DNA of 55,012 nucleotides from positions 1 to 55,012 of the forward strand of contig CAUJDF010000030.1 in assembly GCA_963169045.1 (NCBI GenBank), given 5' to 3'. The notes below the pieces were generated by a model. It made no database searches, was not told the DNA's origin, and saw only the letters and a program-made list of their open reading frames with translations. Positions 1-55,012 of this stretch are shown one piece after another. The stretch's first letter is position 1. Every line of letters starts with the position of its first letter. The position numbers and the translations under genes are program-made. This stretch comes from Myxococcota bacterium. Lineage in GTDB: Bacteria; Myxococcota_A; Bradymonadia; UBA7976; UBA1532.

Positions 1-190
1 CGGCCGAAATGAGCCGCCGGCTGCGAGGCCGCCTTCCGGGGCGCTCCCCGCCGGGGCTCCTCGAGACGAGCTCGACGGGCCTCTTGGCCCGCCTTCGCTC
101 GTCTCTCCGGTGCCGCGCCGTGGACCGGTCGCCTTCGGCTCCCTGCGCTCCCGGCTGACGGCCTCTCGCTCGGCGTCCATTTGGGCCGAC
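1..190. repeat. Long imperfect palindromic intergenic element, copy A
   Basis: The non-coding start of the window folds back on itself. The outer ends are imperfect complements: CGGCCGAAATG at position 1 faces CATTTGGGCCG ending near 189. The centre is a strong stem, CGGGCC (76-81) and GGCCCG (86-91) with a TCTT loop, extended by GAGACGAGC facing GCTCGTCTC. Two further elements (13054-13230 and 48971-49083) share the core pattern CGACGkGCC-loop-CACGCC or CCCGCC. The left edge may lie outside the window. I see no reading frame worth calling. It could be a non-autonomous mobile repeat or a large terminator; the sequence alone does not decide. Confidence 0.5.
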
Positions 191-207
191 CCTCTGAGAC
201 GGATCGC

Positions 208-235
208 GTGACGGTGCGGGGGGATCTGGTAGTGT
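208..235 (+). promoter_or_regulatory. Possible promoter, leaderless start for the propeller lipoprotein
   Basis: GTGACG (208-213) and TAGTGT (230-235) with a TG two bases upstream resemble -35 and extended -10 boxes, spaced by 16. The expected transcription start falls at about the GTG start codon at 243, which has no clear Shine-Dalgarno sequence, so translation may be leaderless. Weak match. Confidence 0.25.
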
Positions 236-242
236 TGCCCAT

Positions 243-2255
243 GTGCGGGCAACCTCGGCCATCGTCAGCCTGATCGTGGCGTGGGGCGCCGGGTGCACCC
301 CGGTGCCCGACGAGCGGCCCACGCCCGTCGGGGTCCTGCCCCGGGTCGGCCGCAAGCCCGACGCTCCGCCGCGGCCCGCCGTGCCGCCCGAGCCGACGCC
401 TCCACCTCTCGTCGAGCCGCCGCCGCCGCGCGAGCCACCGGCGTCCGAGCCGGGGCCATTCCCGTCGAGCGCCGACGATCCGCTCGGGGCGGGCCGCCCC
501 CGGCCGGCGCCCTGGCCGCGAGACGCCGGGCCGGTGGCGGCGTCGGCCTTCGCCCGCCGGGTCGTCGCGGCCACGGACGTCGTGGGCGTGGTCCCCCTCG
601 GCGGCGACGGTCTCCTGGCGGTCGACGCCACCGGCGGCCTCTTCCGGTGGCGCGGCCCGGGCGGGTTCGTCGCCGAGATCACCCCGCTGCCCCCCGGCGT
701 CACCCGCGTCGAGACGGTGGGCGATGCGATCGTCGCCTGCGCGCCCGCCGCCGGCCCCGCCTGGTCGTCCGTCGACGGCGGCCGCGGCTTCGCCCGCCTC
801 GCCTTCGGCTGCGGCTTCGACGGGCGTCGCACCGTCGGCGGCACCGAGGCGCTCGCCGTCGCGGTGCTCGCCGACGGCACCTTCCGCGCGGGCCCGCTCG
901 CCGGCGGGCCCGTGCGTCGCGGGCGGGTCCCGTTGCGCGGCCCGTACACGCTGGGCGTCGACGGCGACCACGTGGTGGTGTTCGGCGACGACGGAGCCGT
1001 GTGGTCCATCGACGGCGGCGGCACCTTCCACCCCGCCCGCCTGCCGGAGGCCGGGCGGCCGGTCGCCGTGCGCGACGTCGCCTTCTACAAGGGCGCCGCC
1101 GTCGCGGTCGGCGAAGGCGGCTCCGCCGCCGTTCCGGCCCTCTACAGCCACGACGGCGGGCGCGAGTGGTCGCCGGTCGCCGACATGCCACGGCGGGCCG
1201 ACGATCTTGCCGCGGTCGTCGCGCATCCGCTCGGGCGCGTCGCCGCCGTGCCCCGCGTCGCGGGACCGGTCGTCGAGAGCCCCGACGTGGGCCGCACCTG
1301 GTGGCCCATCTCGTCGACGGCCACGTTCGTCGGCGCGGTCGCCCCCTGGGGCCGCGGCTTCGTCGCCGGCGCGCCCCGCGGACTGGCGCGCGCCACCGAT
1401 CCCGCGGCCTTCGTCCCGGCCGCGCCCCTCGACGCGCCGCTCTGGGACGCCGCCTTCACGCACCCGCGGGTGGCGATCGGCGCCGGCGTCGACGGCGGCC
1501 TCTACGCCACGACCGACGGCGGACGGCGCTGGTGGCTGATGCGCGGCACCGCCGCCGTGCGCTTCTGGGGAGTCGACAGCCCGGGGGGACACACGGTCGT
1601 GGCCGTAGGCGACGGCGTCGCCTGGCGCGTCGACGACCCGCGCCGCGGCTTCGCGGCGACCGAGCTGCCGTCGGGCTGCCGCGCCCGCTGGGTCCGGTTC
1701 GCGCCGACGGGCGGCGACGGCCTCGCCGGGTGCGACGACGGCCTGCTCGTCCGCACGAAGGACGGCGGCGGCGCGTGGGAGGCCGTCTCCGGCGCGGGCG
1801 TGGCGCTGGGACCGGCGGTCTGGCTCGGCGGCGGGCGCGTGGCGGCGCTGGCCCTCGGAGACGGCGCGCTCTGGGCCAGCAGCGACGCCGGCGCGACGTG
1901 GCGCAACGCCCGCGTGCCCGACGACGCGGTGCCCGTCCACCTCGCGCCGTGGGGCGGGGGACTCAGCTTGGTCACCGCCGACGGCCGGATCGCAGCGGCG
2001 TCCTCGGCCGACGGACCCTGGCCATGGACGCCGCCCCTCGACGCCCTCTGGGGCCCGCCCGACGTGCGCGCCCACCTGCCGCTCGGCGACGGCCGCGTGC
2101 TGCTGCTGACCGGGGACCGCCTCCTGGGGCGCGAGGCCGCCGGCGCGGTGCGCGCGCTCGCGGCGGTGCCCGGCGCCCGCCGCCTCCTCGTCCCCGGAGA
2201 TGGCGGCCTCGCCGTCCTCCAGGAGAGCGCGACGACCCTCCTCGAGCCGCGCTGA
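243..2255 (+). CDS. Secreted beta-propeller lipoprotein (BNR/YCF48-like repeats)
   Basis: A 670-residue exported protein. The N-terminus is a short hydrophobic segment ending in a lipobox-like GAGC at about residue 18, so it is probably lipid-anchored. A Pro-rich linker (about 25-95) leads to a long run of blades with the Asp-box pattern of BNR/sialidase or photosystem-assembly-like propellers (STDGG, SSDAG, TKDGG, YATTDGGRRW, each followed by W). It has no recognisable catalytic site, so binding or scaffolding at the cell surface is the reasonable reading. The GTG start at 243 is preferred because the overlapping ATG at 241 opens a frame that stops after ten codons. Not obviously in an operon with the downstream peptide gene, which has its own AT-rich leader. 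Confidence 0.8.
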   Translation: MRATSAIVSLIVAWGAGCTPVPDERPTPVGVLPRVGRKPDAPPRPAVPPEPTPPPLVEPPPPREPPASEPGPFPSSADDPLGAGRPRPAPWPRDAGPVAASAFARRVVAATDVVGVVPLGGDGLLAVDATGGLFRWRGPGGFVAEITPLPPGVTRVETVGDAIVACAPAAGPAWSSVDGGRGFARLAFGCGFDGRRTVGGTEALAVAVLADGTFRAGPLAGGPVRRGRVPLRGPYTLGVDGDHVVVFGDDGAVWSIDGGGTFHPARLPEAGRPVAVRDVAFYKGAAVAVGEGGSAAVPALYSHDGGREWSPVADMPRRADDLAAVVAHPLGRVAAVPRVAGPVVESPDVGRTWWPISSTATFVGAVAPWGRGFVAGAPRGLARATDPAAFVPAAPLDAPLWDAAFTHPRVAIGAGVDGGLYATTDGGRRWWLMRGTAAVRFWGVDSPGGHTVVAVGDGVAWRVDDPRRGFAATELPSGCRARWVRFAPTGGDGLAGCDDGLLVRTKDGGGAWEAVSGAGVALGPAVWLGGGRVAALALGDGALWASSDAGATWRNARVPDDAVPVHLAPWGGGLSLVTADGRIAAASSADGPWPWTPPLDALWGPPDVRAHLPLGDGRVLLLTGDRLLGREAAGAVRALAAVPGARRLLVPGDGGLAVLQESATTLLEPR

Positions 2256-2290
2256 CCCTTCGGGGTACGCCCGACGTCTCGGACCACGTC

Positions 2291-2317
2291 CGGACACACT
2301 CAGAATGTAGCTAGAAT
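2291..2317 (+). promoter_or_regulatory. Putative promoter of the peptide/prenyl-synthase block
   Basis: An unusually AT-rich patch (2301-2336) lies in otherwise GC-rich DNA. TAGAAT at 2312-2317 is a 5/6 match to a -10 box; CGGACA at 2291-2296 is a possible -35 with a short 15-bp spacer. A start near 2324 would give a leader of roughly 125 nt before the peptide ATG, containing the hairpins at 2337-2387. Confidence 0.35.
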
Positions 2318-2336
2318 CACTATGCGTGAGTACATT

Positions 2337-2387
2337 CCGGGCACGGGCGTGCCCGGAAAGATCTGGCGACCCAGATCGGGCTGGGTC
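2337..2387 (+). promoter_or_regulatory. Structured leader with one fixed and two mutually exclusive hairpins
   Basis: Hairpin A is CCGGGCAC (2337-2344) / GTGCCCGG (2349-2356) with a 4-nt loop. Hairpin B is GATCTGG (2360-2366) / CCAGATC (2371-2377). Hairpin C is GACCCAG (2368-2374) / CTGGGTC (2381-2387). B and C share bases 2371-2374, so only one can form at a time. All arms pair perfectly. The layout resembles an attenuator or ligand-switched leader, or an overlapping pair of DNA operators, 65 nt before the peptide start codon. No T-run follows, so intrinsic termination is not evident. Confidence 0.45.
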
Positions 2388-2451
2388 ATGCTCGACTACA
2401 TCGTCTCTGCAAATTTCTCGTAGCGTTCCGCCTTCACCGGGGGAGAAGACC

Positions 2452-2568
2452 ATGAACGGTCAGAACATCCGCGCCCAGATCCTCGCCAATCTCCGCAATC
2501 TGAAGGCCGCCGGCCCTCGCAAGCCCCAGGTCGACAAGCCGGTCCGGACCGTCACGCTGTACATGTGA
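2452..2568 (+). CDS. 38-residue candidate signalling peptide precursor
   Basis: A short gene with a purine-rich ribosome-binding site (GGGGGAGAAG, 2439-2448) before ATG; an upstream in-frame GTG at 2326 would put the leader hairpins in coding sequence and is less likely. The N-terminal half (residues 1-20) is a probable amphipathic helix rich in Asn, Leu, Ile and Arg; the C-terminal half (21-38) is Pro/Lys/Arg-rich and ends TVTLYM. There is no Cys, Trp or Ser; Tyr37 is the only aromatic residue. This helix-plus-basic-tail layout suits a leader-core precursor. It sits 52 nt upstream of a prenyl-synthase-like enzyme, as comX neighbours comQ in Bacillus, which leads me to infer a modified signalling peptide. 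ComX is prenylated on Trp, so modification here would need another residue, perhaps Tyr. It could instead be a small structural protein. Confidence 0.6.
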   Translation: MNGQNIRAQILANLRNLKAAGPRKPQVDKPVRTVTLYM

Positions 2569-2620
2569 GCCGCGAACGGAATCGGTCGTCTTCCTCGTAT
2601 CGGCAGGGAGGCGGCCGGCC

Positions 2621-4549
2621 TTGAGCGAAATCTTCATCGAGGACGTCGCGACGGCGATCCGCGCGGCGCTCGCGCGCCACGTCGAGCGCGCCGAGGACCG
2701 GGAGCGCCTGCACCGGCGCCTCGTCCGCCATCTGCCGGTGGGCGGCGCCAGCGAAGGCAGCGCCTTCTGCCCGCCGGTGTGGTGCCTGCGCATCGGCCTT
2801 CACGCCGGGCTGCCGGTCGAGGTGGCGGTGGCGCTGGCGGCCGCGGGGGCGTGCTTCTTCAGCGCCGCCGATCTGGCCGACGACGTGGCCGACGCGTCCG
2901 GCGGCGCGAACGTCGGGCAGGACGTCGACGACGTCTGCCGTCTGCTGTTCGTGCACCAGCGCCTGCTCCTGGCGCTGCCGGGCCTCCCCCTCGAGACGAG
3001 GGTGCGACTGTGCGACCTGTTCGCCGGCGCCGGGCTCGAGATGGTGGACGGGCAGGACCTCGACCTCGCCGGCACCGACGCGCCGCGGTGCGCGCCGCCA
3101 CTGCGCATCGCCGAGGGCAAGTCGGGCGCGGAGTGTGCCGCCTTCTTCGCCGCGCCGGCGCTGGCGGCGGGCGGGGAGCCGGCACCCTGGGCGCGCCACG
3201 GACGCGCGCTCGGCGCCCTCGTCCAGGTCCTCACCGACTATCTCGATCTCGTCCTGCATCCGGAGAGCGACGACTGGCAGACGGGGAAGCCGTCGCTGCC
3301 GCTGCGGCTGGCCCTCGAGGATCCGCGGCACGGCCCCGCGGTGCGCCTGCTGGCCGCCGGGGACCGCTCGGCGCCCGGTCGGCTGGCGGCCGCCTGCTGG
3401 CACCTCTGCCGGGCGGACGGGGCGGCCCGCTTCGAGGCCGTCGTCGCCCGCTACACCGCCGAGATGCTCGCCGCCGAGGCCGACGCCGGGCACCCGGTGG
3501 TGCTCGCCGCCCTGCGCGAGGACCTGGCGCCGTGGATCGATGGACTTCGGGGGGCGCTCGCCGAGTTCGCCGAGGATGTCGAGCCGTCGGCGGCGTCGCC
3601 GTCCGAAGACGCCGCGGCGTGCCGCCGCGCGGCGTGGGCCTTCCTCGCGGCGGATCCGACCTTCGACCGGGACGTGCCCGTCGACCGGCGCGGCGCCTGG
3701 GGGCTCGGGCCGGTCGCGGGCGGGCTCTACGACCGGCTGTTCGCGGCGGAGCTCCTGCGGGGTCAGGGCGACGTCGACGCGCCGCTGAAGCGCGCCTTCG
3801 GTCTCGTCGATCGGGAGGGGGCGCGCGCGCTGACCGGCCGGCCGGTGTCGCCGCCGGACACCGACAGCGCGGGCCTGGCGCTCGCGCTCGCGGCGGGGAC
3901 GCGCCGGGTCCGGCACCCGGGGGTCCGGCGCGGCGCCGAGCGGCTGCTCGCGGCGTTCGACGGCGCGGACCTGTGCCCGGCGTGGCTGCCCGACGTCCGC
4001 TTCCCCGCGGAGGACTGGGCCGACGGCGCGTGCCCGGGCGCGACGGCCCTCGCGCTGCTGGGGCTGTGGCGCGCGGAGGGGTCGCGGCATCGCGAACGGC
4101 TCTTCCGCTGCGCACGCACGCTCGCCGCGCGCCTGGCCGGCCCCGAGGCGCCGCCGTCGGCCTTCCACCCGCCCGTCGTCGTGGACTTCCTCGGCGTCCG
4201 GGCGCTCGCCGAGATCGGCGCCGCCGACGCGGGCCTGCGCGCCGGCCTCACCCCAGCCTTCGCGGCGGTCGCCGCGCGCTGGGCCCCGCGCCGCCGCCTG
4301 AGCGGCCGCTATGGGACGGTCCTCGAGACGGCGCTCGCCGCGTGGATGCTGGGCCGGCTCGGGGTGCTCGACGAGCCGGCGCCCGTCGCGCGCGCCCTCG
4401 TCGACGCGCAGGCCCCCGACGGCGGCTACGCGGCCGAGCCGTTCCACCGCCGCGTCGCCACGTCGGAGGCGGCCTGGTACGGCAGCCGCGTGGTGACGAC
4501 CGCCGCCGTGCTCGCCACCCTGGCCCTGCTGGACGGCCTGCGGCCCTGA
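2621..4549 (+). CDS. ComQ-like isoprenyl diphosphate synthase fused to a terpene-cyclase-like toroid
   Basis: A 642-residue two-domain protein. Residues about 40-300 follow the class I trans-isoprenyl diphosphate synthase plan: first Asp-rich motif D84-LA-DD-VA-D91, GQD at 144-146, conserved-type Lys in EGKSGAE (K167), and second Asp-rich motif TDYLD (205-209) followed by DDWQTGKPSLP (217-227). The order and spacing resemble ComQ, the ComX prenyltransferase. Residues about 340-642 look like the alpha/alpha toroid of prenyltransferase beta subunits and squalene-hopene cyclases, ending with QAPDGGY (597-603), PF (607-608), WYGS (619-622) and TTA. I see no DxDD protonation motif, so the toroid may not be a class II cyclase. 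TTG start with GGGAGG nine bases upstream. Alternatives: a bifunctional terpene enzyme unrelated to the peptide. Confidence 0.7.
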   Translation: MSEIFIEDVATAIRAALARHVERAEDRERLHRRLVRHLPVGGASEGSAFCPPVWCLRIGLHAGLPVEVAVALAAAGACFFSAADLADDVADASGGANVGQDVDDVCRLLFVHQRLLLALPGLPLETRVRLCDLFAGAGLEMVDGQDLDLAGTDAPRCAPPLRIAEGKSGAECAAFFAAPALAAGGEPAPWARHGRALGALVQVLTDYLDLVLHPESDDWQTGKPSLPLRLALEDPRHGPAVRLLAAGDRSAPGRLAAACWHLCRADGAARFEAVVARYTAEMLAAEADAGHPVVLAALREDLAPWIDGLRGALAEFAEDVEPSAASPSEDAAACRRAAWAFLAADPTFDRDVPVDRRGAWGLGPVAGGLYDRLFAAELLRGQGDVDAPLKRAFGLVDREGARALTGRPVSPPDTDSAGLALALAAGTRRVRHPGVRRGAERLLAAFDGADLCPAWLPDVRFPAEDWADGACPGATALALLGLWRAEGSRHRERLFRCARTLAARLAGPEAPPSAFHPPVVVDFLGVRALAEIGAADAGLRAGLTPAFAAVAARWAPRRRLSGRYGTVLETALAAWMLGRLGVLDEPAPVARALVDAQAPDGGYAAEPFHRRVATSEAAWYGSRVVTTAAVLATLALLDGLRP

Positions 4550-4562
4550 CGACGCGGAATGG

Positions 4563-4587
4563 CCGTTTCGCGGCCTGCTGCTAGACT
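4563..4587 (+). promoter_or_regulatory. Small hairpin and TAGACT box before the histidine kinase
   Basis: The 50-nt gap contains a five-pair stem (GGCCG / CGGCC with a TTTCG loop) and then TAGACT at 4582-4587, a possible -10 box twelve bases before the ATG at 4600. No convincing -35 or Shine-Dalgarno sequence is seen. It may give the kinase pair a secondary promoter. Confidence 0.25.
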
Positions 4588-4599
4588 CCCCGGCATCCG

Positions 4600-6071
<1,472 letters not shown>

Positions 6072-6075
<4 letters not shown>

Positions 6076-7190
6076 CCCGGCACACCGTCCTGGTCGTCGA
6101 CGACGAGCGCCAGACGGTCTCGGCGGTCAAGCACCTGCTGCGGCGTCGCTACCACGTCATCGGCGCCACCCGCGGCGACGAGGCCCTGGCCATGCTCGCC
6201 CAGGAGCCGGTCTCGGTCGTGCTGTGCGACCAGCGCATGCCGGGCATGACCGGCGACCGGTTCCTCGAGCAGGTGCGCAGCGCCTACCCCGACACGGTGC
6301 GCATCCTGATCACCGCCTACGCCGACCTGCAGGCGCTCATCCGCTCGGTGAACGGCGGCCAGATCTTCGCCTACGTCGCCAAGCCCTGGAGCCCGGAGGA
6401 GCTCGAGCGCACCGTCGACCAGGCGGCGGCCTATCGACAGCTGGTCGACGACAACCGGCGGATGACCGTCGAGCTGGCGGAGGCGAACCGGCGGCTGCAA
6501 CGCATGGTGGGCGAGCTGCGGCAGTTCTCGCATGTGGTGGCCCACGACCTGAAGGAGCCGCTGCGCACGATCGCGGCCTATGCGCAGTTCCTGCGGGACG
6601 ACCTCGGCGCCAGCTTCGAGCGGGCGGACGCCCGGTCCTACGCCGACGGCATCGCCCGCTGCGCCCGCAACCTGCGCGGGCTGATCGACGACCTGCTGCG
6701 CATCAGCGAGCTGGACCACCAGCCGACGACGGCATTCCCCGTCTCGCTCGACCTCGTCGTGCGGCGCGCGATCGAGCAGCTCGAGGGCGCGATCCGCGAG
6801 GCCGGCGCGGACGTCGCCATCGCCCCCGACCTGCCGACGGTGCGGGGAGACGCCCAGCGCCTGAGCCTCCTCTTCCAGAACCTCCTGTCGAACGCGATCA
6901 AGTTCAACGACCGGCCGCGGCCGCGGGTCGAGGTCTCGGCGCTGCCGCCGCTCGAGGCCGGCCGGGTGCGCGTCGCCGTCACCGACGACGGCATCGGCAT
7001 CCCCGCGGAGCAGCGGCAGGAGATCTTCAGGATCTTCCACAGGTTGCACACCAAGGACGACTACCCCGGCTCCGGCGCGGGCCTCGCCATCGTGCGCAAG
7101 ATCGCCGATAGCCACGGCGGATCTGTGGACGTCGAGGCCGCCGAGACGGGTGGCTCCCGCTTCGTGGTGACGCTGCCCGTCGCCACCTGA
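6072..7190 (+). CDS. Receiver-histidine kinase hybrid
   Basis: A soluble 372-residue protein with an N-terminal receiver domain (acidic pair D10-D11, phospho-acceptor D53 in LCDQRMPGMTG, T81, K104 in YVAKPW) and a C-terminal kinase: coiled coil 108-152, H158 in VVAHDLKEPL, then an HATPase with NAIKFN, DDGIGIP and GAGLAIV. It overlaps the preceding kinase by 4 nt. The order receiver-then-kinase suggests that the membrane kinase phosphorylates D53 and that this controls the second kinase, which must pass phosphate to a partner elsewhere. No DNA-binding output domain is encoded in the block, unlike ComA. Confidence 0.92.
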
Positions 7191-7218
7191 CGGGGGCGCG
7201 GGCGGCCCTCGCGCCTTC

Positions 7219-7247
7219 GTGACAAGCGCGCCGGCCACCCGTATCAT
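7219..7247 (+). promoter_or_regulatory. Sigma-70-like promoter of the IF2_N/DUF2325 gene
   Basis: GTGACA (7219-7224) and TATCAT (7242-7247), each 5/6 matches to the vegetative consensus, are separated by exactly 17 bp, in the gap before the TTG start at 7299. One of the best-looking promoters in the window. Confidence 0.5.
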
Positions 7248-7298
7248 CCGGAATCACGACGCCAGGATCGCGAGCTGAATGGGCGCCCCGGAGTCCGC

Positions 7299-8786
7299 TT
7301 GAAGACCAAAGCCTACAAGCTGGCGGCCGAGTTGGGCGTGCACGAGCAGTCCGTCCTCGAATGGCTGCGGGCGCACGGGTACCCGAATGTGCGTCGGGCC
7401 GACACCATCCGGGCCGAGGTGTGCCAGGCGGCCCGGCTCGCGCTGGGGCGCAAGGCCGCCGCCGGCCGGCGCGCGCCGCCGCCCCCGCCGCCGAAGCCGC
7501 GCCTCACCGGCGCGACGGCCCCTGCGCCCGTCGAGCCCGAGGGGCCGGCGCTCCGCGTGAGCTTCGCCGAGCTGCTCGAGTCGCACCTGCCCGCCGACGA
7601 GCGTTCGGGGGCCGCGGCGGCGCCGAGCGTCGTCGAGACCTCGCCGGCCCTCCCGGGGCCGCTCAACAAGACGCGGCCGCCAGCGCCGCCCGCGCCCCCG
7701 CCCGAGCCCATGGTGCCCGCCGCCGACGTCGCCCGCGCCCGCGGCGAGCGCGACGAGGCGCTGCGCCGGGCCGACGAGTGGCGCATCCGCTTCGAGCGCG
7801 CCCGCAGCGACCTCGAGGATGCGCGCACGCGGCTCCGTCCGCTCGAAGGCGCCGCCGAGGCCATGGCGGCGCTGCGCGCCGAGCGCGAGCGGCTCGCCCT
7901 CGAGAGCTCGACGCTGCGCCAGCGCCTGCAGGCGATCGAGGATGAGCGCGACACCCTCGAGGCGACCGCCGCGGAGCTGCAGAGCGAGCTGGTGGTGACG
8001 CGCGAGCACCTGCACCGCGTCGAGACCGAGGCCTCGCAGCGGCAGATCCTCGTCGACGACCTCGAGCTGGCCGTCCAGCGCGAGGTGGCCTGGCGCGCGC
8101 GGGCCCTCGAGCTCGAGCGCGCCGCCGTCGTCGGCGGCAACCTGGGCGCGGCCTTGCAGCGCCTGGGCCTCGGGGGGCTCGACGAGCAGCAGCGGATGCT
8201 GCAGGCGATCGTGGCCCAGCCCGAGGGCGTGCGCGACCTGCTCCGGGCGGTGCGCCAGGTCGATCCCGACGCGCTGGGGCGGCTCGTCCGCGACCGCCTC
8301 GTGCGCGTCTGCGCCCACCCGGTCTGCAACCAGGTGGCGGTGCTCGAAGACCGCCTGCCGATGCGCGTCGACAGCGGGCGCGATTGCGAGATCTGCCGGG
8401 GGAGCAGCGATCGGCGCTGGTTCCTCCGCATGGTCCGCGAGTGCGTGCGCGCCGGCGTGCGGCGGTTGCTCGTGATCGGCGGCCGCGACGTCACGCGCGA
8501 CGCGCTGCGCGGCCTCGCCGAGGGGCAGCCCGTCGACCTGCGCCTGATTGCCGACAACGAAGAGGTGCTGCCGGCGCGCGTGCAGGGCCGCATCGAGGGC
8601 AGCGACCTCCTCATCCTGTGGAGCGAGGCGGTGGTCTCCGTCGACGTCTCCGGGCCGTACGCCGACGCGGCGCGGCGCGAGCAGCGACCCGTCGTTCAGG
8701 TGCTCGGCGACCGCGGCGGCGTGGCGCCGATGGCGCGCGCCGTGTGCAACCGGCTCGCGCGCGACCTCGTCCTGAACGCGGGCTGA
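7299..8786 (+). CDS. IF2_N-like / coiled coil / DUF2325 protein
   Basis: A 495-residue mosaic. Residues 1-50 (YKLAAELGVHEQSVLEWL) resemble the small IF2 N-terminal helical domain. A Pro/Ala-rich linker runs to about 140, then a long charged coiled coil (about 145-275). A Cys pattern C338-x4-C343...C363-x2-C366 could bind a metal. Residues about 388-490 match DUF2325, a Rossmann-like family (LLVIGGRDVTRDAL; ends with a short VCNRLA helix). No enzymatic motif is evident. TTG start with CGGAG upstream. It is followed after 4 nt by the MoxR gene, so it may lead that operon. A nucleic-acid-associated or scaffold role is a guess. Confidence 0.75.
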   Translation: MKTKAYKLAAELGVHEQSVLEWLRAHGYPNVRRADTIRAEVCQAARLALGRKAAAGRRAPPPPPPKPRLTGATAPAPVEPEGPALRVSFAELLESHLPADERSGAAAAPSVVETSPALPGPLNKTRPPAPPAPPPEPMVPAADVARARGERDEALRRADEWRIRFERARSDLEDARTRLRPLEGAAEAMAALRAERERLALESSTLRQRLQAIEDERDTLEATAAELQSELVVTREHLHRVETEASQRQILVDDLELAVQREVAWRARALELERAAVVGGNLGAALQRLGLGGLDEQQRMLQAIVAQPEGVRDLLRAVRQVDPDALGRLVRDRLVRVCAHPVCNQVAVLEDRLPMRVDSGRDCEICRGSSDRRWFLRMVRECVRAGVRRLLVIGGRDVTRDALRGLAEGQPVDLRLIADNEEVLPARVQGRIEGSDLLILWSEAVVSVDVSGPYADAARREQRPVVQVLGDRGGVAPMARAVCNRLARDLVLNAG

Positions 8787-8790
8787 GCGC

Positions 8791-9722
<932 letters not shown>

Positions 9723-9726
<4 letters not shown>

Positions 9727-10961
9727 ACCTCCGCGAGCTCAACTACATCCTCTTCCCCGCCTGGGAGCGGTTCGAGCACAGCCGGCTCCTCCGGCTGCTG
9801 GGGCCCATCCCGGAGCTGACGGCCAGCCTGACCCACGAGGGGCAGGTCGTGTTCGTCGCGATGCTGATCTCGGGCGCTGCGGGCATCGATGTGCGGTTCT
9901 CGCACCTGTATCTGGTGTTCTGCGGGCTGGTCGGGCTGCTGGTCGCGGCGTATCTGTGCCGCCCCATGGCGCGCCTGGAAGGTGTCAGCCTGCGCGTGGA
10001 GCACCCCGGGCGGGTGGCCGCCGGCGAGGTGATGACCTTCACGATCGTCGTGCGCAACGAGGGGCCGCGCCCGGTGTACGCTCTCCGCATCCGCGGACCC
10101 TTCCTGCCCTGGGACGTGAGCTGGGTGGGCGGCGTGCCGTCGATCGCCTGCCTCGAGCCCGGGCGCGAGGCGCGGGTGACCCTCCGCGCGCGCTTCCTGC
10201 GTCGGGGACACCGCGCGCTGGGGCGCTTTCGCGCGATGTCGGTGCGACCGCTGGGGCTGGTGTCCGGGCGGCGCATCCTCGGCGAGCCCGTCGAGGTGAC
10301 GGTGGTGCCGCGCGTGCCACGGATCGTGGGCTTGCGGCGGCCGCAGGACTCGCGTCGGGCGGGCGAGCGGACGGCCCGCGGCGCGGTGGCGGGGGAGAGC
10401 TTCGAGCTGCTCGGCGTGCGGCCGTACCGCGCGGGCGACCGCATCCGCGATCTGCACGCGCGGTCGTGGGCGCGGGTCGGCGCGCCCATCGTCCGCGAGT
10501 ACCGGCGCCCCGCCCAGGAGCGCGTGGTGGTGATGCTCAGCGCCGTGGCGCCCGGGGTGCCGCGCGAGATCTTCGACGCGGCGGTGGAGCTGACGGCGGG
10601 CCTGGCGGCGGCGCTGGTCCGGGCCGAGGCCGACGTCGCGCTCTTCGTCGTCGGCGAGCCCGAGGTGGCGGCGTCGCACGTGATGCGGGGCGGCGCGCTC
10701 GAGCCGATGCTCGACCGCCTCGCCCTGGCCGAGGTGGTGCCGGTCGGCGCCTTCGACGCTCTTGGCGCCGAGGTGGCGCGGGCGGCGGCGGCCCACCTGG
10801 TGTTCGCGCGGTGGGACGCGGCGGCGGCAGACGTCGTCGAGCGGGTGCGTCGCTCCGGGGTGCCGATCGAAGCGTGGGTGGTGGCGCGCCACGGCGTCGC
10901 GGGAGGCGCGCGGGCGTTGCGGCCGGAGGAGATCGCCACGGGCGAGCTGAGGGTGGCGTGA
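9723..10961 (+). CDS. DUF58 membrane protein, MoxR partner
   Basis: A 412-residue protein with an N-terminal membrane region (about 42-80), a beta-rich domain, and the DUF58 signature (GVRPYRAGDRIRDLHARSWA, followed by VREY). The C-terminal half has the vWA-like fold expected of DUF58, with a VVVMLSAVAP strand, but the usual DTS of the metal site is not obvious. Overlaps the genes on both sides by 4 nt, implying tight co-translation with MoxR and the transglutaminase. Confidence 0.93.
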
Positions 10962-12883
10962 GGCCGGAGCGCGCCGCGTCGTCGGGCGCCACGCGTGCGG
11001 CGGTCGTCGTCGCGCTCCTCGTGCCGGCGGCGCTGCTGATCGGGCTCGGGGGGCGCGGGGCGCTGTTCGGCGCCGTGCTCGGCCTCGTGCACCTCCTCGC
11101 GGCGCGCACCGGCGGGCGCTTCGCGGCGGGGCCCATCGTCCAGGCGGCGGCGGGCGTGCTCGCCGGGGCGGCGGGCGTCGGCGCCTTCGTCGGCGTGTCG
11201 CGGGCGAGCGGACACAGCCCGGCGTTCGGCCTGCTCGTGTGCGTGGGGCTGTCGACGATCGCGGGCAGCCGTCTCTGGTTCCGCGTGGGCCGCGCGGGGC
11301 TGGCGGTCACCCTGGGCTTCGGGCTCGTGGCGTTGATGGGGCTCGCGCGCTCGACCGACCGCTGGTCCTTCGGGGTGGCGGTCGCCGGCTACCTGTTCGC
11401 GGCCATCCTCGCGAATCTATTGGCGGATCCGGCAACGCCGCCCCTGTCGCGCGATCGGCGCGGCGCGCTCGCCCCGCTGGCGTTGGCCCTCGGCATCGCG
11501 GCGGTGGTGCTGGCGGGGCTGGGCTGGACGCTCCCCGAGGCCGAGCCGGCGGTGTCGCGCGCGCTGCGACCGCTGCTGGCCGGCGCCGACGAGGCGTCAC
11601 GCTCCGGCTTCGGCCACGGCGACGTCCGGCTCGGGCACCTCACCGAGATCCTGAACAGCGACGAGGTGGCGCTGCGCGTCGAGGGCGAGGGGGTCGCCTA
11701 CCTGCGCGGCCAGGTCTACGTCGACTACCTGAACGGTTTGTGGCACGCCCGCGATATGAAGCGGAGCGCCGCCGCGGTCGTCATGGGCCGCCGGCTGGTG
11801 TTGGGCGCGGGCGCGACGACGGCGCGCGTCGCCATCGAGTCCGAGCCCGAGGTGGGCCGCGTCCTGTTCGCCCCGTACGAGGCGCTCGAGATCAGCGATG
11901 CGCCCGACGACTCGTCCGTCGACGCCTTCGGTGTGGTGAACGTCCACGCCGACCAGGCGACCGACCGGCACCGCTACGTCGTGGGCCTCGGCGCGGACGC
12001 GCGACGTCGCAACGTCGCCGCGCCCCTGCCGGATCGCGATCTGCAGCTCCCGGTGCACGCCGAGGCGCGGCTGCGGGCGATCGCCAGCGCGTGGACGCGA
12101 GGGGTGGAGGGGGACGCGGCGCGGATCGAGGCGCTGCGCGCCCGCCTCGCCGGCGACTTCGCCTACAGCCTGACGCCGCCCCGCGTGCCGGGCGGGGACG
12201 AGCCGGTGCTCCACTTCCTCGACGCGGCGCGCGCCGGCCACTGCGAGTACTTCGCGAGCGCGTTGGCGCTGCTTTCGCGGGCGGTGGGCGTGCCGGCGCG
12301 GTTCGTGTCGGGGTTTCGGGTCTACGAATACAACGCCGTCGGGGGTTACTACGTGGTGCGCCAGCGCGACGCACACGCGTGGACGGAGGTCTGGCTCGAC
12401 GGCGCGTGGCGGACGGTGGACGCGACGCCCTCGGGCGCGCTCGACGCGGAGCGGCCGCCGGTGCTCGGCGGCTTCGGCGCGCGGTGGGACCAGGTGAAGC
12501 GCTGGCTGGTGCGCTCCTGGGAGCGCCTGGCGAACCTCTCGGCGCTCGAGCTCGCCACCGGCCTCACGGCGGCGGCGGCGCTGACGCTGTTCTGGCTCTG
12601 GGTCCGGCGGCGGCAGCAGTCGCGCGCCGCGCTGCCCTCCGCCGAAGGGCCGTTCGCGGCGCTGGCCCGCCTCGAGGCGCACCTCGCGTCGACGCGGCGC
12701 CTCGAGCGCCCGCCCCACCGTCCACTCGGGGCGTTCGCCGCCGACCTTCGCGCGAGCGCGCTGCCCGTCGCCGCCGACCTGGTGGAGGCCTGCGACCGCG
12801 CACTGTACGGTCGCGGCGACCCGGGAACGGTCGAGCGCGCCGTGGACCAGTACGTGAGCGGGCCGCCCGAAGTCTCGAGCTGA
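10958..12883 (+). CDS. Polytopic transglutaminase-like protein (TgpA/DUF3488 type)
   Basis: A 641-residue protein starting at the GTG that overlaps the DUF58 stop. The N-terminal third has about six hydrophobic segments; a large extracytoplasmic part carries a transglutaminase/protease-like core with triad C429 (HCEYFASALALLSRAVGVP), H473 (DAHAWTEVW) and D488 (VDATPSG). One further TM helix (about residues 535-555) is followed by a basic cytoplasmic tail. This is the TgpA-like layout that typically closes MoxR/DUF58 operons. It probably acts on the envelope; the substrate is unknown. Confidence 0.93.
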   Translation: MRPERAASSGATRAAVVVALLVPAALLIGLGGRGALFGAVLGLVHLLAARTGGRFAAGPIVQAAAGVLAGAAGVGAFVGVSRASGHSPAFGLLVCVGLSTIAGSRLWFRVGRAGLAVTLGFGLVALMGLARSTDRWSFGVAVAGYLFAAILANLLADPATPPLSRDRRGALAPLALALGIAAVVLAGLGWTLPEAEPAVSRALRPLLAGADEASRSGFGHGDVRLGHLTEILNSDEVALRVEGEGVAYLRGQVYVDYLNGLWHARDMKRSAAAVVMGRRLVLGAGATTARVAIESEPEVGRVLFAPYEALEISDAPDDSSVDAFGVVNVHADQATDRHRYVVGLGADARRRNVAAPLPDRDLQLPVHAEARLRAIASAWTRGVEGDAARIEALRARLAGDFAYSLTPPRVPGGDEPVLHFLDAARAGHCEYFASALALLSRAVGVPARFVSGFRVYEYNAVGGYYVVRQRDAHAWTEVWLDGAWRTVDATPSGALDAERPPVLGGFGARWDQVKRWLVRSWERLANLSALELATGLTAAAALTLFWLWVRRRQQSRAALPSAEGPFAALARLEAHLASTRRLERPPHRPLGAFAADLRASALPVAADLVEACDRALYGRGDPGTVERAVDQYVSGPPEVSS

Positions 12884-12980
12884 CGCCAGTGGGTCGGTCC
12901 TGAAGGTTCGCTCGCGTCGTCGCGGCCCTCGCCCCCCGGGCCGCGTTGGACCTCCTCCGCGTAGGACGAGGCGACGCGTT

Positions 12981-13010
12981 CGTCGGCCCGCCTTGCCCGG
13001 TGGGCCGACG
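12981..13010. terminator. Stem-loop after the transglutaminase operon
   Basis: CGTCGGCCC (12981-12989) pairs perfectly with GGGCCGACG (13002-13010) around a 12-nt loop. There is no T-run, so it would be a processing or Rho-assisted end rather than a classical intrinsic terminator, or part of the adjacent repeat. Confidence 0.35.
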
Positions 13011-13053
13011 GCTCGCGCCTCGGGCGCGCGCACTTCGCAGCCGGACCACTCAG

Positions 13054-13230
13054 CTCGAGTTTCGCCATCTTCGGCTGCCTGCGGCCGGCCCCGACCGGCG
13101 GCCGCTGTGTTGCTCAACGAATCTCGGTCTCGACGTGCCACGAGCACGCCTTCGACCGAAAGCCGCCTCGCTCCTTGCGGCGACTCGGTCGCTGCTCGGC
13201 CTCGTCGACGCCGAGATGGCGAAACTCGAG
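13054..13230. repeat. Long palindromic intergenic element, copy B
   Basis: The element is bounded by a perfect 17-bp inverted repeat (CTCGAGTTTCGCCATCT at 13054-13070 and its complement at 13214-13230). Inside is the core stem CGTGC (13134-13138) / GCACG (13144-13148), flanked by CTCGA and CCTTCG as in copies A and C. The right arm ends one base before the TAG of the reductase gene. It has no coding capacity worth naming. Confidence 0.65.
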
Positions 13231-13231
13231 A

Positions 13232-13933
13232 CTAAGGTTCGGCCTGCGCCTGGGAGAGGTTCGTGCGGATGCGCTCCGGGACGGCGCCGAGCCGCAAGCA
13301 AGCGTCGCGCATCGCGCGAAGCATCTCGGGCACGCCGCAGAGGAAGATCCAGGCGTGCGCAAGGTCGGGGGCGTCGGCGACCAGGGCGTCCTGCACGTAA
13401 CCGCGTCGGCCGGACCAGCCCGGTCCCTGCCAGCGGCTCACCGTGAGGTGGATGGGAGAGCCGGCGCTCTGCCAGCGCACGAGCTCCGGCGCGTACACGA
13501 AGTCGCCCGGCTGCCGGCAGCCGGCATAGACGGTGGCGGTGCGGCGCGCGACGTGGATGGTGTCGAGCAGGCCGCGCATCGCCGCCAGACCGCTGCCCGT
13601 GGCGACGACGTACAGCGGGCCGCCGGCGGCGAGCGCTTCGTCGACGGGGAAGCCGGGTCCGTCGGGCAGACCGAGCTCCACCTCCGCGCCCATCGGCAGC
13701 GCCAGCAGCGCCTCGGACACGGCGCCGTCGCGCTGGACGTAGAACTCGAGCGGCCCCGGGCCTGGCGCGGAGACGATGGCGAAGTGGCCCGTGCGGCCGC
13801 CGGCGTGGACCCGGCAGTACTGGCCAGGGCGCGCATGCGCCGCGAGCGCCGTGTCCGGGACCTCGATGAACACCACCTCGCCTCGCCAGGTCTCGGGTCG
13901 GCGCGCCACGAGGCGTCCGCGCACACCGTTCAC
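13232..13933 (-). CDS. FAD/NAD-binding reductase of the ferredoxin-NADP reductase superfamily
   Basis: A 233-residue two-domain flavoprotein. The N-terminal beta barrel carries an FAD-type motif ([22 protein letters not shown]) and the C-terminal domain an NAD(P) Rossmann motif ([15 protein letters not shown]) and the FLCGVPEML motif typical of the family. There is no 2Fe-2S domain, so it would need an external electron partner. GTG start overlaps the CysK stop (GTGA), so the two are co-translated; the pairing suggests a link to sulfur or redox metabolism, but the acceptor is unknown. Confidence 0.88.
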
Positions 13934-14871
13934 GTGTCGCCGACCAGCTCGCGATACAGCGGCGTCGAGAGGTACCGCTCGGCCGCCGAAGCGAACACCA
14001 CCACGAGCGTGCGCCCGGCCATCTCGGGGCGCCGGGCCACCCGCAGCGCCGCGGCGCACGCGGCGCCCGAAGAGATCCCCGCCGGGATGCCTTCGAGCCG
14101 CGCCAGGGCACGCGCGTGCTCGTAGGCTTCCTCCTCGGTGACCATGAGCACCTCGTCGATGACCTTGCGATCGAGGTTGGCGGGCACGAAGCCGGCGCCG
14201 AGGCCCTGGATGCCGTGCGGCCCCGGGCGCCGCCCCGACAGGACGGCGCTCGTCGACGGCTCGACGGCGTAGACGCGGAAGCCCGGGCGGCGCCGCTTCA
14301 GCTCGCCGCCGATGCCGGTGATCGAGCCGCCGGTGCCGACGCCGGCGACGAGCCCGTCGACCTGGCCGTCGGTGTCCTCCCAGATCTCGACCGCCGTGGT
14401 GCGGCGGTGGACGTCGGGGTTCGCCGGGTTGTCGAACTGCTGCAGGATGAGGGCCTCGGGCAGCTCGCGGGCCAGCTCCTCGGCGCGACGCACCGCCCCG
14501 GTCATGCCCTCGGCGGCGGGCGTGAGCACCAGCTCGGCCCCGAGGCCGCGCAGCAGCGCCCGCCGCTCGACCGACATCGTCTCCGGCATCGTCAGGATGA
14601 GGCGCAGCCCCTTCACCGCAGCGACGAACGCCAGCGCGATGCCGGTGTTGCCGCTCGTCGGCTCGACGAGCACCGTGCGCGGCGTGATGCGCCCCTCGCG
14701 CTCGGCGGCCTCGATCATCGCCAGGCCGATGCGGTCCTTCACGCTCGACAGCGGATTGAAGAACTCGAGCTTGGCGAGGACCGTCGAAGCGCACCCCCGG
14801 GTGACGCGCTTGAGACGGACGAGCGGCGTGCGGCCGATCGTCTCGGTGATGTCTTCGTAGATGCGGGCCAT
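13930..14871 (-). CDS. cysK: Cysteine synthase (O-acetylserine sulfhydrylase family)
   Basis: A 313-residue PLP enzyme of beta-family fold type II. PLP lysine is K45 in SSVKDRIG; the Asn loop is [12 protein letters not shown] and the phosphate-binding glycines [10 protein letters not shown]. It should make cysteine from O-acetylserine and sulfide. The C-terminal motif reads [14 protein letters not shown] where most CysK proteins have DSGERYLST, a mild divergence. A relative such as cystathionine beta-synthase core or O-phosphoserine sulfhydrylase cannot be excluded. Gene order with a flavin reductase downstream is suggestive of redox supply. Confidence 0.92.
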
Positions 14872-14900
14872 ACAGGCCCCTCATACCACCGGAGCGGCGG

Positions 14901-15869
14901 TCAGCGATAGTCGGGCCGGAACGCGGGGAGGGCGGGCCGGGGGCGCTGCGGGCGGCGCTCCGGCGAGTCCGGCGTCGGGCGCGGCGCGGCGGCGGGCGCC
15001 CGACGCGGCCGCTCTGGCGTGGCCCGCAGCGGCGCGGGCGGCGAGACGCCGGGCGCGAGCAGCAACATCCCGTCCGTGCCGGCGAGGCCGGCCGGCAGCC
15101 ACGGCGCGTCTCCCAGGTCGGCGACCGCCCGGAGGTCGGCGCGCTCGTCGCCGCCGAGCGACAGCAGGCGGTCGGCGGGCAGGCCGTGCACGACCAGCGC
15201 CGACACGGCCCGCTGGAGCAGGCGGCGGTCGGCGGCGGCGTCGGGACCGGCGACCAGCGCCACCTCCGGCAGCTCGAGCCGCGCGAGGCCGCGCGACACC
15301 ACCCCGCCGGCCACCGGGGCGAGGTCCACGACCGCCTCGACGGGGATGCCCCCGCGGGCGGAGGGCGCCGGCCAGTCGGCGCCGGTGAACCGCCGGTCGA
15401 GCTCGGGATCGACGAGGGTGGCGCCGTCGGCGCGAAGGCAGCCGGCGGCGGCGAGGTGCAGCCCGAGAAGGGCGCGCCGGTCCGCGGCGCCGGGCGTGGC
15501 GACCTCGAGGGCGCCCGCGACCGGCGCCACCCGGAGGCTGACGCCCGCGGCGTGGACGGCCAGCCCGGCGCCGTCGCGGCTCACGACCGCGCCCTCCTGG
15601 GCGAAGCCGCGCAGGCAGCCCTGCAGGCTCTCGGCGTCGGGCAGGGCAGGGCGCCCTTCGACCCGCCAGCGCAGCGAGGGCGGGATGACCGGCGGACCCG
15701 CGTCGGCGGGCACCGTGGCGGCCGCGGCGGCGGACGCGGGCGCCCGCGGGGCGACGGGCGCCGGCGCGGGCGGCGGCTGCCGGACCCACCAGACCGCGGC
15801 AGCGGCCACCGCGAGCAGCCCGATCCACAAAGGATAACCGACGCGGCGTTCTCGAGCGGTCGTGCGCAC
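14901..15869 (-). CDS. Single-TM anchored protein of unknown function
   Basis: 322 residues from a GTG preceded by a strong GGCAGGAGG site; an upstream in-frame start would add 15 residues but lacks a ribosome site. One TM helix (about residues 12-30) is followed by an Ala/Pro-rich stalk, a globular region with two cysteines, and a basic Pro/Arg-rich tail. Part of it (ADRRLLQRAVSALVVHGLPADRL) hints at an OmpA-like or SpoIID-like alpha/beta element but I do not recognise a family. Confidence 0.75.
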   Translation of the reverse strand: MRTTARERRVGYPLWIGLLAVAAAAVWWVRQPPPAPAPVAPRAPASAAAAATVPADAGPPVIPPSLRWRVEGRPALPDAESLQGCLRGFAQEGAVVSRDGAGLAVHAAGVSLRVAPVAGALEVATPGAADRRALLGLHLAAAGCLRADGATLVDPELDRRFTGADWPAPSARGGIPVEAVVDLAPVAGGVVSRGLARLELPEVALVAGPDAAADRRLLQRAVSALVVHGLPADRLLSLGGDERADLRAVADLGDAPWLPAGLAGTDGMLLLAPGVSPPAPLRATPERPRRAPAAAPRPTPDSPERRPQRPRPALPAFRPDYR

Positions 15870-15910
15870 GTGCCCTCCTGCCGAATCCGACGTCGAGAAC
15901 CGGCGTCCGG

Positions 15911-17209
15911 TCACTCGCCGGCGAGGAACGCGCCCATCACGGTCGTCATCATCGCCTGGTCACGGCTGCCGCACATCTCGCGGATCGAGTGCATCGACAA
16001 CATGGGATTGCCGACGTCGAGCGTCGGAATTCCCAAGCGCGTCGCGGTGATCGGGCCGATGGTCGTCCCGCAGGCGAGGTCGGCGCGGCTGACGAACTCC
16101 TGCACGGGCACGTCGTGGCGGCGGCACAGACGACGGAAGAGCGCGCTCGTCTCGGCGTCCGTGGCATATCGCATGTTGACGTTCGTCTTCACCACCGGGC
16201 CGCCGTTCAGCGCCGGCTGGTGCCGGCCGTCGTGCTTGTCGGCGTAGTTGGGGTGGAGCGCGTGCGCCATGTCGGCGCTCAAGCAGAAGCTTCGGCGCAT
16301 CGCCCGCGCCGTCGCGTCCCGCGGCTCGCCGGCGAGCCGCTCGAGCACGTCGGCGAGGAAGGGACCCTCGGCGCCGCGCGCGCTGGCGCTGCCGCACTCC
16401 TCGTGGTCGAAGAGCGCCACGACCGCGGTGGTCTCCGGCGCACCGGCCATCCCGAGCAGCGCTGACAACGCTGCGTGACACATCGCCTGGTTGTCGAGCC
16501 GCGCCGCGTGCACGAACGCCTCGTCGAGGCCCGAGAGGGTCGGCGGCTGGACGTCGTAGAGGCACAGATCGTGGCCCAGGATGCGATCGGGCGCGACGCC
16601 GATCGCTTCGGCCACGAGCGCGCGCACGGCGGCCTCGGGATCGCCCTCGCCGGCCCAGAGTCCCAGGACGGGCGCCAGGTGCTTGTGCTTGTCGAGCACC
16701 AGCCCCTCGTCGTTGACCGTGCGGTTCAGGTGGATGGCGACGTTCGGGATGCGACAGAGGGGGCGGTCGAAGCGCACCAGTCGGCGCTCGGCACCGTCGG
16801 GCCCGTCGACGAACACACGGCCGGCGATGGAGAGATCGCGGTCGGCCCAGGTCGCCAGCAACACGCCGCCGTAGATCTCGACGTCGAGCAGCAGGTGACC
16901 GCCGGAGGGTCGTGTCATGCGTGGCTTCAGCCGCAGGTTGGGAGAGTCGGTGTGCGCGCCCACCACTCGGAAGCCGCTGGCATCGGGCGCCTGCGATCCG
17001 CGCCGCCAGGCGATGAGCGACGCGTCGCCGCGCACCGTGAAGCCGAGGTCGCCCGGGCCGACGCTCCATGCATCGCGCTCGTCGAGCTCGCGGAAGCCGG
17101 CGGCCGTGAGGCGGCGGCGACACTCGGCGACGCAGTGGAAGGGCGTGGGTGACGCTTCGAGGAAGGCAAGCAGGTCGCGGGCGGCGTTCAGGGGCGAGGT
17201 CGAGGACAC
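15911..17209 (-). CDS. apeB: M18-family aspartyl aminopeptidase
   Basis: A 432-residue cytosolic metallo-aminopeptidase. Metal and catalytic signatures are visible: VVGAHTDSPNLRLKP, RLDNQAMCHAAL, FDHEECGSASARG, SADMAHALHPNY and a C-terminal SMHSIREMCG. It should remove N-terminal acidic residues from peptides. Start chosen as the GTG at 17209, with GGAGGG directly upstream; another GTG five codons earlier has no site. Length fits the family (about 430). Confidence 0.93.
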   Translation of the reverse strand: MSSTSPLNAARDLLAFLEASPTPFHCVAECRRRLTAAGFRELDERDAWSVGPGDLGFTVRGDASLIAWRRGSQAPDASGFRVVGAHTDSPNLRLKPRMTRPSGGHLLLDVEIYGGVLLATWADRDLSIAGRVFVDGPDGAERRLVRFDRPLCRIPNVAIHLNRTVNDEGLVLDKHKHLAPVLGLWAGEGDPEAAVRALVAEAIGVAPDRILGHDLCLYDVQPPTLSGLDEAFVHAARLDNQAMCHAALSALLGMAGAPETTAVVALFDHEECGSASARGAEGPFLADVLERLAGEPRDATARAMRRSFCLSADMAHALHPNYADKHDGRHQPALNGGPVVKTNVNMRYATDAETSALFRRLCRRHDVPVQEFVSRADLACGTTIGPITATRLGIPTLDVGNPMLSMHSIREMCGSRDQAMMTTVMGAFLAGE

Positions 17210-17270
17210 GTTCCCTCCGTGCACGGTGGCGCGGAAGGATAGCGGTTCGGGGGGGTGCGGTCGACCGGGC

Positions 17271-17861
17271 TCAGCGGCGGCCCGTCCACTTCCAGTAGCG
17301 CTGGCCTTCGGCGTTCTGGCCAGCCTCGAAGGGCAGCTCGATGTTCGAGCGCGGGGCCCAGCGGCGCATGGCGCCGGTGAGGCCGCCCATCGCCTTGGGG
17401 CTGTCGAGGCCGAGCGCGTCGACGGCCTCGCCGACGGTCATGACGCCCTTCGCCTCGAGGAGCGAGAGGAAGCGGCGCGAGGTCTCGGGGAGCGCGTCGA
17501 GGTACTTCTGCCAGCTCTCGTCGCCGGCGGCCGTCTGGCCACCGCGACGGCCGCCGCGGCGTGCGGGGTCGGGGGCGGCGGCCGCCTTGGGCGCGCTGCG
17601 GGCGCTGGCAGGCCGGCTGACCTTGCCGTTGCCGCGGGTCGGCGCGGGCCGGGCCGGCGCGGCCGCGCGCGCTGGTGCGGCGGGCTTCGCCGCGACCGGC
17701 CCGTCGCCGGCGTCACGGGGCTCGGCGACGCTCGGCGTGGCGGCGACGGGGCCGTCGCCCCGGAGCTGGCCGCCGAGGCTGAGGGCCAGCTCGGCCAGCG
17801 CCTTGGCCACGCCCGGACGGCTCAACGCTTCCAGGGGGACCTCGATCTGAATGGTCGACAT
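17271..17861 (-). CDS. Basic-linker protein with a C-terminal helical domain
   Basis: A 196-residue protein: a short N-terminal helix region (IQIEVPLEALSRPGVAKAL), a disordered Ala/Pro/Lys/Arg-rich linker (about 45-115) and a compact C-terminal domain (about 117-196: RRFLSLLEAKGVMTVGEAVDALGL, then KWTGRR end) that resembles a winged-helix or DNA-binding fold. A basic linker plus a helical domain suggests nucleic-acid binding; this is inference. It has the promoter at 17906-17935. Confidence 0.75.
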   Translation of the reverse strand: MSTIQIEVPLEALSRPGVAKALAELALSLGGQLRGDGPVAATPSVAEPRDAGDGPVAAKPAAPARAAAPARPAPTRGNGKVSRPASARSAPKAAAAPDPARRGGRRGGQTAAGDESWQKYLDALPETSRRFLSLLEAKGVMTVGEAVDALGLDSPKAMGGLTGAMRRWAPRSNIELPFEAGQNAEGQRYWKWTGRR

Positions 17862-17905
17862 GCTCTGTTCCTCGCTCCTCTGAGGCCTGACACAGAAACC
17901 GGCGC

Positions 17906-17935
17906 ATGAAATCACGGCCCGGAAGCGATCGTCAA
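17906..17935 (-). promoter_or_regulatory. Sigma-70-like promoter for the 17861-13232 run
   Basis: On the minus strand TTGACG (17935-17930) and TTTCAT (17911-17906) are separated by 18 bp, 45 bases before the ATG at 17861. A 7-bp inverted repeat (CCGACTG 18004-18010, CAGTCGG 18033-18039) overlaps the stop of the upstream polysaccharide operon and may mark its end. Confidence 0.42.
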
Positions 17936-18031
17936 CTGTGTTCTCGGCCTCATCTCCGAAGAGACAGATGCCGGAGCAAACGGGAGGGTTTTCGCGGATG
18001 TGCCCGACTGGTGACATCGGGCCGGAAGGTA

Positions 18032-19705
18032 TCAGTCGGATGGCGGATGTTCGTCGATCCGCTCCTTGAGCATCTCGCGCAAGAGGCCGAGATGACCCAG
18101 GGTCGTCCGGGCGACCTTCATCTTCGACTGACCGAAGATCCGGCTTTGCAGCGTCGTGGGGTACTCGCGCACCACGCCGCCGGCCAGGTCGAGGCGGGCG
18201 AGCATCTCGAGCACGCCCAGGAAGTCGGTGTGCGTCTGGGGCAGGCGCACGAGGGCGCTGCGCCGGTAGACACGGAAGCAGGCGGTGTACGTGGCGAGCT
18301 TGTGGTGCAGGAACGTGTGGTAGATCCGCGAAAGTCCTCGGGAAAGGAACAGCCGCCACTGCGGCACGTTCATCACCAGGCCGTCGGGGTGGTAGGGGGA
18401 GGCGGTGACCATGTCGACCCCCTCCTCGAGCAGCGGGATCATCTTCAGCAGCTCGAGCGGGTCGTAGGAGCAGTCGGCGTCGATCGAACAGACGATCTCC
18501 GTGTCGGCGGCCTCGATGCCCGTACGCAGGCCCCCGGCGATGCCTCGGTTGCGCTCGTGACGCACGATGCGACACTCCGGCCGCTGTGCGAATCGCTTCG
18601 TCAGATCTGCATAGGTGGCATCGGTGCTGCAATCGTCGACGAAGACGTAGCGGAAGTCATAGCCGGCCGCGCGGCCGGCCTCGGAGAGCTCCGCCAGCGC
18701 CTTCTCGAGGTAGGGGAGGGCGTCGGTCTCGTTGTAACAAGGCACCACGATCGTGACGCCCGTGCCCGCCGCCTCCGGCCCGATCGGCGCCGGCGCACGC
18801 GAGGGGTGCCGGCCGCCGTCGGCGGCCACGACGGCCTCGGGGGCGCGCCGCTCGAGGGCGGCGCCGAGCCAGGCGGCGGCGGAGACGAACTCCGCCTCCT
18901 CGAAGTAGACCGGCAGCACCCAGGCCATCTTGTCGAGGTTGCGATACTGCCGGATGCGATTGAGCGGACCGACGGACGTGATGCGCGGCTGGGCGGGATC
19001 CAGCTCCCAGGGATGGAAGTAGAGCACGAAGGGTGCGTCGGTCTCGGCGATCCAGCGCTCGTAGCCTTCGCGCATCACCTTGTGCGGCAACTGGCGGAAG
19101 TAGTTCCCGCCCGAGATCGGCACGTTCATGCCGTAGAGGCGCGCGGTCGACATGGGGATCTCCCAGATCGACCCCTCGTGCGTCTCATGGCGACGCGCGG
19201 TGCGCAGGAACGCGTTGGGCGACAGATCGTGCAGCGGCGGGCAATAGCTCGCGTCGTACAGAAAGCCTTCCTCGGCGAGCACCTCGAGCGCCCAGAGATC
19301 CGACTTGCGGAAGCGTCCGTCGGGGCAGCGGAAGCCGACGATGCGGTGGCCGGCGGCGTTCTCGAGGGAGGCGCGGGCCCGCCGGACGTCCTCGCGAAAC
19401 TGCGCCGGCGTCATGTCGCGAACGTGTCGGTGGAAGTAGCCGCCGCACGCGATCTCGTGGCCGGCGTCGGCCACCTTGCGCACGACCTCGGGGCGCCGGT
19501 CGCCGAGCCAGCCGAGCGTGAAGAACGTCGCCTGGACGCCGTGCTGGGCGAGCAGGTCCAGCGTCTGATCGACGTTGTGCTCGATGCGCGGCTCGAACCG
19601 CTGCCACTGCTTCTCGCCGATCACGTTGCGGAACGCGCCGACGTGGAAGTAGTCCTCGAGCTGGACCGTGCAGATGTGGCGGCGGCGACCGCCCCCGGCG
19701 CTCAC
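18032..19705 (-). CDS. Polysaccharide deacetylase (DUF3473 type) fused to GT2 glycosyltransferase
   Basis: A 557-residue fusion. Residues 1-330 are a NodB-like deacetylase of the exosortase-system type: VQLEDYFHVGAF near the N-terminus, metal His pair in GYFHRHVRD, FRCPDGRFRK, the extra PISGGNYFRQLPH segment and the FYFHPWELD-like end (YFHPWELDP). After a linker, about residues 355-557 are a GT-A family 2 glycosyltransferase (TIVVPCYNETDALPYL, VDDCSTDAT, SIDADCSYDP), related to dolichol-phosphate-type transferases but without C-terminal TM helices. It would remove N-acetyl groups and transfer a sugar in the same polysaccharide pathway. GTG start overlaps the dehydrogenase stop. A frameshifted gene pair is unlikely because the frame is open throughout. 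Confidence 0.88.
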   Translation of the reverse strand: MSAGGGRRRHICTVQLEDYFHVGAFRNVIGEKQWQRFEPRIEHNVDQTLDLLAQHGVQATFFTLGWLGDRRPEVVRKVADAGHEIACGGYFHRHVRDMTPAQFREDVRRARASLENAAGHRIVGFRCPDGRFRKSDLWALEVLAEEGFLYDASYCPPLHDLSPNAFLRTARRHETHEGSIWEIPMSTARLYGMNVPISGGNYFRQLPHKVMREGYERWIAETDAPFVLYFHPWELDPAQPRITSVGPLNRIRQYRNLDKMAWVLPVYFEEAEFVSAAAWLGAALERRAPEAVVAADGGRHPSRAPAPIGPEAAGTGVTIVVPCYNETDALPYLEKALAELSEAGRAAGYDFRYVFVDDCSTDATYADLTKRFAQRPECRIVRHERNRGIAGGLRTGIEAADTEIVCSIDADCSYDPLELLKMIPLLEEGVDMVTASPYHPDGLVMNVPQWRLFLSRGLSRIYHTFLHHKLATYTACFRVYRRSALVRLPQTHTDFLGVLEMLARLDLAGGVVREYPTTLQSRIFGQSKMKVARTTLGHLGLLREMLKERIDEHPPSD

Positions 19706-21423
19706 GGCGCGCCGCCCGCCAGCGCCAGCCGGACGAGCTCCGGCACGAAGCCGCCGGCGACCGGCGGCGGCGCCGTCACCGCGCCCGGCGCGACGATGCG
19801 GCAGCCGGTGGCGCAGGTGTCGGCCAGCCGGCGGACCTCGTCGAGGTCGACGCGCTCGAACGTCGTCGCGGCGTAGTGCGCGTTGAGGTGGTCGACCACG
19901 CGGGCGAGCTCGTTGGCGACGCCGGTCTCGACGGCGCGGAAGCCGGCCACCACCGCGTCGACGAGCGACGGCGACGGGGCGGCGCGGCCGCGGCCGATGC
20001 CGGTGTAGCCGAGGCCCCCGAGCGAGCCGCGCTTCCAGGTGTTGCAGCCGTCGACCACGCCCACGGGGCGGCCCGCGAAGAGCTGCGCGCCGGCCTCGCG
20101 GTACGGCGCGTGCGGCTGGCAGACGAAGGCCAGCGCCGCGCCCTCGAGCGCCGAGTCGAGCGACTGCGTGTAGACCCGGTCGAGGCCGGTCTTCTTGAGG
20201 TTCTGGTCGTGGGGCCGCACGTAGGGATCGTGCAACGTCACGGTGCAGCCGCGCTCGAGCAGCCGCTGCGCCAGCGAGAGCGCCGGCGAGTTGCGCGTGT
20301 CGTCGGAGTCGAAACGATAGGCGACGCCCATCACCGCGACCTTCTTGCCCTTCACGTCGCCGAACGCGCGCTCCGCGAGGCCGATCGTGGCGTCCGGGGA
20401 GGCGTCGTTGATGCGCCGCGCCGCGTGGATGAGGCTCTGCGCCATCGTGCCGGGGACGTCGCGGTTGAGACGCCAGCGCAGCAGGATGCCATCCTTCGGC
20501 AGGCAGTGGCCGCCGACGCCCACGGTGGGCACGAGCAGGTCGCCGACCGGCACGGCGGCCGCGTCCTGGGAGGCGGTGTCGCTCGCGGTGAGGCGTGCGT
20601 TGACCGCGTCGCGCAGCGCGAAGAAGTCGACGTCGTGGTCGTCGCACCAGCGCACGACCTCGGCGGCGTAGGCGATGCGCACGTCGCGGTAGGCGTTCTC
20701 GAGCGTCTTGACCACTTCGGCGGTCAAGCTGTTGGTGGTGAACACCGTGCCTTCGGTCACGATGTGCTGGTAGATGTGCTTCACCAGCTCGGGCGTGACG
20801 GGGCTGAGGCCGCCGGCGAGCTTGTCGGCCTGGGCCACGCGCTCGATGAGGCGCCCCGGCATCACCCGGTTGGGGCTGTTGGCGAGCAGGACGTCGCGGC
20901 CCTCTTCGAGGCCGACGTCGCGGAAGTGGTCCCGCACGATCGTCGCCATCGACGACGGCGCCAGGGTCGACTCGATGACCACCAGCGGCACGTTGTCCGC
21001 GGGCTTGCGCGCCAGCGCCTTCGCCACCTGGGAGAGCGCCGAGTGCAGCGGCCCGTAGTCGGGGTCGAGGCCGTCCTTGTCGGTCTGGACGCAGACGAGC
21101 ACGACGTCGGCGTCGTACAGGTCGCCGAACTCGTCGGTGGCCGACAGGCGGCCGGCCTTCACGGTGCGGCCGATGAGGTCCTCGAGGCCCGGCTCGATGC
21201 CGCCGATGGGCGACCGGCCGTTGTTGATCGCGTCGACCTTCCAGCCCGAGGTCTCGGACCGGCGCTGCACGACATGCACCTTCGCGTCGCGCCCGAACGC
21301 GCCGCGCTCGCACGCGCCCGCCAGCAGGGCGGCCATGGGCATGCCCACGATGCCCGGCCCCACGACGGCGATCTTGCGGATGTCCCAACCCCGAACCCCG
21401 CCCGATTCCAGATTCAGCGGCAT
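19702..21423 (-). CDS. UDP-sugar dehydrogenase (nucleotide-sugar dehydrogenase)
   Basis: A 573-residue NAD-dependent sugar dehydrogenase, longer than the usual 430-450 because of a C-terminal extension (about 475-573). Rossmann motif VGPGIVG (21-27), ESTLAPSS, NSPNRVMPG, central-domain Asn/Lys region and the catalytic C307 in GVGGHCLPKDG. It should oxidise a UDP-hexose(-NAc) to a uronic acid; the exact sugar (glucose, GlcNAc or ManNAc) cannot be read from the sequence. The uronate fits the AsnB-type amidotransferase next door, which could amidate it. 15 nt downstream of asnB. Confidence 0.9.
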   Translation of the reverse strand: MPLNLESGGVRGWDIRKIAVVGPGIVGMPMAALLAGACERGAFGRDAKVHVVQRRSETSGWKVDAINNGRSPIGGIEPGLEDLIGRTVKAGRLSATDEFGDLYDADVVLVCVQTDKDGLDPDYGPLHSALSQVAKALARKPADNVPLVVIESTLAPSSMATIVRDHFRDVGLEEGRDVLLANSPNRVMPGRLIERVAQADKLAGGLSPVTPELVKHIYQHIVTEGTVFTTNSLTAEVVKTLENAYRDVRIAYAAEVVRWCDDHDVDFFALRDAVNARLTASDTASQDAAAVPVGDLLVPTVGVGGHCLPKDGILLRWRLNRDVPGTMAQSLIHAARRINDASPDATIGLAERAFGDVKGKKVAVMGVAYRFDSDDTRNSPALSLAQRLLERGCTVTLHDPYVRPHDQNLKKTGLDRVYTQSLDSALEGAALAFVCQPHAPYREAGAQLFAGRPVGVVDGCNTWKRGSLGGLGYTGIGRGRAAPSPSLVDAVVAGFRAVETGVANELARVVDHLNAHYAATTFERVDLDEVRRLADTCATGCRIVAPGAVTAPPPVAGGFVPELVRLALAGGAP

Positions 21424-21438
21424 CGTCGCCTCTCCCTG

Positions 21439-23376
21439 TCAGTTCACTTCCATGGGGCGAGCCTCGGTCGCGGCGCCCTTTTTCACCGCGGCCGCGTCGT
21501 CGAAGAACCGGTTGAACCACAGCTCGAGGGACAAGAGACCCCAGAGCTTGCGGCTGAACGGCTCCTCCTCGCCGAGCAGCCGGTCCACCATCGACGAGTC
21601 GAACAAACCCCGTTCGCGGCACCGGCGCGACATCAGCGTGTCGCGGAAGAACTGGTTCGAGCGCCCGCGCGCCCACTCGTGGAGCGGCACGGGGAAACCC
21701 ATCTTGTCCTTGCGGTCGATCACCCGCGCCGGCAGCACGTCCCGCGAGGCCTGCCGCAGCAGGTACTTCAACCGGCCGCCGCTGAACTTCAGGCGCGGCG
21801 GCAGGCGCCCCACCAGGTCGGCGATACGGCGATCGAGCAGCGGCACGCGCGACTCGAGCGAGACGGCCATGCTGACGCGGTCTTCCACGTGCAGCAGCGC
21901 CGGGAGCACCGCCGTCAGGTCGAAGCACAGCATCTTGTTGATGTAGGACAGCGTGTCCGGCTGTACGAACACGCTCTCGAAGCGCTGGTACACCTGGTCG
22001 GCGTCGTAGGTGGCGCGGAAGCCGGCGTCGAAGAGGGACAGCGAGTCCTCGCTGCGGTCGATCAACCGGAAATAGCGACGCTCCATCGAATCGAACAGCC
22101 CCCGACCCCAGAAGCGGCGCAGCATCGGCACGTACTGCTGGATCGAAGCCAGGTTCGGCACGATCGAGTGCAGTGAGACGATGTGCTCGCCCTCTTCGAA
22201 GGTGTCGAAGATGCCACCCTTGAGCGCCTGCTCGAGGTAGGCGACGAGATAGCGCGCGTAGCCGCCGAAGAGCTCGTCGCCACCCTGGCCGCCGAGGGCG
22301 ACCTTCACCTCCTGGGCGGCGCGCTTCGAGACCATGTACTGCGGGAAGAGACCCGGCCCCGCCAGCGGCTCGTCCATGTGCCACATCAGCGTGGGCAGCA
22401 CGTCGACGAAGTCGTCCTCGGTGGGGGTGATCGTCACGAGCCGGGCGCCCGCGGCCTCGGCGACGTCGATGGCGTAGCGCGACTCGTCGTAGGCCTCGCC
22501 CTCGTCGAAGCGGCCGTGGTAGGCGCTCAGGCCCTGGCAACGGCGCGCGGCCAGCGAGGTGACGAGGCTCGAGTCGAGGCCGCCGGAAAGGTGCGCGCCC
22601 ACCGGCACGTCGCTGCGGACCTGCAGGCGAATCGTGTCGTCGAGCAGCGCGCGGATCTCTTCGACGGCGCGCGCCTCGGTGTACGTGGGGTCGATGACGT
22701 ACGACGGGCGCCAGTAGCGATGCGTGTCCACGGTGCCGTCGAAGAGGTCGACGATCTGGAAGTGCGCGGGCATCACCTTGTGCACGCCCCGGAACAGCGT
22801 GCCTTCGTCCAGCGTGAACTGGAAGGTGACGTAGTCCTGCAGGCGCTGCTCGTCGAGCCGCGGCTCGATGTCCGGGTGGACCAGGAGCGCCTTGATCTCC
22901 GACGCATAGGCGATGAAGTCGCGTCCGATGTAGGTGTACAGCGGCTTGATGCCGAAGTGGTCGCGCGCGACGAAGGCGCGGCGGCGCGGCTTGTCCCAGA
23001 TGACGAACGCGAACATGCCGTTGAGGTGCTCGAGGCAGTGCTCGCCCCAGTGGCGGTACGCCTCGAGGAGCACCTCGGTGTCGCTGTTCGTCTTGAAGTT
23101 CGCGCCGCGCTTCACCAGCTCCTGGCGGAGCTCGACGTAGTTGTAGATCTCGCCGTTGAAGACGATCCACAGGTCCCCGCGGGCGTCGGACATCGGCTGG
23201 TGTCCGGCGGCGAGGTCGATGATGGAGAGACGGTGGTGGAACAGGCCCACGCCGTTCTCGATATGCACGCCCTTGTCGTCGGGACCACGGTGGGCCAGCG
23301 TGTCGCCCATCCGCTCGAGCAACGAGAGCGAGACGGGGCGGCCACGGCGGCCGAGCAGGGCGACGAACCCGCACAT
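21439..23376 (-). CDS. asnB: AsnB-type glutamine-dependent amidotransferase
   Basis: A 645-residue asparagine-synthase family protein: class II glutaminase with Cys2 as nucleophile (MCGFVAL), RHRGPD-type loop AHRGPDD, FNGEIYN; then the ATP-pyrophosphatase SGGLDSS and GGQGGDELFGGYARY. In polysaccharide clusters, including those linked to exosortase A, such enzymes are thought to amidate sugar carboxylates rather than make asparagine; the neighbouring sugar dehydrogenase supports that. The stop-start gaps on both sides are 4-15 nt. Confidence 0.93.
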   Translation of the reverse strand: MCGFVALLGRRGRPVSLSLLERMGDTLAHRGPDDKGVHIENGVGLFHHRLSIIDLAAGHQPMSDARGDLWIVFNGEIYNYVELRQELVKRGANFKTNSDTEVLLEAYRHWGEHCLEHLNGMFAFVIWDKPRRRAFVARDHFGIKPLYTYIGRDFIAYASEIKALLVHPDIEPRLDEQRLQDYVTFQFTLDEGTLFRGVHKVMPAHFQIVDLFDGTVDTHRYWRPSYVIDPTYTEARAVEEIRALLDDTIRLQVRSDVPVGAHLSGGLDSSLVTSLAARRCQGLSAYHGRFDEGEAYDESRYAIDVAEAAGARLVTITPTEDDFVDVLPTLMWHMDEPLAGPGLFPQYMVSKRAAQEVKVALGGQGGDELFGGYARYLVAYLEQALKGGIFDTFEEGEHIVSLHSIVPNLASIQQYVPMLRRFWGRGLFDSMERRYFRLIDRSEDSLSLFDAGFRATYDADQVYQRFESVFVQPDTLSYINKMLCFDLTAVLPALLHVEDRVSMAVSLESRVPLLDRRIADLVGRLPPRLKFSGGRLKYLLRQASRDVLPARVIDRKDKMGFPVPLHEWARGRSNQFFRDTLMSRRCRERGLFDSSMVDRLLGEEEPFSRKLWGLLSLELWFNRFFDDAAAVKKGAATEARPMEVN

Positions 23377-23380
23377 GGGC

Positions 23381-24361
23381 TTACCAGGCCTCCGACGCCG
23401 GGCGCACGGGCAGGTCGCGCCGCGTCGCCTGCGCCTCCGCGAACTTGGACATCGGGGTGAGCTCGAAGTGCGTCTTCAGCGCCTCGAGCACCCGCAGGAA
23501 GACCTCGCGCTTGCGCTGTCGGTCGAGGTCCATGCCGGGGAAGAAGCGCAGCGAGGGGGCCTGGTCGCCGCCGAGGACGTCGAGCGGGTGCAGAAGGAAG
23601 CTGACGGGCGTTCCGGTGGCGCGGCACGTCCGGGCCGCGCCCTCGAGGTAGGTGCGCATGGCCCCGTCGGAGTATCGGGCGAGGTACAGCAGGTAGCTCA
23701 GGTGGAACGGGGAGCGCACGCCGGGGATCGTCGTGACCGGCAGCTCGAGCAGGTGACCGCCGTCGAGCTGCCAGCGGTACGGCTTGTTGGGGCGCAGGCC
23801 GTCCTTGAAGCGGCCGAAGAGCATCGAGCGCTCGGCGCGCTGTTCGGGCGTGAGCTTCGCCGCCTTGAAGTAGTAGGCGCGCGCCAGCGGGCCGATGAAC
23901 GTGGGCAGCGTCGAGGCGTCGTAGCGGTAGCCCAGCTCGTGCAGCACGTGGAGCACGTCGCCGCTGAGGCTGAAGCCGGGACCGCGGAAGCCGACGGGCT
24001 TGTGGCCGGTGACGCGCTCGATGTGCCGCTCCGCCTCGCCGAGCTCGCGGCGCAGCTGCTCGCGGCTGTAACGGTGCAGCCACGGCTCGTGGTGGAACGA
24101 GTGGTTGCCGACCTCGTGGCCGCGGCGCACGAGCTCGCGGAGCGCGTCCGCATTCTTGTCGAGCGCGGCGTCCTGCCCGACCACGAAGAACGTGATCTTC
24201 AGCTGCAGCTCGTCGAGCAGGTCGCAGACGTAGGGCACGAACACGTCGAGGTACGAGGGGTGCTCGCTCCACGCCGGGCTGCCGTGGGTCTTCAGATAGG
24301 ACCACTCGTTGTCGACGTCGAGGGAGAGGCCGGCCAGCGGCCGACGCGGGCTTCGAGCCAT
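23381..24361 (-). CDS. Polysaccharide deacetylase (NodB homology)
   Basis: A 326-residue cytosolic or peripheral deacetylase. NodB motifs: LSLDVDNEWSYL, the metal-binding GNHSFHHEPW, GFRGPGFSLSGD and a C-terminal FLLHPLDVLGG. It is a second deacetylase in the operon, distinct from the fused one at 18032-19705 and lacking its DUF3473-type end. No signal peptide, so it may act on a lipid-linked intermediate. ATG start; 4 nt upstream of asnB. Confidence 0.9.
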   Translation of the reverse strand: MARSPRRPLAGLSLDVDNEWSYLKTHGSPAWSEHPSYLDVFVPYVCDLLDELQLKITFFVVGQDAALDKNADALRELVRRGHEVGNHSFHHEPWLHRYSREQLRRELGEAERHIERVTGHKPVGFRGPGFSLSGDVLHVLHELGYRYDASTLPTFIGPLARAYYFKAAKLTPEQRAERSMLFGRFKDGLRPNKPYRWQLDGGHLLELPVTTIPGVRSPFHLSYLLYLARYSDGAMRTYLEGAARTCRATGTPVSFLLHPLDVLGGDQAPSLRFFPGMDLDRQRKREVFLRVLEALKTHFELTPMSKFAEAQATRRDLPVRPASEAW

Positions 24362-24374
24362 GGCGGACCTCCGG

Positions 24375-25700
24375 TCAGCGGCGGGCCAACAGGCGCGCGA
24401 GCGCCTCGGCCTTCTGGTTCGCGAGGGCGACGGTCTCGTTGTTGTTGAGCGTGCCGTTCACGATCTGCGAGGAGTTGGCCACCCAGACGCCGGGCACCGT
24501 GGTCTCGGTGTACGGGCAGGTGTCCGTGGAGTACCCGAGCGTGGGCAGCGCCAGCACGTGCCTCGCGCGGGCCACCTCGAATGCCTGGACCTGATTCCTG
24601 TGGAAATGCGGGTACATGCGCTCGATGGCCGACAGGAAGCGCTCCCGGATGGCGTCGTCGTCCTCGCTCCAGAAGGGATCCTCCTGGGTGAGGTAGCGCG
24701 GCAGGTACACGAGCGAGCGCCCGCCGAACGTCTCGCGGTCGACGAGCGCCGTCATCTCGATCACCGCCGTGAAGGGCACCCAGTCCTCCGTGATGTTGGT
24801 CACGTAGTAATCGGCGAGCGGGCGATCGAGCAGAAGCGAGGCGCAGGCGATTCCCTGGTATTCGGTGCGATCGAGGCGGCGGGTGTCGGTGGGGCCGAGG
24901 TCCGGCACGAGGCGGCGCACGACCGGCGAGGGCACGGTGAGCGCGGCGCCGTCGAAGGTGCGGGTGGCGCCCTGCAGGGCGACGCGGACGCCCTTCGCGT
25001 CGGGGCGGACCTCGGCGACGCGCGCGTCGCAGACCATCTCGACGCCGGCCTCGCGCAGCTTCCGCTCGAAGCGGTCGAGCACGGTGGCGTAGCCGCCCTC
25101 GACGTAGCCGAACATCTCCTTCTTGAGGCCCGAGCGGCGCGCCGCATACATGCGGGCGATCGTCGTCCAGATGAAGGCGGCGCTGGCATGGCGGTAGTTG
25201 TCGCCGAGCTTGGCGCGCAGCAGCGGCAGCCAGATCTTCTCGAAGGTGCGATCGCCCGACAGGCGCCGCAGCCAGTCGGCGACCGGGACCGACTCGAGCG
25301 GACCCGGATCGCGGATCTTCGAGGCATAGAAGATCGTGCCGCCCAGGCGCAGCTTGTCGACGAGCCGCAGCGGCGGGAAGCGCAGGAACTCGATGGTGTC
25401 GGACATCGAGTACAGCTGGCCGTCGGTGTAGAAGCCGGTCTTCGTCGTGCGCCACAGCAGGCGATCGGCGAGGCCGAGCTCCTCGAGCAGGCCGCGCATG
25501 TGCAGGTCGGACATGAGGATGACGTGGTAGAAGCGGTCCCACGTCACGTCGCCCAGGCGCCACGCGCTCGCCAGGCCGCCGGGCCGGGGGGCCGCCTCGA
25601 AGATCGTCACCGCGTGGCCCTGCTGCCGCAGGCGCCAGGCCAGCGTCATCCCCAGCATGCCGCCGCCGACGACGGCGACCGTCCGGCTGGTGCCCGTCAC
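24375..25700 (-). CDS. FAD-dependent amine-oxidase/protoporphyrinogen-oxidase-like protein
   Basis: A 441-residue flavoprotein, GTG start. Dinucleotide motif VAVVGGGMLGMTLAWRL then FEAAPRPGGLASAW, and a C-terminal FAD loop (VPGVWVANSSQIVNGTLNNN). In sugar clusters this group includes UDP-galactopyranose-mutase-like and desaturase-like proteins; the substrate is not evident. First gene of the polysaccharide operon, divergent from the Kazal lipoprotein. Confidence 0.88.
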   Translation of the reverse strand: MTGTSRTVAVVGGGMLGMTLAWRLRQQGHAVTIFEAAPRPGGLASAWRLGDVTWDRFYHVILMSDLHMRGLLEELGLADRLLWRTTKTGFYTDGQLYSMSDTIEFLRFPPLRLVDKLRLGGTIFYASKIRDPGPLESVPVADWLRRLSGDRTFEKIWLPLLRAKLGDNYRHASAAFIWTTIARMYAARRSGLKKEMFGYVEGGYATVLDRFERKLREAGVEMVCDARVAEVRPDAKGVRVALQGATRTFDGAALTVPSPVVRRLVPDLGPTDTRRLDRTEYQGIACASLLLDRPLADYYVTNITEDWVPFTAVIEMTALVDRETFGGRSLVYLPRYLTQEDPFWSEDDDAIRERFLSAIERMYPHFHRNQVQAFEVARARHVLALPTLGYSTDTCPYTETTVPGVWVANSSQIVNGTLNNNETVALANQKAEALARLLARR

Positions 25701-25735
25701 GTGCTCGCGCCTCGCTCTCCCGGGATTGGGCGACC

Positions 25736-25763
25736 ATGGTAGCCGGGCAGGCGCGGGATCCAA
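25736..25763 (-). promoter_or_regulatory. Possible promoter of the polysaccharide operon
   Basis: On the minus strand TTGGAT (25763-25758) and TACCAT (25741-25736), spacer 16. Partial matches only, but positioned 36 bases before the GTG at 25700. Confidence 0.3.
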
Positions 25764-25916
25764 AGCTTCCGGCCGAACATCGGGCTGCACGCGCATCGGG
25801 AAGCTCCTGGAGAGCCGCAGCGTGAGGTGTTCGCTGAGTGTGCGGTCCACGGCCTCGGCCCCTCCGTCCGCTACTCTGAGCATCGAGCGCGACGGCGGTC
25901 GCGCCGCGGGTGACGC

Positions 25917-25946
25917 TCGACACGAACCGGCCTCGCTGCCTAAGGT
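25917..25946 (+). promoter_or_regulatory. Possible promoter of the Kazal lipoprotein gene
   Basis: TCGACA (25917-25922) is a 5/6 match to -35; TAAGGT (25941-25946) is a weak -10 at 18-bp spacing. The lipoprotein ATG is 57 bases downstream with an AGGAGGCGGGGAG ribosome site. Confidence 0.3.
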
Positions 25947-26003
25947 TTCCACCGAACGTTGGCGGCGGTTCCGACGCCGAACAGGAGGCGGGGAGTGGCT
26001 ACG

Positions 26004-27434
26004 ATGAAGCGTCGCGGAGGCGCGTGGTTGGCCCTGACGATCGCGCTTGCGACGTGGGGCTGCGACACCGAGGACGGAGGCGCCGAGGGCGGCGGCGGGG
26101 CGGACGCCTCGGTGAACGGCGGCGGAGGCGCCGGCGGCGAGGGTGGCGCCGGAGGCGTCGGCGGGGCCGGCGGACAGGGTGGCGTCGGCGGGGCCGGCGG
26201 ACAGGGCGGCGCCGGAGGCGTCGGCGGGGCCGGCGGACAGGGAGGCGTCGGCGGGGCCGGCGGACAGGGTGGCGCCGGAGGCGTCGGCGGGGCCGGCGGC
26301 GAGGGTGGCGCCGGAGGCGTCGGCGGGGCCGGCGGCGAGGGCGGCGCCGGAGGCATCGGCGGGGCCGGCGGTCAGGGCGGGGCCGGCGGCATGCCGTGCG
26401 TCTGTCCGGAGATCTTCGCGCCTGTCTGTGGCATCGACGGCCATACCTACGACAACGAGTGCTTCGCTGCCTGCGCAGGCGTCGCGATCGAGGGTCCCGG
26501 CGCCTGCGACGCCGAGTGCCAGCCCGTCCTCTGCGGGCTCTTCTGCGAGAACGGCTTCGTGCGCGACGAGAACGGCTGCGAGGTGTGCCGCTGCGCCGAG
26601 CCGGCGATGTGTCCCGAGGGTCCGGGGGTGCGCTACCACAGCCGCGATCCGGGCGAGTGCGCCGACATCGACTTCGACTGCGCCGCCGGCGAGCGGGGAT
26701 TCAACGACGCCTGCGGCTGCGGCTGTATCGGCGCGCCCGGACAGTGTCTCGACAACTCGCAGTGCGCCGCCGGCGAGCGCTGCGAGGAGGGACGCTGCGT
26801 CGCGCTCGACTGCGTCTGCCCGGCCAACTACGACCCGGTGTGCGGCGTCGACGGCCGCACCTACGGCAACGCCTGCGCGGCGGCCTGCGCCCGTGTCGAA
26901 GTGGCCTACCGCGGCGAGTGCCGCGAGCCGGCCATGTGCCCGGATCCGAACGCGCCGGGGGTGCGTTACGTCAGCGACGACCCGGAACGCTGCGCCGTGG
27001 CGCGGTTCTTCTGCGAGGACGGCGAGGAGGCGTTCAACAACGAGTGCGGCTGCGGCTGCATCGGCGGCGCCGGCCAGTGCCGCGACAACTCGCAGTGCGC
27101 CGTCGGCGAGCGTTGCGAGGAGGGGCGTTGTGTCGCGCTCGACTGCATCTGCCCCGCGAACTACGACCCGGTGTGCGGCGTCGATGGCCGCACCTACGGC
27201 AACGCCTGCGGCGCTGCGTGCGCCCGCGTCGAGGTGGCGTACCGCGGCGAGTGCCGCGAGGAGCAGCGCTGCGCCGCCGGCGAGATCTTCGGCGACGGCG
27301 CCTGTCGCCCGCTCTGCCACGGCGACCAGGACTGCCCCGCCGGAATGACCTGCAACGCCGGCGACGTCTGCCTGCGCGATCCGTCCTGCCCGATGTGCGC
27401 CGTGTGCGCCGGCTGGTGCGCCGCCGCCCGCTGA
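26004..27434 (+). CDS. Gly-rich lipoprotein with three Kazal inhibitor domains and an antistasin-like module
   Basis: A 476-residue surface lipoprotein: hydrophobic signal to WGC (lipobox, about residue 20), an acidic/Gly stretch, a GGx-repeat stalk of about 95 residues, then Cys-rich modules. Three Kazal-type domains show the pattern CxCP...PVCG.DG.TY.N.C...C; the last two are near identical. Between the first and second lies an antistasin-like module (VLCGLFCENGF...NGCEVCRC). Two copies of a distinct Cys-rich segment (ECGCGCIG / ACGCGCIG plus NSQCA.GERCEEG) precede the later Kazal units. Kazal and antistasin folds inhibit serine proteases, so a protective or prey-interaction role is plausible. 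It ends with a short Cys-rich tail. Preferred ATG has the AGGAGG site. Confidence 0.88.
   Translation: MKRRGGAWLALTIALATWGCDTEDGGAEGGGGADASVNGGGGAGGEGGAGGVGGAGGQGGVGGAGGQGGAGGVGGAGGQGGVGGAGGQGGAGGVGGAGGEGGAGGVGGAGGEGGAGGIGGAGGQGGAGGMPCVCPEIFAPVCGIDGHTYDNECFAACAGVAIEGPGACDAECQPVLCGLFCENGFVRDENGCEVCRCAEPAMCPEGPGVRYHSRDPGECADIDFDCAAGERGFNDACGCGCIGAPGQCLDNSQCAAGERCEEGRCVALDCVCPANYDPVCGVDGRTYGNACAAACARVEVAYRGECREPAMCPDPNAPGVRYVSDDPERCAVARFFCEDGEEAFNNECGCGCIGGAGQCRDNSQCAVGERCEEGRCVALDCICPANYDPVCGVDGRTYGNACGAACARVEVAYRGECREEQRCAAGEIFGDGACRPLCHGDQDCPAGMTCNAGDVCLRDPSCPMCAVCAGWCAAAR
26114..26392 (+). repeat. Gly-rich coding tandem repeat
   Basis: The stalk of the Kazal lipoprotein is built from a roughly 30-nt unit (GGCGTCGGCGGGGCCGGCGG plus CAGGGTGGC or GAGGGTGGC variants) repeated about nine times, encoding GGVGGAGGQGG-like triplets. 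Near-identical copies suggest recent expansion and length variability between strains. Confidence 0.8.
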
Positions 27435-27531
27435 TCCGACCCGAGCCCCACTTTTCTCCGTCAGGGGCTTGTCGACGCCTCCCGGGTATGACTATGTAGG
27501 TGTTGCACGCCTGCTGTCGGTGGGGGTCGTC

Positions 27532-27771
27532 ATGTCGCGCAGTACTATCGCGGGCTCCGGTGCGGGGCTCGCCGCGTGGCTCTGGCTGCTGGTGGGGGCG
27601 ACGGCGGCGCCGACCGGCGATCCCGCCGCGAGCCGCTACTTCAAGGTGCGGCTGGCGGCGGTGCAGACGCTGGCGCGCCGCGCCGACGCCGCCAGCCTCG
27701 AGCGCCTGCGGGTCCTGACGGCCGACGCCCACCCGCTCGTGCGGTCCGCCGCGCGCCGCTCGCTGCGCTGA
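27532..27771 (+). CDS. Small secreted HEAT-repeat-like protein
   Basis: A 79-residue protein with an N-terminal hydrophobic segment (about 9-25, ending VGATA) that could be a signal peptide or TM anchor, and a C-terminal helical repeat (VRLAAVQTLARR...PLVRSAARRSL) typical of a HEAT repeat. Start chosen at ATG 27532; a longer form from 27469 has no ribosome site. Function unknown. It converges with the SDR gene. Confidence 0.6.
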   Translation: MSRSTIAGSGAGLAAWLWLLVGATAAPTGDPAASRYFKVRLAAVQTLARRADAASLERLRVLTADAHPLVRSAARRSLR

Positions 27772-27778
27772 ACGGGAT

Positions 27779-28576
27779 TCAGCGGGCGCCGGCGAGCCGG
27801 GAGAGCGTGGCGCGGCGCGTCCCGCGGCGCACGAGCGACGGGAAGAGCGCCCGCAGCACGTAAACGCCGGCCAGGCGGCGGGGGACGGTGACCTCGCGCC
27901 GGCCCCGGCGCAGCCCGTCGAACATCGCGTCCACCACGGCCTCGGGCGCGAGCATCCCGCGGCGGGCGACCGACGGCAGCCGCTCGCGGTCCTCGGCAGT
28001 GAAGAACGGCGTGTCCACCGCCGCCGGCAGCACGCTCATGACGTGCACGCCGGCGTCCTCGAGCTCCATCGAGAGCGTCTCCGCCAGACCCACGAGCGCG
28101 AACTTCGAGGCGGCGTAGATGCTCTCGCCCGGGACGCCGAGGCGGCCGGCGACCGAGGCCATGAAGACGATCCACCCCCGGCGCCGCGCGACCATCGGCT
28201 CCACGAGCGCCCGCGTGAACCAGAGCGCGCCGAGGAAGTTCACGCGGACCATGCGCTCCATCTCGTCGAGGCCGTGGTCGACGAAGAGCGCCCGTCCGCC
28301 GAAGCCGGCGTTGTTGACCAGCACGTCGACCGGACCCGCGGCGCGCGCGGCCTCGAGCACCTGCGCGCGATCGCCCACGTCGCAGGGCAGGACGCGGGCC
28401 TCGCCGCCGTCCTCGCGGATCTCGTCGGCGACGCGCTCGCGCGCGGCGCGCCGGCGCGCGACGAGCACGACGCGGGCGCCCTCCGCCGCCAGGCGGCGCG
28501 CGACGAGGCGGCCGATGCCGGAGGAGGCGCCGGTGACCAGCGCGGTGCGTCCCTGGAGGGTGTCGAGCTTCGCCAT
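27779..28576 (-). CDS. SDR-family oxidoreductase
   Basis: A 265-residue classical short-chain dehydrogenase: cofactor motif TGASSGIG (about 15-22), NNAG at about 88-91, catalytic Ser in FMASVAG and the YxxxK motif YAASK. The R-R pair following the first turn (VARRR) suggests NADP preference. Substrate unknown. Monocistronic, divergent from the cNMP-binding gene. Confidence 0.93.
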   Translation of the reverse strand: MAKLDTLQGRTALVTGASSGIGRLVARRLAAEGARVVLVARRRAARERVADEIREDGGEARVLPCDVGDRAQVLEAARAAGPVDVLVNNAGFGGRALFVDHGLDEMERMVRVNFLGALWFTRALVEPMVARRRGWIVFMASVAGRLGVPGESIYAASKFALVGLAETLSMELEDAGVHVMSVLPAAVDTPFFTAEDRERLPSVARRGMLAPEAVVDAMFDGLRRGRREVTVPRRLAGVYVLRALFPSLVRRGTRRATLSRLAGAR

Positions 28577-28634
28577 CGCATACTCGATGCGCCCGCGGGT
28601 GCAAGCAGCGCGGCGTCATGGCAGAAGTACCGAC

Positions 28635-29867
28635 ATGAACCTGCGCGAAGCGATCCAGGCCCTGGCCGAGAGGCCGGGCTCCATTCAGGCCCGCGCCCGC
28701 CTCGCCGCGGCGCTCGAGGCGCTCGGCGTCCCCGCCGCGAGCGCGGTGTGGGTCGCCACGGCCCGGGTCGCCGCCGCCCGCGGCCAGTTCTTCGCGGCGC
28801 TCGCCGTCGCGCGCCGCCACCTCACCGGCGCCCGCCAGCGACAGGCCCTCGAGGCGCTCGCCGCCCGCTTCGGCGCCGGCCGTCCGCGCGGCGGACGCCG
28901 CGTGCCGCCGCCGATACGCGGCGCGGTCGATGTCGAGATTCCGAATGATTCCGAGGGGATGGTGCGCGTTGCCCTGCAGCTCGGCGGCGACGTCGACGGC
29001 CTCGGCCTCCCCGACGACGCCGAGGTGCCCGCGGTGCCGATCTTCGGCGATCTGCCGGCGGGGCCGTTCGTCGCGCTCGCCAGCGCGCTCGAGCCGGTGG
29101 CCCTCGTCCCGGGCGACACGCTCGTCGCGCAGGGCCGGTCCGACCGCGCCGTGTTCCTGCTGGCCCAGGGCGCGGTGCGCGTCACCCGCGAGCGGCCCGA
29201 CGGCGCGACGGTCGTCCTCGCCGACGTGGCCGCCCCGGCGCTCGTCGGGGAGATGGCGCTGCTGACGGCGGTGCCGCGGCGGGCGACGGCGCGGGCGACG
29301 GAGGCCGGCTTCGCGTGGCGCGTCGACGGGGCGGTGGTCGAGGCCCTCGGCGAGCAGCACCCGGGCCTGACCGAGCATGTCGGCGCGCTCGTCCGGCGAC
29401 GGCTGTTGGCGAACCTGGCGCGCGAAGGCCGCGTCTTCGGAGACGCCGCGCAGCGGGAGGCCCTGCTCGGCGCCTTCCGCCCGGTCGAGGCGGCGCCCGG
29501 CGCGGAGGTGATCGCCCGCGGCGCGCCGCCGCCGGGGCTCTTCGTCGTGCTGCACGGCGAGGCCGAGGTCTGGACGACCGACGAGGCGGGCGAGGCGGTG
29601 CGCGTGGCGGTGCTGGCCGAGGGCGACGTCTTCGGCGAGCGATCGCTGCTCACGGGCGAGCCGACGAGCGCCGCGGTCCGCCTGCCCGAGGGCGGCGCGC
29701 TCCTGCACCTGCCCGTCGAGGCGTGGCGCGCGGTCCGCGGCTTCGTGCCGGCGATCGAGGTGGAGCTCGCCGCGCTGGCCGACGTCCGACACGACGAGCT
29801 CGTGGCGCTCGTGCAGCCGCTCGAGGACGCCGAGGCCGTCGAAGACGACTGGCTGCTGCCGGCCTGA
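28635..29867 (+). CDS. Double cyclic-nucleotide-binding-domain protein
   Basis: A 410-residue soluble protein. The N-terminal 75 residues are helical and TPR-like. Two cNMP-binding folds follow, at about 125-245 (GDTLVAQGRSDRAVFLL, VGEMALLT) and 260-385 (GAEVIARGAPPPGLFVVL, DVFGERSLLTGEPTSAAVR). The second has the better phosphate-binding cassette FGE-x-SLLTGEPTSA. No helix-turn-helix is visible, so it is not a typical CRP-type regulator. ATG start; the stop overlaps the next start by one base. Confidence 0.85.
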   Translation: MNLREAIQALAERPGSIQARARLAAALEALGVPAASAVWVATARVAAARGQFFAALAVARRHLTGARQRQALEALAARFGAGRPRGGRRVPPPIRGAVDVEIPNDSEGMVRVALQLGGDVDGLGLPDDAEVPAVPIFGDLPAGPFVALASALEPVALVPGDTLVAQGRSDRAVFLLAQGAVRVTRERPDGATVVLADVAAPALVGEMALLTAVPRRATARATEAGFAWRVDGAVVEALGEQHPGLTEHVGALVRRRLLANLAREGRVFGDAAQREALLGAFRPVEAAPGAEVIARGAPPPGLFVVLHGEAEVWTTDEAGEAVRVAVLAEGDVFGERSLLTGEPTSAAVRLPEGGALLHLPVEAWRAVRGFVPAIEVELAALADVRHDELVALVQPLEDAEAVEDDWLLPA

Positions 29868-30922
29868 TGCTGACGCCGCTGCCACGCTTTCCGACCGGAT
29901 CGGGCGTCGCCGGGCGCCTCTCCGCTCGCCTCGGCGCGGTCGCCTTCGGCGGCTTCCTGCTGTGGTGGGCGCAGCCGATCCTCATCCCGCTCGTGCTCGC
30001 GGTGCTCGGGGCGATGATGACCTGGCCCGTCGTGCGCAGCCTCGTGCGCCGCCGCATCCCGCCCGGGCTGGCCATCCTGACGGCGGTGACGATGGTGACG
30101 CTGCCGCTCTTGACGCTCATCGGGGTGTTCGTGGCGACGTTCGCGCCGCTGCGGGAAGCGCTGCCCATGTACAAGGCGCGCATCGGCCTCGGCGTGGAGC
30201 AGCTGACGAACTGGGCGGTGCACCTGGTCGACAACCCGGAGCGTCAGGCGGCGATCAAGACCGAGCTGAGCAACAACCTGATTCCGCGCATGATGGAAGG
30301 GGGCGTCGACTTCATGCAGTCGGCGACGACCCTGCTCGGGTATGCCTTCCTCACGCTGTTCTTCGCAGCGTTCATGCTCATCGAGGGGCGGCGCTTCCGC
30401 GAGAAGTTCACCGAGGCGTACGGGCCGCGGCACCCGCTGTTGCAGTCGCTCGAGGCCATCGGGCGCGACGTCCGCGCCTACGTCGTGGCCAAGTCGCTCA
30501 TCAGCGGACTCACCGCGCTGTGCGTGTGGCTCCTGCTGGCCGCCTGCGACGTCGACTTCGCCGCGTTCTGGGGCCTGATCGCGTTTCCGCTGAACTTCAT
30601 CCCCACCGTGGGCGCGCTGATCGCGTCGCTCCCGCCGGTGGTGCTGGTGCTGATCGATCCGAACACCAGCGCCCTGGGCGCCCTCGGCGTGACGGCGGGC
30701 CTCTTCGCCGTGAACGGCGTCATCGGCAGCTACGTCGATCCGCGCTTCGTGGGCCGGCAGGTGAAGCTGTCCCCGCTCGTCGTCTTCCTGTCGATGGTGT
30801 TCTGGGGCCTGCTGTGGGGGCCCATGGGCATGATCCTGGCCGTGCCGATCATGGTGTCGGTCAAGGTCGTGTGCAGCCACGTGCCCGGCCTGGAACCGAT
30901 CGCGATCCTGATGAAGGCTTAA
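29867..30922 (+). CDS. AI-2E family transporter (YdiK/PerM-like permease)
   Basis: A 351-residue polytopic protein with an early hairpin of two TM segments (about 20-65), a long periplasmic helical region, and a C-terminal cluster of TM helices with the family pattern (FWGLIAFPLNFIPTVGALIASLPPVVLV, VDPRFVGRQVKLSP, LWGPMGMILAVPIMVSVK). Members export small molecules or act in Na+/H+ antiport; the AI-2 name is inherited. Starts at the ATG overlapping the cNMP stop. Its TAA overlaps the convergent lipoprotein stop. Confidence 0.9.
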   Translation: MLTPLPRFPTGSGVAGRLSARLGAVAFGGFLLWWAQPILIPLVLAVLGAMMTWPVVRSLVRRRIPPGLAILTAVTMVTLPLLTLIGVFVATFAPLREALPMYKARIGLGVEQLTNWAVHLVDNPERQAAIKTELSNNLIPRMMEGGVDFMQSATTLLGYAFLTLFFAAFMLIEGRRFREKFTEAYGPRHPLLQSLEAIGRDVRAYVVAKSLISGLTALCVWLLLAACDVDFAAFWGLIAFPLNFIPTVGALIASLPPVVLVLIDPNTSALGALGVTAGLFAVNGVIGSYVDPRFVGRQVKLSPLVVFLSMVFWGLLWGPMGMILAVPIMVSVKVVCSHVPGLEPIAILMKA

Positions 30923-31737
30923 CGTTTCGGGGTGAACGTGACGGCCACGCGGACGGTACAGAGGCCGTCCGCGGGGGCGGGCCACTCCGAGGCGCCGCGC
31001 ACGACGCCCTCGACGCAGTCGCCGAGCCCGGTGACGAGCAGGGTCGTCTCCTCGACGCGGGCGCCGGTGGGGCGGCCCTTCGGGTCGAGGTCGAGGCCGA
31101 AGGTGAGGCGGCCGCCGCGCTCGGCGCGGGCGTCGGCCCAGCAGCGCTCGAGCGCCGGCTCCAGGGTCTTCGCGTGCCGGTGCAGGGCGGCGGCGTCGCA
31201 CGCGCCCGTCACCTGAGGCCGCTGCACGCCGATGCGGACGGGCGCCGAGGCGGCCTCCGCCGGCGCGGACGGGGCGTCGAGCGCCAGCGCCGGCGGCGCC
31301 TCGTCGCCGCGGAACGTGGCCGACGCCAGCGGCACCGGGAGGTCGGCGCCGGCGGAGGGCGCGGGCTTCGCCGGATCGGCGGGGTGCGGCACGTGCGTCC
31401 AGCCGGCCACCTTCCAGGCGCCGTTGCGGTGCTCGAACCAGACGTCGAGCGTGTGCGGCTCGCCGTCGAGCGCGACGAGGGCGGTCACGATGGCGCGCCC
31501 GTCGATCATCCGCAGGCGCTGCACGTCGAGGAAGTCGTAGGCCGCAGGCGAGTCGACGACGAGGCGCAGCGGCAGGTTCTCCGGCTCGACCCCCTCGACG
31601 AACCACGGGCGCAGCTGGTCGGGGGGCTCGAACACGCGCGACGACAGCAGCGCCACCGCCGCGGCTTCGGCGTCCTGGGAGGCGAGCGGCGGGGCGGCGC
31701 ACCCGGCCAGAAAGAGGAATGAAATCAATGGTTTCAT
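30919..31737 (-). CDS. Lipoprotein with AgmX/PglI C-terminal domain
   Basis: A 272-residue lipoprotein: signal MKPLISFLFLAGC. Residues 25-110 resemble an NTF2-like/SnoaL-type or lipoprotein-attached fold (VVDSPAAYDFLDVQRL...WFEHRNGAWKVAGW). The C-terminal 95 residues match the AgmX/PglI domain of gliding-related TonB-like proteins (HAKTLEPALERCWADARAERGGRLTF, paired cysteines). This supports a cell-envelope role. ATG start overlaps the stop of the upstream gene. Confidence 0.8.
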   Translation of the reverse strand: MKPLISFLFLAGCAAPPLASQDAEAAAVALLSSRVFEPPDQLRPWFVEGVEPENLPLRLVVDSPAAYDFLDVQRLRMIDGRAIVTALVALDGEPHTLDVWFEHRNGAWKVAGWTHVPHPADPAKPAPSAGADLPVPLASATFRGDEAPPALALDAPSAPAEAASAPVRIGVQRPQVTGACDAAALHRHAKTLEPALERCWADARAERGGRLTFGLDLDPKGRPTGARVEETTLLVTGLGDCVEGVVRGASEWPAPADGLCTVRVAVTFTPKR

Positions 31738-32795
31738 GGCGACGCTTCCGCGAGCAGCGCCAGGTGCGGCGCGGCGGCCCGGCACGCGTCGAGCAGCGCG
31801 ATGACCTCGCCGTGCCGCGTCGTCCCGTCGGCCGCCACGACGGCGCCCGCCGGCGCAGGCGTCCCCTGCGTCAGCGCTTGCAGGGCGGCGGCGATGCCCG
31901 CCGCGTCGACGGTCCCTCCGGCGAAGGCCACGCGGCGCGTCCGGTCGTCCAGCGCGAGGTCGACGCCGTCGGGCGCGAACTGCAGGCGGACGACGCGATC
32001 CCGCGCGTCGGCGGTCGCGGCTTCGGTCCGTCGGGCCAGGGCCAGCAGCGCCGGGCCCCCGCCCGCCCCGCGCGCCACGAGCGAGACGGCCTCGGCCCCG
32101 GCCCGCCGCGCCGCCTCCGCGAGGCCGGTCTGGCGTGAGGCGGGCGCGTCGGCCGCCAGCGCCAGCGCCACGTGCGGCCGATACGTGGCGTGGGCGTCCG
32201 CCGCGAGCCGCCGGCGCACGGCGAGCGCCTCCGCGACCGCCGCCTCGAGCCCGCCCGGCGCCACCGGCCGCCCGTCGACCGCCACCTCGTCCTTGAAGGC
32301 GACGACGAGCACCGCCGCCGTCGGCCGCCCGACCGCGTCCCGTCCGGCCAGCCCGCCCTCCCAGGGCCTCGCCGAGGGGGCCCGGGGCAGCGCGCCGACC
32401 AGCTCGAGCCAGCGCCGCTGCGTCGCGGGCGGATCCACCGCGGTCAGCCGCCATGCGTCGCCCTGTCGCCGCAGCTCCACGCCGATCGAGAGCGGCCACC
32501 CGTCGACCGCGAAGGCGACGGTCCCGGCGCGCGTCGTGGCGTCGACGCGCCGCAGCTCGGCGATCTGCAGGAACTGATAGCGCTGCGCGTCCACGAGCCC
32601 GGGCAGCACGAGCGCCTGCGCGGCCGACGGCTCGCAGTGCGCCGAACGCGCCTGCGCGTCGAAGAAGCGCTCGCCGAAGACGGCCGTCACCACGGCGGAC
32701 GGCGTGCCGAGCCCGTCCGGCGGCGGGGCCGAGCAGGCCGCGAGCAGCGCCCACGGCAGCCAGCAGCGGAGGAGGCGCGACACGGTCCGCACCAT
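31734..32795 (-). CDS. Lipoprotein with ExbD-like C-terminal region
   Basis: A 353-residue lipoprotein: signal with lipobox LLAACS (about residue 20). The first part (about 25-110) resembles the first domain of the downstream lipoprotein (DAQRYQFLQIAELRRVD versus DFLDVQRLRMID), so the two are probably paralogous in that domain. Two periplasmic repeats resembling the ExbD fold follow (VAVDGRPVAPGGLEAAVAEAL and VAADGTTRHGEVIALLDACR). Translationally coupled to the gene downstream (ATGA). Confidence 0.75.
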   Translation of the reverse strand: MVRTVSRLLRCWLPWALLAACSAPPPDGLGTPSAVVTAVFGERFFDAQARSAHCEPSAAQALVLPGLVDAQRYQFLQIAELRRVDATTRAGTVAFAVDGWPLSIGVELRRQGDAWRLTAVDPPATQRRWLELVGALPRAPSARPWEGGLAGRDAVGRPTAAVLVVAFKDEVAVDGRPVAPGGLEAAVAEALAVRRRLAADAHATYRPHVALALAADAPASRQTGLAEAARRAGAEAVSLVARGAGGGPALLALARRTEAATADARDRVVRLQFAPDGVDLALDDRTRRVAFAGGTVDAAGIAAALQALTQGTPAPAGAVVAADGTTRHGEVIALLDACRAAAPHLALLAEASP

Positions 32796-32883
32796 AACCC
32801 GGGCCGGGGTCGGCGCGCACCCCGCGTTCATGGCGGGCGTCATCGTGGACGTCGGGTGGGGAGAAGTCCGGGGAGGGGGCGCG

Positions 32884-34083
32884 ATGGCCATCGAGATCCG
32901 CGAGGCCACGGACGACGAGACCCGAGAACGCATCTTCCGCTTTCGATACGGGATCCACGTCGTCGAGCTGGGCAAGGACGGCCCGGGGGTGGACCACGGG
33001 CGGCGCCTGCTGTTCGACGACGCCGACGCGCAGGCCACGATCTTCTTCGCCGAGGAGGAGGGCCGCATCGTCGGCACCGGCCGCCAGAACGGCGGGCGCA
33101 AGGGCGAGCTGCCACCGCTCTACCAGGAGTGGCTCGAGACCGCACCCGCCGAGGCCGAGTTCGGGCGCGAGCGGGTGAGCATCACCAGCCGGCTCATGGT
33201 CGATCCCGCCTACCGCGGGCGCACGCTGGCCTCGCTGCTCGTCATGCGCCTCTACGAGCACGCCTGCCGGAACGGTGTGGACGTCGACTTCATCTTCGCC
33301 GAGCCGGGCCTGCTCCGCCTGTACTACCGCCTCGGCTACCGCCAGTACCGGCCGGCCATCCGGCCGACCGGGCCCGGGATCCGCGTGCCGCTCGTCCACT
33401 GCGTCCGCGACCTCGGCCACCTGCGCCGGGTCGAGGCGCCGTTCGTGCGCCTGCTGCCGCCCTCGCTGGATGACGGCGGGCGCGTGGCGACGGCGATGGG
33501 CCGCCTCTACCCGGGCTTCACCGCGGCGGGACCGAGCCTCGAAGGCGACCTGCGCACCATCTGGGCGCGCCTGGCGGACGGCCTGTCGCGTCGTCAGCGC
33601 CGGCGCTCCCTGCTCGACGGCCTCACCGAGGCGCAGATCGAGCGCGTCATGGAGCGCGCGGCTCCCGTCTCGTTCGGCGTCGGCGAGGTCATCCGCCATC
33701 GACGCGAGAGCCGCCCCGACCTGGGCGTGGTGCTGTCCGGCCGCATCGGCGTGGGCCTGCCGACCCACGATGGTTGGCACTGGCTCGAGATTCTCGGGCC
33801 GGGCGACGTCTTCGGCGAGTGCGAGGCGCCGCCCGAGGACGGCCGGGCCACCGACCTCGTCGCGCTCGAGCCTTCGCAGACGGTCCTGCTCTCGGAGAAC
33901 CTCGTCGAGAAGACGGCGCGGCACGACCCGGAGCTCGCGCTGCGGTTGTCCACGAACCTCGTCGCCGCGCTCCGCCAGCGCGTGGACGACCTGCACCGGC
34001 GCGGCGCCGCGCTCGCCGCCCACGAGCGGATCCGCTTGATTCGCGAGCACACGATTCCGCCTCTCGAGGAGCTCGCCCAGTGA
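32884..34083 (+). CDS. GNAT acyltransferase fused to a cNMP-binding domain
   Basis: A 399-residue fusion. Residues 1-190 are a GNAT fold of the N-acyl-amino-acid or autoinducer-synthase-like type (FRFRYGIHVVELGK, VSITSRLMVDPAYRGRTLASLLVMRLYEHA, GLLRLYYRLGYRQY). Residues about 235-375 are a cyclic-nucleotide-binding domain (VGEVIRHRRESRPDLGVVLSG, ILGPGDVFGECEAP, VALEPSQTVLLSEN). The cNMP domain probably gates activity. ATG after GGGGAGGGGG. The stop overlaps the GTG of the heme-oxygenase-like gene, pointing to one pathway. Confidence 0.85.
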   Translation: MAIEIREATDDETRERIFRFRYGIHVVELGKDGPGVDHGRRLLFDDADAQATIFFAEEEGRIVGTGRQNGGRKGELPPLYQEWLETAPAEAEFGRERVSITSRLMVDPAYRGRTLASLLVMRLYEHACRNGVDVDFIFAEPGLLRLYYRLGYRQYRPAIRPTGPGIRVPLVHCVRDLGHLRRVEAPFVRLLPPSLDDGGRVATAMGRLYPGFTAAGPSLEGDLRTIWARLADGLSRRQRRRSLLDGLTEAQIERVMERAAPVSFGVGEVIRHRRESRPDLGVVLSGRIGVGLPTHDGWHWLEILGPGDVFGECEAPPEDGRATDLVALEPSQTVLLSENLVEKTARHDPELALRLSTNLVAALRQRVDDLHRRGAALAAHERIRLIREHTIPPLEELAQ

Positions 34084-34760
34084 GCGATCGACGTACGTTC
34101 CACGATGCCGTCGCGGAGGCCGTCTCGGCGTTTCCGCGCAACGCGCTGTGCCAGCGCATCGACGCGGGCACGGTGACGATCACCGACTATCACGGCCTGC
34201 TGCGGACGCTGTTCCATCAGACGTTCGAGGGGCCGAGCACCTTCGCCCTCGCCGGTTATCACTGCGATCCCCGGCACGTGGACGCGAAGGCGTACCTGAT
34301 GCACCACGCGGACGAGGAGAAGGAGCACTGGCGCTGGGTCATCAACGACCTGCGGGCGACCGGCGACGGCGGGCCCGATCCGCGCGAGACGTTCCCGGGG
34401 CCGGCGACGCAGTCGTACGTGGCCTTCAACGTCTACACCGCGGTGCGCGCGCCGGTGGCCCGGCTCGGGATCGCCGCCGTGCTCGAGGGCATCGGCGGGC
34501 GCTGGGGCGGCGAGTACGGCGGGCGACTGTGCGCGCGGCTCGGCCTGTCGCGCGCGCAGGCCAGCTTCTTCCTGAGCCACGGCGAGCTGGACAAGGGCCA
34601 CGTCGAGGACGTCTTTCGCGTGATCGACGCCACCGAGCTCGGCCCGCGCGACTGGGCGTGGCTGGCCCACGCGGCGCGCACGGCGGGCGTGCTCTACCGC
34701 GCCATGTACGACGCCGCCGCCGTCACGCCACCCGCCGCGGGCGCTCCCGCAGCAGGATGA
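34080..34760 (+). CDS. Heme-oxygenase-like diiron-type oxidoreductase
   Basis: A 226-residue all-helical protein of the iron-containing redox enzyme / heme-oxygenase-like group. Candidate metal ligands are in MHHADEEKEHW (H75, H76, E79, E80, H83) and LSHGELDKGHVEDV. Such proteins oxidise or cleave amino-acid or fatty-acid derivatives; with an N-acyltransferase directly upstream (4-nt overlap) it may modify the acyl product. Substrate not known. Its 3' end overlaps the convergent Ser/Thr kinase gene by 38 nt. Confidence 0.85.
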   Translation: MSDRRTFHDAVAEAVSAFPRNALCQRIDAGTVTITDYHGLLRTLFHQTFEGPSTFALAGYHCDPRHVDAKAYLMHHADEEKEHWRWVINDLRATGDGGPDPRETFPGPATQSYVAFNVYTAVRAPVARLGIAAVLEGIGGRWGGEYGGRLCARLGLSRAQASFFLSHGELDKGHVEDVFRVIDATELGPRDWAWLAHAARTAGVLYRAMYDAAAVTPPAAGAPAAG

Positions 34761-36225
34761 CCTCGCCGGTCTGCAGCGCCTTGCGCAGCGCCCGCATGTC
34801 GGCGAAGCGCTTCTCGGGGCTCTTCTCGAGGCACTTCATCACGATGGCGTCGAGGAACTCCGGCACGTCGGTCGCGAGCTCCGAGGGCCGGCGCGGCGTC
34901 TCGCGCAGGTGCCGCATGAGGATCGCCATCGACGAGTCGCCGTCGAACAGCAGCTGCCCCGTCAAGAGGTGGTACATCACCGCGCCGAGCGCGTAGACGT
35001 CGCTGCGCGGATCTCCGCGTTCGCCCTTGGCGCGCTCGGGCGGCATGTACTCCGGCGTGCCGATCACGCGCTCCTTGCGCGTGGCGTCGCCGGGCACGGC
35101 GAGCGCCGCCGCGAGGCCGAAGTCGAGCACCTTCAGCTGCTCCTCGCCCGCCTCGTCGACGGTCACGAACAGGTTCTCAGGCTTGATGTCGCGGTGCACG
35201 ACGCCCTGGTCGTGGGCCTCCACGAGCGCCGAGGCGGCCTGGCGCATGAGGGAGACGACGCGGGTCGGGCTCATGCGGCCCTCGGCGGCGATGATCGAGC
35301 TGAGGTCGCGGCCCTTGAGGTGCTCCATCACGTAGTAGAGCCGCTGGTCGCGCGTGCAGCCGTAGTCGTACACGCGCACGGTGTGCGGGCTCGTGAGGCG
35401 GCACGTGGCCTTCGCCTCGAGCTCGAAGCGGGCGATGTACTCCTCCTGGGCGCCGAAGCGCCGGTCGAGCATCTTGATGGCGCACGTGCGCTCGAGCAGC
35501 TCGTCGCGCGCCAGCCAGACCTCGCCGAATCCGCCGGCGCCGATCGGTCGGTCGAGGGTGTAGCGCCCGCGGCTGCGCGCTTCGATCTCCTGACGGCGCA
35601 GGCGGTGCACGAGGCCCGCGCCCATCACCGCGATGAGCCCGTTGGCGAGCACGAAGAACTGCAAGTTGGCGAAGCGGGCCCAGTAGAAGGGGTCGTGCTG
35701 CTGTCCGACCGTCATCGTCCAGGCCATCGAGGCCCCCAGCGTGCCGAGCCAGCATGCCGCCGAGCCGAGCGCGGCCAGCTTCCAGCCGCTCGGCACGTAC
35801 AGACAGCGCAGGAAGGCGATCGTCGCCACGCTCCCGAAGTAGAGCGGGTTGTCGCCGTGGGTGAGGCCGTCGAGGCAGCCGCAGAGCACGCCGACCAGGA
35901 GCATGCCGAGCATGTCGAGGGCGCGCGCGAGGCCCACCGCGCTCTTGGCGCGACGCACGGCGAGACCGCAGACCACCAGCAGCGCCGAGAACGCCACGCG
36001 TACCGCGAGGATGAGCAGCAGCGGCAGGTCCTGCTGGCCGCTCATCTCGCGCGTCAGCTCACCGAAGATGAAGCCGGGGAGGGCGAAGGCGCCGACCAGC
36101 AGCTGGTTGGCGACGCCGCGCTGGTACTCGGTCTCGAGCTCGCGGGCGACGCGGCGGTCGACGTCGTCCGTGAGGCCTACGACCGCGTCGGAAGGCGCGG
36201 GCGTGCCGGTGGGATGGAGCGCCAT
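34723..36225 (-). CDS. Membrane Ser/Thr protein kinase with N-terminal TM bundle
   Basis: A 500-residue eukaryotic-like kinase. Five or six TM segments (about 42-62, 68-90, 105-118, 128-145, 150-172, 185-206) precede a complete kinase domain (223-485): Gly loop GAGGFGEVW, K251, HRDIKPEN (D346), DFG (368-370) and APE-like PPE in GTPEYMPPERAKG. Most bacterial kinases of this family put the kinase domain first and TM after, so the order is inverted here. Start is the ATG at 36225; a TATGGT box lies eight bases upstream and may give leaderless translation. Confidence 0.93.
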   Translation of the reverse strand: MALHPTGTPAPSDAVVGLTDDVDRRVARELETEYQRGVANQLLVGAFALPGFIFGELTREMSGQQDLPLLLILAVRVAFSALLVVCGLAVRRAKSAVGLARALDMLGMLLVGVLCGCLDGLTHGDNPLYFGSVATIAFLRCLYVPSGWKLAALGSAACWLGTLGASMAWTMTVGQQHDPFYWARFANLQFFVLANGLIAVMGAGLVHRLRRQEIEARSRGRYTLDRPIGAGGFGEVWLARDELLERTCAIKMLDRRFGAQEEYIARFELEAKATCRLTSPHTVRVYDYGCTRDQRLYYVMEHLKGRDLSSIIAAEGRMSPTRVVSLMRQAASALVEAHDQGVVHRDIKPENLFVTVDEAGEEQLKVLDFGLAAALAVPGDATRKERVIGTPEYMPPERAKGERGDPRSDVYALGAVMYHLLTGQLLFDGDSSMAILMRHLRETPRRPSELATDVPEFLDAIVMKCLEKSPEKRFADMRALRKALQTGEVILLRERPRRVA

Positions 36226-36370
36226 GTGCCGGGACCATAACCCGAAATCGACCCGGCGGTCTTTCTTGTCTCCGTCGGGTGACGGCGCCTGGGGCGCCGC
36301 GTCACGCCGCCCCCGCGCTCGTGACGCGCTTCGCCACGGCGCCGGCGCGGCAGGTCCCGAAAGTCCGTGT

Positions 36371-36386
36371 GGCACGCCGCTTGTAA
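36371..36386 (+). promoter_or_regulatory. Sigma-54-type promoter
   Basis: TGGCACG-CCGC-TTGTA fits the -24/-12 consensus TGGCACG-N4-TTGCW with a single mismatch (GT instead of GC at -12). Transcription would start near 36397 and the small gene at 36436 begins about 40 bases later with a GGGGGACGAG site. Confidence 0.5.
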
Positions 36387-36435
36387 CTGTCTCGTCCCCA
36401 GTGACCGAGACGCACCGTGACGGGGGACGAGCGAC

Positions 36436-36654
36436 ATGACGCGCATTCGGACGACGCTGTGGGATCTGGCGGACGCGATCGTGGAGGAGGCGGAGCGCGT
36501 GGCCGAGGGAGACGAGGCGATGGCGCTGGCGAACGCGGCGCTCACCGACTTCCTGATGCATGCGCGCCTCGTCCGTGAGGAGCCGCGGCGGCCGGTCGAG
36601 GACGCCTATCGCCGCCGCGCCCGCCGCACGCTTCGCCTCGCGGTCGGTCTCTGA
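36436..36654 (+). CDS. Small helical protein of unknown function
   Basis: A 72-residue charged helical protein (acidic first half WDLADAIVEEAERVAEGDEA, basic Arg-rich second half). No homology recognised. It has a good ribosome site and the sigma-54-like promoter at 36371-36386, which is the main evidence that it is a real gene. Its end is 7 nt from the convergent receiver-like gene. Confidence 0.6.
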   Translation: MTRIRTTLWDLADAIVEEAERVAEGDEAMALANAALTDFLMHARLVREEPRRPVEDAYRRRARRTLRLAVGL

Positions 36655-36661
36655 GCCCCCC

Positions 36662-37042
36662 TCAGGCCTCGGCCTGCCCCGGCGGCCGCCCGCCCAGGAG
36701 GCGCTGCAGCGTGGGCACCAACCGGTCCGACGACGTGAAGGTCGCGTTGGGCACGGCCGCGGCCACCCGGTCCCGCTCCGCCGGGTCGCCGTCCACGAAG
36801 ATCAGCGGCAGCCTGCGCGTGCGCCCGGCGTCGTGGAGCGCGCGCGCCGTCTCGCGGCTGTGCGACGGCCGCCGCGCCAGGTCGAACACGACGACGTCGG
36901 GCGGCTCGCGCTGGATGTCCCCGTACCCGCGCGCCCCATCCTCGCACTCGGTCCGCACGCTGAACCCGGACGCGGACAGCGCCGCCGTCCGGCTCTCGGC
37001 GGCCTGGCGGTCCCAGCTGAACAGATAGACCTTCGCGTTCAT
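36662..37042 (-). CDS. Degenerate receiver-like protein
   Basis: A 126-residue protein with the beta/alpha layout of a receiver: VYLFSWD near the first strand, VVVFDLARRP around the phospho-acceptor position (D at about 52), LIFVDGDPAE. The usual acidic pair after strand 1 is missing (a single D in SWDRQ) and the Lys of strand 5 is not obvious, so phosphorylation may be lost. ATG with AGGGCAGG upstream. Divergent from the NTPase gene. Confidence 0.75.
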   Translation of the reverse strand: MNAKVYLFSWDRQAAESRTAALSASGFSVRTECEDGARGYGDIQREPPDVVVFDLARRPSHSRETARALHDAGRTRRLPLIFVDGDPAERDRVAAAVPNATFTSSDRLVPTLQRLLGGRPPGQAEA

Positions 37043-37167
37043 CGTCCTGCCCTTCCGCACGGGTCCCGAGGCGTCCCGTCGCAAGCCACGTGCCGCGCGA
37101 CGCGCGACGGCTCGGCGCGTTTCGCCTCGCTGTGGCGATTCTCCACGAGTCGCGCCATCCTCCCGCC

Positions 37168-37818
37168 ATGGAATCCATCGTGCCCGTCGGCTCCCACTCC
37201 TGCGGCTGTTCCTCGACGAGCGATACGCCGCGCTTCGTGGCCCTCACCGGCGGCCCGGGCGCCGGCAAGACGGCGGTCCTCGAGATGGCGCGCCGCGTCT
37301 TCTGCCGGCACGTCGCGCTCCTCCCGGAGGCGGCGGGCATCGTCTTCGGCGGCGGCTTCCCCCGACACGACTCGCCGGCGGGGCGCCGCGCGGCGCAGCG
37401 CAGCATCTTCGCGGTGCAGCGCGCGATCGAGGATGCCGTGATCGAGACGGACGGCGTCGAGGTGGCGCTCTGCGACCGCGGCACCCTCGACGGGCTGGCG
37501 TACTGGCCCGGGCCGTCGGCCTCGTTCTTCGCGGCGATGGGCACCTCCGCCGAGGCCGAGCTCGGCCGGTACCACGCCGTCATCCACCTCGAGTCGCCGG
37601 GGGGGAACGGCGGCTACCGCCTCGACAACAACCGCCTGCGGGTCGAGACCGCCGCAGAGGCGGAGCTGATCGACGACCGTATCGCCACCGCGTGGGCCGC
37701 GCACCCGCGTCGCCACTTCGTCAAGGCGCAGCCCGACTTCCTCGAGAAGGCCGTCGAGGCGCTCCGCCGACTGCGCGACGAGATGCCCGAGTGCTGCCAG
37801 GGCCATCCAGTCCCCTGA
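37168..37818 (+). CDS. AAA_28-type P-loop NTPase/kinase
   Basis: A 216-residue P-loop protein: Walker A GGPGAGKT (about 31-38), a D-R pair CDRGTLDGLAYWP, and Arg-rich helices typical of the AAA_28 group of predicted nucleotide or small-molecule kinases. A Cys cluster (HSCGCSS) sits near the N-terminus. Substrate unknown. Followed after 21 nt by the sirtuin gene. Confidence 0.82.
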   Translation: MESIVPVGSHSCGCSSTSDTPRFVALTGGPGAGKTAVLEMARRVFCRHVALLPEAAGIVFGGGFPRHDSPAGRRAAQRSIFAVQRAIEDAVIETDGVEVALCDRGTLDGLAYWPGPSASFFAAMGTSAEAELGRYHAVIHLESPGGNGGYRLDNNRLRVETAAEAELIDDRIATAWAAHPRRHFVKAQPDFLEKAVEALRRLRDEMPECCQGHPVP

Positions 37819-37839
37819 AATCATGGCAGAATCGGCCCC

Positions 37840-38661
37840 ATGGACGACCTCGCGCCCTTCGCCGCGTTCCTGCGCGCCGCGCGCAGGCTGGTGGTGCTCG
37901 GCGGCGCCGGCTGCAGCACCGAGTCCGGCATCCCGGACTATCGCGGCCGGGATGGCGTCTGGCGCGGGCACAAGCCCGTGCAGTACCTCGACTTCGTGCG
38001 CCGGCCCGAGGTGCGGGCGCGGTACTGGTCGCGGAGCATGGCGGGCTGGCCGATCCTCCGGGCCGCCCGGCCGAGCGATGCGCACCGGGCGCTGGCGGCG
38101 CTCGAACGGACGGGGCGGCTGCACGCCCTCATCACCCAGAACGTCGACCGCCTGCACCACGCGGCCGGCAGCCGGCGCGTGATCGAGCTGCACGGCGCGC
38201 TGCACGAGGTGGTCTGCCTCGGCTGCGGCCTGCTCACCACGCGCGACGACGTGCAGGCGCGCCTCGAGGCGCTGAACCCCGGGGCCGCGACGCGCCCGGC
38301 CACGCTGGCGCCCGACGGGGACGCCGCGGTCGAGGCCGACCTCTCCGCCTTCCGCGTGCCGTCGTGCGCCGCCTGCGGGGGCGTGTTGAAACCGCGGGTC
38401 GTCTTCTTCGGCGAGAACGTGCCCCGGCCCACGGTGGAGGCCGCCTTCGGCGCCGTGGCCGAGGCCGACGCCCTGCTCGTCGTGGGCTCTTCGCTGACCG
38501 TGTACTCGGGCTTCCGCTTCGCCCGGGCGGCGCGCGAGCGGGGCCTCCCGCTGGCCATCGTCAACCTGGGGCCCACGCGCGCCGACGACCTGGCCGACGT
38601 GCGCGTCGACGCGCCGGCGGGCGAGGTCCTCTCCGCGGTGGTGGCCGATGGGTCGGCGTGA
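37840..38661 (+). CDS. Sir2-family NAD-dependent protein deacylase
   Basis: A 273-residue sirtuin: GAGCSTESGIPDYRG (NAD loop), TQNVDRLHH, catalytic His in IELHGALHEVVC, four zinc Cys (VCLGCG and SCAACGG) and VVGSSLTVYSGF. The layout resembles class II (SIRT4-like) sirtuins. It would remove acyl groups from lysines. It overlaps the Rsm22-like gene by 14 nt. Confidence 0.95.
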   Translation: MDDLAPFAAFLRAARRLVVLGGAGCSTESGIPDYRGRDGVWRGHKPVQYLDFVRRPEVRARYWSRSMAGWPILRAARPSDAHRALAALERTGRLHALITQNVDRLHHAAGSRRVIELHGALHEVVCLGCGLLTTRDDVQARLEALNPGAATRPATLAPDGDAAVEADLSAFRVPSCAACGGVLKPRVVFFGENVPRPTVEAAFGAVAEADALLVVGSSLTVYSGFRFARAARERGLPLAIVNLGPTRADDLADVRVDAPAGEVLSAVVADGSA

Positions 38662-39760
38662 CCGCCGCCACGGCGACCGCGTCCTGCGCGTGCCGCCGCC
38701 GCTCCTCGAGGCCGTCGGCCGCGTCGACCGCCGGGCGCTCGCGCGCGGCGTCCGGGCGCTCAACGAGGGCCTGACGCGGGACCGCGAGGCGTTCCTCGGG
38801 GGCGCCTATCTCAAGGATCCGGCGCTGCGCGCGGCCTACGCGGCGTACTACCTCTGCGCGAACGCCCCGAAGCTGCTGCCGATCCTCGACGAGCTGGCGC
38901 TGCGCGGCGCGCTGCCTTCGCGGCGCCCGCTGCGGATGCTCGACCTGGGCGGCGGCCCGGGCACGGCGGCGGCGGCGGTGGCGTGCTGGGCCGAAAGCCT
39001 CGAGGCGACCTGCACCGACCTCTTGGCCGAGAACGTCCATGACGCCGTGCGCCTGCTCGGCGCGCTGGGGGTCTCGGCGAAGGGGCAGACCGTCGACCTG
39101 ACGAAGCCGCTGTCGGTCGCGGGCGGCCCCTTCGATCTCGTCGTAATGGCCAACGTGGTCAACGAGCTCGCGGCGGCGCACGACGAGCGCCTCGCGGCGG
39201 AGCTGCGGCCGTTGCTGGCGCCCGACGGCGTCCTGCTGGTGGTCGAGCCGGCGGCGAGGGAGCCGTCCCGCCGGGCGCTGGCCTTCCGCGAGCGCCTCGT
39301 GGCGGCGGGGTGGGGGATCGCGCTGCCCTGTCCGCACGCGCGGCCGTGCCCCGCGCTCGCCGCGGGCGACTGGTGCCACGGCGCGTGGCGCTTCCAACGT
39401 CCTGATTTCGTTCGGGAAGTGGACGAGGCGGTCGGCACGCGGCGCGAGTCGCTCAAGGCCACCTACTTCGCGGCGCTGCCCGGCGGGCCGACGGCCGCCG
39501 ATCCGACGCGCCTGCGCGTGGTGAGCGAGCGCTTCGACCCGAAGGGCAAGAGCCGGGCGATCGTGTGCGGCGCGGGCGGCCGCGCGACGCTCGAGCTGCG
39601 CAAGCGCGACCGCACCGCAGAGAACGAAGCGTTCGCCGACGTGGCCCGTCACGACCTGCTGCGCATCGACGGGCCGCTCGTGCCGCTCGCCGACGGCACG
39701 CTGCGCCTCGCGCCCGAGACGCGGTGCGAGCGGCTGCCGCTCGCGCCGCCCGAGGATTGA
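38648..39760 (+). CDS. Rsm22-like rRNA methyltransferase family protein
   Basis: A 370-residue protein: class I methyltransferase motif LDLGGGPGTAAAA (about 98-110), then ANVVNEL and a Cys-rich patch CPHARPCPALAAGDWCHGAW, which is the hallmark of the Rsm22 family (mitochondrial small-subunit assembly factor and bacterial relatives) and may bind an iron-sulfur cluster. ATG start inside the sirtuin gene end. The stop codon overlaps the -35 box of the LemA gene. Confidence 0.88.
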   Translation: MGRRDRRHGDRVLRVPPPLLEAVGRVDRRALARGVRALNEGLTRDREAFLGGAYLKDPALRAAYAAYYLCANAPKLLPILDELALRGALPSRRPLRMLDLGGGPGTAAAAVACWAESLEATCTDLLAENVHDAVRLLGALGVSAKGQTVDLTKPLSVAGGPFDLVVMANVVNELAAAHDERLAAELRPLLAPDGVLLVVEPAAREPSRRALAFRERLVAAGWGIALPCPHARPCPALAAGDWCHGAWRFQRPDFVREVDEAVGTRRESLKATYFAALPGGPTAADPTRLRVVSERFDPKGKSRAIVCGAGGRATLELRKRDRTAENEAFADVARHDLLRIDGPLVPLADGTLRLAPETRCERLPLAPPED

Positions 39761-39786
39761 CACTGCCGCCGCGCGGCCGGGATAGT
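39757..39786 (+). promoter_or_regulatory. Promoter of lemA overlapping the preceding stop codon
   Basis: A perfect TTGACA (39757-39762) and GATAGT (39781-39786) with an 18-bp spacer. The predicted transcription start coincides with the ATG at 39793 and there is no ribosome site, suggesting a leaderless message. The -35 box contains the TGA stop of the previous gene. Confidence 0.45.
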
Positions 39787-39792
39787 GCCCCC

Positions 39793-40356
39793 ATGATCGC
39801 CTGGATTTCGCTCGGTGTCCTCGCCCTCGCGGCGCTCGTCCTCACCACGCTCTACAACCGCCTCGTCGCGCTGCGCAACGAGGTCGAGGCGGCGTGGCGA
39901 CAGATCGATGTCCAACTGCAGCGGCGTTATGAGCTCGTGCCGAACCTCGTCGAGACGGTGCGCGGGTACGCGGCCCACGAGCGCGAGGTGCTCGAGGGCG
40001 TGGTCCGCGCCCGCGGCGACGCCAACCGCGCCCGCGAGTCCCGCGACCTCGAGCGCGCCGGCCAGGCCGAGGCGATGCTCGGTCGCGCGCTGGCGAACGT
40101 GAACGCGGTCGTCGAGCGCTACCCGGAGCTGCGCGCCGACGCCCACTTCACGCGCCTGCTGACCGAGCTGTCCGAGACCGAGAACCGCCTCGCCTCGGCC
40201 CGCCGCATCTACAACGCCAGCGTCGAGGCCTACAACACGGCCATCGAGCAGATGCCCGCGGCGGTGATCGCCGGCGTCGCCGGCCTCACGCGCCGCCCCT
40301 ACTACGAGCTGCCGGCGGACGCCCCCGAGCGCGCCGTGCCGCGCATCGCCTTCTGA
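39793..40356 (+). CDS. LemA family protein
   Basis: A 187-residue protein with an N-terminal TM helix (about 2-20), then the LemA helical domain: NEVEAAWRQIDVQLQRRYELVPNLVETV, LSETENRLASARRIYNASVEAYNTAI and the usual end. Members are small membrane-anchored proteins with unclear roles, often near other envelope proteins. Start ATG 39793. Two bases after its stop the pseudouridine synthase-methyltransferase gene begins. Confidence 0.95.
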   Translation: MIAWISLGVLALAALVLTTLYNRLVALRNEVEAAWRQIDVQLQRRYELVPNLVETVRGYAAHEREVLEGVVRARGDANRARESRDLERAGQAEAMLGRALANVNAVVERYPELRADAHFTRLLTELSETENRLASARRIYNASVEAYNTAIEQMPAAVIAGVAGLTRRPYYELPADAPERAVPRIAF

Positions 40357-40358
40357 CG

Positions 40359-41855
40359 GTGATCCGGATCGCGCCGGCGGAGCGCGACGGCCTGCCTGCT
40401 CCGGGCGAGACTCCGAGGATCCTCTTTCAAGACGCGGACTTGCTGGTCGTCGACAAGCCGGCCGGCTGGCTGACGCACCCCGACGGCGCGGGCCGCCGGC
40501 CCGATGTCGTGTCGGCGCTCGGCGGCGGGCTGGGCGTGCACCAGCGCCTCGACGTCGACACGAGCGGGGTGCTGTGCTTCAGCCGGTCGCCGGCGGGCGC
40601 GAAGGCGCTCGCGGCCACCTTCGAGGGGCGGTCCGGCGAGAAGCGCTACCTGGCGGTCGTCGAGGGCCGTCCGCCCGCCGCGCGCGGCCGGCTCGACGCG
40701 CCGGTCGCGGGCGCCGCCGCCGAGACGCGCTACGCCGTTCGCGCCACCGACGACGGCTGGACGTGCCTCGACGTTCATCCCGTCACCGGCCGGCGCCACC
40801 AGATCCGCGCGCACCTCGCCGGCGCCGGCTGCCCCGTCCGCGGCGACCAGCGCTACGGCGATCCGCTGGACGTGCGGGCGCCGCGCCTGCTGCTCCACTG
40901 CGCCGCCATCGCGCTGGCCGATGGACGGCGCTTCGAGGCCGCAACGCCGCCACCGTTCGCCCGCTACGTCGGCGGCGACCTGCGCGCGGGGCTGCGCGCC
41001 GATCCCGGGACGACGAGCTTCCGCGAGGTGCACGGCGCGGCCGACGGCTGGCCCGGTTGCACCGTCGACCGCTACGACGACTGGCTCTGGGTGGAGCGCG
41101 CGCCCGAGGCCGGCGAGCGCCCGCTGCCGTCCGCCCGCGGCGTCTTCCTCGTCGAGTCGATGGCCGATCGCTCGCGCGGCGCCCAGCCGGCGCCGCGCCT
41201 CCTCGCCGGCGAGGCGCCGCCCCGCCCGCTGCGCGTCCTCGAGCACGGCGTCGCCTTCCTCGTGGACCTGTCGCCGGAGCAGCTCTCGACGGGCCTCTTC
41301 CTCGACCAGCGTCCGCAGCGCGCCTGGCTCGCGCGCCACGCCGCGGGCATGCGCGTCCTGAACACGTTCGCCCACGCGGGCGCCTTCAGCGTCGCCGCCG
41401 CCGTCGCGGGCGCCGAGACCGTCAGCGTCGATCTCTCGCGGCGCTGGCTCGAACGCATCCCCCTGCAATTGCAAGAAAATTCGGTCGATCCAGCGCGCCA
41501 CGACCTCATCTGGGGCGACGTCTTCGACTGGCTCCGGCGCCTCGGGAACCGGGGCGAGCGCTTCGACCTCGTCATCCTCGACCCGCCGGGGACGAGCGTG
41601 GGGAAGGGCAACAAGCGGTGGTCCGCTGCGCGCGACTACCCGGCGTTGACCGCGCTGGCGGCGCCGCTCGTCGCGCCGGGCGGCGCGCTGTGGACGGCGA
41701 CCAACGTCCGCGCGCTGCCGCCCGCCCGGTTCGCAGGCCTCGTGGCGCGCGGCCTGCCCGCCGGCTTCGCCCTCGAGCGGGTGTGCCCGCCGCCGGTCGA
41801 TCACCCCACCGACGGCCCGGCCGACGTGAAGACCTTCGTCTGGCGCCGCGGTTGA
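40359..41855 (+). CDS. Pseudouridine synthase fused to an RlmI-like methyltransferase
   Basis: A 498-residue fusion. Residues about 20-200 are a RluA-family pseudouridine synthase (LVVDKPAGWLTHP, catalytic Asp in HQRLDVDTSGVLCF, VTGRRHQIRAHLA). Residues about 210-498 match the class I SAM methyltransferase of the RlmI/RlmK type (DLSPEQLSTGLFLDQRPQRAWL, VLNTFAHAGAFSVAAAVAGA, ILDPPGTS). Each half alone modifies rRNA, so the enzyme may install both modifications at one or nearby sites. GTG start two bases after lemA. Confidence 0.9.
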   Translation: MIRIAPAERDGLPAPGETPRILFQDADLLVVDKPAGWLTHPDGAGRRPDVVSALGGGLGVHQRLDVDTSGVLCFSRSPAGAKALAATFEGRSGEKRYLAVVEGRPPAARGRLDAPVAGAAAETRYAVRATDDGWTCLDVHPVTGRRHQIRAHLAGAGCPVRGDQRYGDPLDVRAPRLLLHCAAIALADGRRFEAATPPPFARYVGGDLRAGLRADPGTTSFREVHGAADGWPGCTVDRYDDWLWVERAPEAGERPLPSARGVFLVESMADRSRGAQPAPRLLAGEAPPRPLRVLEHGVAFLVDLSPEQLSTGLFLDQRPQRAWLARHAAGMRVLNTFAHAGAFSVAAAVAGAETVSVDLSRRWLERIPLQLQENSVDPARHDLIWGDVFDWLRRLGNRGERFDLVILDPPGTSVGKGNKRWSAARDYPALTALAAPLVAPGGALWTATNVRALPPARFAGLVARGLPAGFALERVCPPPVDHPTDGPADVKTFVWRRG

Positions 41856-41905
41856 CCTCCCGGGCCGCCGCCCGTAGGTTGGGCGCGTCTTCTCCGGAGG
41901 CGCGC

Positions 41906-42328
41906 ATGCGCGGCGCGGGCGGCACGGAGGGCGGCGTCGGCCGCTTCTTCCTGGGCCTGGTGATGTTCTTGGGGGGCGGCTATCTCTTCCTCGAGTCGAT
42001 CCGCGTGACGAGCGGATTCCACTGGGGTCGCGCGCTCTTCCAGGTTGGCGGCGTCGGTTTGACGGGCGGGATGATCCTCATCCCGTTCGTCCTCGGCGTG
42101 GGCATGCTCTTCTACAACGCCCGGAACCCGCTGGGCTGGGTCGTGGCGGGCGGCGCGCTCGTCGCGCTCTCGTTCGGCGTGATCGCCAACGTCCAGATGC
42201 ACCTGCGCGACATGAGCGCGTTCACGCTGATCAGCATCCTCGTGCTCACCGTGGGCGGCCTCGGCCTCTTGCTGGGCTCGCTGCGGGCGCGGCCGGCGGG
42301 CGGGCGCGCGGGGCGGCAGCTCCCGTGA
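41906..42328 (+). CDS. Four-TM membrane protein of unknown function
   Basis: A 140-residue hydrophobic protein with four predicted TM segments (about 12-30, 44-70, 73-92, 102-128) and no charged motif. CCGGAGGCG site before ATG. The stop overlaps the next GTG. No family recognised. Confidence 0.8.
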   Translation: MRGAGGTEGGVGRFFLGLVMFLGGGYLFLESIRVTSGFHWGRALFQVGGVGLTGGMILIPFVLGVGMLFYNARNPLGWVVAGGALVALSFGVIANVQMHLRDMSAFTLISILVLTVGGLGLLLGSLRARPAGGRAGRQLP

Positions 42329-42933
42329 AGGCGCTCCACCGCCCCGACCTCTTCGGCTGGTCGGCGTTCGACGCCGCCCGCGACCTCGACTTCCACAGCA
42401 CCCTCTGGGTCCGCGACGGCGGCAACGTGCTCGTCGATCCGCTGCCGCTCTCCGACCACGACGCCGCGCACCTCGAGCGGCTCGGCGGCGCCGCCTGGAT
42501 CGTGATCACGAACTCCGACCACGTGCGCGGCGCGCCCGCGATCGCGGCACGGTTCGGCGCCCGCGTCGCCGGGCCCGCCGCCGAGCGCGCCGGCTTCCCG
42601 ATCCCCTGCGACCGCTGGCTCGGCGACGGCGAAGAGGTGGTGCCGGGGCTCACGGCGCTGGCGCTCGACGGCTCCAAGACGCCGGGCGAGCTGGCGCTGC
42701 TCCTCGAGGGCACGACGCTCCTCACCGGCGACCTGGTGCGCGCGCACCGCGCCGGTGCGCTCGCGCTGCTGCCCGACGGCAAGCTGCGCGAAAAGGCGAG
42801 CGCGATCGCGTCGTTGCGGCGCCTGGTCGCGCTGCGCGGCGTCGAGGCGGTCCTCGTCGGCGACGGCTGGCCCGTGTTCCGCGACGGCCACACGCGCCTC
42901 GCCGAGCTGCTGGCCGCCTGCTCCGCCGCATGA
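42325..42933 (+). CDS. Degenerate metallo-beta-lactamase-fold protein
   Basis: A 202-residue protein resembling the beta-lactamase fold: NVLVDPLPL strand, ITNSDHVRGAPAIAARFGARV where active enzymes have HxHxDH, GALLLEGTTLLTGDLVRAH and a late VEAVLVGDGWPVF strand. Most of the metal-binding histidines are missing (only the DH remains), so catalysis by two zincs is unlikely. GTG start overlaps the membrane-protein stop. Confidence 0.7.
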   Translation: MKALHRPDLFGWSAFDAARDLDFHSTLWVRDGGNVLVDPLPLSDHDAAHLERLGGAAWIVITNSDHVRGAPAIAARFGARVAGPAAERAGFPIPCDRWLGDGEEVVPGLTALALDGSKTPGELALLLEGTTLLTGDLVRAHRAGALALLPDGKLREKASAIASLRRLVALRGVEAVLVGDGWPVFRDGHTRLAELLAACSAA

Positions 42934-44399
42934 AACCGGCGGCCCCGCGGTCGCGCGGCCGCCTGCGCGTCGTCCTGCTGGCGGCCATCGTGGCCGTGCT
43001 CGCCGGCACGTTCTTCATGCGACGCGAGCTCACCCGCCGGCGCGACGCGGCGGCCGCCGCCCGCGACGCGCCCGAGGCGCGCGCCGCCCGGGCGATGGAG
43101 GAGGCCGAGCGGGCGCTCGCCCACGACGGCGTGGTCACCGCGCAGCAGGCGCTGCGGGAGGCGGCGGCGGCGCTCGACGAGGCGCTCGCGGCCTCCGACG
43201 AGGTGCGGCTGCAGCGCGTCCGGCTCGTGGTGACGGACCGCCTCGGGGAGCTCGCCGTGCGCACCGGGCAGACGAACGAGGCGTTCGATCTGCGCAAGGA
43301 GGCCGACCGGCGCTCGAGCGAGGTGCTCGCCGTCGATCCCGCCGACGAGGGCGCGCGCGTCAACCGCCTCGCGGCGGCGCAGAAGCTCGCCGACGCCTGG
43401 GCGGGGCGCGGTCGCGTCGAGGAGGCGCGCGCGACGCTCGTCGCCGCTGCCGAGGCCGTGGAGGCGACGCCCGCGCCGACGCCCGCCGTCCGCAGCGCGC
43501 TCGCCCGCGCCCGGCTGCGCGCCGCCGGGCTCGACGAGGGCCCTCCGCAGCGTGCGCTCGCCGCCTTCGCCGCTGGCATCGCCCACGGGGAGGCGGCGCT
43601 CGCCACGGCGACCGATCCCGTCACGGCGCGCGTCGAGCTCGCCGGCGGCCTCGCGGAGGCCGCGGATCGCGCCGCGGCGGCGAAGGATCCGCGCGCCCGC
43701 GACTGGGACGCCCGCGCCGTCGAGCTGCTCGAAGCGGCGCTCCGCGACCGGCCCGACCCCCGGGTGGAGCGCACGCTCGCCGCGCGGCACGTCGTCGCCG
43801 CCGACCGCGCCGGCGACGAAGCGGCGGCCCGCGCCGGTTACGAGCGCGCGCTCGCCTTGCGCCGCGCCCGCCTCGAGCGGGCCGTCGACGACTTCGACGC
43901 GCGGCGCGACCTCGTGCTCGCGCTCAACCACCTCGGCGCCTTCCACTCCGCCCGCGATCGGGACGCCCTGGCGCTGGCCGCCTACGCCGAGGCCGCCGCC
44001 GTCGCGCGCGACCTGCGTCCGCCCGCGCCCCTGGACGCCGCCGGCTACGAGGCATGGCGCATCCGGCTCGTGGCCCTGGGCAACCAGGCGCTGCTGCTCG
44101 GGCGCCTCGACCGCCTCGCCGAGGCGCGCGCCGCCGCCGCCGACGCGTGGCAGCTCGCCGAGGCGGCGGCCCCGGAGCGCGGCGACGACCCGCAGGCGGC
44201 GCTCGACCACGCCACCGCCGGGCTGCGATACGCCCGCCTGCTCCGCGCGCCGCCCGCGCCCGACCGCGCGGCGGCGCGGCGCGTCGCCCGCGCCGCGCAG
44301 GCGCGTGTCGCCGCCTCACGCGCGATCAAGTCGATCGAGAAGTCCAGCGAAATCGAGAGCGGGCTGCGCGACCTGCTCGCCGAGCTCGGCGGCCCCTGA
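42930..44399 (+). CDS. Single-TM anchored TPR-like protein
   Basis: A 489-residue protein with one N-terminal TM helix (about 14-32) and a long Ala/Arg-rich helical region whose ALA...A...A spacing and repeats (YERALALRRARLE, ALAAYAEAAAVAR) suggest degenerate TPRs. Function unknown. It overlaps the preceding gene by 4 nt. It converges with the M20 gene; a six-pair inverted repeat (CTGCGT/ACGCAG, 44401-44421) lies just after its stop. Confidence 0.8.
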   Translation: MKPAAPRSRGRLRVVLLAAIVAVLAGTFFMRRELTRRRDAAAAARDAPEARAARAMEEAERALAHDGVVTAQQALREAAAALDEALAASDEVRLQRVRLVVTDRLGELAVRTGQTNEAFDLRKEADRRSSEVLAVDPADEGARVNRLAAAQKLADAWAGRGRVEEARATLVAAAEAVEATPAPTPAVRSALARARLRAAGLDEGPPQRALAAFAAGIAHGEAALATATDPVTARVELAGGLAEAADRAAAAKDPRARDWDARAVELLEAALRDRPDPRVERTLAARHVVAADRAGDEAAARAGYERALALRRARLERAVDDFDARRDLVLALNHLGAFHSARDRDALALAAYAEAAAVARDLRPPAPLDAAGYEAWRIRLVALGNQALLLGRLDRLAEARAAAADAWQLAEAAAPERGDDPQAALDHATAGLRYARLLRAPPAPDRAAARRVARAAQARVAASRAIKSIEKSSEIESGLRDLLAELGGP

Positions 44400-44473
44400 T
44401 CTGCGTCGAGGTTCAACGCAGCGTGGGGGCCGAGGGCCGCGCCGACGCGCACGCAATCTTCGGTGGCGGACCG

Positions 44474-45646
44474 CTACGCGCCGAGGCGCACCGCGGCGCG
44501 GGCGAGGACGCGCGCCCCGAGCAGGACCGATTGGTCGTCGGCCTGGAACGCGGCGCTGTGGAGCGGCGCGCCGACGCCGACGCCGAGGCGGAAGAGGGCG
44601 CCGGGCGCGTGCGCGAGGTACCAGCCGAAGTCCTCGGCACCCATGCTCGGTGGGCCCAGCAGCTCGACGGCCTCGGCGCCGAGCGCGTCGGTGGCCGCCA
44701 TGCGGATGGCCTCGGCCACGGTCGCGTCGTTGAGCACCGGGGGCGCGCCGCGGCGGATCTCGAGGTCGTACTCGACGCCCCAGGCCGCGGCCACCCCGCC
44801 GAGCGCGCGCCGGAAGACCGCCTCGACGCCGTCGCGCGTCCTCGCGTCGACCGTGCGGATCGTGCCGCCGAACGTCGCGCGGTCCGGGATCACGTTGTGG
44901 CTCGTCCGGCCGGCGTGCACCGTGCCGACGGACACGACGTGCGGACTACGGTCGTCGAAGGAGCGGTCGAAGGCCAGGTGCACCTGCTGGATGGCCTGCG
45001 CGAGCGCGAGCACGAGGTCCTGCGTCTCGTGGGGGCGCGCGCCGTGTCCGCCGCGGCCGCGCAGCGTGACGGTGAACGCGTCGGACGAGGCGGTCACCGG
45101 CCCCGCCTGGACGCCGACCCGGCCGAGGGCGCGCGTCGGATCGCAGTGCAGCATGACGATCGCGCGCACGTCCTCCATCGCGCCGTCCGCGATGAGCTCG
45201 AGCGCGCCACCGGGCGTCGCCTCTTCGGCGTGCTGGAAGAGGAAGCGGAACGGCCGCTCCGGGCACGCGGCGATCAGCGCGCGCGCCGCGCCGACGAGGG
45301 CCGCGGTGTGCACGTCGTGACCGCAGGCGTGCATCACGCCCGGCACGCAGCTGCGGAAGGGAACGTCGACCGCCTCGTCCAGCGCCAGCGCGTCGAGATC
45401 CGCGCGCAACGCCACGCGCGGCCCCGGCGGACCCGCGTCCACGACCAGCCCCACGCCGCCCGGCCCCCGCCGCGTCCGCACGTCGAGGCCGGCGAAGGCG
45501 GCCTCGACCCGCGCCGTCGTCGCGTGCTCCGCGCCCGACAGCTCGGGCTCCCGGTGGATCTCGTGGCGCATCGCGACGAGGCGATCGAGATCGCCGGCGA
45601 TGGTGCGGTCGAGGTCGCGCTGGCGCGCGAGGCTGCCGTCGGTCAA
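44474..45646 (-). CDS. M20-family amidohydrolase
   Basis: A 390-residue zinc peptidase/amidohydrolase of the hippurate/IAA-hydrolase group: MRHEIHREPELSGAE, metal motif HACGHDVHTAALVG, EEATPGGA, the dimerisation domain with GGHGARPHETQD and a C-terminal SMGAEDFGWYLA. It should hydrolyse N-acyl amino acids. TTG start at 45646 overlaps the lipoprotein stop (TTGA); a shorter form from the ATG of MRHEIH would truncate the conserved first helix. Confidence 0.9.
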   Translation of the reverse strand: MTDGSLARQRDLDRTIAGDLDRLVAMRHEIHREPELSGAEHATTARVEAAFAGLDVRTRRGPGGVGLVVDAGPPGPRVALRADLDALALDEAVDVPFRSCVPGVMHACGHDVHTAALVGAARALIAACPERPFRFLFQHAEEATPGGALELIADGAMEDVRAIVMLHCDPTRALGRVGVQAGPVTASSDAFTVTLRGRGGHGARPHETQDLVLALAQAIQQVHLAFDRSFDDRSPHVVSVGTVHAGRTSHNVIPDRATFGGTIRTVDARTRDGVEAVFRRALGGVAAAWGVEYDLEIRRGAPPVLNDATVAEAIRMAATDALGAEAVELLGPPSMGAEDFGWYLAHAPGALFRLGVGVGAPLHSAAFQADDQSVLLGARVLARAAVRLGA

Positions 45647-46497
45647 GGCTCGCGTCCGTCGTCGGGCGGGGAGGCCGCCACGCAGCTGCCCGCGTCGCAG
45701 GTGGGGGATTCCGCGGGGCAGTCGCCGTCGACGCGGCACTGCACGCACGTGCCCTCGTTGCCGCCGTCGGGGATGGCGCACACCGGCGTCTCGCCCGAGC
45801 AGCCGCTGTCGTCGATGCACCCGTCCACGACCTCGCCCGCGGTGCAGGTCTTCTCCGGCGTGCACACCGGCCGCTCGGCGGGACACTGCTCGTTCGTGAG
45901 GCACTGGACGCAGAGGCTGTCGCCGCCGGCGCCGAGGTCGCAGGCGGGGAGCTCCTCGACGCAGTCGTCGTCCGATCCGCAGACGAGCCTCTGGAGCAGC
46001 GGGTCGTCGGTGCACTTCCACTCGATGCTGCAAAAGCGGCGCTCGAGCGGGCACTCGCGCATGCGCTCGCACTCGACGCAGACGCCCTCGGCGGCGCCCT
46101 CTTCCTTCAGGCAGCGCGGCAGGCCGAAGCGGCAGTCGCCGTCGTCCTCGCAGGGCGTGTTCTCGAAGCCGCCGACGCCGCCGGCGCCGCCGTCGCCCCC
46201 GGCGCCGCCCTGACCACCGGCGCCGCCCTGACCACCGGCGCCGCCCTGACCGCCAGCGCCACCGGCGCCGCCCTGACCGCCAGCACCGCCGGCGCCACCC
46301 GCGCCGCCCTGACCGCCAGCGCCGCCTTCACCGCCCTGACCACCGGCGCCGCCTTCGCCGCCACCCCCACCGGCCCCACCGGCGCCGCCCTGACCGCCGC
46401 CGCCGGCGCCGTCGTCGTCCCCGTCGTCACCGCCGCATCCGGCCAGCGCGAGCCCCGAGGCCAGCGCGAGGCACAAGAGTCCCCTGATCGCGAACAT
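45643..46497 (-). CDS. Gly-rich, Cys-rich surface lipoprotein
   Basis: A 284-residue lipoprotein: signal MFAIRGLLCLALASGLALAGC, an acidic Gly/Asp stretch, a GGx-repeat stalk of about 70 residues, then about six short Cys-rich units of the pattern C..D..C......C.......C.EC (for example CEDDGDCRFGLPRC and CRVDGDCPAESPTC) seen in myxobacterial-type DUF/EB-like modules. Likely surface display; partner unknown. The M20 gene is coupled to its stop. Confidence 0.85.
   Translation of the reverse strand: MFAIRGLLCLALASGLALAGCGGDDGDDDGAGGGGQGGAGGAGGGGGEGGAGGQGGEGGAGGQGGAGGAGGAGGQGGAGGAGGQGGAGGQGGAGGQGGAGGDGGAGGVGGFENTPCEDDGDCRFGLPRCLKEEGAAEGVCVECERMRECPLERRFCSIEWKCTDDPLLQRLVCGSDDDCVEELPACDLGAGGDSLCVQCLTNEQCPAERPVCTPEKTCTAGEVVDGCIDDSGCSGETPVCAIPDGGNEGTCVQCRVDGDCPAESPTCDAGSCVAASPPDDGREP
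46187..46420 (-). repeat. Gly-rich coding repeat of the surface lipoprotein
   Basis: A GC-rich array of GGx triplets (units such as GGCGGTCAGGGCGGCGCC on the coding strand) forms the stalk. Its amino-acid design resembles the array in the Kazal lipoprotein at 26114-26392, although the two genes are otherwise unrelated. Confidence 0.75.
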
Positions 46498-46531
46498 CGT
46501 CCGGTCTCCCCACGTGTCTCGTCGGGCGGGA

Positions 46532-46561
46532 CATATAGAAGAGCCCTGCCGACGGATGCAA
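46532..46561 (-). promoter_or_regulatory. Promoter of the Gly-rich lipoprotein/M20 pair
   Basis: Minus strand TTGCAT (46561-46556) and TATATG (46537-46532), 18-bp spacer, about 35 bases before the ATG, in an AT-rich patch. GTGGGGAG ribosome site follows. Confidence 0.4.
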
Positions 46562-46605
46562 GCCGCGCCTCCGCCGTCGCAGCGCCGCGGCGATTCCCGG
46601 TGCGG

Positions 46606-47559
46606 TCAGTCGGGCGGGCAGTCGTTCGGACGGCCGGGGGTCGCCGGCCCCGGGCGGAAGTCGGCGGCGTTGTCGTCGGTGTCCCGCCCGTCCGGACAGC
46701 GTCCGATGCCGTAGCGCAGGTTCGCGTCGAGGTCGCCGGCGGCGCCATCGCCCTCGCCGTACCCGAAGACGCGTCCCTCGTAGACCAGCGAGTCGACGAC
46801 GCGGCCGTCCGGATCCACCAGCACCGCGCCGTCGGCGGGGCCGCCCTGGATCTGCGAGCCGGGCGCCGGCGGCAAGTGGACGCGCACCACCTCGGGCCCG
46901 GTCTGGACCTGCGGATCGGTGACGACGAGGTACCCGCCGGGGGCGAGGAGGGGCGCCGCGCGCTCCAGATCGACCTCGAGGTACACGCGCTGCTGGACGT
47001 TCGCGTCGCCGTTGACGAGCTGGAGGCGCCAGCCCCGCAGCGAGAGGGGTCCGCACGATCCGTTGCGCAGCTCGATGAACTCCTCGTCTTCGCCTGCGCC
47101 GGGCATGTCGTAGTCGATCTCGTTGATCACGAAGCCGCGGGGCGCCTCGTCGTGCGGCACGCAGGGCGGCGGGCCGAGATCGGGGGGGAGCGCGTCCGGC
47201 GGGGGCGCCGCGTCGGTCGGGGACGCCGCGTCGGCCGGGGGCGCCGCGTCGGCAACGGGCGCGGCGTCGCCCATGGGCGCCGCGTCCCGCTCGGCGGCGT
47301 CGGCCCGGGCGTCGGGGACGACCGACCCGTCGCGCACGCGGGCGTCGGCGGGCGGCGCCGCGTCGGACGCGCGCGCGTCCTCCTCGTGGGTCGCGTCCCG
47401 CAGCGGGCGTGCGCCGGCGTCAGGCGCGACGCAGTAGGTGTCGACACAGCGGCGGTCCGCCGGACAGTCGGCGTGGTCCGCGCACGTCTCGCGCAGGTCC
47501 ACGGAGCAGCCCGCGAGGGCGGCGAGGCCCGCCAGCCCCCAGGAACGAAGTGAAGGCAT
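46606..47559 (-). CDS. Lipoprotein with Asp/Ala-rich stalk and lamin-tail-like domain
   Basis: A 317-residue lipoprotein: signal with lipobox AALAGC (about residue 18), a small Cys-rich unit (CADHADCPADRRCVDTYC), a Pro/Ala/Asp stalk (DAAPPADA-type, about 45-130) and a C-terminal lamin-tail-like domain (GFVINEIDYDMPGAGEDEEFIELRN, LRGWRLQLVNGD, VRVHLPPAPG). These domains occur on secreted nucleases and surface proteins. Start at 47559; an in-frame ATG at 47571 is equally possible. Confidence 0.8.
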   Translation of the reverse strand: MPSLRSWGLAGLAALAGCSVDLRETCADHADCPADRRCVDTYCVAPDAGARPLRDATHEEDARASDAAPPADARVRDGSVVPDARADAAERDAAPMGDAAPVADAAPPADAASPTDAAPPPDALPPDLGPPPCVPHDEAPRGFVINEIDYDMPGAGEDEEFIELRNGSCGPLSLRGWRLQLVNGDANVQQRVYLEVDLERAAPLLAPGGYLVVTDPQVQTGPEVVRVHLPPAPGSQIQGGPADGAVLVDPDGRVVDSLVYEGRVFGYGEGDGAAGDLDANLRYGIGRCPDGRDTDDNAADFRPGPATPGRPNDCPPD

Positions 47560-47679
47560 CGGCGTCCACATAGGCCATCGCCGGGGGGCTCCGTCAAGCG
47601 GCCGCCGCGACCTTCCTTGACCCGGAGCGTCGGTTGAGCCTTCGATGCGGGGCGGACGGAACGGACGCGGAGGCGGGCG

Positions 47680-48960
47680 GTGCGAAGCAGACGAGGCGCG
47701 CTCTGGGCCGTGCTGGCGGCGCTCCCGGGCTGTGGCGCGGACCCGGCTGGCGCCGCCCTCCTCGCCGCGACCTGCGGCGCCGCCTGCGCCCCCGCACGGA
47801 CGGGCGACGCCCTCGCCGTGATCGCGGCCAGCGGCGGCTGGCCGCGGCCCGAGCGCTGTCCGACGTACCTGCGCTCGCCCGTCCATCGCCGCCGCGCCCA
47901 CCAGGTCGCCGTCGGCCCGGGCGACGACTGGATCCGCGCCATCGAGCGCGCCAGGCCCGACACCGAGGTCGTGCTGCGTCGCGGCGAGTACCGCCTCGGC
48001 CGCCACTACGCCGTGCGCATCCCGGGCGGCGTCACGGTGCGGGGCGAGACGGGCCACCCGGACGACGTGGTCGTCCGCGGCCGCGGGTACGGCCCCGAGA
48101 GCGAGGGCCTGATGATCACCGGCCCCGACGTCACGATCGCCGAGCTCTCGGTCACCGCCGTCCGCAATCACGCCGTCGCGATCAAGGGCGAGCTGGGCGC
48201 CCACCGCCCGCACCTCTACCGCCTGCACCTGTACGACGTGGGCACGCAGCACGTGAAGCTGACGCCCGGCGGCGCCCGCGAGGGCCTCGTGGCCTGCTCC
48301 GAGATCCACTACACGCCGGGGGCGGTGAAGGGCGACTACGTCGACGCCATCGACCTGCACGGCGCCGTCGACTGGACGCTCCGCGACAACTTCATCCACG
48401 GCATCACCGGCGACGGCAGCGGCTGCGAGGTCGACACGAGCTGCGGCCGCTACACGAGCGGGCCGGCCATCCTCGTCTGGAACGGCGCCCGCGGCACGGT
48501 GGTCGAGCGCAACCTGTTGGTCGACAACTTCCGCAACATCGCGTTCGGACTGGGGAAAGGCCACCAGGGAGGCGTCATCCGCAACAACTTCGTCTACCGG
48601 CGCCGGGGGGGCGACGCGGGCATCGAGCTGCAGGGAGCCGCGGGCGTCCGCGTGCTGCACAACACGGTGCGCGTCGCCGGTTACCCCGGTGCCATCGAGG
48701 TGCGCGAGTCGCGCGACTGCGAGATCGTCAACAACCTGCTCAGCGCGCCGGTCTGGGACCGCGGCGCCGCCACGTTCCGCGCGGCGGGCAACATCGGCGA
48801 CGCCGCCGACGCCGACTTCCTCGATCCGGCCGGGTTCCGCCTGCAGCCGGCGTCCCGCGCGCGCGGCGCCGGTCTGCCCGCCGCCGACGCCGGCGCCGAT
48901 CTCGACGGCCGGCCCCGCGACGGGCGTTTCGACGTGGGCTGCGCCCAACTTCCTGAGTGA
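47680..48960 (+). CDS. Secreted right-handed parallel beta-helix lipoprotein
   Basis: A 426-residue protein: signal ending in GCG (about residue 18), then stacked parallel-beta-helix coils with NFIHG, NLLVDN, NNFVYRRRGG, HNTVRV and NNLLSAP repeats and the Asp/Asn ladders typical of pectate-lyase-like or NosD-like folds. It is probably a surface polysaccharide-binding or -cleaving protein; no catalytic residues can be assigned. The palindromic element copy C lies just after its stop. Confidence 0.88.
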   Translation: MRSRRGALWAVLAALPGCGADPAGAALLAATCGAACAPARTGDALAVIAASGGWPRPERCPTYLRSPVHRRRAHQVAVGPGDDWIRAIERARPDTEVVLRRGEYRLGRHYAVRIPGGVTVRGETGHPDDVVVRGRGYGPESEGLMITGPDVTIAELSVTAVRNHAVAIKGELGAHRPHLYRLHLYDVGTQHVKLTPGGAREGLVACSEIHYTPGAVKGDYVDAIDLHGAVDWTLRDNFIHGITGDGSGCEVDTSCGRYTSGPAILVWNGARGTVVERNLLVDNFRNIAFGLGKGHQGGVIRNNFVYRRRGGDAGIELQGAAGVRVLHNTVRVAGYPGAIEVRESRDCEIVNNLLSAPVWDRGAATFRAAGNIGDAADADFLDPAGFRLQPASRARGAGLPAADAGADLDGRPRDGRFDVGCAQLPE

Positions 48961-48970
48961 CCCGTCAGTT

Positions 48971-49083
48971 GGTGTTCCCATGAAGACGCCTGCTGCGCGA
49001 ACCGCTGACCGGCGCCCGCGTCGCCTCGGTCGGCCGGTCCTCGACGTGCCTTTGGGCACGCCTGCGGCCGTCCTGGGAACACC
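48971..49083. repeat. Long palindromic intergenic element, copy C
   Basis: A 10-bp perfect terminal inverted repeat (GGTGTTCCCA at 48971-48980, TGGGAACACC at 49074-49083) encloses the core CTCGACGTGCC-TTTG-GGCACGCCTGCGG (stem CGTGCC 49045-49050 / GGCACG 49055-49060). The core matches copies A and B, the ends differ. It starts 11 bases after the beta-helix stop and its end lies 4 bases from the stop of the small minus-strand gene, so it sits between two convergent genes. Confidence 0.6.
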
Positions 49084-49087
49084 CGTC

Positions 49088-49210
49088 TCAGACGATGGCG
49101 GCGGCGAGCGCGAGGGAGGCGACGGTGGCGGTGAGCAGGAGGCCGGCGGGGCCGCTCAGGGCATAGAAGCCGCGGATCCGGCCGCGAAGGTGCTCGATCG
49201 AGTGGCGCAT
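49088..49210 (-). CDS. 40-residue single-TM membrane peptide
   Basis: A short frame with a basic amphipathic N-terminus (MRHSIEHLRGRIRGF) and a hydrophobic C-terminal helix (GPAGLLLTATVASLALAAAIV). GGAG lies nine bases upstream of the ATG. It sits 94 nt downstream of the receiver gene in the same direction and may belong to the signalling operon. Being so short, it is called on composition and site alone. Confidence 0.45.
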   Translation of the reverse strand: MRHSIEHLRGRIRGFYALSGPAGLLLTATVASLALAAAIV

Positions 49211-49304
49211 CGACGGTGCTCCGAAACGGGTCTGCCCCGATGGAAGAGCAGGGGGCATGCCAGCCGGAGATCCGCTCGGCGCGTGGGGGACGAGCGCGTG
49301 CGAT

Positions 49305-49784
49305 CTACGAATCGCGTCGTTCCGCCTCGATTCGTGGCACGGACGCCATGAGCGCGCGGATCTCGTCCGGCGTGACCGCGTCGGGGACCCAGTGCAGGTT
49401 GGGGTGCAGCGTCTGCAGGTGCTTGAGGCGGCGCCGCTCCCGCGAGAAGTCGTAGGCCAGGATGACCGGCACGTGCCCGTGGCCGCCGCGCCGCAGCGCG
49501 TCGAGGATGAACAGGCCCTGGTTCACCTCGAGGTGCCGCCACCCGCGCAGCGGGTCGCCGTTCTGCTCGCGCGTGGCCGCCTCGTGGTCGCCGAGCAGCG
49601 CCGAGCGCGGCACCCGGTCGAAGCGCATGTCGAGGTACACGAGGTCGACGGGCTCCCGGGCGAGCAGCTCGAGCGCCTCGGCGCCCCCGTGCGCCTGCAG
49701 GTAACGCGGACCGGGGACGAACCGGCTCAGGTTCTCGAGGTACTCGTCCCCGTCCTCGACGATCAGCACCGTGCGTGGGCTCAT
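49305..49784 (-). CDS. Stand-alone receiver protein with a loop insertion
   Basis: A 159-residue receiver: acidic residues E10-D11 in VLIVEDGDEYLENL, phospho-acceptor D52 in VYLDMRFD, then an insertion of about 30 residues (RVPRSALLGDHEAATREQ...) before NQGLFILDALRR. The same DM-x-FD plus insertion layout occurs in the sigma-54 activator of this operon (D66), so the two receivers are of one subtype. Strand 4 reads VPVILAYDFSRERR. GAGGAGG ribosome site, and ATGA overlap with the kinase stop. Confidence 0.9.
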   Translation of the reverse strand: MSPRTVLIVEDGDEYLENLSRFVPGPRYLQAHGGAEALELLAREPVDLVYLDMRFDRVPRSALLGDHEAATREQNGDPLRGWRHLEVNQGLFILDALRRGGHGHVPVILAYDFSRERRRLKHLQTLHPNLHWVPDAVTPDEIRALMASVPRIEAERRDS

Positions 49785-52657
49785 TCGACCTCCTCGGGGT
49801 CTTCGTCCGGGTGCAGGCGCGGCAGCTTCACCACGATCGCCTTTGCCCACGGTCCGTCGGGCGTGCGCACGTCGAGCGTGCCCTCGTAGCGGGACACGAG
49901 ATCGGCGGTCAGGCCGAGCCCGTCGGCGATGTCGCGGCCGCGAAGCGTTTCGAGGGCCGGCGTCGACGCCGCCCGGTCGCGGACGGCGAGCACGACGCGC
50001 TCGAGGCCCGTGATCGCGTCGACCTCGGCGCCGAGCGCCAGGCCCAGCGCGACCGGCTGGTCCGGCCGGTCGCGGACCGAAGCCTGGACCGCGTTGCGCA
50101 CGAGGTTGGCGAGGATGTCGGCGAACGCGTGCCGCGGGATGCCGACGCCCACCGGCAGCGCCAGGCCCGGCTGCACCTCGAGGTCGAGCGGCGCCATCGC
50201 CACGCCGGCGCGCGCCGGCTCGCGGCAGGTGCGGTCGTACACGGATCGCAGCAGCGCGGCGTCGACCTCGAGCACGCGCAGCCGGTCGAGCAGGGTGCGC
50301 ACCGCCTCGTAGCCCTCCACGTTGAGCAGCTGCGTCGCGCGGCGGAGCGCCCTCGAGAGCCGCGCCCGCTGGCGCCCCCCGAGCGCGTCCGCCTTGCGGA
50401 GCAGGGGGGCGACACGCGCAAGCGTCCGGAATCCCTGCAACAACGCGGAGAGGGCCGGATCGCGGCGCTCGAGGTTGAGCCGCACGCGGTGGGCGCGCCC
50501 GATGTGCGCGAGCCGGTCCGCGTAGGCGCGCAGGCGGTGGGCCACCGCCTCGCCGCGGCCGTCGCCGAAGAGGCTGTCATGGCACCACGCCGCCTTCTCG
50601 CCGGCGGGATCGCCGCGCTCGAGCGCGTCGGCGAGGCCCGTCAGCACCAGCGTGTTGTGCTTGAGCACCTCGTGGCGGATCGCGGAGAGGATGCCCTGCA
50701 CCTCGGGGCCGGCCTCGGGGTGGCGGGCGATGAAGGTGCCCAGGTCCATGCCGCTGCGACGCCACCAGAGCACGCCCAGGAGCGCCAGCAGCGCGAGGGC
50801 GCCCGTGACGACGATCGTCAGCGCGAACAGTCCCCGGGCAATCTCGACGCGGCCCGTCACCGCCTCGAGCAACGCGGCGGCTCGCTCCCGCAGGGGTCCC
50901 GCCTCGGCCGCGCGGCGGACCTGGCCCGCACGCTCGGCGACGTCCCGGAGCGCGTCGAGCCGCAGCAGGTCGCGCCACCAGCCGTCGCCGGGCGGCGTGT
51001 CCATCTCCGCGAGCGCGAGCGTCGCCTGCAGGCTCCCCTCGGCGTCCGCACGCGCGAACAGCGGGCGCGCCTCGTCCGTGCGGCCCTGGCGTAGACGCAG
51101 CGCCGCGAGCTCCGTCCGAATGTCGGTCTGGGCCGGATCGCGCTCGAGCGACGCCTCGAAGGCGGCGGCGGCCTCGTCGAGGCGCCCGCTCGCCGTCAAG
51201 ATGCGGGCCTCGAGGTTGCGCACGAACGGGCCGCGCTCCGCGTCCGGCAGCATGCGCAGCGCCCGCATCGCCGCGTCGTTCTCACCTTGCGCGAGAAGGA
51301 CGCGCGCGCGGTTCGACGCCTCCACGTACGCGGGCGGTGCCGTCTCGGGCGCCTGCGCCACGTCTGCCGGCGGCCCCCCGGGGTACACCTGCGCCAGCAA
51401 CACGCCCAGATCCGCCCGCAAAGCGAGCGCGTCCTCTCGCCGGCGGCCCGCGGCCTCCTGCGCCAGCAGCCGCTCCACCTGCCGCAGCGCCGCCACCGGG
51501 TCGCCCGCGGCCTGGTACGCGCGCGCCAGCGGCAGATGCAGGTGCGTCCAGTCCGGACGCATCTCGAGCGCGCGCCCCAGGAAGAGCGCCGCCTCGTCGG
51601 CGCGCATCTGCGGTTGCCACTTCAGGTACAGCTCGCCGAGCGCCGCCGGCGCCTCCGCGTTCGCCGGATCGATGGCAAGGGCGCGCAGATAGCTCGTCTC
51701 CGCCTCCTCGCGCCGGCCGGCGTCCCGCAGCAGGTCGCCGAGCCAGAGGCGCGCCGCGCCGTATCGAGGCGCGGCCTCGATCGCCTGACGCAGCAGATCG
51801 AGCGCCAGGTCCGTCCGCCCCTCGCGCGCCAGCGCACGGGCGCGCTCCGCCTGCCGCCGCGCCTGCGCCGACACCTCGGGCCCGGGCCGCCGCCAGCCGA
51901 GGCGCCGCGCCGCCCGGTCGATCTCGACGTCGCGCACGCGCTCCGCCGCCGCCGCCGCGACCGGCGTCTCCGCCGAGATGCGACCATACGTGGCGATCGC
52001 CTCGGCCTCGCGTCCGAAATCCCGATAGAAATCACCCATCTCCAGCAGGGCGGCGTCGCGTTCGCCCTCGGCGGCGAAGGTGACGGCGTCCCGCCAGAAG
52101 CGCTCCGCCTCGTCGAACCGGCCGCGCCGCGCCGCCACCTGGGCCTGCCGGCGGATGAGCTTGCCCTGGTTGCCCTTCAGCTCGCGGGCGCGGGTGAGCA
52201 GGCCCGCCGCCTCCGCGAGGCGTGCGGGATCGGCGCCGCCTTCGGGGCCGAGGTCGGCCAGCAGATCGGCCAGGTTGAGCATGGCCGTCGCGCGCTGCGC
52301 GTCGAGCTGCAGCGCCTCGCGAAGCATCGCCTCCGCCTCGGCCCGGTTGCCGAGGAGCTGCAGCAAGAACGCGAGATTGTTGACGATCTCCGGATCCTTG
52401 CCGTCGAGCGCGTACGCCTCGCGCAGCTTGGCGAGCGCGCCAGGGCGGTCGTTCTCCTTGAGCCGCTGGAGCGCCTCCGTGTTGCGCGCGCGGGCCAGGT
52501 TGCGCAGCGCCGAGTCCACCATGCCGGCCAGCTCGGGACCGGCGCGCCCCGGCGGCGCGTCTTCGGAAGGGGCGGTGGAGGACGTCGAGGGCGGCGGCCC
52601 GGCGTCGGCGGCGAGCGCCGCGCCGCCGAGCAGCAGCAGCAGCGCCGCCGCCCTCAT
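49781..52657 (-). CDS. TPR-containing membrane histidine kinase
   Basis: A 958-residue protein: signal peptide (1-17), acidic/Pro linker, then a long array of TPRs (about 45-590) that must lie outside the membrane, a single TM helix (609-632), and a cytoplasmic kinase. The phospho-accepting His is probably H662 in IRHEVLKHNTL, an unusual H box. The HATPase shows NLVRNAVQAS, IADGLGL and a final strand. TPRs suggest it senses a protein or peptidoglycan partner in the periplasm. It overlaps the activator stop and the receiver start, so the three are co-translated. Confidence 0.9.
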   Translation of the reverse strand: MRAAALLLLLGGAALAADAGPPPSTSSTAPSEDAPPGRAGPELAGMVDSALRNLARARNTEALQRLKENDRPGALAKLREAYALDGKDPEIVNNLAFLLQLLGNRAEAEAMLREALQLDAQRATAMLNLADLLADLGPEGGADPARLAEAAGLLTRARELKGNQGKLIRRQAQVAARRGRFDEAERFWRDAVTFAAEGERDAALLEMGDFYRDFGREAEAIATYGRISAETPVAAAAAERVRDVEIDRAARRLGWRRPGPEVSAQARRQAERARALAREGRTDLALDLLRQAIEAAPRYGAARLWLGDLLRDAGRREEAETSYLRALAIDPANAEAPAALGELYLKWQPQMRADEAALFLGRALEMRPDWTHLHLPLARAYQAAGDPVAALRQVERLLAQEAAGRRREDALALRADLGVLLAQVYPGGPPADVAQAPETAPPAYVEASNRARVLLAQGENDAAMRALRMLPDAERGPFVRNLEARILTASGRLDEAAAAFEASLERDPAQTDIRTELAALRLRQGRTDEARPLFARADAEGSLQATLALAEMDTPPGDGWWRDLLRLDALRDVAERAGQVRRAAEAGPLRERAAALLEAVTGRVEIARGLFALTIVVTGALALLALLGVLWWRRSGMDLGTFIARHPEAGPEVQGILSAIRHEVLKHNTLVLTGLADALERGDPAGEKAAWCHDSLFGDGRGEAVAHRLRAYADRLAHIGRAHRVRLNLERRDPALSALLQGFRTLARVAPLLRKADALGGRQRARLSRALRRATQLLNVEGYEAVRTLLDRLRVLEVDAALLRSVYDRTCREPARAGVAMAPLDLEVQPGLALPVGVGIPRHAFADILANLVRNAVQASVRDRPDQPVALGLALGAEVDAITGLERVVLAVRDRAASTPALETLRGRDIADGLGLTADLVSRYEGTLDVRTPDGPWAKAIVVKLPRLHPDEDPEEVE

Positions 52658-54285
52658 CGCGGCCGCAGCTCCCGCACCTTGAGGCCGAGCTGATTGAACC
52701 GCAGGCGCACCGCGCGCGCCCGCGCCGCGTCCCCCAGCAGGCGGTCCGCCATCGTGCCGAAGTCGCCCTCCGTCTCGCGGAACAGGTGCACGAGATACTG
52801 CTTCTCGACCTCGTTGGCGACCTGGTTCAACGTCTCCGCGGGGCTCACGCGCACGGGAATCGACCCGTCCGAGGCCAGCACGTCCCCACCGAGCGGCGCC
52901 GAGCCCGCCAGCAGCTCGCCGACGAGGCCGGGATCGACCTGCAGTCGCGGGGAGGACAGCGCGACCCCGGCGCGGATCGCATCCACCGCCGCCACGAGCG
53001 TGAACGTCACGAGGTTGTGCAGCAGCATCGCCAGCTCCCGCACGTTGCCCGGCCAGGGATGCCGTGCCAGGCGTGTCCAGGCGGGCTGGGGGAGGATGAG
53101 CTCGAGCCCGCCGTCGCTCCGCTTGCCACGACCCACGACGAGGTTCAGGGGCGCGCCCGGATTCAGACCCGCCGCCAGCGCCACCTGGTCGCGCAGCTCC
53201 GCCGTATCCGGCTCGTCGGCGGCCCGCGCCACGAAGCGTCGCGCGAGGAAGGCGAGGTCGCCCGGTCGCTCCCGCAGCGGCGGGATCACCACCCGTGTCG
53301 CCGGCGACAGACGCATGTACAGATCGGGCCGGAAGCGCCCCTTCGCGACCGCCTCGGCGAGCGGCGTGTTGCTCGCGGCGACGATCTTCACGTCCACGGG
53401 CACCTCGCGGCTCCCGCCGAGCGGGCGCACGCGCCGGTCCTGCAGCACGAGCAGCAGCTGCTTCTGTACCTCCGCCGGCACGTTCTGGATCTCGTCGATG
53501 AACAGCGTGCCGCCGTCGGCGAGCTCGAACATGCCCTTGCGATCGGCGATCGCGCCCGTGTAGGCGCCCCGCGTGGCCCCGAACAGGTGCGCCGGAACCA
53601 GATCGGACGGGATCGTGGCCAGATCCACCGTGACGAAGGGCCCGCGGCGCGTGCTGTTCGCATGCACGAAGCGCTCGGCGATGTAGGACTTGCCCGTCCC
53701 CGTCTCGCCCTCGAGGATGACCGGCATCGACCCACGCGCGAGCACCGCCAGGCGCCGCCGCAGCGCGAGCATCTGCGGATCGCGGCCCCACAGCAGCCCC
53801 GCCTCTTCCAGACCCATCGCCGCGTCGCGAGCCGCGCCGTGGAGGCGGATGCGCAGCGCGTCGAGGTCCTCGCCGTCGAGCACGTAGGTCATCGACTGGC
53901 CGGCGAGCTCGCCGCTCTCGTCGACCAGCGAGAGGTCCTCGACGGCGGTCAGCAGCACGACGGGCAGCTCGGGGAAGCGCCGGCGCACCTCGCGCAGGAT
54001 GGCCGCCCCCTGGAACCGCCGCGTCCGCCGCGGCGACGCGCCGTCGGCCAGCGGCAGCAGCCGGTCGTCGGGCACGTCGAACTGCATGTCGAGCAGCACC
54101 ACGTCGGCGTGGTCGGCGTTGCGCGCGAGCCAGTCGAGGGCCGCGGGACCGTCGCCGAGGCAGGGCTGCCCGTCGGGCCGCACCAGTTCCACCTCGGGCA
54201 TGTGCTTCGCCACCGCCTCGGCGTAGGCCAGGCCGTCGTCGATCACCACCACCCGCGGCCGCGCCGCGCGCCGCTCAGTCGTCAC
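52654..54285 (-). CDS. Sigma-54-dependent response regulator (NtrC type)
   Basis: A 543-residue regulator: receiver with D66 in VLLDMQFD and a loop insertion (70-90), AAA+ domain with Walker A GETGTGKS (193-200), sigma-54-contacting GAYTGA (240-245; GAFTGA is usual), Walker B TLFIDEI (260-266), R finger, and a C-terminal region with a Fis-like helix-turn-helix of poor quality (TEGDFGTMADRLLGDAARARAVRLRFNQLG). GTG start overlaps the end of the upstream gene by 11 nt. Its target promoters are not visible; one sigma-54-type promoter lies far away at 36371. Confidence 0.93.
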   Translation of the reverse strand: MTTERRAARPRVVVIDDGLAYAEAVAKHMPEVELVRPDGQPCLGDGPAALDWLARNADHADVVLLDMQFDVPDDRLLPLADGASPRRTRRFQGAAILREVRRRFPELPVVLLTAVEDLSLVDESGELAGQSMTYVLDGEDLDALRIRLHGAARDAAMGLEEAGLLWGRDPQMLALRRRLAVLARGSMPVILEGETGTGKSYIAERFVHANSTRRGPFVTVDLATIPSDLVPAHLFGATRGAYTGAIADRKGMFELADGGTLFIDEIQNVPAEVQKQLLLVLQDRRVRPLGGSREVPVDVKIVAASNTPLAEAVAKGRFRPDLYMRLSPATRVVIPPLRERPGDLAFLARRFVARAADEPDTAELRDQVALAAGLNPGAPLNLVVGRGKRSDGGLELILPQPAWTRLARHPWPGNVRELAMLLHNLVTFTLVAAVDAIRAGVALSSPRLQVDPGLVGELLAGSAPLGGDVLASDGSIPVRVSPAETLNQVANEVEKQYLVHLFRETEGDFGTMADRLLGDAARARAVRLRFNQLGLKVRELRPR

Positions 54286-54643
54286 CGTCGCGCTCCCTCT
54301 CGAGGCCGCGCAGAACCTCGCCGACCGCGCCCAGGTCCCGCTCCGCCGCCGCGCGATCGATGGGGTCCGCGCCGTCGAGCGCCGCCTCCCACGAGAGCGC
54401 GCGCTCCACCGCTGCCCGCAGCGCCGGCCAGCGATCGCCGGTCTCGGCGACGAATGCCGCCCAGATCGCGCGCGCCGGCTTCGACTCGCGGGCGCTGCGC
54501 TTCGTCCGGCGCAGCGCGGTGGCGAGCGCCTCGCGCACCTCGGCGTCGGGCGCGTCGCGCGGGAGCAGGGCCAGCGGCAGGCGCAGGTGCTTGCCGAGGT
54601 CGTGCTGAAGGTCGGACAGCGCTTCGCGCAGCGCGGCGTCCAT
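54275..54643 (-). CDS. Small H-box-like signalling protein
   Basis: A 122-residue helical protein. The N-terminus (LSDLQHDLGKHLRLPLALL) resembles a phospho-accepting His segment of HisKA or Hpt type, and the rest is an amphipathic helix bundle; no ATPase is present. It could be a histidine phosphotransfer protein or dimerisation subunit for the operon. First gene of the run, with GTGGAGACG before ATG. Speculative in detail. Confidence 0.6.
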   Translation of the reverse strand: MDAALREALSDLQHDLGKHLRLPLALLPRDAPDAEVREALATALRRTKRSARESKPARAIWAAFVAETGDRWPALRAAVERALSWEAALDGADPIDRAAAERDLGAVGEVLRGLERERDGDD

Positions 54644-54680
54644 GACGTCTCCACGGGAAGAGTCTCCGAAACGTAGCATT

Positions 54681-54720
54681 TTTGCGCGCCGGAGGCGTAC
54701 CTCCGACGACATCGCGCAAA
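54681..54720. promoter_or_regulatory. Nested palindrome upstream of the signalling operon
   Basis: TTTGCGCG (54681-54688) and CGCGCAAA (54713-54720) flank an inner palindrome CGGAGG-CGTA-CCTCCG (54690-54705). It lies 38 bases before the first ATG and could be an operator or hairpin in the leader. No clear -10/-35 pair is seen; TTAGAGAT near 54737 on the minus strand is a weak candidate. Confidence 0.4.
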
Positions 54721-54823
54721 CGCCCGTATCTCTAAGGTCGGACCGGGTCGTCCCCGCGTCCCGCAGCACGCTGCCGTTCACGAACGCGCACCACAGATGT
54801 CCGCGGCGTGTCCGCGGCGCCCG

Positions 54824-55012
54824 CTATGCCGCAGGGGGCTTCCGCGGCGGCGGGGCCTCGCCGTCCCCGGCCGACAGGTCGAGGCGGCCGACGTCGTCGC
54901 GCTGGGGCACCGAGTGCAGGTAGCGGGCGGTGGTCACCAGGTTGCCGTGCCCGAGCAGCTCCTGCAGGCGCCGCACGTTGCCGCCGGCGGCCAGGAACAG
55001 CGTCGCGAAGGT
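54824..55012 (-). CDS. Tyrosine recombinase/integrase C-terminus (partial)
   Basis: The window cuts a reading frame whose last 62 residues show the end of the phage-integrase catalytic domain: FLAAGGNVRRLQELLGHGN with the catalytic His, then TTARYLH with the nucleophilic Tyr, and a Pro-rich tail before TAG. It could be a XerC/D-type recombinase or a mobile-element integrase; the missing N-terminus decides. Nothing else of the element is in the window. Confidence 0.82.
   Translation of the reverse strand, partial: TFATLFLAAGGNVRRLQELLGHGNLVTTARYLHSVPQRDDVGRLDLSAGDGEAPPPRKPPAA

Follow-up and report, generated by a model that had tools for sequence, protein, structure and literature searches.

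A GNAT acyltransferase gene with a cyclic-nucleotide-binding domain and an adjoining heme-oxygenase-like oxidase gene in Myxococcota: candidate core of a three-enzyme lipid pathway

The joining of a GNAT acyltransferase and a cyclic-nucleotide-binding (cNMP) domain is known from PatA (KATmt), the mycobacterial cAMP-gated lysine acetyltransferase, in which the cNMP domain is N-terminal and a Pat-type GNAT domain C-terminal. FeeM-type N-acyl amino acid synthases, the ornithine N-acyltransferase OlsB and the AHL synthases of the LuxI type (BjaI, LasI) are further acyltransferases with which the locus described here was compared. Its second gene belongs to the heme-oxygenase-like dimetal oxidases (HDOs), of which about a dozen have been validated out of more than 10,000 and for most of which a ligand set of three histidines and three carboxylates (3H/3C) has been described (PMC13108848). 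In the HDO MboA, iron is bound by Glu86 and His89 of the motif DEFGH and the C-terminal residue of a peptide is the oxidation target, and in MboA, AetD, UndA, HrmI and PolF iron is bound by the carboxylate of the substrate (PMC13185094).

In the present study two overlapping genes of a Myxococcota bacterium, ORF1 and ORF2, were analyzed (Table 1). The window, i.e. the whole stretch of DNA under analysis with 55,012 nucleotides, is part of a 9.0 Mb assembly in 109 contigs. An earlier note on this DNA had described a GNAT-cNMP gene overlapping a heme-oxygenase-like gene by 4 nt, which was confirmed by the ORF coordinates and Pfam; the shared nucleotides are GTGA, and translation of ORF2 is probably coupled to that of ORF1 by this overlap. 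GC content at third codon positions amounts to 0.94 in ORF1 and 0.92 in ORF2, compared with 0.48-0.53 at position two. Downstream, the 3' ends of ORF2 and of a convergent kinase gene overlap by 38 nt (34723-34760). As judged from orthologues in four further genomes, which keep the same order, ORF1 and ORF2 are genuine genes.

Table 1. Coordinates of the two genes, their predicted domains and ligands, and the neighbouring gene in the window.
Feature	Position	Strand	Details
Putative ribosome-binding site of ORF1	32870..32879	+	ggggaggggg; purine-rich; sequence inspection
ORF1	32884..34083	+	399 aa; start ATG 32884; LuxI/FeeM/OlsB-type GNAT N-acyltransferase with C-terminal cyclic-nucleotide-binding domain (predicted)
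GNAT domain of ORF1, ~residues 1-210	32884..33513	+	Pfam GNAT models; N-terminal F-R-Y-x-V-H/Y-x-x-E-L-G ... D-H motif
Cyclic-nucleotide-binding domain of ORF1, residues 262-343	33667..33912	+	PF00027, 8.2e-8
Phosphate-binding cassette FGE-8aa-RATD of ORF1, residues 310-324	33811..33855	+	with Glu312 and Arg321; alignment of f1 orthologues
Putative ribosome-binding site of ORF2	34066..34071	+	GAGGAG; purine-rich; sequence inspection
ORF2	34080..34760	+	226 aa; start GTG 34080; heme-oxygenase-like dimetal oxidase (predicted)
Predicted HDO ligands Glu80, His83 (ExxH)	34317..34328	+	aligned with DEFGH of MboA
Predicted HDO ligand Glu136	34485..34487	+	invariant in 14 diverse members
Predicted HDO ligands His167, Asp171, His174 (HxxxDxxH)	34578..34601	+	conserved in alignment
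Ser/Thr protein kinase gene (boundary)	34723..36561	-	convergent; occupies the place of the methyltransferase gene in four relatives

Co-occurrence in relatives had been set beforehand as the test of this pairing. In the GTDB family of this genome, f1, the HDO gene was found in five of 13 genomes and the GNAT-cNMP gene in the identical five, both being absent from the other eight, and in 5/5 pair-bearing genomes the two genes are adjacent. Under independence such identical sets would arise with a chance of 1 in 1287, a value that treats related genomes as independent draws, which they are not, so that the five cases do not amount to five independent events. Orthologues in the four other f1 genomes are 53-65% identical to ORF1 and 60-71% to ORF2 with gene order kept, and more distant adjacent pairs were detected in two other Myxococcota families (HDO then GNAT-cNMP in G260, GNAT then HDO in G178). 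At the scale of the phylum (284 genomes) HDO was present in 18 genomes and GNAT in 29, and the trees do not discriminate between one and several origins of the pairing. These comparative data support GNAT-cNMP and HDO as a real, co-evolving unit. A full-length paralogue of ORF1 was not present in its own genome, and plasmid and phage searches yielded no relatives of it on such elements. The pair of G178, a genome in a single contig of 10.33 Mb, is a minimal one (L083, 8376-8960 and 7618-8343, both on the minus strand); its GNAT has 194 aa and no cNMP domain, and a fatty-acid-hydroxylase gene lies nearby at 4965-6569.

The GNAT domain of ORF1 belongs by sequence with the FeeM, OlsB and exosortase-associated long-chain N-acyltransferases. 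GNAT models of Pfam cover residues 20-157, the FeeM model (PF21926) reaches 26.8 bits, 0.2 bits under its cut-off of 27, and the Pfam model Autoind_synth (PF00765) gave no match for ORF1. One of its relatives scores 55.7 bits with FeeM, and among 22 GNAT-cNMP proteins of Myxococcota the cNMP_binding model matched all 22 and FeeM 15 (E below 0.001). The OlsB model (NCBIfam) matched 16 of 19 GNAT domains and the exosort_acyl model 15 of the 19; with 24.2 bits against an equivalog cut-off of 350 bits ORF1 is a relative of OlsB and not a member, and it likewise scores far below the exosort_acyl cut-off. When the GNAT profile was compared with solved structures, the AHL synthase BjaI (5w8c) was the best PDB match, and other GNATs were found too. 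The structure of ORF1 predicted by AlphaFold from a five-sequence alignment has a mean pLDDT of 45.5 and is poor beyond ~residue 130, its usable region being the N-terminal GNAT part alone; a fold search with this confident part of a low-confidence model gave BjaI, LasI, MesI and TofI among the GNAT matches. Resemblance to N-acyl amino acid synthases, previously proposed "by fold pattern only", was found at the level of sequence profiles too (FeeM, OlsB and exosort_acyl models).

Members of the GNAT-cNMP family have the N-terminal motif FRYxVYxEE..DH in common, and ORF1 shares with FeeM-type synthases the GNAT fold of the LuxI branch and the motif R-Y-x-V-Y/H-x-x-E, whereas it differs from them by the additional C-terminal cNMP domain and the linked HDO and methyltransferase. 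In contrast to ORF1, the AHL synthases BjaI and LasI are shorter and have no cNMP domain, and unlike in the OlsB system no OlsA-type O-acyltransferase was seen beside ORF1. Sequence evidence supports the placement of ORF1 among the long-chain N-acyltransferases of the LuxI/FeeM/OlsB branch, long-chain acyl groups being presumed substrates.

ORF2 was matched by the Pfam model Haem_oxygenas_2 (PF14518, 3.8e-9; iron-containing redox enzyme). Profile matches to the HDOs MboA (9e-12), CADD (3e-6), UndA (5e-5) and AetD extend up to 0.05, and SznF was also found. Its AF2 model (pLDDT 75.8) is all helical, with 3dde and CADD as top Foldseek matches. Like MboA, UndA, CADD and AetD, ORF2 combines the heme-oxygenase fold with the 3H/3C ligand set, whereas it differs from them in its genomic partner and in a low identity of 14-21% in fold alignments. 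All six predicted metal ligands are complete and conserved across the HDO family, which points to an HDO with a dimetal site; binding of two metals and activation of O2 are predicted. The label "diiron-type", given to the oxidase before, is a deduction from the full set of three histidines and three carboxylates. ORF2 may act on an N-acyl amino acid whose carboxylate is free, which would be chemically similar to the carboxylate-anchored substrates of other HDOs and to the peptide oxidized by MboA.

A third gene belongs to this set. Directly 3' of HDO, mostly with short overlaps of a few nt, the four other f1 genomes (L004, L005, L097, L098) encode a membrane protein of ~200 aa, which matches models of PEMT and ICMT methyltransferases, the phospholipid methyltransferase PEMT being the best Pfam match, and which has a GPY..RHPFY..EE.KF-like core invariant among orthologues. 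This methyltransferase gene is absent from the window, where the convergent Ser/Thr kinase gene takes its place; an orthologue with 54-58% identity was found unlinked on another contig of the same genome (G000:C91). Its neighbours there, a ferredoxin gene and three small genes, are found around the undivided operon of G038 and G068, which indicates that GNAT and HDO parted from the methyltransferase as a unit. Clear methyltransferase orthologues (E below 1e-49) were restricted to the five pair-bearing genomes within the family, and in a 189-genome sample of the phylum to pair-bearing genomes as well. Since the methyltransferase tracks the GNAT-HDO pair in this manner, its distribution argues that GNAT-cNMP, HDO and methyltransferase are a set of three enzymes, not two.

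We consider it moderately probable that ORF1 and ORF2 form the core of a small lipid pathway with three enzymes and cNMP gating, which yields an N-acyl amino acid or aminolipid in modified form. In the first step the GNAT of ORF1 would take a long-chain acyl group from a donor that is probably acyl-ACP and attach it to an amino acid or a similar compound at the amine, and the C-terminal cNMP domain would turn this acylation on or off by cAMP or cGMP. ORF2 would then act on this product as an oxidase, the simplest options being desaturation, hydroxylation or oxidative cleavage beside the iron-anchored carboxylate, and the PEMT/ICMT-like membrane methyltransferase would methylate the head group, carboxyl or amine. 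If it caps the carboxylate, it would have to act after HDO; if it N-methylates the amine, either order would be conceivable. The product might serve as a signal or as a membrane component. This model is based on gene structure, co-occurrence, catalytic and ligand motifs and the phyletic match of the third gene, and for the acyl and amine substrates, step order, reaction type, and cNMP binding together with its sign we infer what these features suggest. Counting against the model are the scores of ORF1 under the FeeM, OlsB and exosort_acyl cut-offs, the divergent cassette of its cNMP domain, the kinship of the five f1 genomes, the many FeeM-cNMP loci without HDO, the lack of a neighbouring cyclase gene in the window and the poor predicted structure of ORF1. 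Of the controlled two-step synthesis of an acyl-amide assumed in the earlier note, the pairing as a real unit has been retained, as has the acyltransferase, now placed in the FeeM/OlsB/exosortase-associated group, whereas two steps have become three with the methyltransferase tracking the pair; the "lipid signal" considered there is one option, which a modified membrane aminolipid fits equally well.

That the product is such a membrane aminolipid and not a signal is possible, if on the unlikely side. ORF1 would then be OlsB-like, HDO would hydroxylate or desaturate its product, the methyltransferase would N-methylate the head group and the cNMP domain would tune membrane composition. The frequent matches of the OlsB model and the preference of the third gene's protein for PEMT agree with this, and hydroxylation and methylation of aminolipids are known (PMC11631085). 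However, an O-acyltransferase, which performs the usual second step in aminolipid synthesis (PMC11631085), was seen neither beside the pair nor in the operons of relatives, and the FeeM and exosort_acyl models match about as often as OlsB. Confidence in the three-enzyme pathway and in its rivals overlaps and is not meant to sum to one, as signal and membrane roles both fit the data.

The gate assumed for the three-enzyme pathway was considered separately. In known cNMP domains such as those of CRP and PKA, the Glu and Arg of the phosphate-binding cassette contact ribose and phosphate, respectively. Their counterparts Glu312 and Arg321 are invariant across the f1 orthologues of ORF1. The f1 cassette FGExxxPPxxGRA is non-canonical (usual form FGE[IL]AL), and the Glu or Arg has been lost from some relatives, so that cNMP binding may be altered or lost. 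In three relatives (L068, L070, L078) the gene order is methyltransferase, FeeM-cNMP and class III adenylate/guanylate cyclase with GAF domains, a domain content that rests on Pfam matches of the L068 cyclase. No adenylate cyclase gene lies beside the pair in the window; in the genome as a whole at least six cyclase loci are present. Given the conserved cassette and the adenylate cyclases adjoining relatives, control by cyclic nucleotides is likely for the GNAT-cNMP family and plausible for ORF1, and it is to this extent that the description "cNMP-gated" stands, with cAMP or cGMP as the presumed ligand. An ungated synthase, whose cNMP domain is merely a structural or dimerization remnant, seems unlikely to us: the divergent f1 cassette, the loss of Glu or Arg from several relatives and the GNAT partner in G178, too short for a cNMP domain, would all suit it, whereas the invariance of Glu312 and Arg321 across f1 and the cyclase genes next to three relatives speak against it.

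It is quite improbable that ORF1 and ORF2 share an operon and serve separate processes, with HDO acting for example in thiamine or heme metabolism. HDO without GNAT and GNAT without HDO both occur in many Myxococcota, which such a separation would explain, and most FeeM-cNMP loci are without HDO, which is therefore not obligatory for the synthase. Against separate processes stand the perfect co-occurrence and adjacency in f1 with two further adjacent pairs, the fact that the pair stayed joined when it parted from the methyltransferase, and the retention of all six metal ligands of HDO, which are dispensable for metal-free proteins of the TenA type. The reading of ORF1 as a PatA-like (KATmt) enzyme that acylates or acetylates proteins under cNMP control, HDO being an unrelated neighbour, could invoke the union of GNAT and cNMP domain in a single chain there too and a gene for a Sir2-type NAD-dependent deacetylase at 37840-38661, ~3 kb beyond the pair. 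It was rejected as highly improbable, because the domain order is the reverse of that known for PatA and the GNAT branch is a different one, matching N-acyl-lipid families and not protein acetyltransferase models, because the linkage to HDO and methyltransferases would be left unexplained, and with no paper in the open-access literature searched joining the terms.

Relatives of ORF1 show further arrangements. FeeM, cNMP and class I methyltransferase domains are combined in one polypeptide in L065 (8584-10593), L066 (2336-4420), L067 (5745-7760) and L068 (15214-17196), and the genome G200 carries four synthase genes or fusions of this kind; judging from these loci, methylation is a recurring theme in the FeeM-cNMP family, achieved by fusion or by adjacency to class I methyltransferases. 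In L079 (5011-9084) a FeeM-cNMP gene apparently shares an operon with genes for an AMP-binding ligase and an NAD_binding_4 protein resembling fatty-acyl reductases, which appears to be another tailoring variant of this synthase family.

The closest HDO relative outside the GNAT-paired group that was found with an annotated operon accompanies a thermostable hemolysin (PF12261). The order hemolysin, AMP-binding ligase, HDO, SDR and TPR/hypothetical protein is conserved in Vibrio, Citrobacter, Pantoea, Pseudoalteromonas, Alteromonas, Variovorax and one Myxococcota genome (L059, L060, L061, L062, L063, L121, L122 (plasmids); L088, 3011-7739), and the "thermostable hemolysin" of this operon may be a biosynthetic enzyme; in the open-access literature searched, no paper was found to treat thermostable hemolysin together with HDO. 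In contrast to ORF2, this HDO lies in a separate supported clade, next to another first gene and no cNMP domain, and the PF12261 gene, the AMP ligase and the SDR are absent at ORF1/ORF2. The possibility that T_hemolysin is an unrecognized GNAT, by which the GNAT-HDO link would extend across Proteobacteria, was dismissed with an hhalign probability of 0.1 and no solved GNAT matched. A link to an exosortase system was dismissed too, as the operons of relatives show none and the single exosortase of the own genome is encoded on another contig. About 10 kb away from the pair, the window contains XrtA/PEP-CTERM-like polysaccharide genes (18032-24361, minus strand), among them a deacetylase that carries a glycosyltransferase-like region at its C-terminus (TIGR03006, 270.6 bits against a cut-off of 276.2), a nucleotide-sugar dehydrogenase and an XrtA-like amidotransferase.

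Each part of the ORF1/ORF2 system belongs to a known kind of enzyme. In the open-access literature searched, a scope that leaves aside most subscription journals, we found no description of the FeeM-cNMP fusion, of its relatives linked to cyclases and methyltransferases or of the branch with HDO, and no paper that mentions "N-acyl amino acid synthase" together with "cyclic nucleotide". As most HDOs are orphan enzymes, it is of particular interest that the pair points to a likely substrate class, and a system of two or three small genes is tractable in E. coli. We propose tentatively, as a possibility that may well turn out otherwise, that Myxococcota hold undescribed second-messenger-gated lipid-signal synthases, which would be of the FeeM type, allosterically controlled by cAMP or cGMP, served by dedicated cyclases in some operons, tailored by methyltransferases and, in the present lineage, joined by an HDO with new chemistry on N-acyl amino acids. 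If this is true, an intracellular cyclic nucleotide signal would be converted directly into a diffusible lipid signal.
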